In this document: in pieces, positions 1-35,050 of the stretch
How the letters are laid out: every line of letters starts with the position of its first letter
Numbering within the stretch: position 1 is the first letter of the stretch
IMG/VR virus record: IMGVR_UViG_3300030104_000562
Span: 1 to 35,050 of that record
Reading direction: 5' to 3' (one strand)
DNA length: 35,050 bases
DNA from: a virus
The notes under the pieces: generated by a model
Seen by the model: the letters and a program-made list of their open reading frames with translations, nothing else
Databases searched by the model: none
What the model was told of the DNA's origin: nothing
Program-made: the position numbers and the translations under genes

Positions 1-101
1 TAAAGCTGTAAACGCAGTACATTTACCTACTCCGCCTTCAACAATGTATGTATTTAACATTTTGTTCCTTTCATTCGTTATTGTTTATTATTTATTTTTT
101 T
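1..101. repeat. Terminal overlap, copy 1 (circle closure)
   Basis: This stretch repeats at 34950-35050 with 100 of 101 bases identical. The only difference is base 3 (a) against 34952 (g). It marks the point where a circular contig was cut. Bases 1-60 are a second copy of the first 20 codons of the leftward glycosyltransferase-like gene (start codon at 60), so they are not an extra gene. The mismatch changes Leu codon 20 from CTA to TTA, which is synonymous. Whether virions carry a true terminal repeat cannot be decided from this. Confidence 0.93.
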
Positions 102-3100
102 TTCAATTCTTCTATTTCTTCTGATAATTCTTGTATTGCTTTTACTAACATAGGTATTAATGCACCCTCTGCTATTCTTTGTCTACCATCTAAAGTATCT
201 TCTTCTTGCCACATATCAAAACCGTCTTTTAATTCTGGGTGATTGTCTATTGCTTGTTTTACTTCTTGTGCAATAAATCCATGATTGATTTTATCATTAT
301 TGTATCGTTTTTCAGAACCAACAACATGAGTTCTTAATTCTTCTGGAATATCTTTTTCTTTTCTCCATCTATAGGTTACAGGTCTTAAATCATTTATAAA
401 ACTTAAACCAGCGGTATCATCTTGAATATCTTCTTTTAATCTTTGATCTGATGGTGCTGTTATAGAAGTTGCACCAAAAGCAATTCTTGAATCTAAGCCA
501 ACATTACCAAAAGTCATGGCGTTGGCTATACTTGCAACACTAAAACCTATTGATATAGTGTTACTTGTTCCAGCTGCATCAGCACAAGTATCATAACCAA
601 GAAATACATTATTACCACCTGTTGTGTTTTCTTCTCCAGCACTCCTACCTATAGCTGTATTACAACAACCTGTTGTATTATTTTTTAATGCTTCGTTACC
701 TATAGCAGTATTTAAACATCCTGTAGTATTATCTTCTAAAGCTGTTTCTCCAAGAGCAGAATTTCTTTCTCCTGTTGTATTAGCTAATAAAGCATTTGCA
801 CCCAAAGCTACGTTACATCCACCTGTCGTGTTAGCACATAATGAATTTAAACCTACAGCACTATTTCTTTCACCTGTAGTAGTTTTATGTAAGGCTTGTC
901 TTCCAAGTCCTACGTTAAAATCTGCTGATGTGTTTTCAAATAAAGCAGAATGACCAACAGCAACGTTACCAGCACCTGTGGTAAGTTCTTGCATTGCACT
1001 TTTTCCAATAACTATATTACAGTTTGCTGTGGTGCCTGATACACCAGCTTCTCTACCTATAAATATATTTTGGCAACCAGTAGTAATTGCTTTTCCAGCT
1101 TCAGTACCTACAGCTGTATTGTCTGCACCTGTTGTATTAGCATTTAAAGCTAAAGAACCTACTGCTACATTAGTACCACCTGTTGTGTTAGCAAATAAAG
1201 CATCTCTACCAACTGCAACATTTTGACTAGCTGTTGTATTAGCACATAAAGCATTATCTCCAACTGCAACATTAAAAGTTCCTGTTGTTGTCAATCTCAT
1301 TGTATTATCACCGACTGCTGTATTACTGTTACCAGTGGTGTGACTACATAAAGCATTATAACCAACAGCGGTATTAGCAAATCCTGTTGTGTTAGCTGTT
1401 AGAGTACTTTCACCAACTCCTGTATTATGATTAGATGTTGTACTAGCATCTAAAGAATACGCACCTATTGCTGTGTTTCCAGCTCCTGTGCTGTTTGTTT
1501 TTAAAGCACCAGAGCCAAGAGCTGTATTATTACTTGCTGTAGTGTTAGCACACATAGCTTCTTTACCAACTGCTGTGTTTTCAGTTCCTGTCGTATTTGC
1601 ACCTAACGCATACCAACCAACTGCTGTATTATTATCTGCTGTAGTACTTAAAAGTAAAGCAGCTCTTCCTAAAGCTGTATTATTATCTCCTGTTGTATTA
1701 GTAAAAAGAGCTTGTTGTCCAACAGCTGTATTTTGACATCCTGTTGTAGTAGATTTTGCAGCACTAGCTCCAACTGCTGTATTACAAGATGCTGTAGTGT
1801 TAGCATTTAATGCTTCTTTTCCTAATACTGTGTTTGCAGTTCCTGTTGTGTTAGAAATCATAGATTGATGACCAACTGATGTATTATCATTTGCTGTAGT
1901 ATTTTGTTGTAAAGAATCCTTCCCAATTCCAATATTCCTAGAACCAGTAGTGTTTACATATAAAGATGCTGGACCTATTCCTACATTGTGAAAAGCTGTT
2001 GTATTATTATATAAAGCATCTTTACCTATTGCAGTATTTTCAGCACCAGTTGTATTATTTTCTAAAGTTTGATAACCAATACCAGTATTAGAAGAACCTG
2101 TTGTATTATCTTTTAAAGAACTTTTTCCTAATGCTGTATTGTTACTTGCTGTTATATTAGATAATAAAGCACCACATCCTATTCCTGTATTTGATGCACC
2201 AGATGTATTAGCGGATAAAGCACTTGCACCAATAGCTGTATTTGATGCACCAGATAAAGAACCATCATCTAAAGCTGTATCTCCTAAAGCGACATTACCT
2301 GTTCCTGTTGGATAGTTACCATCTAGTTTAATTGTGCCACTTGCTATATCTAAATTACCAGTACCAGTTATACTATTTGAATTTAAGTCTAAGTTACCAC
2401 CAAGTTGAGGTGAACTGTCGTCAACAACATTTGCTATTCCTGGTGAAATAGCTACCCAAGACGAACCATTGTAAAATTTTAAATTACTATCTCCAGTTAC
2501 AAAAGCTAGATCTCCAGCATCTAAACTTGAAGTAGGATTTGAAGATGTAACTCTATATCTTTCTGCAAAACTATTTACGCCAGTTATATTAGCAGCAACA
2601 GTTGCCATGTTAGTTACATTGGTAGAAGTACCTAAATTATTCATTGCAGTAACATTTGCTGAAGTACCAAGTACATTCATGTCATTAACTACATCTGCTG
2701 TAGCTAGTGTGTTCATATCTGATACAACATCCGCTGTAGCTAATGTATTCATATCAGTTACTACATCACTTGTTCCAAGTGTATTCATATCTGCAACCAC
2801 ATCTGTAGTTGCTAAAATATTCATATCATTAACTACATCTGTTGTAGCTAGTATTGCCATGTCAGCTACTACTGCACTAGCAGATAAAGTATTAATATTA
2901 GTTTGTTCAGATGAAGTTGGTTTTAAACTTTGCCATGTAGAACCTGTGTAATTTTTCATTACATTATCTGTAGAATTAAAATATAAAGCTCCAGTTAATA
3001 AAGCATTACCATCATTATCTGTAGATGGATCAGAAGATTTAGCACCTAAGTATCTGTCATCAAAACTATCAAAACTAGCTGCTGCATTAGTTTCAGAAGT

Positions 3101-3910
3101 TGCAGCGGCAGTTGCAGAGTTAGCAGATGCAGTTGCACTATTTGCTGAAGCTGTTGCAGAATTAGCACTAGCTGTAGCTGAGTTTGCAGAAGCTGTTGCT
3201 GAAGTAGACGCTGCATTAGCTGAAGTGGTTGCACTAGCTGCATCAACAATTAAATCCCATTTAGCTGAATCTGTATTTGTTGTAAGCGGTTGTGAACCAG
3301 AAGATGTATGTGCTGTGTTTGCTAAAAAAATATTATTTGTACTTGTGTCTTTTACTAAATCTCTAACTTGATAAGCAGTTGATGCGGACCAATTACCTTT
3401 AAAAGTTCCTAGTTCTTGTACTACTGCTAATTCTCCAGAACCATCAAAAGATAAAACTTTATTAGCTCTATCTGTTGAACCTACAGTAAACTCTGTAGAT
3501 GTCATTGTGTTTGTTCTTGATAATTTAAGTGATCTGTCTACTTCCTCTTGAACCTGTTGAGTGGTCATGGTTGCACGATCCAAACCCTCTTCGTGAGATT
3601 CCGCAGGGAATGGATCATTAGCAATATAATCTATTGCTTGAGTTTGCGGAACTTCTCTAATGATCACAACTGTTTCACCAGACGCTGGAGTATTACCAGA
3701 TGTAAAAGTTATTGAACCTCCACTAGCATCTCCTGCACCAGCTACTGTATAGTGAGTAGTTAAAGTCTTAACAGTTTCAGCACCTGTGCTGTCTGTTCTA
3801 ATAATTACAATTAAATCTGAGTCTGCAAATATTTTATATCCATAAGCAAATTGGGTTGTACTCCCATTACCAGAGTAGGAATTCTTTACTGTAGTTGAAG
3901 ATACTGTCAT
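92..3910 (-). CDS. Tail fibre protein, T7-type N terminus, S74 self-cleaving C terminus
   Basis: A 1272-residue fibre. Residues 1 to about 150 match the T7 gp17 N-terminal (Phage_T7_tail) pattern that anchors the fibre to the tail. Then come Ala/Ser/Asn-rich heptads, eight 12-residue DVV-x-DMN-type repeats, and about 34 repeats of 17 residues of the form NTAVGxxALxxNTTGxx. The C terminus, from about residue 1153 (SDQRLK...), is an intramolecular chaperone of peptidase family S74, which trims itself after trimer assembly. It ends in a Glu/Lys coiled coil. It is the last structural gene before the circle junction. The fibre probably reads the host receptor. The many antisense ORFs across it are by-products of the repeats. 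Confidence 0.93.
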   Translation of the reverse strand: MTVSSTTVKNSYSGNGSTTQFAYGYKIFADSDLIVIIRTDSTGAETVKTLTTHYTVAGAGDASGGSITFTSGNTPASGETVVIIREVPQTQAIDYIANDPFPAESHEEGLDRATMTTQQVQEEVDRSLKLSRTNTMTSTEFTVGSTDRANKVLSFDGSGELAVVQELGTFKGNWSASTAYQVRDLVKDTSTNNIFLANTAHTSSGSQPLTTNTDSAKWDLIVDAASATTSANAASTSATASANSATASANSATASANSATASANSATAAATSETNAAASFDSFDDRYLGAKSSDPSTDNDGNALLTGALYFNSTDNVMKNYTGSTWQSLKPTSSEQTNINTLSASAVVADMAILATTDVVNDMNILATTDVVADMNTLGTSDVVTDMNTLATADVVSDMNTLATADVVNDMNVLGTSANVTAMNNLGTSTNVTNMATVAANITGVNSFAERYRVTSSNPTSSLDAGDLAFVTGDSNLKFYNGSSWVAISPGIANVVDDSSPQLGGNLDLNSNSITGTGNLDIASGTIKLDGNYPTGTGNVALGDTALDDGSLSGASNTAIGASALSANTSGASNTGIGCGALLSNITASNNTALGKSSLKDNTTGSSNTGIGYQTLENNTTGAENTAIGKDALYNNTTAFHNVGIGPASLYVNTTGSRNIGIGKDSLQQNTTANDNTSVGHQSMISNTTGTANTVLGKEALNANTTASCNTAVGASAAKSTTTGCQNTAVGQQALFTNTTGDNNTALGRAALLLSTTADNNTAVGWYALGANTTGTENTAVGKEAMCANTTASNNTALGSGALKTNSTGAGNTAIGAYSLDASTTSNHNTGVGESTLTANTTGFANTAVGYNALCSHTTGNSNTAVGDNTMRLTTTGTFNVAVGDNALCANTTASQNVAVGRDALFANTTGGTNVAVGSLALNANTTGADNTAVGTEAGKAITTGCQNIFIGREAGVSGTTANCNIVIGKSAMQELTTGAGNVAVGHSALFENTSADFNVGLGRQALHKTTTGERNSAVGLNSLCANTTGGCNVALGANALLANTTGERNSALGETALEDNTTGCLNTAIGNEALKNNTTGCCNTAIGRSAGEENTTGGNNVFLGYDTCADAAGTSNTISIGFSVASIANAMTFGNVGLDSRIAFGATSITAPSDQRLKEDIQDDTAGLSFINDLRPVTYRWRKEKDIPEELRTHVVGSEKRYNNDKINHGFIAQEVKQAIDNHPELKDGFDMWQEEDTLDGRQRIAEGALIPMLVKAIQELSEEIEELKKK
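569..2296 (-). repeat. About 34 tandem 17-residue (51-bp) repeats in the tail fibre
   Basis: Codons between 2296 and 569 form about 34 consecutive units of 51 bp. The consensus is NTA(V/I)GxxAL..NTTGxx; Asn at position 1 and Gly at position 5 are nearly invariant, and the Thr-Thr of NTTG is frequent. The first unit has 18 residues and the last is cut short. The units differ from each other at DNA level, so this is an old, diverged array rather than a recent expansion. A repeating beta fold in a trimeric shaft is likely. Unit number could vary between strains by recombination. Confidence 0.9.
2588..2875 (-). repeat. Eight 12-residue (36-bp) repeats in the tail fibre
   Basis: Exactly 288 bp encode eight 12-residue units of the form (D/A)VV-x-DM-N-x-L-(A/G)-T-x, for example DVVNDMNILATT. 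The hydrophobic spacing suggests a helical or coiled shaft segment. It lies between the Ala/Ser heptads (about 3103-3210) and the 17-residue array. Confidence 0.85.
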
Positions 3911-3927
3911 ATTACTATTCCTATATA

Positions 3928-6900
3928 CTATTTATTACTTTGTTCAACATTTTTAATAATTTGTAAACCTTTTTGAGCAAGACCAATTCTAGTCTTGTAA
4001 AGGTCATCTATTAAATCTCTCTTCTCTTCTGCAGTAAAGAGTGTACCATCCTCTTTCATTTTTGCATTGTATATAACCTTTATATCTTTTGATAGTTCTT
4101 TCATACCTTTTTGTATATCTAAAACTGCCATTATATCAAAATTAACTTTCTTAGATTCTTTTAAATATCCATCTATATCTCCTATCTTATCCAGATATTC
4201 TACTGTATTCAATATGGTTTTGTATGGTTTAAGTGATTCATAAAATACTTGTATTGATTTAGAATATCCATAGACATCTTTAGCTTGAAATACTCTAATT
4301 CCAGGTATTTTTGTTAATGGATCTTCTGGTTTAATTGGATCATCTATAAGTCCACCCTTTATTGCTATAGTGTTAATAGCTTCTTTAGCCATTCTACCAA
4401 CTGAACCAAAATAAGAATCATAAATATTTTCTACATATATTGGATTTGCAAAATAATTATCAGCTCCAACCATAGTTGCTAAATTTTCTGATAATGCTTT
4501 TATAGTTGGATTTGTATACTCTGTAGAATAATAAGAGTTAAGCATATCTTTTGGAGCATCTGGTGGTAAAATTGGAGCTTCTCTAAATATACTATAGTCA
4601 AATTGATTTTCTATAAAAGGTCTTAAAAATGTTGGAATTGGAGTATAACCTTTTGCGTGTTCTTTTAAAAATTCTTTTGTATATTTCATAAATTCTTGTT
4701 TTTCATTTTTTCTCATGTAGTCATAAACTTTTTCAGTAAGATTAGAAAAGAAAGTACCTACTTCAAATCCTTTTGGAAAAAATCTTCCTTCACCATTTAC
4801 TTTTGTATAGTATTTATTATTTCTAATGTAGTCTGGAAGTTCTTCAAAATCTTCATCAAGCTCACCATTATCTTTTACATTTGAAAAATAAAAATATGTT
4901 GTTGGTAATACTACAGTAAGTCCAATCATACTTAAAAATTTTGTAGGTCTATCTCTAAATGCTTCATAGGCTTTTACAGATCCTTGTATTCTTGCATTAA
5001 AAAATGGAACACCTTTATTTATTCTTGCACCTGCAGTTCCTTTTTTTGAATAATCTAATAAATCTTTTGATTCAAATCCTGCTCTTTCTAAAGCATCTCT
5101 TTCTGATAAACCTTTTTTCTTAGCTGCTTTAAGAACTTTATTTAACATAGCAACTCTAGTAGCTTCTTCTGAAATTTCTGTTACATATCTAAACTGTCCT
5201 AATATTGGTGTAGAGTATTCATTTCTCATAACACCTTTATTTAATATTTGATGAACAGGTGTATCATACACTGTTCTATCTAATGATCTTAATGTACTAA
5301 AAGCTGCACCACTTTTTAAATAATTTTTATATGCTTGTGTAGCTCTTTTAGGATCTTTAAAAACAACATGAAATATTCCTAATATTGAATCTACAATAGG
5401 TAGCCATCCTACTTTTGATAAAAAAGTTGCGTTCATTGTATCTTTAAAGAAGTTTGGCAAAGCAAAATCTGGAGTTACGATTGCACCTGTTCTTAAAAAT
5501 CTAGTTGGTGCTGTTAAAAATCTTACTATAAAATCCATACTTGGATTATCCATAACTCTAAAAGCAGTAACTAAATCTTCACCAACTTCCCATACTTCAT
5601 ATTTACCAGTTTTTGTATTTCTAAAAGAAATAGAGGTAGCATCTGGATAAACAACTTCTTGTCTAAATATAGAAAGTTCTTCAACACCTTTATCTGAAAG
5701 TTTGTCTAATGCTTCTTTATCAAAAAATTTTTCTAATTCTTTTCTTTGAACTTTAATTGGTTTTAAATCACCTTTTTTCTTTCTTATCCATTTAAGTGCT
5801 TCCGAATCTTTTTTTTGAGCTTGTAAAATAGTATTAATAAAATCATTCTTAGCTTTGTTAAGCTCTGTCATTCTTACAATGTAATCTGTATTTTTAACAA
5901 TACTTTCAAATGGATCTATAATTTTTGCTTTTGATCCTTTTAATTGTTTAAATGGATTACTTGATCCTTTTATAAATCCAGATTCAAATGGTTTAGGTAA
6001 TTCTCTAGCCATAGGAATATAGTTTTTATTTATTTCTCTAAATGCGTTGTATGCTTCTTTAGTAATCAATCCTCCATCAAAAGCATATTTTAAAACAGAT
6101 TCTTGATATGCGTCTATTTTTTTTGCAGCTTGTTCATAGGTAATCATCTTACCTGTTTCTGGATCTTTAACTTTTTCTTTGCTATATTTTTTCAAAAATA
6201 TTTCTGCGTTTGGAATATCAACACCAGTTTCTTTATTTCTTTTTGCAAGAGTTACTGCGTGTCTGTTTGTTAAATAGGTGCTTAACAAATTTAATTCAGT
6301 TTTATCTTTTACAAAAGGTTTGACAATAGATATTAAAGAAGGTCCAGTTTCACCTAGTGTTTTAAAATCAAGAGTTCCAAATTCAATGAAGTGTGCTGAT
6401 CTACCCTTCATACCTTCTTGTAATCTTAGAAATTCGTAGTCATTTAATTTTTCAATTCCTGTTTTAGTTTTAACATTTATTTCTTTCAATGCTTCTAATA
6501 CAGGATATTTTTGATCTATTGCTTTAATTACAAATTTTCTTTTAGAAGTTTTAGCTGATTGTTTTACAGTTTCTTTAATTTGCTGTAGTGTAATTGGAAG
6601 TTTAGTTGTTTCAAAAGAAATATTCTCTGCAGCTTTACTTGCAATAGGATCTTCAAATCTTGGTTTCTCTATAACTTTTATATCTTGTTTTGGTATTTCT
6701 ATTTTTTTAGCATCTTTTATTTCGTAAGCTCTGACAGTTACATTGTTTGATAATATATCTTCTCTTACTGTTCTATTTTTTGCTAAATCTAAAGCTACAT
6801 CTGTAGGGTTTTTTCCATAATCAACAAAAATTTGTTTTGCTTTTTTTTCTGCTTTTTTCTTAGGTAATCTAATATTAAATAAACTAAACAATAAAGAAGT

Positions 6901-7740
6901 AGAAGCAAACTCTCCCATACTTGGTATTTCTTCATCTAATAATAATCCTGTTCCTTGATAACCAATTATTTGAGCTGCAGTTCTTGATATATATCTTTCA
7001 GCTAATGCTTTACCACCAGGAAGTTTTAGCATAGGTAAAGCTAGTGATGCAGAAAACTTTGCACCTTCTTTAACACCTTCCATTAAAGTTTCTTCTAATA
7101 ATATTTTCATAACATCAGAAGGTTTACCTTCATCTTGATTTTCTAAAACTTTTAAAATAGTTGCTCTAGTTGTGGTAGGTATCATTGCACCTGTAAATCC
7201 AGCACCTAATTGACCTGCTGGTAAACCAATTAAAGCACTTCCAGCATAAATTGGAGAATCAACAACTAATGTTCCTAGTGTTGTAAGAAACTCCTCGGTC
7301 CAAGTATAATCTTCTGGTCTTGGTAATTTTAATGCTTCTGGAGTACCCTCACCTTTTGCTGCTCGTTTGTATAAATTCCACTGATTTGTTCCTAAAATTT
7401 GTTCAGCCATATAGTCTCCATCAAATTTTTCTCCTACTACAGTTTCTTTAATATCTTTTTTTAGTTCTTTTAATTGGTCAAATCTAGTTTGTGCTGTTTG
7501 ATAAGACATCTCCTCTTCTGATATTATAATACCTTTTCTAGATAAATAATCTCTAGCAACATTGCTAACGTAATCTTTTACAATTTTAGTATCTGGTTCG
7601 AATTTAAATTCATTAGCAATTTCTTGATTGGTAAATCCACCTTCTTGAAGTTCTTTTATTTTGCCTTGTTTCCAAGCTGTAATGTCTTTTTGTTCAAAAC
7701 CACCTTCTTGTAATAGTGTTTGTTCTTCAAGTAGATTCAT
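3928..7740 (-). CDS. Large internal virion protein (T7 gp16 position), LPD38-like region
   Basis: At 1270 residues this is one of the two longest proteins. It occupies the T7 gp16 position, between the gp15-like protein and the fibre, so it is probably an internal core protein ejected with the DNA. Residues of about 720-930 (PTRFLR.G, PDFALPN..KD, then a long helical stretch ending in a hydrophobic segment, SMIGLTVVLPTTYFYF) resemble large polyvalent-protein domain LPD38. The N terminus has two LQEGGF-type short repeats. I see no lytic transglycosylase motif like that at the N terminus of T7 gp16. It starts 2 bases from the end of the upstream gene, so the two are probably co-translated. Confidence 0.8.
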   Translation of the reverse strand: MNLLEEQTLLQEGGFEQKDITAWKQGKIKELQEGGFTNQEIANEFKFEPDTKIVKDYVSNVARDYLSRKGIIISEEEMSYQTAQTRFDQLKELKKDIKETVVGEKFDGDYMAEQILGTNQWNLYKRAAKGEGTPEALKLPRPEDYTWTEEFLTTLGTLVVDSPIYAGSALIGLPAGQLGAGFTGAMIPTTTRATILKVLENQDEGKPSDVMKILLEETLMEGVKEGAKFSASLALPMLKLPGGKALAERYISRTAAQIIGYQGTGLLLDEEIPSMGEFASTSLLFSLFNIRLPKKKAEKKAKQIFVDYGKNPTDVALDLAKNRTVREDILSNNVTVRAYEIKDAKKIEIPKQDIKVIEKPRFEDPIASKAAENISFETTKLPITLQQIKETVKQSAKTSKRKFVIKAIDQKYPVLEALKEINVKTKTGIEKLNDYEFLRLQEGMKGRSAHFIEFGTLDFKTLGETGPSLISIVKPFVKDKTELNLLSTYLTNRHAVTLAKRNKETGVDIPNAEIFLKKYSKEKVKDPETGKMITYEQAAKKIDAYQESVLKYAFDGGLITKEAYNAFREINKNYIPMARELPKPFESGFIKGSSNPFKQLKGSKAKIIDPFESIVKNTDYIVRMTELNKAKNDFINTILQAQKKDSEALKWIRKKKGDLKPIKVQRKELEKFFDKEALDKLSDKGVEELSIFRQEVVYPDATSISFRNTKTGKYEVWEVGEDLVTAFRVMDNPSMDFIVRFLTAPTRFLRTGAIVTPDFALPNFFKDTMNATFLSKVGWLPIVDSILGIFHVVFKDPKRATQAYKNYLKSGAAFSTLRSLDRTVYDTPVHQILNKGVMRNEYSTPILGQFRYVTEISEEATRVAMLNKVLKAAKKKGLSERDALERAGFESKDLLDYSKKGTAGARINKGVPFFNARIQGSVKAYEAFRDRPTKFLSMIGLTVVLPTTYFYFSNVKDNGELDEDFEELPDYIRNNKYYTKVNGEGRFFPKGFEVGTFFSNLTEKVYDYMRKNEKQEFMKYTKEFLKEHAKGYTPIPTFLRPFIENQFDYSIFREAPILPPDAPKDMLNSYYSTEYTNPTIKALSENLATMVGADNYFANPIYVENIYDSYFGSVGRMAKEAINTIAIKGGLIDDPIKPEDPLTKIPGIRVFQAKDVYGYSKSIQVFYESLKPYKTILNTVEYLDKIGDIDGYLKESKKVNFDIMAVLDIQKGMKELSKDIKVIYNAKMKEDGTLFTAEEKRDLIDDLYKTRIGLAQKGLQIIKNVEQSNK

Positions 7741-7741
7741 A

Positions 7742-9340
7742 TTAATTATCTAAAACACTTCCTTTCATTACATTTTCTTTAGTAACTTTTTTTTTCTTTC
7801 TTTTGTCTATACTACCATCTTCTTTTACATAAAATTCAGTAATTCTATTTATGTAATCGCTTGGTGTTTCATCTACCTTTCTTTTAAAAAAAGTATTTTC
7901 TAGTACTGGTTCTTCTTTTTTTGCAGTATTAAGTAAAGCATCTTTAACTTGTGATTTAGTAGGAGTGTAATCTAAAATATCTTTAGCAATATAATTATCT
8001 GATGTTGAATCTAATAGTTTAGCTACAGGTATATTGTTTCTTATTCCATCTATAAATTTACGATGCATATCTTGTCTAAAAGAACTTAATCTATTATTAT
8101 AGTTTTCATCAAAATATTTAGAGCTTACTGATCCTTCAATCAAAGGAATTACTTTATCCATAAAATTAAAAAATTGTTTGTTAGCTTCTATTAATTGTGA
8201 ATTTTGTTGATTATCAAAAATGTTATTAAAAAAATTATCATCATCTAAATTAATAGATCCATCACCTATTCTTTCTGTAATACTTTTAGCTTCTGTTTCT
8301 CCAGCTAATAAAAATTTTTCAAAAGGATGTTTGATTTCATTGTTTAAAATTTTTTTAATAATTTTATCATTAGTTAAATAATTATTGTCTTTACTAATTT
8401 TATTATCAATAACTTTATTATTTAATTCAGTAATTTGATTATCATATTCTTCATTACCTGTTGAATAATATAAAGATATTTCATCTGGTTTTATTCCTAA
8501 TGGAGCATCTGGTTTATTTCCTTTTAGTACAGCTACAACTTTCTTTTTAGATTCTATTAAATTAATATTAGTTTGATAATTTACCATATTTTTTTGAAAA
8601 GTAGATAGCTCTCTAAGTTCTTTTTTTAATTTTAATCTATCTTCTCCAGTAATACTTGAATAATTTTTAGGATCATCTAAAGATGCTAATGCTGCAAAAG
8701 CATTATCATTTGCAATCTTTCTTACCATTTCTGTTTCAACAAGAGCTGGTAATTTTCTTTTATAAATTTCTAAATCTGCTTCAGAAATTAATCCCTCATT
8801 AACTAAACTTTGATATTCTGCGGTTATAGATTCTGCTAAAATTGCAAAATTAAATGAATTTTTATCTTCTACAGCAGTTGTAATTTTATTTGTAACTACA
8901 CTATTAACTTGATCAACTCTTGTTTTAACCATGTTAGCTCTAGTTTGTTTTAAAATATTATTAACATAAGATGGTTTGTTAGATGAAATATTTAAATCAA
9001 AATATCTTTGAATGTAATTATTACTTGCTTTTGATTTGTATTTATCAACTACTTGTTTGTAACCAGCATTAAAAAAATTAACACCTTCATCTGGTGTAGA
9101 TTTTAATTTAGCTTGTTCTTTTATTTCTAATAATTCTTGATTGGCATCTGCAATTAATTTTCCACCTTCTACTTTATTAGATATTTCTTTTTCTTTAACA
9201 TAAAATTGTGTTACCGCATTAGCAGCAGGTAATAATGCTCCAGCTAAACTGCTTTTAGGTGAAATTTGTATATTACTTTTTACAGCTCCAACTTCAGCAG
9301 TGGGTGCAACTTGAGATGTAAATGTAGGTATCTTTGGCAT
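7742..9340 (-). CDS. Internal virion protein (T7 gp15 position)
   Basis: A 532-residue, Lys/Asn/Glu-rich, mostly helical protein. It lies between the HNH-like gene and the large gp16-position protein, where T7-like podoviruses encode the middle internal core protein. The N terminus (MPKIPTFTSQVAPTAEVGA) is a short Pro/Thr-rich segment, followed by long helical stretches. No catalytic motif is visible. The start codon shares one base with the end of the upstream gene (9340). The assignment rests on position and composition more than on sequence recognition. Confidence 0.7.
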   Translation of the reverse strand: MPKIPTFTSQVAPTAEVGAVKSNIQISPKSSLAGALLPAANAVTQFYVKEKEISNKVEGGKLIADANQELLEIKEQAKLKSTPDEGVNFFNAGYKQVVDKYKSKASNNYIQRYFDLNISSNKPSYVNNILKQTRANMVKTRVDQVNSVVTNKITTAVEDKNSFNFAILAESITAEYQSLVNEGLISEADLEIYKRKLPALVETEMVRKIANDNAFAALASLDDPKNYSSITGEDRLKLKKELRELSTFQKNMVNYQTNINLIESKKKVVAVLKGNKPDAPLGIKPDEISLYYSTGNEEYDNQITELNNKVIDNKISKDNNYLTNDKIIKKILNNEIKHPFEKFLLAGETEAKSITERIGDGSINLDDDNFFNNIFDNQQNSQLIEANKQFFNFMDKVIPLIEGSVSSKYFDENYNNRLSSFRQDMHRKFIDGIRNNIPVAKLLDSTSDNYIAKDILDYTPTKSQVKDALLNTAKKEEPVLENTFFKRKVDETPSDYINRITEFYVKEDGSIDKRKKKKVTKENVMKGSVLDN

Positions 9341-9558
9341 TATCTGTTCCTTGATCTGTTAGAAGATTTAGATCTTACTCTTAAATTACTTCTACTATTG
9401 TTTCTAGGGTTTCTATCTTTGTGATCTATATCTTTACCCAATATACTAGAACCAAGTTTTTTTTTCATAATTCTTCTTGCAGTATTTCTACCAGCTCTAT
9501 TTTTTTTTTGTTTTGTTTTAGAGTGGTAGTTTTTATATTCTGATTTATAATTTCTCAT
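9340..9558 (-). CDS. Small HNH-like protein
   Basis: A 72-residue, very basic protein. The C-terminal half carries an HNH-type core: Asp-His at 45-46, then DRNPRNN (48-54) and S-N-L-R (57-60). These match the His, Asn and Asn-Leu positions of small phage HNH endonucleases. The N-terminal half (KSEYKNYHSK, then R/K-rich helices) is typical of a family often found beside internal virion genes in marine podoviruses. It may act in DNA processing or packaging, or be a domesticated homing enzyme. It is tightly packed between two virion genes. Confidence 0.65.
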   Translation of the reverse strand: MRNYKSEYKNYHSKTKQKKNRAGRNTARRIMKKKLGSSILGKDIDHKDRNPRNNSRSNLRVRSKSSNRSRNR

Positions 9559-9560
9559 TA

Positions 9561-10025
9561 CTAACTAAACATCCCCATTTGTTTCATTGTTAATAAACTA
9601 GAACCAGCTTGTGAAAGATAACCAATAGCTTGTTGTCTACCTTGCATCCTTGCTATTGATCCAGACATTCTAGCAAAATTAGCTTCTTCTAATTTTTTAG
9701 CTTCAGCAACTTTACCATTGTATTCTATAACATCTCTTTGAAGTTCAGCTTGTTCAGCATTAGATTGTAAAATATTTAATGCAGTACCAGATATTTCTAC
9801 ACCACTTTTTAATATAGCAACTTTTGTAGTAGATTGAAACTTCTCAAAACTTTGATTAAATTTTGCAATATTAAATTCTGTTAATTTAGCTTGAGCTTCT
9901 GCTTCTTGTTTTGCAATAACAGCATTTCTGTTAGCAACGCTTTGATTAAATTTTCCAATATCACTCGCTTGTTTAGCAGCAACTAAACTTAAAGCTGGTC
10001 CAACAAAAGGTAAAGCTGCTCCCAT
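9561..10025 (-). CDS. Internal virion protein (T7 gp14-like)
   Basis: 154 residues: a hydrophobic Gly/Ala-rich N terminus (MGAALPFVGPALSLVAA), then a long helical region rich in Ala, Gln, Asn and Glu (residues 20-130) and a Met-rich tail. T7 gp14-type proteins that help form the ejection channel in the outer membrane have this layout. The start shares one base with the stop of the upstream acetyltransferase-like gene. Family assignment is by layout and position. Confidence 0.7.
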   Translation of the reverse strand: MGAALPFVGPALSLVAAKQASDIGKFNQSVANRNAVIAKQEAEAQAKLTEFNIAKFNQSFEKFQSTTKVAILKSGVEISGTALNILQSNAEQAELQRDVIEYNGKVAEAKKLEEANFARMSGSIARMQGRQQAIGYLSQAGSSLLTMKQMGMFS

Positions 10026-10489
10026 TAGAATATCCTCGCATACATATATTGGTCTGAGCCATCAAATCCCCATTTTCTCATCAGACCTTCTTTTTCTAAA
10101 CCTAACCACTCTGCAAATCTTTGACCTTCTTTAAAATCTTTTCTAATTGCAGATTGAACTCTAGTAATATTATTTTCTCTTGCAACTCTTGCAAAATCTT
10201 TTTTAATTGCTTTAGCAACACTTAGTGGATGTTTCCACATCTCGCTTGTTGCAATTACCCAACCTTCAGCAACTTGACCCCAAATTATTTTCATTCCTGC
10301 AGCAAAGATAGGTTCATGATTAACGATACCAGTAAATGCTAAATGATCTTGTTCTAAGTTTCTAGCATCACCATCAACATTAATATAATGTCTATCTGCT
10401 TCTAATACTTTATGGTTCATTTGTTGAGATAAAATAAATTGTCCATGTTGTGCAGTATAAGGCACTATATTTAGTATATTATCCATCAT
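10025..10489 (-). CDS. GNAT-like internal virion protein (T7 gp13 position)
   Basis: 154 residues. The region IVNHEPIFAAGMKIIWGQVAEGWVIATSEMWKHP and the later FAEWLGLEKEGLMRKWGFDGSDQYMYARIF follow the acetyltransferase (GNAT) fold pattern seen in phage DUF2833-type proteins, which sit at the gp13 position of T7-like genomes. The gene overlaps the tail tubular protein B gene by 11 bases. It is more likely a virion assembly or minor structural protein than an active enzyme, because the acetyl-CoA loop is not clear. Confidence 0.65.
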   Translation of the reverse strand: MMDNILNIVPYTAQHGQFILSQQMNHKVLEADRHYINVDGDARNLEQDHLAFTGIVNHEPIFAAGMKIIWGQVAEGWVIATSEMWKHPLSVAKAIKKDFARVARENNITRVQSAIRKDFKEGQRFAEWLGLEKEGLMRKWGFDGSDQYMYARIF

Positions 10490-12788
10490 TTGTTACTAAC
10501 CTTGGGTATAACGATAAAATTGTAAAAGGTAAAGGTTGTGTTTGTCTAACAAAAATAAACCCATCTGTCTCGTAATTTCCTCTAAATTCTACTTCTTTAT
10601 CTCCTGTAAATGGTGGTATACCTTCATCCATTAAGTTTGCAGAAGTTCTGAAAGGTATTCTTTCCATATCATCTAAATTTGGTCCAACCTCTATACCTAT
10701 AGTTTCAAACATTCTAACTGTAATATCATATATTCTTTTAGTTTTACCTTGTGATGTACCATCTTGTGAACCAGCATCTAATCTCATTGTCTGTAGTAAA
10801 GATGTGAAAGCTAAACCTACTTTAACATTTTTTGCTGAACGATCTAAAGTTATAGCACCAGAGCTTACAGTTTTATTGGGATGGGTTGCACCATCTGCTA
10901 ATATTGAAACAACTTGTCCTTCAAGGTGTGATAATCCAGAAATATTTGTAACAGCACTACCACTATAACTTAATGCACTATCTAAAAAATTAAACGATGT
11001 ATTATCTGTTTCATCAAAGTCAAGCTCATTTAAATATTCAACATATCTTTTAGTTGTACCATTAATTGTTCTTTTTATAATTACATAAGTTTGATATTCT
11101 TTATCATCTGTAGGAATAACAGCTACACTTTCTGCTACTGCTTTACCTTCGCTTGTTGATGTTAATCTTGTTTTGTCAAAACTTTTAATTGTTAAAAATC
11201 CTGTTGCTTCGTGTGCTGTTTCAGTAATTGTAACTATTGCACTTGATACTGTTGCAGTAAAATTAGCGTGAGCATTTATTGCATTTTTTAAATTAGTTGC
11301 GGTAGTATTATTATTAGTTTCAGTTTTAAATTCATTTGTTCCAGCAGTTCCTGTGGTAGAATTAAATTCTACAGTTGTACCATCTGATTTTGTTAAAATA
11401 ATTTTAGTTTTGTTTACAATGTTTGCATAATCGGAAACTGTAATTGTTGCTATACCAAATCTTCCACCAAAAATATGTCTATGCCAAGCAGTTACTTGTT
11501 GCTCTCTTTGATAAGTTAATCCTGCTAACTCACCATCTTCTCTTGTTGCGTAAACTATTTGATTTGGTTCTTGTTGATATGCTACTTGAGTTAACCCACC
11601 TTCAGTAATATGTTCTGCAAGAATTGTCATGTCTGGAGCTACATAACCATCAACGTCAAAGTTGTAAGCTAGTTCTCTAATTTTTCTTCTAGCTCTTTGT
11701 AAAAATAATGTAGCGTTACCTACAGCTATAGCATCTATATTAGCTGCACCATGGTTAGATTGTTTTTTAATTAATATGTTTGTTGGAGTAATAGCACTAT
11801 CAGATCCACCACCACTAACCACAAACTCACCACCTGCAGTACCAATAATTAAAGTTCTTGTTGCTGTCATAAAACGAATAGCATTAACTTGGTTAGATGC
11901 GATTGTATAAATAATAGCATCATCGTCTGCAATCGTTCCACCTATATTTGCATCCATGTTTTCATAATCACCAGACTTTGAAAAATAAACTGTTTGTGGA
12001 TTATTTAATGTTGCAGCAAAAGCTAATCTTTGTTCAAAAAAGGTTACGCAAGAAGGATGACCTGTGGTATCTGAAAACGCACCTAAAGACCAATCAACAG
12101 ATGAACTAGCTGATCCTGTATCTACTAATATTTCAACAGTTACATGTTGATTATCTGTAAATGCTGTTATTTTTGCATGTCCATCTCTAAATCTAATTAA
12201 TCTTCCAACATCTGTTGAAGTAAATATATCAGAACTAGAAGTAAAAGTTCTACCAGTTCCTACTGTATGTGCAGAAGATGTAATTGTTGTAGTTGATATG
12301 TTTGTATCTAAATATGGACCATTAGTAAAATTAACATCTGTTAAACTCCATGATGTATGACCTGTTCTTGATAATTTTTCTACTTCATGATTTGGATGAC
12401 AGATATACATAATGTCTGCTGATTGTGCAAATTTCAAATCAAATAGTTCTGCTTCTAAGTATGGTGTAGATATTTCATAAGCTGAACCACCAGATAATAT
12501 TTGACCATTGTCTTTATAAAATCTTATATATTGATTACCAAACTCTAGCATATAAGTTTGTGTGGTAGAAAATTCAAAAGGAATTAATCTTGTTTTCTTT
12601 GTGCTATCTTTTACTTCAGCAACAAAGTTTGTACCTGGTCTACGAGCTGCACTACCATGAGGATATATAACTAAATTTTCTAATGTTGCACAACCAGATG
12701 AATATTTTGCTAAATCGTTTCTACCATCTAATCTTGGAGATAGTTCACCACCTGTAAAATTTGTTAATTGAGCTGCAACTCTAGCCAT
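10479..12788 (-). CDS. Tail tubular protein B (T7 gp12-like nozzle)
   Basis: 769 residues. The N terminus (NFTGGELSPRLDGRNDLAKYSSGCATLENL...GSAARRPGTNFVAEV) is the hallmark of podovirus tail tubular protein B, the nozzle of the short tail. Further marks are LEFGNQYIRFYKDNGQI, the SHLEGQVVSILADG segment and the C-terminal GDKEVEFRGNYETDGFIFVRQ. It follows tail tubular protein A with a 3-base gap, as in other T7-like modules, and overlaps the next gene. Confidence 0.88.
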   Translation of the reverse strand: MARVAAQLTNFTGGELSPRLDGRNDLAKYSSGCATLENLVIYPHGSAARRPGTNFVAEVKDSTKKTRLIPFEFSTTQTYMLEFGNQYIRFYKDNGQILSGGSAYEISTPYLEAELFDLKFAQSADIMYICHPNHEVEKLSRTGHTSWSLTDVNFTNGPYLDTNISTTTITSSAHTVGTGRTFTSSSDIFTSTDVGRLIRFRDGHAKITAFTDNQHVTVEILVDTGSASSSVDWSLGAFSDTTGHPSCVTFFEQRLAFAATLNNPQTVYFSKSGDYENMDANIGGTIADDDAIIYTIASNQVNAIRFMTATRTLIIGTAGGEFVVSGGGSDSAITPTNILIKKQSNHGAANIDAIAVGNATLFLQRARRKIRELAYNFDVDGYVAPDMTILAEHITEGGLTQVAYQQEPNQIVYATREDGELAGLTYQREQQVTAWHRHIFGGRFGIATITVSDYANIVNKTKIILTKSDGTTVEFNSTTGTAGTNEFKTETNNNTTATNLKNAINAHANFTATVSSAIVTITETAHEATGFLTIKSFDKTRLTSTSEGKAVAESVAVIPTDDKEYQTYVIIKRTINGTTKRYVEYLNELDFDETDNTSFNFLDSALSYSGSAVTNISGLSHLEGQVVSILADGATHPNKTVSSGAITLDRSAKNVKVGLAFTSLLQTMRLDAGSQDGTSQGKTKRIYDITVRMFETIGIEVGPNLDDMERIPFRTSANLMDEGIPPFTGDKEVEFRGNYETDGFIFVRQTQPLPFTILSLYPRLVTNDG

Positions 12789-12791
12789 GTA

Positions 12792-13373
12792 TTAGTACCT
12801 TGAGTTAATAAAGCTACCTGCGTCTATTGCATCTGTCATTCCTAGATCTTGATCTATATTTTGACCTTCAGTTGAATCTACAAATCTAGCATCTCTTAAT
12901 TTATCTTGAAACAGTTGATACATATTTTGAGCTGTTTGATTATTAGAAGTAACTGCAAAAGCAATATCAGCACCAAGTGATGCAGATAATGTTTCTCTTA
13001 ATAATTCATCATACTCATTGGGATCAATAATTCTAGCAACATATAATATTTTCATACTAGATGTATTAGATAATATTTTTCTACCTTCTACTTTGTAATT
13101 AGATTCATAATCTAATATTCTAAGTAGTCTTAAACAATCTGATGGTAATGTAAAAGAAGTTTTAAAACCCCAAGCAGGAGCTGTAGTATCTGCTGCTAGT
13201 TCAACTCTTTTCTGTAAGCAGTTCCAAGGATGTGATCTAAATACACCATCTCTTACTTGAGTATATCTTTGGTTACAAAGTCTAGCGTTTTTTGAATCTT
13301 CTGTAAGTGAAAGTATAGTTGTAGCACCTAATTGATTTAATGCTCCATTACAAATGTCTACTACTGATGCCAT
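12792..13373 (-). CDS. Tail tubular protein A (T7 gp11-like adaptor)
   Basis: 193 residues. The opening ICNGALNQLGATTILSLTEDSKNARLCNQRYTQVRDGVFRSHPWNC is the standard signature of gp11-like tail tubular protein A, the ring joining portal to nozzle. It is directly upstream of tail tubular protein B and one base from the preceding small gene. Confidence 0.88.
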   Translation of the reverse strand: MASVVDICNGALNQLGATTILSLTEDSKNARLCNQRYTQVRDGVFRSHPWNCLQKRVELAADTTAPAWGFKTSFTLPSDCLRLLRILDYESNYKVEGRKILSNTSSMKILYVARIIDPNEYDELLRETLSASLGADIAFAVTSNNQTAQNMYQLFQDKLRDARFVDSTEGQNIDQDLGMTDAIDAGSFINSRY

Positions 13374-13374
13374 A

Positions 13375-13575
13375 CTATTTCCTTATAATATACTTTCGCC
13401 TTATCTGTCTATCTTTTTCTAAAGCAAAAATTTCTTTTTCTGTTCTCTCTTCTTTAGTGTCAAAGCCATAATGATACTTGGTATCATGTTTAAACCTATC
13501 TACTAACACATATCTGTATACATAATTATCTTTTTTAAAATGTAATACAGGTTTTAAATCTTGAATCTTTTTCAT
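13375..13575 (-). CDS. Small basic protein of unknown function
   Basis: 66 residues, rich in Lys, Arg, Asp and Tyr, with no recognised domain and no membrane segment. Its start codon (13573-13575) lies immediately after the T-tract of a rho-independent terminator, so it is the first gene expressed by read-through into the tail module. It ends one base before tail tubular protein A, which suggests translational coupling. Confidence 0.6.
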   Translation of the reverse strand: MKKIQDLKPVLHFKKDNYVYRYVLVDRFKHDTKYHYGFDTKEERTEKEIFALEKDRQIRRKYIIRK

Positions 13576-13600
13576 AAAAAGATGGGGGATTACTCCCCCA
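13576..13600 (-). terminator. Rho-independent terminator after the capsid genes
   Basis: On the minus strand a 7-bp perfect stem (TGGGGGA / TCCCCCA) with a GTAA tetraloop is followed by TCTTTTT. It lies between the capsid-associated protein gene (ends 13616) and the next late gene. It would let capsid transcripts accumulate while part of the polymerase reads through into the tail genes. Confidence 0.85.
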
Positions 13601-13615
13601 CCTAATATTTAGTAA

Positions 13616-14080
13616 TTAATCTACAACGTACATCATAGTTAATTGAATAGTACCAGTACCTGCAGCACCACCCATAGTTACTGAAACAGGAAGTCCATCC
13701 TTATCAGCATCTACAAGTGAGTTTTCACCTAATGCAATAGTATTTGCAACATTAACTGCAGTTGCAGAAGTAGAAGCAGCAGCAGCTTTATAAGCAGCAG
13801 CGGCAGCACTTACAGCAGTACCAGCAGCATTGTTGTAAGCAGCGTGACCAACTGACAAAGTAGTTGAACTACCTAATGCATCATGTGCTAATCTACCAGA
13901 AACAATTCTTGCTCCATTTGGTAAATTAAACATTTGAATCACATCACCAGATGCTAGAGAAGATGCTTCAAATTCTGCATGAGCAACTCTTACTCTACCA
14001 CTTAGTTCAGTAGTGTCTATCTTTTCGGAAGGTACGTTCTGATCCCATTTAGTCTTTTGTATTGAAAAAACTGTAGCCAT
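13616..14080 (-). CDS. Capsid-associated (decoration-like) protein
   Basis: 154 residues. It is Ala/Thr/Ser/Val-rich with beta-type alternation, an Ala-rich middle (SAAAAAYKAAAAS) and a C-terminal GTIQLTMMYVVD strand. It sits directly downstream of the major capsid gene (15-base gap, good ribosome site AGGAGGA near 14090) and just before a strong terminator, so it is probably made in large amounts. This fits a capsid decoration or head-fibre-like protein. I do not recognise the family with certainty, and a minor capsid protein is the alternative. Confidence 0.6.
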   Translation of the reverse strand: MATVFSIQKTKWDQNVPSEKIDTTELSGRVRVAHAEFEASSLASGDVIQMFNLPNGARIVSGRLAHDALGSSTTLSVGHAAYNNAAGTAVSAAAAAYKAAAASTSATAVNVANTIALGENSLVDADKDGLPVSVTMGGAAGTGTIQLTMMYVVD

Positions 14081-14095
14081 ATTAATATCCTCCTA

Positions 14096-14950
14096 TTACG
14101 CTTCTTGACATACTATACCTAGAACTTTAGCTTCTTCCATTCTAGTAGCACCGATTGATTGGCAGTAGTATACTTGAGTAGCGTAAGATTTGTCTGCTCT
14201 TTCGTCTATTCTAGCATTTACGTCTTTACCAATCGCAAGAGTGATTCCATCCTGTGCGAAAGCTATGCAAGTTCTGTCATTACCAGATTTTGCAAGTCTG
14301 TTTGATACAGTAAATTTAAACCCAAGGAACGAGTCGATTTCACCCTGTACTAATGCTTTTACAGTATTAAAATCTGAACTTGTTACTTCAGTAGTTGATA
14401 AAAGGTTTGTGATTTGCTCTGGTCCCACAACGATGTGTCTTGGGATTGAAGGATCAACACTTGCTAGATCAAAAGTCTGCTTAGCAGTTCTTAACTTAGC
14501 GATTGTTAAACCAGCTCCACCAGCAGCGATTGCTGTTTGAGCCGCAGTTGAAGTTGAACCAGTTTCACCTGTGAAGGCAGTACCAGTTGCAGCTGCAATA
14601 ATCACATCATCCATTGCTCTACCCATTGCCATAGCAGCAGCTTGAGCATAAGATGAAGTAGGATCAATTAAGAGTCTTACTTTGTCTTGTTGATCAATAA
14701 GATCAGCAAATTCATAATCCGCAAGAGATACTCTACGTCTAGCGTGAGGTGTATCTATTTGAGGAGTGTCTGAATGTCTGCTAGTTTTTAAAACAGCAGT
14801 TACTGAGCCAACTTGATCGAAGAAAGCATTTTTACCTGTAACACTTTCAACTCTGACTTTGTCTCTTAATAACGATCCCATTTGTTGAGATAGCATTTGT
14901 ATGTTAGCAGAATACTGCTGTACAAAAGCTGTAGTTATTTGTGATGACAT
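14096..14950 (-). CDS. Major capsid protein
   Basis: 284 residues. It follows the scaffold gene and precedes the capsid-associated gene, the usual place of the major capsid protein. The sequence (TTAFVQQYSANIQMLSQQMGSLLRDKVRVES at the start, HARRRVSLADYEFADLIDQQDKVRLLIDP near 88-116, ERADKSYATQVYYCQSIGATRMEEAKVLGI at the end) fits HK97-fold capsid proteins of small marine podoviruses. The ribosome site GGAGAG lies 6 bases before the ATG. Local composition is less AT-biased than in neighbouring genes, as expected for a highly expressed gene. Confidence 0.85.
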   Translation of the reverse strand: MSSQITTAFVQQYSANIQMLSQQMGSLLRDKVRVESVTGKNAFFDQVGSVTAVLKTSRHSDTPQIDTPHARRRVSLADYEFADLIDQQDKVRLLIDPTSSYAQAAAMAMGRAMDDVIIAAATGTAFTGETGSTSTAAQTAIAAGGAGLTIAKLRTAKQTFDLASVDPSIPRHIVVGPEQITNLLSTTEVTSSDFNTVKALVQGEIDSFLGFKFTVSNRLAKSGNDRTCIAFAQDGITLAIGKDVNARIDERADKSYATQVYYCQSIGATRMEEAKVLGIVCQEA

Positions 14951-15040
14951 ATTTGTCTCTCCATATTATTATTGATTTAAAATAATCAGAAAGGTTCTCC
15001 ACCAATAGGTAGGCATCTCTTGCATTTAAAGTCTGTTAGA

Positions 15041-15223
15041 CTAGAGTCTATCCTTCTTGTCTGTAAGGTTCTTTCGAATTGTCTTACTATTAATCCACTT
15101 ATAATAAATGTCTGCGGTTGGCAAGGGATTATTTTTCTGTTGTTCAGAACCTGCTTCCTTTATCAACCGCAATATTTCTAAGCGAATTTCTTTATCATTA
15201 AGATGATTATTATCACTTGGCAT
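15041..15223 (-). CDS. Small protein of unknown function between scaffold and capsid
   Basis: 60 residues, charged and helical (NDKEIRLEILRLIKEAGSEQQ), with no known domain. It overlaps the end of the scaffold gene by 11 bases. Its last bases include a small perfect palindrome (15037-15050). The 90 bases that separate it from the capsid start hold the capsid ribosome site and nothing else I can recognise. It could be a cofactor of head assembly, but only location supports that. Confidence 0.55.
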   Translation of the reverse strand: MPSDNNHLNDKEIRLEILRLIKEAGSEQQKNNPLPTADIYYKWINSKTIRKNLTDKKDRL

Positions 15224-16082
15224 TTAACATCTCTCTTAAAGTATAAACTTGTTGTACTACTTTATCATGATCTGGATGCATCCTGTTCCAATATGGACCA
15301 TTCTTATCATTAGATAATGCAGCAATTTCAGATTCAATATCTTTAGTAGTATTTACATTTTCACTTTCAGTACCAAGAATTTTATCTTCTGACATCATAT
15401 TTGCTATCTTTGCAAAACCTTTTATTATTTCTGGATGATCACCTATTCTTGTTCCATCTTGTAATTGCATATCTAAAACTTCTGGATTGATATTAGCTTT
15501 TGCTAATGCACCAGCTTGTTTTACTTTACCTTCAAAATCTCTACCCCATTCTTGTCTTAACTGTTGCTCAGCTTGAGCTTGTGCAGTTTCAGTATCAATC
15601 TTTGATTGTTGTGCAGAACCTTCCATATTATTTTTATAGAACTCTAATATACCTTGAGCTTGTTTGTTGTTTAATCCAAGTTTATGAGATTGTTCTGCAA
15701 AAGATTTAATTGCATTTTCATCTAAATTTACAACTTCTGAATTTACATCTAAAGAATATTTATCAGCAGATTCTGGTCTACCAAGTTTTTCATAAACTTC
15801 ATTCCATTGATCTTCAGTAGAATTATTATTTGGTATAACAACTTTATCTTGACCAATCATTTTAGTTGCGTTGATATAACTTTTTGCTAACGCATCTATC
15901 TCAGTAAATTTTTCTATATTAGGATCAGCTCTGTACTCTTCACTAATAGAATCTTTCCAAGAGGTTTGTGGTGCAGGAGTATCTGCTTTTGCAACTGGAG
16001 TTGGTGTTGCTGTTGGTTGTACTGTTTCTGTAGTCGTTGTTTCTACAGGCACAGTTTCCTGTGTTATCTGTTCATTTGACAT
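15213..16082 (-). CDS. Capsid scaffold (assembly) protein
   Basis: 289 residues from the ATG at 16082. I chose it over an upstream in-frame ATG at 16172 because AAAGGTAAATAA precedes it and the upstream part would overlap the neighbouring gene almost fully. The N terminus is a Thr/Pro/Glu-rich disordered segment (1-45). Then SWKDSISEEYRADPNIEKF, which is typical of T7 gp9-type scaffolds, and long acidic helices. The gene lies between portal and major capsid genes, the standard order. Confidence 0.82.
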   Translation of the reverse strand: MSNEQITQETVPVETTTTETVQPTATPTPVAKADTPAPQTSWKDSISEEYRADPNIEKFTEIDALAKSYINATKMIGQDKVVIPNNNSTEDQWNEVYEKLGRPESADKYSLDVNSEVVNLDENAIKSFAEQSHKLGLNNKQAQGILEFYKNNMEGSAQQSKIDTETAQAQAEQQLRQEWGRDFEGKVKQAGALAKANINPEVLDMQLQDGTRIGDHPEIIKGFAKIANMMSEDKILGTESENVNTTKDIESEIAALSNDKNGPYWNRMHPDHDKVVQQVYTLREMLNAK

Positions 16083-16083
16083 T

Positions 16084-16314
16084 TTATTTACCTTTATCTT
16101 TTCGTAGCATTGATTTAATAAATAGAAGAACACTACGCTGTCCTTCCATGTATGCACTCTCATGGCTATCACCTTTTACATTAGTGGTAGAATGATAATG
16201 ACATCTTTTTTCAAGATCGACTAAGACCTCTTTGCCTTCGTCTGTATTGAATATATATTCGTAATTTTTTCTTAACCCTTCTATAAGTTTTTCTAACTGT
16301 TTATTTGATTCCAT
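16084..16314 (-). CDS. Bbp19-like small phage protein
   Basis: 76 residues: TDEGKEVLVDLEKRCHYHSTT...DSHESAYMEGQRSVLLFIKSML. This matches the pattern of the Bbp19 family (GxxVLxDLxxxCH ... YxEGxRxxxLxI), small proteins usually encoded beside portal genes. The exact biochemical role is unknown. It starts 1 base before the portal stop and ends 1 base before the scaffold ATG. Confidence 0.72.
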   Translation of the reverse strand: MESNKQLEKLIEGLRKNYEYIFNTDEGKEVLVDLEKRCHYHSTTNVKGDSHESAYMEGQRSVLLFIKSMLRKDKGK

Positions 16315-16315
16315 A

Positions 16316-17944
16316 TTATTCCACTTCAGCGTTTGCTACAGCTCTTGCTTCTTCTGGCAATGCTTTTGCTAGTGGTGCTACATCTCCTGCGGCTTGTGCA
16401 ACTTGTTGCATCTGTGCCATTTGTTGTTGTTGTTCTGCAGCTTGTGCTGCTTCTTGTCTTTGAGCATTAACTTCGTTTTGTGATTTTAATAATTTCTGTG
16501 GCATACCAACTATGTCTGCCAAGTGTTTAACTAAATTATCAAAGTTAACATAATCAAATACTGGTGCTACGTTTGCAAGTGATCCTAATATTTCTATTGC
16601 TCTCATAATAGATTGTAGCTCTGAAGATTTTTGTGCTTTAGCAAGTGGAGATACATATTCTATTTCTATATCTCTACCAGATAAAAATTCTGGTGCTGGT
16701 GAAAACATATTGTTTCTAAGTAATATATTAAACACTCTATCAATTAATGGTTTTAATAATTCTGATTGTAGTCTACCAAGAACTGGACCAAGTAATCTCA
16801 TCTTCTCTTCATTACGTTGGATAACTTCTGTTGCTGTCATTTGTGGACCTTGTTGCATCATTAATTGATTAACATAGAACACAGCTCTGATTGCATCTCT
16901 TCTTTGCTGTTCCATGTTTAAACCTAGTGGATTGTTTGCACCAATATTTAATGGTTCAATTCTATCTCTAGTACCACTTCTATAAAAATTTAATCCACCT
17001 GGTACAGTTCTTACAGGAAGTAAAAAACCATCGTCTGGAACTAATAGTGGTGGGTCTACTTGTTTCTGTGCAGCTTTAATTGTAGTCTTTGACATTTCGT
17101 TTAACATCTTAACGTCTGGCAAAGCTGTCATTGCAGGTGATCTACCATAGATTTCGTTTGATGCTTTTAAGTATCTTGGTACTACAAAAGGAAACTCTTT
17201 GAATCCAGATATAGATAATTCATTTCCATTTTTATATTCTAAATAAACAGATTCAAATGGCATATTTTCTTTATCTTTTTTCTTAGGATTAAAATCTTCT
17301 CTTGGATAAACTGCGTGTAATATTTCTACTTCTTGATAAGGATCTTTTCTAGAGATACCTTGTATATCTGTTGAAACATTGTCGCCAAATTTTTGTAACG
17401 CAGCTCTAGCAGATATTTTAAATTTTCTATAAATAGTATCTATTCTACCTTTGTCATTTTCTGCAATAAATACTTCGTTGATATGTCTTGTTGAAAATTT
17501 AATTATATCATCTTGATCTTCTTCAATAAACATTGAAGCAGTTCCAAAAGTAATTAGATCATGATACAATTCAAATATTTCTTGTTGAAAGTTTGATCTG
17601 TTAAATGCTGTATACATTGCGTCTGTTGCAGACTCTAACCAAATTTTTGCTTCTTCTTCGTTATCAATATCTTCTTCTTTAAATCTTAAATTAAACCAAG
17701 GTGTTGATGGATTTGTCAACATACCATGTAGGGATGCTGCTAATAATTCTACTGCTTGTATTGGTGATGAATCAAAAATTAATTCATTTCTTTTATCACC
17801 TCTTGCTCTACTTTTGGTTACATCTGCTTTTCTTGGTTGCATATAATCTGCAACCTCTTGCCAATGAGTTTCCCAGTTTTGTCTTTGACTTTCAAGTTTA
17901 TCAAATCTTGATAATAAACTTTTACTTAAATCTGTTCTTGCCAT
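16316..17944 (-). CDS. Portal (head-tail connector) protein
   Basis: 542 residues. It matches the podovirus head-to-tail connecting protein family: SLLSRFDKLESQRQNWETHWQEVADYMQPRK at the start, then FDSSPIQAVELLAASLHGMLTNPSTPWFNL, and PALTAL/VKMLNEMSKTTIKAAQKQVDPPLLVPDDG in the middle. It ends in a Gln/Ala-rich tail (EAAQAAEQQQQMAQMQQ). The dodecameric portal is the DNA gate and terminase docking site. Length is normal for the family. Its start shares one base with the end of the upstream gene. Confidence 0.92.
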   Translation of the reverse strand: MARTDLSKSLLSRFDKLESQRQNWETHWQEVADYMQPRKADVTKSRARGDKRNELIFDSSPIQAVELLAASLHGMLTNPSTPWFNLRFKEEDIDNEEEAKIWLESATDAMYTAFNRSNFQQEIFELYHDLITFGTASMFIEEDQDDIIKFSTRHINEVFIAENDKGRIDTIYRKFKISARAALQKFGDNVSTDIQGISRKDPYQEVEILHAVYPREDFNPKKKDKENMPFESVYLEYKNGNELSISGFKEFPFVVPRYLKASNEIYGRSPAMTALPDVKMLNEMSKTTIKAAQKQVDPPLLVPDDGFLLPVRTVPGGLNFYRSGTRDRIEPLNIGANNPLGLNMEQQRRDAIRAVFYVNQLMMQQGPQMTATEVIQRNEEKMRLLGPVLGRLQSELLKPLIDRVFNILLRNNMFSPAPEFLSGRDIEIEYVSPLAKAQKSSELQSIMRAIEILGSLANVAPVFDYVNFDNLVKHLADIVGMPQKLLKSQNEVNAQRQEAAQAAEQQQQMAQMQQVAQAAGDVAPLAKALPEEARAVANAEVE

Positions 17945-18456
17945 TATGATCCTAATAAACTTCTCTTACCTAATGTCAATTTATTATCTTTTACACCTTG
18001 AGCAGAAGTTAGTGTCATCATTGATCTGCCTCTTGCTTTTGTTTTTTTATTTCTAGTATAAATATCATCTTCTTTTTTTGGTTCTTCAACTGTAGTTGTA
18101 TCTGTTGCAGAACTTTGATCTACTTCAACTGTTGTAGGTGATGTATCTACTTTTGGAACTTCTACTTTTGGTATAAGTGTATTATTATTCCCACCATCAT
18201 TATCTCCTGTTTCTCTTGTACCACCTTGACCTATAGTATAATTAGACATACTATCTGTTCCTAAACCTACTTCTACATTAGCTTGTTTTTTTGCTTTAGA
18301 TTTTTTTACAGATTTACTAATAGCATCAGCAACTAACATAACAGGTGTTTTAAAATTTTTTAAACTTTCTTTAAAGTTTTCTTTTCTTCTAACTTTTGCT
18401 GGTCTTATCATATCTGGTACTCCAGATCCTCCGCCACCTGTACTTGCTCCACCCAT
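17944..18456 (-). CDS. Disordered head-region protein with C-terminal LTS...LLG motif
   Basis: 170 residues. A Gly-rich start (MGGASTGGGGSG), a basic helix (KVRRKENFKESLKNFK), a hydrophobic patch (TPVMLVADAI), then a low-complexity Thr/Asn/Glu stretch. The end (RGRSMMTLTSAQGVKDNKLTLGKRSLLGS) resembles the C terminus of the protein encoded at 18637-18858. Function unknown. Location between terminase and portal suggests a minor virion or packaging role. Confidence 0.65.
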   Translation of the reverse strand: MGGASTGGGGSGVPDMIRPAKVRRKENFKESLKNFKTPVMLVADAISKSVKKSKAKKQANVEVGLGTDSMSNYTIGQGGTRETGDNDGGNNNTLIPKVEVPKVDTSPTTVEVDQSSATDTTTVEEPKKEDDIYTRNKKTKARGRSMMTLTSAQGVKDNKLTLGKRSLLGS

Positions 18457-18458
18457 AA

Positions 18459-18635
18459 TTATTCTCCTAATGTTAGTGATGAAGTTGTTTCTGATTTTGT
18501 TTCAGTTACTCTTTCATTTAATTGTGGTTTAACAATTTCATTTTCAAAAGTTTTATCTTCAGCTAATACTAAAACTTCTTCTTTAGCTTTTGGTTTTGGT
18601 TTTCTTTTAAAAATTTTTTTAATTTTATCTAACAT
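18459..18635 (-). CDS. Small charged protein of unknown function
   Basis: 58 residues with a Lys-rich N terminus (MLDKIKKIFKRKPKPKAK) and an acidic, Thr/Ser-rich remainder. It fills the space between two related head-region genes, with a 2-base gap before the downstream start and one base after the upstream stop. No domain is recognised. Confidence 0.6.
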   Translation of the reverse strand: MLDKIKKIFKRKPKPKAKEEVLVLAEDKTFENEIVKPQLNERVTETKSETTSSLTLGE

Positions 18636-18636
18636 A

Positions 18637-18858
18637 TTATTTACCTAATAAAGTTTCTAGTTTAGAATCTTCATCTTCTTGTATGCCAAGTGGTGAAGTA
18701 AGAATAGTAGATTTTCTACCTCTTCTTTTTCTTTCAACCGCCGCTTGTTCTTTTGCTATATCCTCTTTTTCTTCTGGCGTAACTTCTGCTGGAGGTGGTT
18801 CTGGTGCAGGTGCAACAGGAGGTAGTGGTGGTGGTTTTGGTGAAAATATTGATCCCAT
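18637..18858 (-). CDS. Proline-rich small protein with C-terminal LTS...LLG motif
   Basis: 73 residues. The N terminus is Pro-rich (FSPKPPPLPPVAPAPEPPP), then an acidic/basic helix, then KRRGRKSTILTSPLGIQEDEDSKLETLLGK. The Gly-Arg ... LTS ... G(I/V) ... LLG ending is shared with the larger protein encoded two genes downstream. Small proteins with a GR.STILT..LG ending are common next to terminase and portal genes in podoviruses. Their role is not established. Confidence 0.68.
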   Translation of the reverse strand: MGSIFSPKPPPLPPVAPAPEPPPAEVTPEEKEDIAKEQAAVERKRRGRKSTILTSPLGIQEDEDSKLETLLGK

Positions 18859-18874
18859 AATTATATATTCCTTA

Positions 18875-20146
18875 TTAAATAATTCTATAACTATTATCTG
18901 CTACACTTTGTGGAGCCGATTGTCTAGTATTAATTTCTTGTAGTCCAACAGCTAGATACCTCATAGCATCACAAGCGTGTGAACTCCAATCATGTACAGG
19001 TTTCGATCTAAACATTCTATTTTTGTCGATGTACTTCCTATGGTAATGTCTTAACGCATCTATTAACTTTTTGCAATGGTCTGTATCAATCCAACATCTC
19101 GGCAAAGTCATTGAGGTTGCGTGTATACCATCTTCTAATGGAATTTTTGGAACTACCTTAAACCTAATTCCTAATTGGTAGGCGACCTCTCTTCTGGTTT
19201 TGCCATTACCAAAGTCTGTAACTTCAATGTCGTGTGGAGCAAAGTGATCTTTGTAAACATAATCTTTGTCTTTAACAAGCTGAACATAGTAAGGTAAACC
19301 TTGACCTCTCTCTTCATGATAATCTATTATGCTTATTGATCTTCCTAACTGTTGATAGAATATTATACTACTGTGGTCGGAGACACCTAGATCCCAAGCT
19401 GTTGATACTGGTAGAGCAGGATCGTAGGGAACTCTTGTAAGCTGCTTATCATCATCTAGTTTTGTAATGATGTCTCCATATACTGCACCTTCAATATTTG
19501 CTATCCAATCACACTCAAACTCTTGCTGATACTTTTTTTCACCCATTACCTCTTTTGCCTTGACCAACTCTTCTTCATCAACAATTTTTGTTTGACTAGC
19601 TTTTGCCTTGTAGTTGAACCAATCATCAGCACCTTGTGCATGTTGGTATAATTCATAAAAGTTATTGTTCATCCCCATCGGAGTTCCAATAAACACACAA
19701 TAGCCTTTACGATCAGATAATGCTGGTCTAATTATTTCTGGGAATAGCTTACTGTTTACATTTGCGTACTCATCAATCACACATCCATCTAGATATATAC
19801 CTCTTAATCCATCTGGAGACTCTGAGCCTAGCAAGGTGATACGAGAGCCATTAGGTAAATCTACACGCAGCTCTGTCTCGTTAAACTTGGTGTGGGGTAT
19901 CTTGGCGGTAAACTGTTTCATGTAATCCCATGCAATACTTTTTGCTTGTTTGAAGGTGGGTGCAATGTAGGCATATCTAGGGTTTTTCTGTTTGGACAGT
20001 AATGCTGACCTAATTAGATGGTTAATCATACATACTGTTTTGCCAAACCTTCTATGGCAAACTAATACATTCCATCTGTATTTATCTATTTGTTTATGTA
20101 AGTAAGCCTGGTGCTTTCTAGGTGTATAGGGTATTTTAATATCCAT
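18875..20146 (-). CDS. terL: Terminase large subunit
   Basis: 423 residues; packages DNA through the portal. ATPase: Walker A-like RRFGKT (32-37), Walker B CVIDE (122-126), coupling motif GTP (154-156). Nuclease: Asp252 in the WDLG segment, then the DYHEERG region, and a late acidic residue in SSHACDAMRYLA (Asp393). Length is normal. It heads the leftward late operon. The small-subunit-like gene is not adjacent: it is 2.8 kb away in the early leftward operon with a rightward gene block between. TerL type might reflect a headful or a cohesive/terminal-repeat mechanism, but I cannot assign it here. Confidence 0.93.
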   Translation of the reverse strand: MDIKIPYTPRKHQAYLHKQIDKYRWNVLVCHRRFGKTVCMINHLIRSALLSKQKNPRYAYIAPTFKQAKSIAWDYMKQFTAKIPHTKFNETELRVDLPNGSRITLLGSESPDGLRGIYLDGCVIDEYANVNSKLFPEIIRPALSDRKGYCVFIGTPMGMNNNFYELYQHAQGADDWFNYKAKASQTKIVDEEELVKAKEVMGEKKYQQEFECDWIANIEGAVYGDIITKLDDDKQLTRVPYDPALPVSTAWDLGVSDHSSIIFYQQLGRSISIIDYHEERGQGLPYYVQLVKDKDYVYKDHFAPHDIEVTDFGNGKTRREVAYQLGIRFKVVPKIPLEDGIHATSMTLPRCWIDTDHCKKLIDALRHYHRKYIDKNRMFRSKPVHDWSSHACDAMRYLAVGLQEINTRQSAPQSVADNSYRII

Positions 20147-20148
20147 AA

Positions 20149-20340
20149 CTAATGAACTAATTTGCTGTAATTTTCTTCTCCAAAAGGTGTGTATTCAAAT
20201 CCTAGTCTCATCATAATGTAAGATGTAAATAGTTGTGCAGAGTCATGATTAGGCATACCAAAGAATTTAATTACAACATTGTTGGTTTCTTCTTCAATAA
20301 AGCAAACACAATCTAGATCTTCTGATGAAAAATAGTTCAT
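20149..20340 (-). CDS. Small acidic protein upstream of terL
   Basis: 63 residues from the ATG at 20340: an acidic, aromatic N terminus (MNYFSSEDLDCVCFIEEE) and a mixed alpha/beta remainder (VVIKFFGMPNHDSAQLF, then a Met-rich helix). An ATG three codons upstream (20349) is equally possible. Neither has a clear ribosome site. The open frame continues to 20520 only by using TTG, and that part does not look like protein, so I excluded it. It ends 2 bases before terL. Function unknown. Confidence 0.6.
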   Translation of the reverse strand: MNYFSSEDLDCVCFIEEETNNVVIKFFGMPNHDSAQLFTSYIMMRLGFEYTPFGEENYSKLVH

Positions 20341-20576
20341 ATACCACATATAGTTTATTTTGTGTAGAATGAAAACAAAAGAAGTCTGTGTGTATAAAGG
20401 TGTCCTCGAGTCCCATGTATATATATATAATAAACGTGTAGCGTTCTGTGAGGTATACCCCCTAAGCAAATCTAAAAAAGTAGATCCTAGTCTGTAAAAA
20501 TATACAATAAAGTGTTTCAATAATAAAAGATTATTAGTAATGATTAATAAAAATTCTTTTTAATGGTCCTTGTACA

Positions 20577-20593
20577 TTAGAATAATTCTAAAC
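20577..20593. promoter_or_regulatory. Operator-like dyad, copy 1
   Basis: TTAGAATAATTCTAA is a perfect 7+1+7 dyad, followed by AC. The same 17 bases recur at 20866-20882 with one mismatch. The paired sites, 289 bases apart, flank most of the noncoding block. This spacing and symmetry fit a dimeric repressor or activator site. Confidence 0.6.
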
Positions 20594-20827
20594 CGAAGTA
20601 ATACGAGAACAGGAAAAAATTTTCTATAAATTAGGATAGCAACATTTCAACATAACTTCTTTCAATCTTCAACTTTAATCTTCTTTAATCTTTTAAAACT
20701 TCCCTTTCCTTTTTTACTTTGTTTAATTTTGTTTCTGTATTTTCTTTTGAATAGCTCTTTCATCATTAAATTTTTAAATTTTATCATATAAATTTGTTCT
20801 ACAAATGTATTGGTTTTGTGATCGAAA

Positions 20828-20857
20828 TGCAACACTTGTTGCCTGTTTGCAACACTT
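20828..20857. repeat. Direct repeat of TGCAACACTT, 20-bp period, with inverted half-site
   Basis: TGCAACACTT occurs at 20828-20837 and 20848-20857, two helical turns apart. Between them GTTGC (20838-20842) is the inverse of GCAAC, giving a GCAAC-ACTT-GTTGC dyad and then a third half-site. It lies just upstream of a consensus -10 box, so an activator or repressor site is likely. An origin iteron is the alternative. Confidence 0.55.
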
Positions 20858-20865
20858 ACGATAAC

Positions 20866-20882
20866 TTATAATAATTCTAAAC
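20866..20882 (+). promoter_or_regulatory. Rightward early promoter -10 overlapped by operator-like dyad, copy 2
   Basis: TATAAT (20867-20872) is a perfect sigma70 -10. No good -35 stands 17 bases upstream; the GCAACACTT repeats are there instead. The box is part of TTATAATAATTCTAA, the second copy of the dyad found at 20577. A protein bound to the dyad would block this promoter. It would drive the genes from 20964 on. Confidence 0.55.
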
Positions 20883-20963
20883 TATATGCGTCAATCTGTC
20901 TTATATATTTTATATAATTAATAAATATACAATTAGGTTATGTACAAAAAGAAAGGAAACAAT

Positions 20964-21155
20964 ATGACAATTAAATTATACAAAGAAATACAATTCAGTG
21001 ATGGTTATATTTTCTATGAACAAAAAAATGGAAGATACACCGACACAAAAAAAGAAGAAGATTGTGATTTATCTTTTAACTCATGGAAAGATATTCAAGA
21101 TGCTTTAGACAATGACGATTTAGAAATATCTATTTGTAAATTATATAAAAAATAA
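20964..21155 (+). CDS. Small acidic early protein, unknown
   Basis: 63 residues from the ATG at 20964, chosen because GAAAGGAAAC lies just upstream; an earlier in-frame ATG at 20940 has no such site. The protein is acidic (YTDTKKEEDCDL, DNDDLEISI) and has the layout of a small alpha/beta protein with aromatic residues (FSDGYIFYEQKNGRY). It is the first gene of the rightward early block. A host-takeover role is plausible but unsupported. Confidence 0.65.
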   Translation: MTIKLYKEIQFSDGYIFYEQKNGRYTDTKKEEDCDLSFNSWKDIQDALDNDDLEISICKLYKK

Positions 21156-21168
21156 GAAAGGAAACAAT

Positions 21169-21360
21169 ATGAGTGATGTATTAAACAAAGAAGAAATAAA
21201 AAAACTTAATCAATTAGGAAAGAGTATTAGATTATCATTAGATTTAAAAAAAACAGATTTAAATGGTATCGGTATTCCATCAAGGTCTAATAGATTTGCT
21301 TTAATTGAAGACATGATTGAATACTTAAAAATTCATGATTATCAAATTACAAATAAATAA
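21169..21360 (+). CDS. Small early protein, unknown
   Basis: 63 residues, helical, Lys/Leu-rich (DVLNKEEIKKLNQLGKSIRLSLDLKK), ending in an IEDMIEYLKIHDYQ helix. It is preceded by GAAAGGAAACAAT, the shared early leader. No domain is recognised. It follows the previous gene by 13 bases. Confidence 0.6.
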   Translation: MSDVLNKEEIKKLNQLGKSIRLSLDLKKTDLNGIGIPSRSNRFALIEDMIEYLKIHDYQITNK

Positions 21361-21374
21361 AAAGGAAACAACAA

Positions 21375-21677
21375 ATGACAAATACAAAAGTAAAATGGCA
21401 TAATGAAGATTATGATCTAGGTTGCGATATTTCAAAACTTAAAGAATTAGGTTTTAGTAATTCAAGTTATCACAACGACCTTGCACCATCATACATGAAC
21501 AAAAAAGAGAATATACAAATATTCTTTTTAGATCCTAATCATAGCGATATTATCAATGAAGGTATTGATTATAAATTTTCAGTTATGAAATTAAATGAAT
21601 ATAGTGAATATGACAGAACAATAGGAACAACTAATTCATTTGATAAGATGGTTGAAATGGTTAAATCACATGAATAA
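21375..21677 (+). CDS. Small early protein, unknown
   Basis: 100 residues, mixed composition, acidic (NEDYDLGCDISKLKELGF ... GIDYKFSVMKLNEYSEYDR). It is preceded by AAAAGGAAACAACAA. No family is recognised and there is no membrane segment. It is the last gene before an internal promoter. Confidence 0.6.
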   Translation: MTNTKVKWHNEDYDLGCDISKLKELGFSNSSYHNDLAPSYMNKKENIQIFFLDPNHSDIINEGIDYKFSVMKLNEYSEYDRTIGTTNSFDKMVEMVKSHE

Positions 21678-21709
21678 AAAACTAATGAAATCAACAAAAA
21701 CCAATAAAC

Positions 21710-21738
21710 TTGACATTAATAAATTATACAATTAAGAT
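21710..21738 (+). promoter_or_regulatory. Sigma70-type promoter TTGACA-17-TAAGAT
   Basis: TTGACA (21710-21715) and TAAGAT (21733-21738) have a 17-base spacer, in a 90-base gap between early genes. It points rightward to the gene at 21768. The perfect -35 contrasts with the weak -35 of the upstream promoter, so this one may work without an activator. Confidence 0.68.
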
Positions 21739-21767
21739 AATAGAAAAAACGAAAGGAAACAAAAACA

Positions 21768-22046
21768 ATGATTAAATATATAGCACACTCTAAAAAATGG
21801 AGAGACAAAGTAAATGGAAATACTTATTTCTCTGTTCAAGTTACTGACTTAAAAAATAATGATACTATAAAAATTCCATTTCAATATGGTTATGGAGATC
21901 ATTTTAAATCTGTAACATTAAATCAATTATGTAGAAAAGATAATACTTCAAAGTTTAGTCTTTATCATGATTTTATTAAATGGATAGATGAACAAGATTG
22001 TAAAAAAAGAGATGTTGTAAAATGGGGGATAAATAATGAAAGCTAA
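21768..22046 (+). CDS. Small early protein, unknown
   Basis: 92 residues: KWRDKVNGNTYFSVQVTDLKNNDTIKIPFQYGYGDHFKSVTL is beta-rich, followed by basic helices (CKKRDVVKWG). Its leader CGAAAGGAAACAAAAACA matches the early set. Nothing similar is recognised with confidence. The next gene starts inside its last codons. Confidence 0.62.
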   Translation: MIKYIAHSKKWRDKVNGNTYFSVQVTDLKNNDTIKIPFQYGYGDHFKSVTLNQLCRKDNTSKFSLYHDFIKWIDEQDCKKRDVVKWGINNES

Positions 22047-22188
22047 AGACTACAAATCAATCACAGAAGTATTAGACAAAAAATACAACAAAGGAATAGT
22101 AAATAAAAAAGATATAATAAATTTCTATTTATTCATGGATCTTGAAGATTGTATGAATAGAATTAAACAAAAAAGAAAGGACCAATAA
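22036..22188 (+). CDS. Small basic early protein, unknown
   Basis: 50 residues, Lys-rich and helical (DYKSITEVLDKKYNKG ... FYLFMDLEDCMNRIKQKRK). It overlaps the previous gene by 11 bases and ends with a TAATG junction into the next, so translation is probably coupled. No separate ribosome site. Confidence 0.55.
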   Translation: MKAKDYKSITEVLDKKYNKGIVNKKDIINFYLFMDLEDCMNRIKQKRKDQ

Positions 22189-22259
22189 TGACAAGTATAA
22201 ATTTTTATTGTTGTGTATTAATTTTATTTTTGATGATAGTATCTTTAATAACAATATAG
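22188..22259 (+). CDS. Single-span membrane micropeptide
   Basis: 23 residues, nearly all one hydrophobic helix (FYCCVLILFLMIVSLITI). It starts in the TAATG overlap with the previous gene and has GAAAGGACCAA upstream. Small membrane peptides like this are frequent in phage early regions and may act on the host envelope. That role is inference. Confidence 0.5.
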   Translation: MTSINFYCCVLILFLMIVSLITI

Positions 22260-22272
22260 AAAGCGAGGTATA

Positions 22273-22395
22273 ATGATAATATTAGGCAAAACACCTAAAG
22301 AATGGCGTAAGGAAATAGGCTCAAAGAGTCTATATTATAAAGCTGAAATAGTAATATTTCTTATTGGTTTTATTTTAGGATCAGTAATATTTTAA
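22273..22395 (+). CDS. Small membrane protein
   Basis: 40 residues: a basic, amphipathic first half (GKTPKEWRKEIGSKSLYYK) and a C-terminal transmembrane helix (IVIFLIGFILGSVIF). A GCGAGGT ribosome site precedes it. Function unknown. Confidence 0.5.
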   Translation: MIILGKTPKEWRKEIGSKSLYYKAEIVIFLIGFILGSVIF

Positions 22396-22419
22396 TAAAA
22401 AAAAGAAAGGAAAAATAAA

Positions 22420-22635
22420 ATGGATTACGAAACTATATGGGAAAGCGAAATAAACATAGAGGAAAATAATTTACCTTGTGTTATTGTAGAAAAAGATAAT
22501 ACCTATAAGGGTAAAAATAAATACATGGTTTATGAGTATGATAATGGAACTCATCATTGCTATAGTGGAGAAGAAAGTAAAGAAAAAGCAATAGATGTTG
22601 CTATGGATAGAGAAATAAACTTTAAAAATGAATAA
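22420..22635 (+). CDS. Small acidic early protein, unknown
   Basis: 71 residues, acidic (WESEINIEENNLPCVIVEKDNTYKGKNKYMVYEYDNG), with a beta-hairpin-like first half and a helix at the end (ESKEKAIDVAMDREI). The GAAAGGAAAAATAAA leader is present. No family recognised. Confidence 0.62.
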   Translation: MDYETIWESEINIEENNLPCVIVEKDNTYKGKNKYMVYEYDNGTHHCYSGEESKEKAIDVAMDREINFKNE

Positions 22636-22792
22636 ACAACTACAACAACAGAATTTTCATGAGGTTGAAGTAACAAGCGGATTTATAATGAAACTTATAA
22701 AGCTAACTCAAGAAAATATAAGACTAGGAAAACAAACAATAAACGAGAAAGGAAACAATGTACATAATAGACTATCCAAACCAAAAAATTAA
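22628..22792 (+). CDS. Small early protein, unknown
   Basis: 54 residues, Gln/Asn/Lys-rich (MNKQLQQQNFHEVEV). It overlaps the previous gene by 8 bases and the next by 35 bases. No own ribosome site is visible, so it would depend on coupling. It is weaker than its neighbours as a gene call. Confidence 0.4.
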   Translation: MNKQLQQQNFHEVEVTSGFIMKLIKLTQENIRLGKQTINEKGNNVHNRLSKPKN

Positions 22793-22910
22793 AAAGTTTT
22801 CTAATCAAGAATTGGAAAGTTTTTTAAATAAAATTATAAAAAAAAGATGGATCTTTGTTAAAGACAAAGTCAAAGCAAAGAAGTTTTTAAGACAAATAAT
22901 TAAGAATTAA
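22758..22910 (+). CDS. Small basic early protein, unknown
   Basis: 50 residues, Lys-rich: YPNQKIKKFSNQELESFLNKIIKKRWIFVKDKVKAKKFLRQ. The strong leader GAAAGGAAACA stands right before the ATG. Its TAA stop interlocks with the stop of the opposing terminase-small-subunit-like gene in the tetranucleotide TTAA (22907-22910). Confidence 0.6.
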   Translation: MYIIDYPNQKIKKFSNQELESFLNKIIKKRWIFVKDKVKAKKFLRQIIKN

Positions 22911-23386
22911 TCTTTACTCTCAGTAGTTGTCGGAGTTATATCTTCGGCAGCTACATCAATCAAATCTTCTTGATTGTCCTCCCATGATATGCGTATCGAA
23001 CTGTCACTTTTGACATTTAGATTTTGTTTTTCCTGGAACAAAGAAGATATTCTTGGAGCTAACCATTTCAAATAGTTTTGTTTCTCCCTCAAAAATAATA
23101 ATTCCTCATTAGACATTTCAGTTACATCAGACGAGAAGATTGCTAACATTTTCTCAACCAATGTTTTTATGCCTATCTCTTGAGCTTGGTTAAACTTCTC
23201 TTTAAACTTTGGATTTTGATCTAAGAACTTGTAAAAAGACATCAAGTTGATCTTTAAGGTGTCTTTGACTACGATATGGGGTATTCCGCCATCGTAAATA
23301 GTGGCGAGTATAGTATTTTGTTCTGTATCTGTTAGATTGAGAGGCAAGTTGTTCTTGGTCTTGGATATATCTTTTGATTTCTTCAT
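22907..23386 (-). CDS. Terminase small subunit-like protein
   Basis: 159 residues. Residues 15-75 (LNLTDTEQNTILATIYDGGIPHIVVKDTLKINLMSFYKFLDQNPKFKEKFNQAQEIGIKTL) follow the helix-turn-helix and A-helix pattern of Sf6/P22-type small terminases: a recognition helix, then np-F-x-x-x-F/Y-x-x-A. The C terminus is acidic, as expected for a segment that contacts TerL. It is the last gene of the early leftward operon and is far from terL. The upstream HGG gene overlaps it by 185 bases. Function is likely but based on pattern only. Confidence 0.65.
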   Translation of the reverse strand: MKKSKDISKTKNNLPLNLTDTEQNTILATIYDGGIPHIVVKDTLKINLMSFYKFLDQNPKFKEKFNQAQEIGIKTLVEKMLAIFSSDVTEMSNEELLFLREKQNYLKWLAPRISSLFQEKQNLNVKSDSSIRISWEDNQEDLIDVAAEDITPTTTESKD

Positions 23387-23621
23387 CTGTTTTATCTTTA
23401 AAGTTTTTTAAGTTTTTTAATAGTTTTATTTTGTTTTGTATAGTTACATTTTTATTGTTGTATAAACCTTTGTATTTTCTGGTCTTAGAATCTGTAGATT
23501 GAGATCCCCCATGAAATCTACAAAGCATACGTTTTGAAGTAGGGGTAAAATATCCTTTTGCACGACAACGCTTACCGCTTTGCTTGGATATACCCTCACA
23601 TCTTATCTTTATCTTTGGCAT
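23202..23621 (-). CDS. HGG-motif zinc-binding-like protein
   Basis: 139 residues. The N-terminal CEGISKQSGKRCRAKGYFTPTSKRMLCRFHGG (Cys8, Cys19, Cys34, His37) is the Cys/His plus HGG signature of small phage proteins that usually lie just before terminase genes. The rest is very basic. Its last 61 codons run through the terminase-small-subunit-like gene in another frame, and that part (Arg/Tyr-rich) may be passively fixed by the overlap. A probable DNA-binding accessory to packaging; this is inference. Confidence 0.6.
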   Translation of the reverse strand: MPKIKIRCEGISKQSGKRCRAKGYFTPTSKRMLCRFHGGSQSTDSKTRKYKGLYNNKNVTIQNKIKLLKNLKNFKDKTDEEIKRYIQDQEQLASQSNRYRTKYYTRHYLRWRNTPYRSQRHLKDQLDVFLQVLRSKSKV

Positions 23622-24303
23622 TACCTTTATAATCTAAATTATTTCTTTTGTTATATGCAACCTTCTCTCTGTATCTTGGATTACTATTCTTACTAATAGA
23701 TTTTAGAGCTTGTAAGATTTTTTGAGGGGGAACGTATGTCTTTTTCTCATTGGCAGCTAATTCCTGTTTTCTCTGAATGGCTAACTTAATATAATAAGGA
23801 TTGTTCTTATCCATTTGTAAGTCAACCAGGGGGAGCTTCGCTAAATTGTCAATTATTAATTGTTGATTACCTTTATAGTCTCTAATCACATCCTCAATAG
23901 GCTTATTGGTTATTGTATCTATTGTTTCTACTAATGTCTTTACATTTGAAACATTGGATGTTTCATTTTTATACATTGATGTTTCATTTTTATACATACC
24001 CTTCTCAAACTTAACAAACTTAGGGTTAATTTGATAGGTCTTACCAGACCTACCTTTTATAGTAGAGATCACATTTAATTTCGTAAGAGTTTGTAATGTT
24101 CTGTGAATTGTGGTCCTAGATAACTTGGTATCTTTTTGAATTGTAGAGTGCCTTAATCCTGCTCTATAATCGTTAGATTTCCAACAATATTTCATTAAAG
24201 ATAGATAAACAGACAGACAATTAGCCTTTTTAGACCCCCCAACCTTATCTAAATGGTGATAAAGTATGTATGTAAGCTGTAAAAATCCTCTAGTCTTTAG
24301 CAT
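23596..24303 (-). CDS. Winged-helix DNA-binding protein, possible replication initiator or regulator
   Basis: 235 residues. Residues of about 20-100 (LSVYLSLMKYCWKSNDYRAGLRHSTIQKDTKLSRTTIHRTLQTLTKLNVISTIKGRSGKTYQIN) form a clear winged helix: helix, turn, recognition helix, then a wing ending in Tyr-x-Ile-Asn. This layout is shared by phage replication proteins of the lambda O / RepA-N kind and by regulators. The middle carries a duplicated MYKNETS, whose DNA is a 20-bp direct repeat. The C terminus is basic. In lambda-type phages the origin lies inside such a gene, which makes the repeats interesting. Function not certain. Confidence 0.62.
   Translation of the reverse strand: MLKTRGFLQLTYILYHHLDKVGGSKKANCLSVYLSLMKYCWKSNDYRAGLRHSTIQKDTKLSRTTIHRTLQTLTKLNVISTIKGRSGKTYQINPKFVKFEKGMYKNETSMYKNETSNVSNVKTLVETIDTITNKPIEDVIRDYKGNQQLIIDNLAKLPLVDLQMDKNNPYYIKLAIQRKQELAANEKKTYVPPQKILQALKSISKNSNPRYREKVAYNKRNNLDYKGNAKDKDKM
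23947..23997. repeat. Tandem 21-bp repeat plus 8-bp dyad inside the winged-helix gene
   Basis: GATGTTTCATTTTTATACAT occurs at 23957-23976 and 23978-23997. The first copy is preceded by TGAAACAT (23947-23954), which pairs with ATGTTTCA (23958-23965) around a TGG centre. In protein this is MYKNETS twice. The combination of direct repeats and dyad inside an initiator-like gene resembles an iteron origin or an autoregulatory operator. Confidence 0.55.
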
Positions 24304-24667
24304 TACATAATTTTCTATGGTTTTCTTGGAGGTCTAGCAAGATAGATAGCCATTGGTTCTCGTTCATAACCTCAAACTCTGTCTGAGAGGTCGTAATTCT
24401 CTTGATGCGAAAGGTAAGGCTAGTCTGGGTCAATTTTTTATAAAATACTAAAAAGAGAGGTATATTTAGGCGACTAGCGACTATGTTTGCAAGGGTGGTA
24501 GCCTTCCATTTCTGTCCCTTGTCGAAGCAGGTTTCTAGAATGGCAAGTGGTTCATAACATTTAGGACAACACTCAATAGAATCTATATCAATCATGGCAA
24601 TACCATCGTATTTTCTATGCCAATCGTTATATACACCATTGGAAAATGCAAAAGTCCATCGTGCCAT
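24290..24667 (-). CDS. Unknown protein with C-x2-C motif
   Basis: 125 residues. The segment DGIAMIDIDSIECCPKCYEPLAILETCFDKGQKWKATTLANIVASRLNIPLFLVFYKK has an IDID strand, a CPKC knuckle (with another Cys before it), a LAILET strand and a basic helix. The strand order and acidic residues recall small nucleases, but the expected E-x-K is not present, so I do not assign an activity. It overlaps the winged-helix gene by 14 bases and shares a TAATG junction with the upstream gene. Confidence 0.55.
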   Translation of the reverse strand: MARWTFAFSNGVYNDWHRKYDGIAMIDIDSIECCPKCYEPLAILETCFDKGQKWKATTLANIVASRLNIPLFLVFYKKLTQTSLTFRIKRITTSQTEFEVMNENQWLSILLDLQENHRKLCNAKD

Positions 24668-24822
24668 TATTTTTTATCTTTCAATAGTTTTATTTCGTAA
24701 TCTTTAAATTCTATTTCTTTCTCTAAAGCTAAGATTATATCTGCTTGTTTTTTTATATACTTCTTTGCTCGTTTTAATTCTTGCTTACAATCAATTTCAT
24801 CAAAGATACCCTCGTATGTCAT
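24667..24822 (-). CDS. Small coiled-coil protein, unknown
   Basis: 51 residues, almost all charged helix (KQELKRAKKYIKKQADIILALEKEIEFKDYEIKLLKDKK), with regular hydrophobic spacing. The start overlaps the previous stop (AATGA) and its stop shares a base with the next ATG (TAATG). No function inferred. Confidence 0.55.
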   Translation of the reverse strand: MTYEGIFDEIDCKQELKRAKKYIKKQADIILALEKEIEFKDYEIKLLKDKK

Positions 24823-25040
24823 TCTGGTAAATCCACATGGTGATCTTTAATGTTATCATATTCTCTTGGTGATAATTCTGGATTACATTTTTCACAGAAA
24901 GCAAGTATTAAACTTCTCATTTCAGAGTTGCTCAACAGATCAAAACCTGCCATCTCAAAGACTAAATTATACTCTTCTGGAGTAAAATCAATCTCCTCTA
25001 AATCATTTAGTTTTTCTTTTATCTTTTCATATTTTTTCAT
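24819..25040 (-). CDS. Small acidic protein, unknown
   Basis: 73 residues from the ATG at 25040, which has GGAG 6 bases upstream and begins one base after the stop of the ATP pyrophosphatase gene. An upstream in-frame ATG (25067) would run into that gene. The sequence (NDLEEIDFTPEEYNLVFEMAGFDLLSNSEMRSLILAFCEKCNPELSPREYDNI) is acidic with a C-x2-C pair. No family recognised. Confidence 0.58.
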   Translation of the reverse strand: MKKYEKIKEKLNDLEEIDFTPEEYNLVFEMAGFDLLSNSEMRSLILAFCEKCNPELSPREYDNIKDHHVDLPE

Positions 25041-25041
25041 A

Positions 25042-25866
25042 CTAAACTCCACACATACCCTCATCACATAAATGGCTAAACATATCTAATTGCTTATCAT
25101 CTTCAGCTTTATTAAACTGTACTTCACTCAAAGGTTTACAAGACCTATGAACAAATATCTCTTCATCTTTTTTTCTTGTAATACTTCTAACTTTTGAATC
25201 AAAATCAACAGCTATTGCAAACTCTTTTGGTCTTTCTGTTTTCATAAAATACCAGTAAGCATCATTATGAAATGGACATACAATACACGCTGACTTTTCT
25301 GGCATAGGTACATTTTGTTTTTTTAAATAGTTAATACAATCTTGCCTTGACATATTCATTTCAATCAATGGATGTTTGTTTAAAATATATTTATCTCTTG
25401 CAGGTTTCATTCTTTGTACTTCATCAGTAGATATACCAATCCATTGCTCAACATACTTATCTTTAGGAAAGTGTTTACCTTTTTTAACACCACAAAGTTC
25501 TCTTATTTTTTTTCTTATTTCTTGTATTTTATACACATTCGTGCATTGACGCATGACCATACCTTTCTTACCAGTTATTTTATTTTGTGTAAAATATGGT
25601 GCATCAACAAAGTTAGTTGTATCTTTTGCAGCTAACATATCTTTCATAATATCTCCTTTTGAAACTACATAAACAGGATAAGGTAAAATTGATTTTAAAT
25701 ATTTTAAATATTTATTAACTGCTTCTGGTTCATTTTTTGTGTCTGCAAAGATTGCTGCCTGTGGCATGGGTAAATCTCCTTTAGCTGCCATGATTGCCAT
25801 CGTGGAGCTTTGTACTCCTGCACCTAAACTTATTACTGTTAATATTTTTTCTCTATCTTCCATCAT
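25042..25866 (-). CDS. N-type ATP pyrophosphatase (PAPS reductase-like)
   Basis: 274 residues. SLGAGVQSST (13-22) is the PP-loop of the adenine nucleotide alpha-hydrolase superfamily. The following AIFADTKNEPE strand, the CTNVYKI segment (Cys108) and WIGISTDEVQRMK match phage PAPS reductase-like enzymes. CIVCPFHND (Cys194, Cys197) and Cys residues near the C terminus could hold a metal or Fe-S cluster. The family adenylates a substrate in sulfur transfer or in nucleic acid modification. The substrate here is unknown. It lies in the early leftward operon, not with metabolic genes. Confidence 0.78.
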   Translation of the reverse strand: MMEDREKILTVISLGAGVQSSTMAIMAAKGDLPMPQAAIFADTKNEPEAVNKYLKYLKSILPYPVYVVSKGDIMKDMLAAKDTTNFVDAPYFTQNKITGKKGMVMRQCTNVYKIQEIRKKIRELCGVKKGKHFPKDKYVEQWIGISTDEVQRMKPARDKYILNKHPLIEMNMSRQDCINYLKKQNVPMPEKSACIVCPFHNDAYWYFMKTERPKEFAIAVDFDSKVRSITRKKDEEIFVHRSCKPLSEVQFNKAEDDKQLDMFSHLCDEGMCGV

Positions 25867-26126
25867 TTTAAAACCTCAATTTTTTTAACTACTGATCTTG
25901 GATATACTGTAGTGTTGCCAACTGTTAATGTTCCATCATCATCAAAGCTATGCGATGCAAATATGATAAGTTTTTTCTGGTCCTTATATAATAAATAACC
26001 TGTATCTTCACACCAAGAATAGATTTGATCTTTTGCTTTTTCTAAACTGGTCCATTCAGAATTACTGACGATGTCGACCCAATATATTCTAACTCTTTTG
26101 TATGGAAACTTATTTGCCTTCTTCAT
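25863..26126 (-). CDS. Small protein, unknown
   Basis: 87 residues from the ATG at 26126, with GGTGGG just upstream; a start at 26144 adds six residues but lacks a site. KRVRIYWVDIVSNSEWTSLEKAKDQIYSWCEDTGYLLYKDQKKLIIFASHSFDDDGTLTVGNTTVYPRSVVKKIEVL reads as a small beta-rich protein with a conserved-looking WVDI...SEW start. Similar short proteins occur in marine phage early operons. Function unknown. It overlaps both neighbours slightly. Confidence 0.6.
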   Translation of the reverse strand: MKKANKFPYKRVRIYWVDIVSNSEWTSLEKAKDQIYSWCEDTGYLLYKDQKKLIIFASHSFDDDGTLTVGNTTVYPRSVVKKIEVLK

Positions 26127-26343
26127 AATCCCACCATGCTTCATACAAGTCTTGCAAAGTAACTTTACCTTTAGTTACTTCTAAAATTTTTTTAACCATG
26201 TTTGGTTTAGGAAATCTTTTTTCCTTAGACTCTAAACACCATCTTTGTACGTTTGTCGCTGGGTTTATTCCTGTTAAGTTTAATCTTCTACCTAATTCGT
26301 AATGAGATATTTTTTCTTTTTTTCTATACTCGCTGAGCTTCAT
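26110..26343 (-). CDS. Cro/CI-like helix-turn-helix regulator
   Basis: 77 residues. MKLSEYRKKEKISHYELGRRLNLTGINPATNVQRWCLESKEKRFPKPNMVKKILEVTKGKVTLQDLY is a compact Cro-like HTH: helix 2 HYELGRRL, recognition helix ATNVQRWC, then the closing PNMVKKILEVT. It is the first leftward gene, just downstream of overlapping divergent promoters, with a strong AAAGGAG ribosome site. That is where an early switch protein normally sits. It may bind the promoter region or the dyads at 20.6-20.9 kb. Confidence 0.78.
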   Translation of the reverse strand: MKLSEYRKKEKISHYELGRRLNLTGINPATNVQRWCLESKEKRFPKPNMVKKILEVTKGKVTLQDLYEAWWDYEEGK

Positions 26344-26373
26344 ATTTCTCCTTTGTTTTTTATCCTTTTAGGT

Positions 26374-26424
26374 TGTATATATAGCATATAAACAGTTTGA
26401 CAAGAAGTTTGTTTCTGCTATTGT
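26374..26424. promoter_or_regulatory. Divergent promoters with overlapping -35 boxes
   Basis: Rightward: TTGACA (26397-26402), 16-base spacer, TATTGT (26419-26424) with an upstream TG (extended -10). Leftward, reading the other strand: TTGTCA (26403-26398), then TATATA (26381-26376, spacer 16) or TATACA (26379-26374, spacer 18). The two -35 boxes overlap because TTGACAA is nearly its own reverse complement. AGTTTG repeats at 26394 and 26406 are possible operator half-sites. Confidence 0.72.
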
Positions 26425-26445
26425 AAATAAAAAACGAAAGGAAAT

Positions 26446-26598
26446 ATGAATAAAAAACAATACATCAAAGAAGAAAACATAAAACAAAAATTATTAAAAC
26501 CTATCTACAATGGTTGTAATGATGAATTTTATTTATTATGGAAAAACAAACATGATAAATACAGCGAAAAATGTTTTTGGATAAGACAAAATAATTAA
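26446..26598 (+). CDS. Small basic protein, unknown
   Basis: 50 residues (MNKKQYIKEENIKQKLLKPIYNGCNDEFYLLWKNKHDKYSEKCFWIRQNN). The leader CGAAAGGAAAT precedes the ATG. It has two Cys and a Trp-rich end. It is the first gene of the rightward recombination operon. Function unknown. Confidence 0.6.
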   Translation: MNKKQYIKEENIKQKLLKPIYNGCNDEFYLLWKNKHDKYSEKCFWIRQNN

Positions 26599-26611
26599 AA
26601 AGAAAGGAAAT

Positions 26612-27526
26612 ATGATTATAAGAGAACAATTAAAAAAACACTTCATTAATTTCAATGGTGGCGAAGGGTTAGACCATTGGTCGCCAAGCAGCTCACAAAA
26701 CTTTACAAGATTAATTTGTAATTATTCTTTACCGCAAAAGTTAAGAAGAACTTTTAAGATAAGATACAAAGCACCATTTGGAAACTTAGTCAACAACACA
26801 GCTCAAAGATTAACCTGTGAAGTTTTATATAAAAAAGACAAGAAGATTACATTAGAGAACAAAAATTATGACGATATATTTCAACAAGAGTTAGATGAAA
26901 TAGATAAAGATAGTCCACCAGTAGATGACAAGGATAAACTTGCAAGAGAGATGATGATTAGTTTTGCACATCCTACAATCGAGAACATGAAAAAATGTGT
27001 TAAAGAAATATTTGGTGATGCAAAATTAGTTGCTGAAAGATATGTGTCTAGCAAAAGCAAAGACATGATCCATGATATTATTGGTCGTATAGATTATGAA
27101 AGCAATGACATCATAGGAGAAGCTAAAACTAAACCATCTACAATCAAAAAGAAAAGAGGTAAGGATGAATACTACATGGCAACAACGCAGCTACCTCTCG
27201 ATCCAGACCCAATGCACATTTCTCAAGTTGCGTTCTATTATCATTGCACACAAAAGAAACCTTTTTTGTTTTATGTAAATGAAAATGAATATAGAATATT
27301 TGATGACACGCATGATATGTTAAGACAAGATTATTTAAAAGAACAATACAATCTTATGACCCAAAGGTTAAAGTCATGGGAAGAGTTAATTGTTTTCTGT
27401 GAAGGTAACTTAGAGAAGTTAGCACACTTTGCAGAACCACCAGAATTAAATCATCCTTTTTATTATAGGGATTTAATAGACGATCAAAAAAAACAAATCA
27501 AAAAACTATGGGGGTTAGACGCATGA
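26612..27526 (+). CDS. RecB-like PD-(D/E)XK nuclease
   Basis: 304 residues. The nuclease core is GRID (Asp161), then IIGEAK (Glu170, Lys172), then HISQVAFYYH, whose Gln205-x3-Tyr209 matches the RecB-family QxxxY motif. Glu142 (LVAERYV) and the N-terminal YKAPFGNLVN segment fit the earlier motifs. Such enzymes (Cas4/AddB/phage exonuclease type) resect DNA ends. It is followed directly by an ERF annealing protein with a 4-base overlap, which is a standard exonuclease-annealase pair. Leader GAAAGGAAAT. Confidence 0.82.
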   Translation: MIIREQLKKHFINFNGGEGLDHWSPSSSQNFTRLICNYSLPQKLRRTFKIRYKAPFGNLVNNTAQRLTCEVLYKKDKKITLENKNYDDIFQQELDEIDKDSPPVDDKDKLAREMMISFAHPTIENMKKCVKEIFGDAKLVAERYVSSKSKDMIHDIIGRIDYESNDIIGEAKTKPSTIKKKRGKDEYYMATTQLPLDPDPMHISQVAFYYHCTQKKPFLFYVNENEYRIFDDTHDMLRQDYLKEQYNLMTQRLKSWEELIVFCEGNLEKLAHFAEPPELNHPFYYRDLIDDQKKQIKKLWGLDA

Positions 27527-28179
27527 AACTAAACATATATCAAAAATTACATAAAGCTGCTTGTGAAGCAGGAGGTGTAGCAAAAGGAAAGAAAGTTCCT
27601 GGTATGCACTTCAATCCTTTACAACATGATGAGGTGCAGAGGGTGGCAATGGAGTCATTACTAAACAATGGATTATATCCTATCTGTACTTACACTAACT
27701 ATGTTAAAGAAACTTTTATCATGGTTACTTGTTCAATGAGAATACATGACATCGAAGATCCTACAAGTCATGTAGATATTGAAGGATGTTCTGCAATGGG
27801 AAACTTAGATAAGTTTGGTACTGGTAATGGTATGTCTTATGCTAAGAAGTATGCTTTCTTAAATGCACTTAATTTAAAAACAGGTTTAGATAATGAGGAT
27901 GGCTACAAAGCAAAACCTTTTGAACAACCTAAACCTACCAATAAAATTCCACAACAAAAACCAAGTGGTACAGCTCATGCCAATGTCGATATGGACATTG
28001 ATATGAATCAAGTAAGAGATGCCATAAAATCTATTAATGATATTTATGCTCTTAGGAAATTTAGAAAAGAAAATCCTAGCTTATTTGATCCTAATAATAA
28101 TGTTCGTGTGTACAGACAAGTTACAGATTTGTATGATACACATGAAACACAACTAAACCAACAAGGAGTTACACAATGA
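27523..28179 (+). CDS. erf: ERF-family single-strand annealing protein
   Basis: 218 residues from the ATG at 27523, which overlaps the nuclease stop as ATGA; an upstream in-frame ATG at 27508 would add five residues. The ERF core is clear: KLHKAACEAGGVAK...MHFNPLQHDEVQRVAMESLLNNGLYPICTY, VTCSMRIHD, then GTGNGMSYAKKYAFLNALNLKTGLDNEDG. The Tyr-Ala-x-(K/R)-Tyr and Gly-Leu-Asp-Asn-Glu-Asp pieces are diagnostic. The C terminus is a Pro/Gln linker and a small helical domain. It anneals ssDNA made by the adjacent nuclease, for recombination-dependent replication or repair. Confidence 0.85.
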   Translation: MKLNIYQKLHKAACEAGGVAKGKKVPGMHFNPLQHDEVQRVAMESLLNNGLYPICTYTNYVKETFIMVTCSMRIHDIEDPTSHVDIEGCSAMGNLDKFGTGNGMSYAKKYAFLNALNLKTGLDNEDGYKAKPFEQPKPTNKIPQQKPSGTAHANVDMDIDMNQVRDAIKSINDIYALRKFRKENPSLFDPNNNVRVYRQVTDLYDTHETQLNQQGVTQ

Positions 28180-28514
28180 GTGATAAGATATATATAAAAC
28201 TTACACATAACCAAGACAAACAAGCAGGAGACAACAGACCAAGTTTTGTTGCACCGATAAATCCAAAATCACCAGAGGGTAAAACCTGGCGAATAGGTGT
28301 TAAGATTGGAGAGAATTGGTACAACCAAGCAGGATTTGATGATCTTGACGAACAAGGTAATCCCACAGGCATTATCAATGTAGTCTTGACACCATCAAAT
28401 ACTGGTCCATCGTCTGCAAAGCCGAGAGGACCGCAGCAATCTTTTGCACCTAATAATAACAGGTTTGCAAAAGGTCAAGGATCAGCATATAATAAAACTA
28501 ACTACAACTACTAA
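28176..28514 (+). CDS. Small protein with disordered tail, possible ssDNA-associated
   Basis: 112 residues: a beta-rich first half (KIYIKLTHNQDKQAGDNRPSFVAP, KTWRIGVKIGENWYNQAGF, GIINVVLTP) and a Gly/Pro/Asn-rich, aromatic-ended tail (FAKGQGSAYNKTNYNY). It overlaps the ERF stop by 4 bases. The position after nuclease and annealase, and the tail, fit an SSB-like helper, but an OB fold cannot be shown from sequence alone. Confidence 0.55.
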   Translation: MSDKIYIKLTHNQDKQAGDNRPSFVAPINPKSPEGKTWRIGVKIGENWYNQAGFDDLDEQGNPTGIINVVLTPSNTGPSSAKPRGPQQSFAPNNNRFAKGQGSAYNKTNYNY

Positions 28515-28632
28515 TTTAGAATTGTAGTTCAATGGTGTGGCGAGGTTTTTTTGGGTTAATCATATTAGCATCTTTTCCTTTCTTTGCTAAAGCTCCCTTA
28601 ATTGTTTTTTCCTTGCCACGCCTTTAAACCTT
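28515..28632. ncRNA. Structured noncoding segment or broken antisense gene
   Basis: 118 bases between rightward genes. GGTGTGGCGAGG (28534-28545) pairs fully with CCTTGCCACGCC (28611-28622), 12 bp with two G-U pairs. Inside, TTAGCA (28565-28570) pairs with TGCTAA (28585-28590). An 8-bp repeat AACTACAA / TTGTAGTT (28500-28529) precedes it across the upstream stop codon. In the other reading, the minus strand encodes a peptide ending KKPRHTIELQF that needs one homopolymer correction to reach a GTG start. Either a structured RNA or a small disrupted gene. Confidence 0.4.
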
Positions 28633-28932
28633 ATGAAGATAACAGACATAGACAAAGAGATTAAAAAAAAAATAGTTAGTGATCGTCAAAAGGATTATGG
28701 AGATTACCAATACAATTTTACTATACTTGCTGACCTATTTACTCTAATATTAGCAGATAATTTAAAAAAAAAATTAAGACCATATCAAGTAGGACAAATC
28801 ATGATGACACTTAAATTGTTTAGAACTACCAAGGGTTATAAGGCAGATAACTACCATGACCTATCTATTTACAATGACATGACATTTAATCTACACAAAA
28901 AAGATATAGACAAAAGAGATAAAAATGACTAA
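28633..28932 (+). CDS. DUF6378-like protein
   Basis: 99 residues. DRQKDYGDYQYNFTILADLFTLILADNLKKKLRPYQVGQIMMTLKLFRTTKGYKADNYHDLSIYNDM matches the DUF6378 layout: R-x-x-x-YG-x-x-x-x-N, then a helix, then Q-V-x-x-x-M-x-x-LK-x-x-R, then a D-x-x-x-D-x-x-x-Y block. This looks like an all-alpha MazG/NTP-pyrophosphohydrolase-type metal site, but no activity is established for the family. It has no Shine-Dalgarno; its leader is the structured segment described above. Confidence 0.7.
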   Translation: MKITDIDKEIKKKIVSDRQKDYGDYQYNFTILADLFTLILADNLKKKLRPYQVGQIMMTLKLFRTTKGYKADNYHDLSIYNDMTFNLHKKDIDKRDKND

Positions 28933-29149
28933 GTATTTAAGAATTAAATCTGGCGAAGCTAGTTTCCAACTGGTTGAACGATTTGATGAGGTAAAAAAAG
29001 CTGCAGACCCAAACGCACAGGGTGAGTATGTAGAATGTAAGATCGAAAATTTAAAGGTAGATTTTACAAAAGTAAAAAAGGAGAAAGATGAACGAGCTAA
29101 AGACTCGTCTGCAAAGGTACAGAGATCTTCAACAGAAGAAACACGATAA
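28925..29149 (+). CDS. Small basic/acidic protein, unknown
   Basis: 74 residues (KYLRIKSGEASFQLVERFDEVKKAADPNAQGEYVECKIENLKVDFTKVKKEKDERAKDSS). The first part is beta-hairpin-like, and the last 25 residues are charged and overlap the next gene. It overlaps the upstream gene by 8 bases. No family recognised. Confidence 0.55.
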   Translation: MTKYLRIKSGEASFQLVERFDEVKKAADPNAQGEYVECKIENLKVDFTKVKKEKDERAKDSSAKVQRSSTEETR

Positions 29150-29249
29150 GTACCTAGAAGCAAAGCAAAAGGTTAATAAGTATCAAAAAGATTCTTATAG
29201 ATTGCTTTGGAAGATAGAGCAGACAAAAGAAGAATTAATGAGAGCATAA
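29088..29249 (+). CDS. Small coiled-coil protein, unknown
   Basis: 53 residues: MNELKTRLQRYRDLQQKKHDKYLEAKQKVNKYQKDSYRLLWKIEQTKEELMRA, one continuous basic coiled coil. AAGGAGAAAG stands right before the ATG, so it is likely translated although it overlaps the previous gene by 62 bases in another frame. Confidence 0.55.
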   Translation: MNELKTRLQRYRDLQQKKHDKYLEAKQKVNKYQKDSYRLLWKIEQTKEELMRA

Positions 29250-29300
29250 CACTCATTAATTTATATTGATAAAAAAAACAAAAAAAACTGTAGGGGATTT

Positions 29301-29813
29301 ATGACCATAAATGTAAGCACACATTATAATAAACACATAAAAAACTTAGATCAAAATAATTTTATATACAAAGTTAAGAAAGCATTTTACCTTCTTACGA
29401 ACCAAGAAGAAAGATTATATGAGGTAGGGTTCTCGGAAGGTTTTTTATATGCTGCAAATGTTTTGCAAAAAGAAAAGATACAAGACAGTAATGTAAAAAA
29501 GATTATTGGTTATAAGATTTCAAGACCTAGACCATCTGACGTTCAAAGTATTATTAATAAAGTGTGCGTACATTTTGAAGTACATAAAGAAACTCTAATG
29601 AATAAAAGTAGAACTACAGATATAGTTCGAGCAAGAAATGTAATTCATAATTTATTGCATGAAAAATATCACATGAACCTAACAGATATAGGTAGATATT
29701 TTGGACAGGATCATACCACAGTTTTACATTCTATTGAAATGAAAAAAGATCAAAAAAGATTTTGGTCGCCAGAACAATCTTTATGGCAAGAGTTTGAACA
29801 ACTTATTATTTAA
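29301..29813 (+). CDS. Stand-alone DnaA domain IV protein
   Basis: 170 residues. Residues 78-150 form the DnaA C-terminal origin-binding domain: VQSIINKVCVHFEV...LMNKSRTTDIVRARNVIHNLL...MNLTDIGRYFGQDHTTVLHSI, with the signature DHTTV at 137-141 and the Arg-rich basic loop KSRTTDIVRAR. The AAA+ ATPase domain is absent. The first 75 residues are a helical extension not like DnaA. The family use would be to bind DnaA boxes; in a phage without polymerase genes, it may recruit or divert host DnaA-dependent initiation. Leader TAGGGGATTT. Its TAA interlocks with the stop of the opposing gene. Confidence 0.85.
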   Translation: MTINVSTHYNKHIKNLDQNNFIYKVKKAFYLLTNQEERLYEVGFSEGFLYAANVLQKEKIQDSNVKKIIGYKISRPRPSDVQSIINKVCVHFEVHKETLMNKSRTTDIVRARNVIHNLLHEKYHMNLTDIGRYFGQDHTTVLHSIEMKKDQKRFWSPEQSLWQEFEQLII

Positions 29814-30055
29814 GTTCTTGCGTAGTTAGGTCTTTTATTTTTTCTAGTTTTTCTTTCAGCTTTCTTTTTTCTTGATACTGCTGCAGCTCTTTGACTTGCA
29901 GACATAGATCTTGCTTTAGCAGCAGGTACACACTTAGGATAGTTCTTTCTTTTCTCTCCACCGCTACGACCACACTTAGGAAAGCCACCACCTTTTTTTC
30001 TATTGGCGATGTCAACCCAATTAGCTCTAACCCATGATCTTAAACCATTAGACAT
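29810..30055 (-). CDS. Basic DUF5872-like protein
   Basis: 81 residues, very basic. LRSWVRANWVDIANRKKGGGFPKCGRSGGEKRKNYPKCVPAAKARSM matches the DUF5872 layout: W-x-D-I, K-G-G, CGR, then YPKCVP. The Cys pair spacing suggests a small zinc fold. The C-terminal half (RAAAVSRKKKAERKTRKNKRP) is a nucleic-acid-binding-type tail. It is the last gene of the late transcript. Function not established. Confidence 0.7.
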   Translation of the reverse strand: MSNGLRSWVRANWVDIANRKKGGGFPKCGRSGGEKRKNYPKCVPAAKARSMSASQRAAAVSRKKKAERKTRKNKRPNYART

Positions 30056-30195
30056 TACTTTCTTTTTTTTCTAGTACCTTTAGGTTTTATTCTGCCAGAG
30101 CATACACCACTTGCATACATATTAGCGTACGCAGATGGGTATACTTTAAACTTACGTTTAGCAGCAGCTTTACCTTTGGCACATAATTTAGCCAT
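30055..30195 (-). CDS. Basic microprotein with YPSAYANMYAS motif
   Basis: 46 residues (MAKLCAKGKAAAKRKFKVYPSAYANMYASGVCSGRIKPKGTRKKRK). The Lys-rich start, KRKFKVYPSAYAN block and Cys pair are a recurrent marine phage pattern. Stop and next ATG share a base. It may bind DNA, but no function is established. Confidence 0.7.
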   Translation of the reverse strand: MAKLCAKGKAAAKRKFKVYPSAYANMYASGVCSGRIKPKGTRKKRK

Positions 30196-30196
30196 A

Positions 30197-30349
30197 TTAT
30201 TTTCCGACCATCTTTTGTGCTTTCTTATGAGCAGCAGTAAAAGATTTACCAGCTCTCATTTCTTTCTTCATCATAGTCATGTGTTTTTTACTATGATGTA
30301 CTGAGTGTTTTTTTAGTGTACTCTTTTGTCTATCAGTTAGTTTTTTCAT
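30197..30349 (-). CDS. Basic His/Lys/Met-rich microprotein
   Basis: 50 residues: TDRQKSTLKKHSVHHSKKHMTMMKKEMRAGKSFTAAHKKAQKMVGK. The KKHSVHHSKKHM...GKSFTAAHKKA pattern is a recurrent small protein in podovirus genomes. It could be a helix-forming nucleic acid binder. The junctions are 1 base on each side. Confidence 0.68.
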   Translation of the reverse strand: MKKLTDRQKSTLKKHSVHHSKKHMTMMKKEMRAGKSFTAAHKKAQKMVGK

Positions 30350-30444
30350 TATCTTTTCTTTTTCTTTTTATTTTTCTTCATCTTTGCTGCAATAATTTTT
30401 TTCTTTAATGCAGGTGGTAGATTTTTCTGTTTACCTTTTAACAT
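30349..30444 (-). CDS. Lys-rich microprotein
   Basis: 31 residues (MLKGKQKNLPPALKKKIIAAKMKKNKKKKKR). It has a short helix and a polybasic tail. The MLKGKQKxLPxxL start is shared with other phage microproteins in my experience of the family. It starts at the same base where the upstream gene ends. Too short for a domain call. Confidence 0.6.
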   Translation of the reverse strand: MLKGKQKNLPPALKKKIIAAKMKKNKKKKKR

Positions 30445-30533
30445 TAGTACATTCTCCCTTTTGATTTCTTAGCTTTCTTAGCTTTTTTGACTTTCTTTTT
30501 TGTCATTGGTTTCTTCATTTTATATCCTGGCAT
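30444..30533 (-). CDS. Lys-rich microprotein
   Basis: 29 residues (MPGYKMKKPMTKKKVKKAKKAKKSKGRMY), more than a third Lys. GGAG lies upstream. It overlaps the end of the zinc-ribbon gene by 14 bases. Function unknown. Confidence 0.55.
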   Translation of the reverse strand: MPGYKMKKPMTKKKVKKAKKAKKSKGRMY

Positions 30534-30738
30534 AATTATTCTCCTGTTGTTGTTTCATTTTTACCACACAGTATTTGTCAAAGCAACTACCATCTTTACC
30601 ATCATGGCAAAAGTATTGTTTCTTATGTGTTACAATCCATCCTCCTGCATCACTCATAAGCATCTTCTTGCACCATACGCAGTAGCCACAGATTAATGAT
30701 TTTTCAGTTGGTTTCTTCCAAGTTCTATTTTTTTTCAC
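30520..30738 (-). CDS. Small zinc-ribbon-like protein
   Basis: 72 residues with a GTG start at 30736-30738. Cys17, Cys20 and Cys23 (ICGYCVWCKK) and Cys44, Cys52 and Cys57 (FCHDGKDGSCFDKYC) give two Cys clusters, as in a zinc ribbon. The middle (DAGGWIVTHKKQ) is a likely hairpin. Basic N terminus. It is the clearest folded protein in the microprotein run; zinc binding is likely, function unknown. Confidence 0.68.
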   Translation of the reverse strand: MKKNRTWKKPTEKSLICGYCVWCKKMLMSDAGGWIVTHKKQYFCHDGKDGSCFDKYCVVKMKQQQENNYARI

Positions 30739-30847
30739 TTTTCTTTTTCTTTTTGCAGCTACAAAATTTAAAAGTTAAAACATCTTCTACCTTTTGAAAT
30801 TGATCGTCTATCCAACCACAAATTTTTAATATAAATCTATCTAACAT
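30725..30847 (-). CDS. Small Cys- and Lys-rich protein
   Basis: 40 residues: an amphipathic N-terminal helix (LDRFILKICGWIDDQFQKVEDVL) and a CSCKKKKKSEKK tail. It overlaps both neighbours (14 and 7 bases). Function unknown. Confidence 0.5.
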   Translation of the reverse strand: MLDRFILKICGWIDDQFQKVEDVLTFKFCSCKKKKKSEKK

Positions 30848-31122
30848 TTCCATCTTCTCCTTGCCTGTCTTATTCTAGAATTAGGATCATTCCTAGTTTT
30901 AGCAGACGATCTTTTTAACTGACCTAGTGATCTAGCACAATAACTTTTTCTACGTTTAGCAGCTTTAGATCCAGGCTTTACTTTGCCAGTTACTGCTGTC
31001 TTTAACTTACTACCAGGATTAGCTCTTCGATAAGCTCGAACACCTTTAGCTGTCATACCAGCTCCAGACTTTGTGGGTCTGTAGTTTGCGTTCTTACCTT
31101 TGGTAGTTTTTCTAATAGTCAT
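30841..31122 (-). CDS. Basic DUF6321-like protein
   Basis: 93 residues. TIRKTTKGKNANYRPTKSGAGMTAKGVRAYRRANPGSKLKTAVTGKVKPGSKAAKRRKSYCARSLGQLK is the DUF6321-type pattern: G-V-x-A-Y-R-x-x-N/H-P-G-S-K-L-x-T-A-V-T, then KAAxRRKSFCARM. It is highly basic and was probably selected for DNA contact (packaging or condensation); no activity is established. Start overlaps the previous stop (TAATG). Confidence 0.75.
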   Translation of the reverse strand: MTIRKTTKGKNANYRPTKSGAGMTAKGVRAYRRANPGSKLKTAVTGKVKPGSKAAKRRKSYCARSLGQLKRSSAKTRNDPNSRIRQARRRWKC

Positions 31123-31331
31123 TATTTTAATATAAGTTTTTTAATTGATTTTGCACCTAAATAAATTTCTGTTTCTGCCATAGATTTTATACATTGGTAT
31201 TCTACATTTTTTGAAACACCACGCATAGCAATTCTTTTACCTTTAAGACATTCACTCATACTAGGTTGTATTCTATGTTCTTTGATTTCTCCATTTACTA
31301 TCATCAATAATGCAATTACTAATTCTGTCAT
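31122..31331 (-). CDS. Small protein with hydrophobic N terminus
   Basis: 69 residues: a hydrophobic start (MTELVIALLMIVNGEI), then a soluble domain with two Cys (MSECLKG, EYQCIKSM) that could form a disulfide outside the cytoplasm. The short first helix may be a signal anchor. ATG overlaps the upstream stop. Function unknown. Confidence 0.58.
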   Translation of the reverse strand: MTELVIALLMIVNGEIKEHRIQPSMSECLKGKRIAMRGVSKNVEYQCIKSMAETEIYLGAKSIKKLILK

Positions 31332-31447
31332 AATTGAGTCCTAAAACAAAGTAATTCAAATATATCTATTGAAAATAAATATCCTAAATAAAAAGAACCT
31401 ATTAATAATATTGAAAAAAATACACCTATTAAAATTTTATTTATCAT
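31328..31447 (-). CDS. Membrane micropeptide
   Basis: 39 residues, one long hydrophobic helix (ILIGVFFSILLIGSFYLGYLF). Both junctions are ATGA-type overlaps. Possibly part of lysis or envelope functions given its neighbours, but that is not shown. Confidence 0.55.
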   Translation of the reverse strand: MINKILIGVFFSILLIGSFYLGYLFSIDIFELLCFRTQL

Positions 31448-31614
31448 AATACTTTACCTTTGTTTTCTCCTTGTTTAATAACATATTTTTGTGTTCCATT
31501 CTTACCAGTTTCTACTTCTTTTTTTAAATCTTTAGTTAATTGCATTTGTTTAGATTCTTTATTTATATTAGCTATATAATCTAAAACTTTTTTAGTAACT
31601 CGATTTGTTGCCAT
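31444..31614 (-). CDS. Small charged protein, unknown
   Basis: 56 residues (ATNRVTKKVLDYIANINKESKQMQLTKDLKKEVETGKNGTQKYVIKQGENKGKVL), a helix followed by a beta-like end. It overlaps the upstream coiled-coil gene by 23 bases and the next by 4. No domain recognised. Confidence 0.55.
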   Translation of the reverse strand: MATNRVTKKVLDYIANINKESKQMQLTKDLKKEVETGKNGTQKYVIKQGENKGKVL

Positions 31615-31960
31615 TTGCTCTAACCTTATCTTTTAATGTCTCTATATCTTCTAATGCTTTTTCTAATTGTTTAGTTACAAATTCTATATTAACTTTATTG
31701 TGCATCATATCTTCTATTCTTGTTTCAATTTTTTCTACTGTTTTATATAAATCTTCAAGCAACATATATTGTTCTTGATCTGTTGGTAATTGCTCAGATT
31801 TTTTAAGTAGATCAGCTTGGAATAATTCTCTTGATGTCTCAAGAGATGTAAGTCTAGCAGTAACTTCTGTGTATGCAAAGACACCCATAGCAACAGCTAC
31901 AATAATACCAATCATGTTTTTCATTGGCATACTTACAGATGTATTTTCACTTATCTTCAT
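31592..31960 (-). CDS. Membrane-anchored coiled-coil protein
   Basis: 122 residues: one transmembrane helix (residues 13-31, MKNMIGIIVAVAMGVFAY) and then a long coiled coil (VTARLTSLETSRELF ... LEKALEDIETLKDKVR). The N-terminal anchor plus periplasmic-type coiled coil resembles an Rz/i-spanin, and the gene lies close to holin and endolysin. A spanin role is a possibility; no matching o-spanin is evident. Confidence 0.6.
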   Translation of the reverse strand: MKISENTSVSMPMKNMIGIIVAVAMGVFAYTEVTARLTSLETSRELFQADLLKKSEQLPTDQEQYMLLEDLYKTVEKIETRIEDMMHNKVNIEFVTKQLEKALEDIETLKDKVRANGNKSSY

Positions 31961-32049
31961 CTAGGTGGTCCTCCAAAGAAAGCAAGAAGTACAAATAGAA
32001 TAATTAATGTAGCTGTAAAATAATAATTCATATAGGCATACTCCATCAT
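31957..32049 (-). CDS. Membrane micropeptide
   Basis: 30 residues (MMEYAYMNYYFTATLIILFVLLAFFGGPPR), with one transmembrane helix and a GPPR end. I chose the first of two adjacent ATGs because it overlaps the stop of the upstream gene as TAATG. Its stop overlaps the next ATG. Confidence 0.52.
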   Translation of the reverse strand: MMEYAYMNYYFTATLIILFVLLAFFGGPPR

Positions 32050-32187
32050 TATCTACCTTGACCCTTGTATCTTCTAGTACGTTTTTGACGTTTCTCACCT
32101 TTACTCATAGACTTTTTATGTTGACCTGGTCCACGCTTTTTAGGTTTATCACGAGGAATAAAGTGTGTAAACTTTTGCTTAGCCATT
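32049..32187 (-). pseudogene. Basic microprotein gene split by a 1-base shift
   Basis: The ATG at 32187 reads MAKQKFTHFYSS and then stops. After a run of four T on the coding strand (near 32160), the +1 frame reads PRDKPKKRGPGQHKKSMSKGEKRQKRTRRYKGQGR to a stop at 32049 that overlaps the next gene as TAATG. With one T fewer the whole is a 45-residue basic protein of a kind common in marine podoviruses (MAKQKFTHF.PR..PKKR.G.HKKS...EKR). Either a homopolymer error or a true frameshift. Confidence 0.6.
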
Positions 32188-32290
32188 ACTTTTTCTTTTT
32201 ATATTTTTTTTTCTTTTTCTTCTTACCAGTTTGCTGTGATAACATAGTTACTTTTTTACTATATTGTTGTGCAAAACTTTTACTGATCAT
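32180..32290 (-). CDS. Lys-rich micropeptide after the holin
   Basis: 36 residues (MISKSFAQQYSKKVTMLSQQTGKKKKNIKRKSNG). Its ATG overlaps the holin stop as ATGA. A run of eight T (32205-32212) on the plus strand lies in its Lys-rich end, so its true C terminus could differ by an indel. Weak call on its own. Confidence 0.42.
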
Positions 32291-32667
32291 TTCTTACCTT
32301 TGAATATTTGTGTTCCTTTTATTCCGTATATACTCGCAACGACAAGAATCCAAAGATTTGTGAACCATGACGGAAGCTGTTGGAATTGTTCGAAGAACTC
32401 TTTTATTTTTGCAGAAGCATTAGGGTCATCTGAAAATACACCCCAAGCGATCACCAAAATTGGCAACGTAAGAATTACCAAAACTGCCTCGTCTTTCCAG
32501 TCTGATTGTCTAGCTTCTAATAACTTACCACTATACTCAAGCTCACCACTAGCCATCTTCTCTGCGTGTTTAGCTTGTGCGTTAGCCATCATCATTTTAG
32601 TTTCTTGTTTCTTTTTATAAATATGACTACCAGCATTTAATGCTAGTTTAATTGCACTTAACCACAT
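32287..32667 (-). CDS. Holin-like protein (GTA_holin_3TM type)
   Basis: 126 residues. After an amphipathic first helix (LSAIKLALNAGSHIYKKKQETKMMMANAQAKHAEKMASG) come two hydrophobic spans, EAVLVILTLPILVIAWGVF and FTNLWILVVASIYGIKG, separated by a short acidic loop with PNASAKIKEFFEQFQQLPSWF. This is the layout of the GTA-type 3TM holin family. It overlaps the endolysin gene by 10 bases, which supports a role in timing lysis. Confidence 0.72.
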   Translation of the reverse strand: MWLSAIKLALNAGSHIYKKKQETKMMMANAQAKHAEKMASGELEYSGKLLEARQSDWKDEAVLVILTLPILVIAWGVFSDDPNASAKIKEFFEQFQQLPSWFTNLWILVVASIYGIKGTQIFKGKK

Positions 32668-33131
32668 CTTATATCTCCAATTATAGGTTTGTATTTCGTC
32701 TTACCATCTTCTTTGAAAGCTCTCAAGAATTGTTTTCTAGGTTTATCTGCTACACTACAATGAACCCATCCGCTTGAAGGCTCACCAATAGTATAAAATT
32801 CAAGGATCATTTGATCCCAACCTTCTATATTATCTTTTATCCAGTATGCAAGATCAGCATTATCAGTACCTGGACATTCAAAATCTACTGCTTCAGCTTT
32901 GCAATGTTGGCTATTGATTGAGCTACCTATCTTAACGCATAGCTCTGCACTACGAAATCCAGAAGTTACAATAACTGCACCAAATTCATTTCTAACTGGT
33001 TGCAGCAAAGTCTCGCAAAGGTTTTGTAGTTTAGCAATCTGATCTGAGTTAGGTTCATTGGGTATACCAAGTCTTATTGCTGTGTCTGATTTAGTTAGTT
33101 CTTGTAGTGTAAAATTCTCTGATAATTTCAT
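32658..33131 (-). CDS. Endolysin, peptidase M15A
   Basis: 157 residues. The N terminus LSENFTLQELTKSDTAIRLGIPN is typical of M15A enzymes. The zinc site is S-x-H-x6-D: His76 (SQHCKAEAVD) and Asp83, with the second His at 124 (GWVHCS). VTSGFRS (55-61) precedes it. The enzyme cleaves peptidoglycan peptide stems. It lies next to the holin. No signal peptide, so export would need the holin. Confidence 0.88.
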   Translation of the reverse strand: MKLSENFTLQELTKSDTAIRLGIPNEPNSDQIAKLQNLCETLLQPVRNEFGAVIVTSGFRSAELCVKIGSSINSQHCKAEAVDFECPGTDNADLAYWIKDNIEGWDQMILEFYTIGEPSSGWVHCSVADKPRKQFLRAFKEDGKTKYKPIIGDIRCG

Positions 33132-33433
33132 TCGTATATAATCCTTACGTTAAGTTTCTTTTGCTCTTTAGTTGTATTCCTAGATATAAAAGATCCTTTA
33201 ATATTTCTTCTATATCCATCTTTAGGTATACTCTTTGGTTCATTTTTTCTATAATTTTTAGACTTAACATCGTAAGCATTATACTCTCCTGTAGTCATAT
33301 TTAAAGTAACAATATCTACTGGACCAAGTCCGCCAAGTGGTAAAAATACAAGTAAATTAGGATCTTCAGCAAGTCTAAGTTGAGCTTTAATTTCTGAGGT
33401 TAGACCAGTAACTGCTTTCTTTCTTCTAGCCAT
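33128..33433 (-). CDS. Small PD-(D/E)XK-like nuclease candidate
   Basis: 101 residues. GLGPVDIVTLNMTTGEYNAYDVKSKNYR has the layout of a minimal PD-(D/E)XK core: Asp40 in PVDIV, then Asp55-x-Lys57 in YDVK, with an early Glu14 helix (TSEIKAQLRLAE). Basic start and end. Holliday-junction-resolvase-type enzymes have this size and could trim replication intermediates before packaging. It sits in the lysis cassette, immediately before endolysin (4-base overlap). Structural prediction would be needed to confirm the fold. Confidence 0.58.
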   Translation of the reverse strand: MARRKKAVTGLTSEIKAQLRLAEDPNLLVFLPLGGLGPVDIVTLNMTTGEYNAYDVKSKNYRKNEPKSIPKDGYRRNIKGSFISRNTTKEQKKLNVRIIYE

Positions 33434-33454
33434 AAAAACAGCTCCTTAAAAGTA

Positions 33455-33661
33455 TTAAAGTTTCTCGAATAATATAACTATAATTGTAAACATACCACCT
33501 ATTAATGCTGACATAGCATAGTACATATGTTTTTTAATCTCTTTAATTTCTGTTTCTATACTGCTAATTTTTTGATGTGTTTGTTTCTGCATAATACGAC
33601 AAAGTTTTTCGTGTGATTCTATTCTTTCTAACGCAGAATTTTTAGGCATCTTGTTTTTCAA
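33455..33661 (-). CDS. XhlA-like membrane protein
   Basis: 68 residues: a coiled-coil N-terminal part (ALERIESHEKLCRIMQKQTHQKISSIETEIKEIKKH) and one C-terminal transmembrane helix (MYYAMSALIGGMFTIIVILF). This matches the XhlA (haemolysin/holin-partner) layout. It is upstream of the endolysin and holin and overlaps the previous gene by 20 bases. Confidence 0.68.
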   Translation of the reverse strand: MKNKMPKNSALERIESHEKLCRIMQKQTHQKISSIETEIKEIKKHMYYAMSALIGGMFTIIVILFEKL

Positions 33662-33857
33662 CCTCGTTACAAAAATAAGAAACGTATAATTTTTGATTAT
33701 TAAAATTATCTAAAAAATCATTGGTAACTTTTATTGTTACTACTGCACCATGTTTTGTGCAATCTGTCCAAGTATTAAAGTCTTGAGGGTGTACTACTGG
33801 TGTATTACAAAAACCTGTAATAGCCGAACAAATGGTGTAGGCTAAAACAAATTTCAT
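33642..33857 (-). CDS. Small secreted or envelope protein
   Basis: 71 residues with a hydrophobic signal-like start (MKFVLAYTICSAITGFC) and two more Cys residues (TDCTKHG, SYFCNEV) in a soluble beta-rich part (AVVTIKVTNDF, LYVSYF). Export and a disulfide are likely. Cys17 is not in a clear lipobox. Function unknown; location suggests lysis or superinfection exclusion. Confidence 0.58.
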   Translation of the reverse strand: MKFVLAYTICSAITGFCNTPVVHPQDFNTWTDCTKHGAVVTIKVTNDFLDNFNNQKLYVSYFCNEVEKQDA

Positions 33858-33866
33858 TATAATAAA

Positions 33867-34118
33867 TTAACTAGCAGTGTATGCTTTACCAGCAGTAATA
33901 GCTGCATTAACTGCAGTCATACTTTCATCTGTCCAGTAATCTTTAGCAACCATAATTTCTAGGTGTTCAACATTTCTGTTTACACAATCTTGTCTTTCAG
34001 CTGCTTCTTCATCTGCCATTTGAGTTCCATCAATGATACCATTAATTAAATCTACAGAATGACCCATAGCTGTGTAATCTTGTGCAATTTGTTCTGCTGT
34101 CTTTACTTCTTCACTCAT
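33867..34118 (-). CDS. Small acidic protein, unknown
   Basis: 83 residues, acidic and helical (EEVKTAEQIAQDYTAMGHSVDLINGIIDGTQMADEEAAERQDCVNRNVEHLEIMVAKDYWTDESMTAVNAAI). This pattern is familiar from marine podoviruses but has no assigned function. A GGAGATAAAT ribosome site precedes the ATG. Confidence 0.65.
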   Translation of the reverse strand: MSEEVKTAEQIAQDYTAMGHSVDLINGIIDGTQMADEEAAERQDCVNRNVEHLEIMVAKDYWTDESMTAVNAAITAGKAYTAS

Positions 34119-34127
34119 ATTTATCTC

Positions 34128-35009
34128 CTATTTAGTTGCACACGCAACTGGTTTATCTTTATCAAGTTTTTTAAAACTATCAATAATTAATTTAGGTTCT
34201 ACCATAACATTTCTGGGATCACTTTCAACATACTTTGTTTCATCCCATTTATCATTCATGTGAAATTGTAGGTTTTTGTTGTGTGAATAACCAAATTGTG
34301 TCCACCTTGTTGAACCCCAAACAACTACTCCATGTTTTTCTGCTGATGCTGAGAAGTGATTTAAACAACTATCTATAGATATAAAACCTTCCGCACCTTT
34401 TAGCATTTCATGTATATGTGTCCAATGTAAATCACATCTTATAGTATCATTGAAATGTGGTTCATTAGGTAATACGCAGTTAATAATAGTTGTGTCTGGA
34501 TATTCTTTTCTTAGCATATCAACAACTTGTTGTGCAAGAAAAGGTGGATAGTTTCTGTTTGGATTAATATTAACATATTGGTTATTAACATTAAAACCCA
34601 TTTGAGGTTGTCCACCAGAAAGTTGAATTAAAATATATTTATTTATTTTGTTTACCTTTAACCACTCATCTATTTTTTTTTTATATTGATCTGTGTATAT
34701 TTTAGGTTTCATTGATTTATCATATTTAACACCATAATGCTCACAGTAACTTTCTATTAAATGTTGTTTACCAAATTGAAAATTAGATTTATATGGCTCA
34801 CAATAATATAAATTATCAGATGTCATAATCCTTGGATCTTTTAAAGGTATAGTTCCTTCAAATGCCATCTTGACATCTGGATTACCACCAAAGCAACCAA
34901 TGTAAGGTGTATATATTTGTACTTCTGATTTTTTTTTAAGTTCTGGTATTAGAGCTGTAAACGCAGTACATTTACCTACTCCGCCTTCAACAATGTATGT
35001 ATTTAACAT
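34128..35009 (-). CDS. Glycosyltransferase family 9-like (heptosyltransferase-type) protein
   Basis: 293 residues. GGVGKCTAFTALIPELKKK (9-27) is the N-terminal beta-alpha unit of GT9 enzymes, where the acceptor site lies. YILIQLSGGQPQMGF (125-139) opens the second Rossmann half. LKGAEGFISIDSCLNHFSASAEKHGVVVWGSTRW carries the nucleotide-sugar-binding ... D-S-x-x-x-H-x-x-A-x ... signature (Asp213, Ser214, His218). It follows the tail fibre across the circle junction. The usual ADP-heptose donor is unproven here; it might modify host LPS against superinfection, or glycosylate the fibre. Leader GAAAGGAAC precedes the ATG. Confidence 0.72.
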   Translation of the reverse strand: MLNTYIVEGGVGKCTAFTALIPELKKKSEVQIYTPYIGCFGGNPDVKMAFEGTIPLKDPRIMTSDNLYYCEPYKSNFQFGKQHLIESYCEHYGVKYDKSMKPKIYTDQYKKKIDEWLKVNKINKYILIQLSGGQPQMGFNVNNQYVNINPNRNYPPFLAQQVVDMLRKEYPDTTIINCVLPNEPHFNDTIRCDLHWTHIHEMLKGAEGFISIDSCLNHFSASAEKHGVVVWGSTRWTQFGYSHNKNLQFHMNDKWDETKYVESDPRNVMVEPKLIIDSFKKLDKDKPVACATK

Positions 35010-35050
35010 TTTGTTCCTTTCATTCGTTATTGTTTATTATTTATTTTTTT
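34950..35050. repeat. Terminal overlap, copy 2 (circle closure)
   Basis: Second copy of bases 1-101. It contains the first 20 codons of the glycosyltransferase-like gene (start 35009) and the 41 bases upstream, which include its GAAAGGAAC leader. In the circle the next feature on the minus strand upstream is the end of the tail fibre gene (92). Confidence 0.93.

Follow-up and report, generated by a model that had tools for sequence, protein, structure and literature searches.

Among the boxes recognized by Fur-superfamily regulators are some of 7-1-7 geometry, such as the PerR box, which we take to be TTATAATNATTATAA. For the Irr box of Alphaproteobacteria, also known as the iron control element (ICE), we assume the consensus TTTAGAANNNTTCTAAA. 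That phages can carry sites for the regulators of their hosts is already established. In pili- and flagellotropic phages of Alphaproteobacteria, sites for CtrA have been linked to a deferment of the lytic program, and both binding and regulation were demonstrated by experiment (PMC9437464). OxyR, in turn, controls the mom gene of phage Mu and the gtr genes of P22 (PMC2909390). P. ubique has been reported to encode Irr (PMC2864753), and the HTVC010P-type phages form the second most abundant known group of pelagiphages (PMC12753301). In the open-licence literature, we found neither a report of Irr sites in phages nor a description of early-gene control in HTVC010P-type or other pelagiphages. Phage control by host regulators thus has precedents in CtrA and OxyR, while the predicted Irr case considered here appears to be new.

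The locus described below resembles that of the CtrA phages in that putative host-factor sites are concentrated in one phage control region, where they are proposed to read the state of the host. However, CtrA is a cell-cycle regulator with many sites, whereas the regulator predicted here responds to iron and heme and has one or two sites, which were recognized by sequence comparison. The likeness to OxyR lies in a host stress regulator that is predicted to act on phage genes; the difference is that OxyR works together with Dam methylation on modification genes, whereas here an Irr-type site is located near the first early gene.

Two dyads in the early control region of a pelagiphage

The window, i.e. 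the whole stretch of DNA analyzed, is a 35,050-bp virus record belonging to the HTVC010P pelagiphage group. Its terminase shares 93% identity with that of HTVC010P, and for its tail-tube protein the identity is 76%. The structural block is oriented leftward and the early genes run rightward from position 20940. The leftward block includes the large subunit of the terminase (18875-20146, minus strand), which served as the anchor for fetching relatives, and a small upstream ORF (20149-20520, minus strand) that is kept in relatives and is without a family match. The first rightward early ORF (20940-21155, plus strand), likewise without a family match, starts either at 20940 or at an in-frame ATG further in. 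Among the early-side genes, a phosphoadenosine phosphosulfate reductase-like gene was also found (25042-25866, minus strand; E 4e-47).

The non-coding DNA between the terminase block and the early genes contains two dyads, both of which we predict to be Irr-type operators. Site 1 is a perfect 7-1-7 dyad, TTAGAATAATTCTAA, at 20577-20591 on the terminase side, and site 2, TTATAATAATTCTAA, is found at 20866-20880 on the early side. Their starts are 289 bases apart and each is directly followed by AC, which confirms the pair described in the original prediction. Within one mismatch, sites 1 and 2 are the sole matches in the window, and the many equal copies that would have refuted the original prediction are absent. 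Allowing up to three mismatches gave 10 matches compared with 8.5 expected; because this count is close to chance, only the near-perfect sites are informative. What is informative about them is their position and their match to a motif from outside the window, rather than their copy number.

The original prediction had further placed site 2 over the -10 box of the rightward early promoter. A TATAAT is indeed present at 20867-20872, inside site 2, but sigma-70-like promoter matches in the dyad region did not exceed chance, with four found versus 4.3 expected. We therefore consider it no more than plausible that site 2 covers the -10 element of this promoter.

Conservation of the site among related phages

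To relate the dyads to the wider group, 80 related contigs were fetched by their terminase and scanned at a threshold of 15 bits with a matrix derived from host sites only. All 48 matches above 15 bits were located 1500-200 bp upstream of the terminase, a concentration of putative host-regulator sites in the phage control region like that known for CtrA, and the other 422 kb of the 80 contigs contained no match above this threshold. Judging from the 57 contigs having enough DNA upstream of the terminase, a strong site is present in 39 and missing in 18. The dyad stands out from its surroundings in conservation: information content over 41 non-redundant sites amounts to 1.37 bits per column in the 15-bp core, compared with 0.15-0.17 in the 30-bp flank on each side. 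Most relatives possess a single site, which precedes the first early gene by about 100 nt; the median spacing between site and first early ORF is 103 nt.

In seven of the ten cultured relatives (HTVC010P, HTVC203P, HTVC035P, HTVC100P, HTVC204P, Skadi-5 and Lederberg), the site precedes the first early gene by about 60-170 nt. The versions found in this region of Greip and HTVC024P are degenerate, and HTVC034P is without the site. Relatives thus retain the dyad at the corresponding position, whereas a lack of conservation would have refuted the original prediction, and the notion that the control region of the early genes contains operator-like sites is supported. The site is nevertheless not essential to the group, given the 18 contigs without a strong site and its absence from HTVC034P. 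In Greip, this intergenic region contains a perfect dyad that shares the geometry but has other outer letters (TGAGAATGATTCTCA; MT375525.1:22417-22431).

Two sites as in the window occur in Lederberg, where they are 304 bp apart, and in the contigs L004, L062, L068 and L073. Site 2 occupies the position that is conserved across the group, and site 1 represents an additional copy, the like of which only part of the relatives have. The paired sites emphasized by the original prediction are hence real in the window, yet they are a minority arrangement among relatives, in which the single site is the rule. We therefore discarded a cooperative or looping pair as the defining feature of this locus, as pairs are in the minority and their spacing varies (289 in the window and 304 in Lederberg).

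The phage dyads match the irr locus of SAR11 hosts

SAR11 genomes encode up to three Fur-superfamily proteins, one of which is putatively of the Irr type. The best NCBIfam models for this protein are IrrA and Irr, although its scores stay below the curated cut-offs, with 132 bits compared with 150 for IrrA. Its gene, here called irr, adjoins the divergently oriented fabA and, in most genomes examined, also katG or a rubrerythrin gene. The intergenic regions of this locus contain the same 7-1-7 dyad as the phages. At irr itself, the dyad closely precedes the start codon and follows a TATAAT-like box at a distance of a few bases; in front of katG or rubrerythrin, it occurs once or twice around a TTGACA.

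Both described box types resemble the phage sites. Site 1 with its flank fits our assumed ICE consensus TTTAGAANNNTTCTAAA at 13 of 14 specified positions, i.e. with one mismatch, and site 2 fits it with two. In agreement with an Irr box, the motif surrounds irr, katG and rubrerythrin in the SAR11 host; it differs in being found here within the early control region of a lytic phage rather than in a host promoter. The PerR box has in common with our sites the 7-1-7 geometry and host targets that include peroxide-defense genes, and site 2 is close to the assumed TTATAATNATTATAA. However, the host regulator scores 63 bits or less with PerR models, compared with the 132 bits of the Irr-type assignment.

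The relation between phage and host sites was examined in both directions. A de novo palindrome search of the host irr-flanking regions, carried out without phage data, returned as its top result TTAGAATAATTCTAA, which is identical to site 1. Conversely, a phage-only matrix was built from 28 phage sites, excluding the window, and applied to a complete SAR11 chromosome of 1,343,202 bp. Its best two matches flank irr (23.1 and 22.1 bits), and the third, at 16.5 bits, lies 5.6 below the second; the maxima in ten shuffled chromosomes ranged from 15.2 to 20.9 bits. With the host-only matrix, the top two positions of the window were the two dyads, site 1 with 21.3 bits and site 2 with 21.1 bits, followed by a position with 6.2 bits, and the best score in 200 first-order shuffles of the window was 15.8 bits; this matrix had been gathered with patterns near the phage dyad, which favors such a match, a bias that affects neither the scan from phage to host nor the de novo palindrome search. 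Moreover, site 2 with its flank, TTATAATAATTCTAAACT, differs from the irr site of the same complete chromosome, TTATAATTATTCTAAACT, solely in the central base. Taken together, the phage and host sites are, as judged from these comparisons, the same motif.

Across 101 SAR11 genomes, TTAGAANNNTTCTAA was not over-represented relative to a reversed control. The host signal is the location of the few sites, not their genome-wide abundance. In four SAR11 genomes (L346, L348, L349 and L353), the dyad also occurs just upstream of a gene for a 334-residue protein resembling TAXI-type solute-binding proteins, which suggests that the host regulon may be slightly wider than the irr locus. Another dyad-bearing contig of a SAR11 assembly (L352; G082:C27) has a virus-like gene content and might be a co-sorted or integrated virus.

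Beyond the related phages, a perfect TTTAGAATNATTCTAAA was found in at least 120 viral contigs, most of them without homologues of the genes in the window, and 93% of the sites among the matches listed are non-coding. Of two control palindromes, one that matched TTTAGAATNATTCTAAA in base composition and was similar in its stop-codon pattern occurred in 43 contigs in all and was non-coding in 88% of cases, and the other was non-coding in 15%. We did not use the non-coding fraction of TTTAGAATNATTCTAAA as evidence, since one of the two controls is nearly as non-coding.

Host Irr as the probable regulator of early transcription

With this information at hand, we consider it probable that HTVC010P-type pelagiphages carry, in the dyads of their early control region, operators for the Irr-type Fur-superfamily regulator of SAR11. 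Irr is proposed as the binder because of the proximity of its gene to the host sites and the logic of autoregulation; another host Fur-superfamily protein could take this role. On phage entry, dimers of host Irr would bind the phage site and set the level of early transcription, and site 1 of the window might provide a second contact on the late side. Our best guess is that binding represses, since the host sites closely follow the apparent -10 box of irr and cover the apparent spacer or -10 box of katG. By analogy to other Alphaproteobacteria, repression would be relieved once Irr is inactive, i.e. in iron- or heme-replete and possibly in peroxide-stressed cells. Infection of such cells would accordingly begin faster, and that of iron-starved cells slower.

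We tentatively suggest that this widespread ocean phage group might in this manner gate the start of the lytic program on the iron, heme and peroxide status of SAR11, employing host Irr as the sensor; this wider idea may or may not hold, and we lean slightly toward the latter. If it were true, iron supply or photochemical peroxide would change the speed at which infected cells are lysed. Likewise, if the early region answers to Irr, infection of a very common marine bacterium would be tied to iron, heme and peroxide, all of which vary over the ocean.

The opposite sign is conceivable as well, with Irr bound upstream of the early promoter helping RNA polymerase and infection being favored in iron-poor cells. 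The site usually precedes the first early ORF by 80-120 nt, from where an activator could act, and Irr of Bradyrhizobium is described as acting both positively and negatively (Rudolph 2006, as cited in PMC2864753). However, the host sites overlap apparent promoters and resemble repressor sites, and activation by Irr seems unlikely to us.

Still less probable is that the sites serve as decoys. Here, replicated phage genomes would titrate Irr and thereby derepress katG, rubrerythrin and irr of the host, which would protect against peroxide, and control of early genes would be secondary. The peroxide-defense genes among the host targets around irr and the near-consensus quality of the phage sites would fit such a function. 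Yet each phage genome has one or two copies, kept at a constant position close to the first early gene, an arrangement that titration would not need. Published pelagiphage RNA-seq covers HTVC022P and HTVC027P (PMC12753301). The induction of irr reported there during HTVC027P infection does not support a decoy and has no bearing on the site, because HTVC027P lacks it; for the same reason, we rejected titration as the cause of this induction.

Phage-encoded proteins and a variable second dyad

The original prediction had named two phage proteins as candidate binders, a Cro-like helix-turn-helix protein (26110-26343, minus strand) and a winged-helix protein (23596-24303, minus strand). For these to bind the dyads, the likeness to the host sites would have to be coincidental or secondary. 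Both proteins are DNA-binding in appearance, and each of the ten cultured relatives has the winged-helix gene. This set, however, includes HTVC034P, which is devoid of the site. The Cro-like gene is equally independent of the dyad, as no homologue was detectable in HTVC035P and HTVC100P, which possess the site, while HTVC034P encodes one. In addition, the dyad and the host irr locus match specifically, whether the comparison runs from phage to host or from host to phage. Binding by either phage protein is accordingly a very poor prospect, and neither candidate is retained. The locus also departs from phage operators of the Cro/CI type, for which co-occurrence with the cognate repressor gene and multiple in-register copies would be expected: HTVC035P, HTVC100P and HTVC034P break the former, and the sites usually occur singly or in pairs of varying spacing. 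In HTVC034P, the match to the winged-helix protein (MW273922.1:2780-3481) spans one in-frame TAG.

The least probable explanation, to which we attach hardly any weight, is that the dyads merely reflect divergent promoters whose -10 elements overlap, with TAGAAT/TATAAT on both strands; TAGAAT or TATAAT does occur within the sites, on one strand or on both, but conservation spans both half-sites and flanking columns, promoter-like matches in this part of the window do not exceed the chance expectation, and a symmetric -10 box alone leaves unexplained why the best host matches are at the irr locus and not at promoters in general.

Next to the predicted Irr-type site 2, the window contains a second dyad, TGCAACACTTGTTGC, together with a repeat, GCAACACTTACG, at 20828-20858. 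A dyad at the matching place was found in HTVC203P, HTVC035P, HTVC100P, HTVC204P and Skadi-5. Its sequence differs between relatives, with GCAACA..TGTTGC, TGCGACATATTGCGCA and GTCATAATGTGAC as the observed forms. This variable dyad is a putative phage-specific operator, and for that role it is a stronger candidate than the Irr-type site.

Follow-up and report, generated by a model that had tools for sequence, protein, structure and literature searches.

A stand-alone DnaA DNA-binding domain, a conserved DnaA-like box in the late-operon leader and a candidate lambda-type origin in an HTVC010P-type pelagiphage

Stand-alone "DnaA C-terminal" proteins of about 90–190 aa are common among the structures predicted for uncultured Caudovirales (BFVD/UniProt; A0A6J5MPW1 and A0A6J7X590 are examples). 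In pelagiphages, DnaA was listed among the proteins common to all HTVC010P-related genomes (Chen et al. 2019; PMC6811365). According to an excerpt of PMC10504331, the HTVC010P-type pelagiphages, for which the family Ubiqueviridae has been proposed, rank among the most abundant marine viruses. The same excerpt states that P. skadi has no genes for DNA polymerase, RNA polymerase, helicase or primase, that it depends on the polymerases of its host, a reliance predicted for other phages of the HTVC010P type too, and that it encodes a lambda-like helicase loader, whose gene is not named there. Neither the gene for a DnaA-like protein (here DnaA-C) nor the lack of polymerases is new for phages of this type.

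DnaA-C of the genome described here was compared with these systems. The uncultured Caudovirales proteins, like DnaA-C, have no room for an AAA+ domain, but show low identity to it (15–36%) and carry other extensions. The DnaA-like genes of HTVC010P-type phages (HTVC203P gp22, Skadi1_28, Greip_gp42) represent the same gene in the same synteny (48–86% identity); the DnaA-C studied is another member of this set, nearest to that of P. skadi, with no essential difference. Domain IV of cellular DnaA (E. coli, 1j1v; M. tuberculosis, 3pvp) has a similar fold and similar box contact residues, whereas DnaA-C lacks AAA+ and domains I/II, in place of which it has a helical N-terminus.

The analyzed DNA (the window) is a virus record of 35,050 bp. 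Its gene content and gene order are those of HTVC010P-type pelagiphages, which are viruses of SAR11 bacteria, and by these it is a near-complete genome of this type (Ubiqueviridae); the window ends in the tail/lysis region, where a small stretch may be missing. The features relevant to this study are summarized in Table 1. The replication proteins comprise an O-like initiator, a putative nuclease and an Erf-type annealing protein. As claimed in a preliminary description of this DNA, and as already known for HTVC010P-type phages, no polymerase, helicase or primase was found among the main ORFs of the window in Pfam and PHROGs scans. Rfam and tRNA scans over the window gave no matches.

Table 1. 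Positions of the analyzed features in the window.
Feature	Position	Strand	Remarks
First gene of the late (leftward) operon	20149–20349	-	upstream of terL
DnaA-box-like site TTATACACA	20389–20397	-	late-operon leader; syntenic in relatives
Conserved TATATATAC(ATGGG) element	20417–20425	-	resembles a -10; box lies 19 bp downstream; -35 not recognised
Lambda-O-like winged-helix replication initiator (putative)	23596–24303	-	wHTH 8–100; disordered linker about 103–133; helical C-terminus 136–220
Inverted half-copy ATGTTTCA	23947–23954	-	adjoins iteron 2; read from sequence
Iteron 2	23957–23976	-	identical copy; 21-bp spacing
Iteron 1, ATGTATAAAAATGAAACATC	23978–23997	-	
Putative nuclease	26612–27526	+	first of the conserved genes in the rightward operon, which ends with the DnaA-C gene
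Erf-like single-strand annealing protein	27508–28179	+	same rightward operon as the nuclease and DnaA-C genes
DnaA-C gene	29301–29813	+	stand-alone DnaA domain IV protein, 170 aa
N-terminal extension of DnaA-C	29301–29531	+	residues 1–77; three predicted helices and linker
DnaA domain IV (Bac_DnaA_C)	29544–29738	+	residues 82–146; basic loop K102/R104/R112; DHTTV 137–141

Several further observations concern the gene content of these genomes. A PAPS-reductase-like gene (25042–25866, minus strand) is inserted in the O-like operon and has, among isolates, a counterpart only in HTVC034P. The ORF at 24290–24667 (minus strand) encodes a highly conserved 125-aa protein, present in 12/12 genomes including HTVC028P, for which no family match was found; its conserved cysteines and D/E/K residues are, by eye, suggestive of a nuclease. 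A pelagiphage contig binned in a Woesearchaeota MAG (PBPJ01000001.1) constitutes contamination of an archaeal genome record.

The DnaA-C ORF is a real gene that starts with ATG. In a profile search, its product was matched significantly only by PF08299 (E-value 4.4e-19; 68.7 bits, compared to a cut-off of 31.5), with no match to an AAA+ domain, and the PF08299 match was retained in all 59 members of an alignment of non-redundant relatives. The complete domain IV, including DHTTV, that had been read from the sequence in the preliminary description was thus confirmed, as was the helical extension replacing AAA+: the AlphaFold2 model contains three N-terminal helices (residues 5–13, 18–30 and 34–57), a low-confidence linker (about 58–77), a confidently predicted domain IV (78–149; pLDDT about 91) and a C-terminal helix (161–169). 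The best PDB matches obtained with Foldseek were to 3pvp (the M. tuberculosis DnaA DNA-binding domain on box 2; TMt 0.75) and also to 1j1v (E. coli domain IV on a DnaA box; TMt 0.78). The N-terminal extension varies between clades in the family alignment. No match of this extension to the PDB was obtained by sequence or by fold.

Residues K102, R104, R112, D137, H138, T139, T140 and K148 of DnaA-C are kept in the family alignment. They align with E. coli K397, R399, R407, D433, H434, T435, T436 and K443, respectively, which are known as DnaA-box contacts from the 1j1v complex. Conservation of these positions extends to 57–59 of the 59 relatives, the R399 position being occupied by R in 56 and by K in 3. 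Since R432 is replaced by Q and P423 by S/T, the specificity of DnaA-C may differ from that of host DnaA. No pattern of covariation between box variants and contact residues was seen by eye across isolates.

The DnaA-C gene is present, annotated as DnaA-like, in 10/10 virulent relatives checked, and was detected by tblastn in 19 Pelagibacter phage records, many of which are annotated "DNA replication initiation (DnaA)", "DnaA-like" or "Bac_DnaA_C". Human-gut "phage" records were rejected as stand-alone relatives: the two that were checked, labelled "Bacteriophage sp.", contain full-length DnaA with AAA+ and are probably bacterial DNA.

The O-like gene, labelled "putative transcriptional regulator" in relatives, is present in 11/11 virulent genomes. 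The window copy is matched weakly by O-like replication initiators (PHROG 678; E-value 5e-4). Of 40 relatives, up to 37 gave hits to replication-initiation PHROGs (best E-value 1.4e-8). The structure model (pLDDT 77) has a low-confidence linker between a winged helix and a helical C-terminal domain; a search for a specific PDB relative returned generic winged helices only (E-values above 0.01). The linker DNA of the window contains two identical 20-bp copies of a repeat, followed by an inverted half-copy. Direct repeats spaced at 21–22 bp (score of 10 or more) were identified in 42 of 52 non-redundant O-like genes, all at nt 280–370, i.e. in the linker, compared to a mean of 0.63 (maximum 4) of 52 codon-shuffled genes. 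The repeat sequence is clade-specific (ATGTATAAAAATGAAACATC, ATGGGTATTAAAGAACAC, AGATAGCCGTT or ATGTATAAAAAAGATCA). This is what would be expected if the repeats act as DNA and not through the encoded protein, and a period of 22 bp, not being a multiple of three, cannot arise from a protein repeat. Within most individual genomes, repeats of equal period at other places score similarly or higher, so that one genome offers no proof and the case is carried by the fixed position across relatives.

Iterons within the linker of the initiator gene are the layout of ori-lambda. The O-like protein resembles lambda O in its N-terminal winged helix, linker and helical C-terminus as well as in the direct repeats within the linker; it differs in its repeat set (two clear iterons and one inverted half-copy for the window), in the 21–22-bp spacing and in the absence of a recognised P gene. 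By this analogy, the repeats most likely constitute a lambda-type iteron origin, a candidate for HTVC010P-type pelagiphages in general, and the O-like protein is most likely what recognises it. No lambda-P-like or DnaC-type loader was recognised in the Pfam and PHROGs scans; some members of the O-like family match DnaD-like loader profiles.

DnaA boxes are not enriched in these genomes. The sequence TTWTNCACA occurs 7 times in the window, compared to 7 expected from a Markov null, and canonical boxes occur 38 times in ten relatives, compared to about 77 expected from a simple Markov null, a depletion that may stem from coding bias. A cluster of DnaA boxes acting as the phage origin was rejected, since there is no genome-wide enrichment. 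A search upstream of the O-like gene gave no DnaA boxes.

One site nevertheless stands out against this background. The TTATACACA site lies upstream of the small gene preceding terL, and the form TTATNCACA was found in the sense orientation in 35 of 70 non-redundant late leaders and in none in antisense (shuffle mean 2.0, maximum 5; shuffling does not correct for shared ancestry, and many of the IMG/VR loci are fragments). When no motif was presupposed, TTATNCACA was the commonest 4-N-4 gapped word (35/69 leaders; null 1.2), and in stricter leader sets (10/24 and 8/14) it came second, behind T-runs. The exact box is missing from half of the leaders; a relaxed form is present in 50/69 (null 2.1), and 19/69 lack even this form. 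In upstream regions other than the late leader (13 syntenic ones), the TTATNCACA form is near background. Of the two regions named in the preliminary description for a DNA-binding test, 20341–20963 indeed contains this conserved box, whereas 23947–23997 holds the O-gene iterons and no DnaA boxes. A second box (TTTTNCACA), in the divergent region upstream of 26110/26612, was discarded as a candidate: it is present in 12/47 loci, is variable and is absent from the window.

The leader TATATATACATGGG element is -10-like, with no recognisable -35 and with a conserved C-rich element upstream. The box lies 7–55 bp downstream of the -10-like element, at a spacing that varies across leaders. The strongly conserved layout of 20411–20480 (minus strand) consists of a T-run, the C-rich element around TATAC, TATATATACATGGG and a CA-rich leader; an inverted GGGGGTATACC form of the C-rich element occurs in the window and in some relatives.

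HTVC028P, an integrase-bearing relative, has neither the DnaA-C nor the O-like gene. In HTVC028P-like leaders the box and the TATATATAC element are both absent (53/53 in each case), and HTVC028P-like contigs, many of which are short, yielded neither a DnaA-C nor an O-like gene. In HTVC028P itself the replication/regulation region (1–8831) is replaced by one with genes for a 498-aa HTH protein and an XRE-like regulator. The joint absence of the box, the DnaA-C gene and the O-like gene probably reflects one evolutionary change. This contrast fits a model in which DnaA-C acts at the late leader, yet it points equally to the O-like protein, since features that are absent together do not single out DnaA-C.

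The explanation that we favour, although tentatively and at somewhat less than even confidence, is that DnaA-C is a DNA-binding accessory or regulatory protein of the late leader, with lambda-type initiation carried out by the O-like protein. It draws together the computed observations, i.e. (i) the domain, (ii) the conservation of its contact residues, (iii) the iterons, (iv) the conservation of the box and (v) the joint absence from the sister clade. The O-like protein would bind the 21–22-bp iterons that lie within the gene encoding it, in the linker part, and would then pass the origin on to DnaB and Pol III of the host. DnaA-C, produced from the recombination operon, would bind the single oriented DnaA-like box in the late-operon leader, and might set or time the switch from replication to late expression. 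A precedent for the idea is provided by Caulobacter, in which full-length DnaA is a transcription factor (Hottes et al. 2005, via PMC9437464), and by the use of sites for the host cell-cycle regulator CtrA in some Alphaproteobacteria phages, as stated in an excerpt of PMC9437464; the same excerpt of this survey reports no asymmetry in predicted DnaA sites.

Activation, repression and replication coupling are alike compatible with this explanation. A position 7–55 bp downstream, at variable spacing, is unusual for a classical activator and would be more in keeping with repression, a roadblock or an element coupled to replication. As a further counterpoint, host DnaA could be the ligand of the box.

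In the preliminary description, DnaA-C was regarded as the entry point of the phage to host replication. On this view, DnaA-C would be a second initiator that binds phage DNA at the box of the late leader, next to the AT-rich TATATATA stretch, or a helper of the O-like protein, its N-terminal helices recruiting host DnaB. The box adjoining an AT-rich stretch does resemble a minimal DnaA-type origin, the DnaA-C gene sits in the nuclease/annealing operon, and the helicase loader mentioned for P. skadi in the excerpt of PMC10504331 has no named gene; no lambda-P-like loader was identified in the family scans. However, this role is weakened by the O-like initiator and its in-gene iterons, which account for origin recognition, by the absence of boxes upstream of the O-like gene and of any genome-wide enrichment, by the 3.5 kb separating the box from the iterons, and by the clade-variable N-terminus, which matches no helicase-binding domain. 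We consider it unlikely. DnaA-C also lacks the AAA+ ATPase domain of a DnaA initiator proper, and the window lacks an origin cluster of DnaA boxes; judged from the sequence, it is probably not an origin-recognition initiator.

It is more doubtful still that DnaA-C serves host takeover, stopping host initiation by binding boxes at host oriC or at DnaA-regulated promoters while a low number of phage boxes avoids self-interference. Intact contact residues without AAA+ would make it a natural competitor, and boxes in the ten relatives fall below expectation; however, that depletion was measured against a simple Markov null and could be due to coding bias, the boxes of the window are not depleted, and the conservation of a box in the late leader of the phage itself implies that the target is on phage DNA. 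An assignment of the leader site to packaging, to an RNA leader function or to host DnaA, with DnaA-C binding something else, would suit the proximity of terL and the make-up of the leader, which is CA-rich and G-poor and contains other conserved elements (the C-rich one around TATAC and TATATATACATGGG), but is similarly improbable, given that the most conserved word of these leaders is the DnaA consensus and that the family encodes a DnaA-box reader.

In the literature on HTVC010P-type pelagiphages we found no worked-out account of how replication starts without polymerase, helicase and primase genes. The regulatory explanation favoured above makes concrete predictions, namely a lambda-type origin at 23947–23997 and a DnaA-C binding site at 20389–20397, and with the latter, the many phage stand-alone DnaA C-terminal proteins that have no assigned function gain a first target open to testing. 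A bolder form of it, which we regard as possible but rather unlikely, is that phages have turned the DnaA DNA-binding domain, without its ATPase, into a dedicated early-to-late switch factor, which would read one box in the late leader and tie late expression to replication, itself started at a lambda-type origin in the O-like gene. If true, one of the sea's most abundant groups of viruses would have made an early-to-late switch from a DnaA domain.
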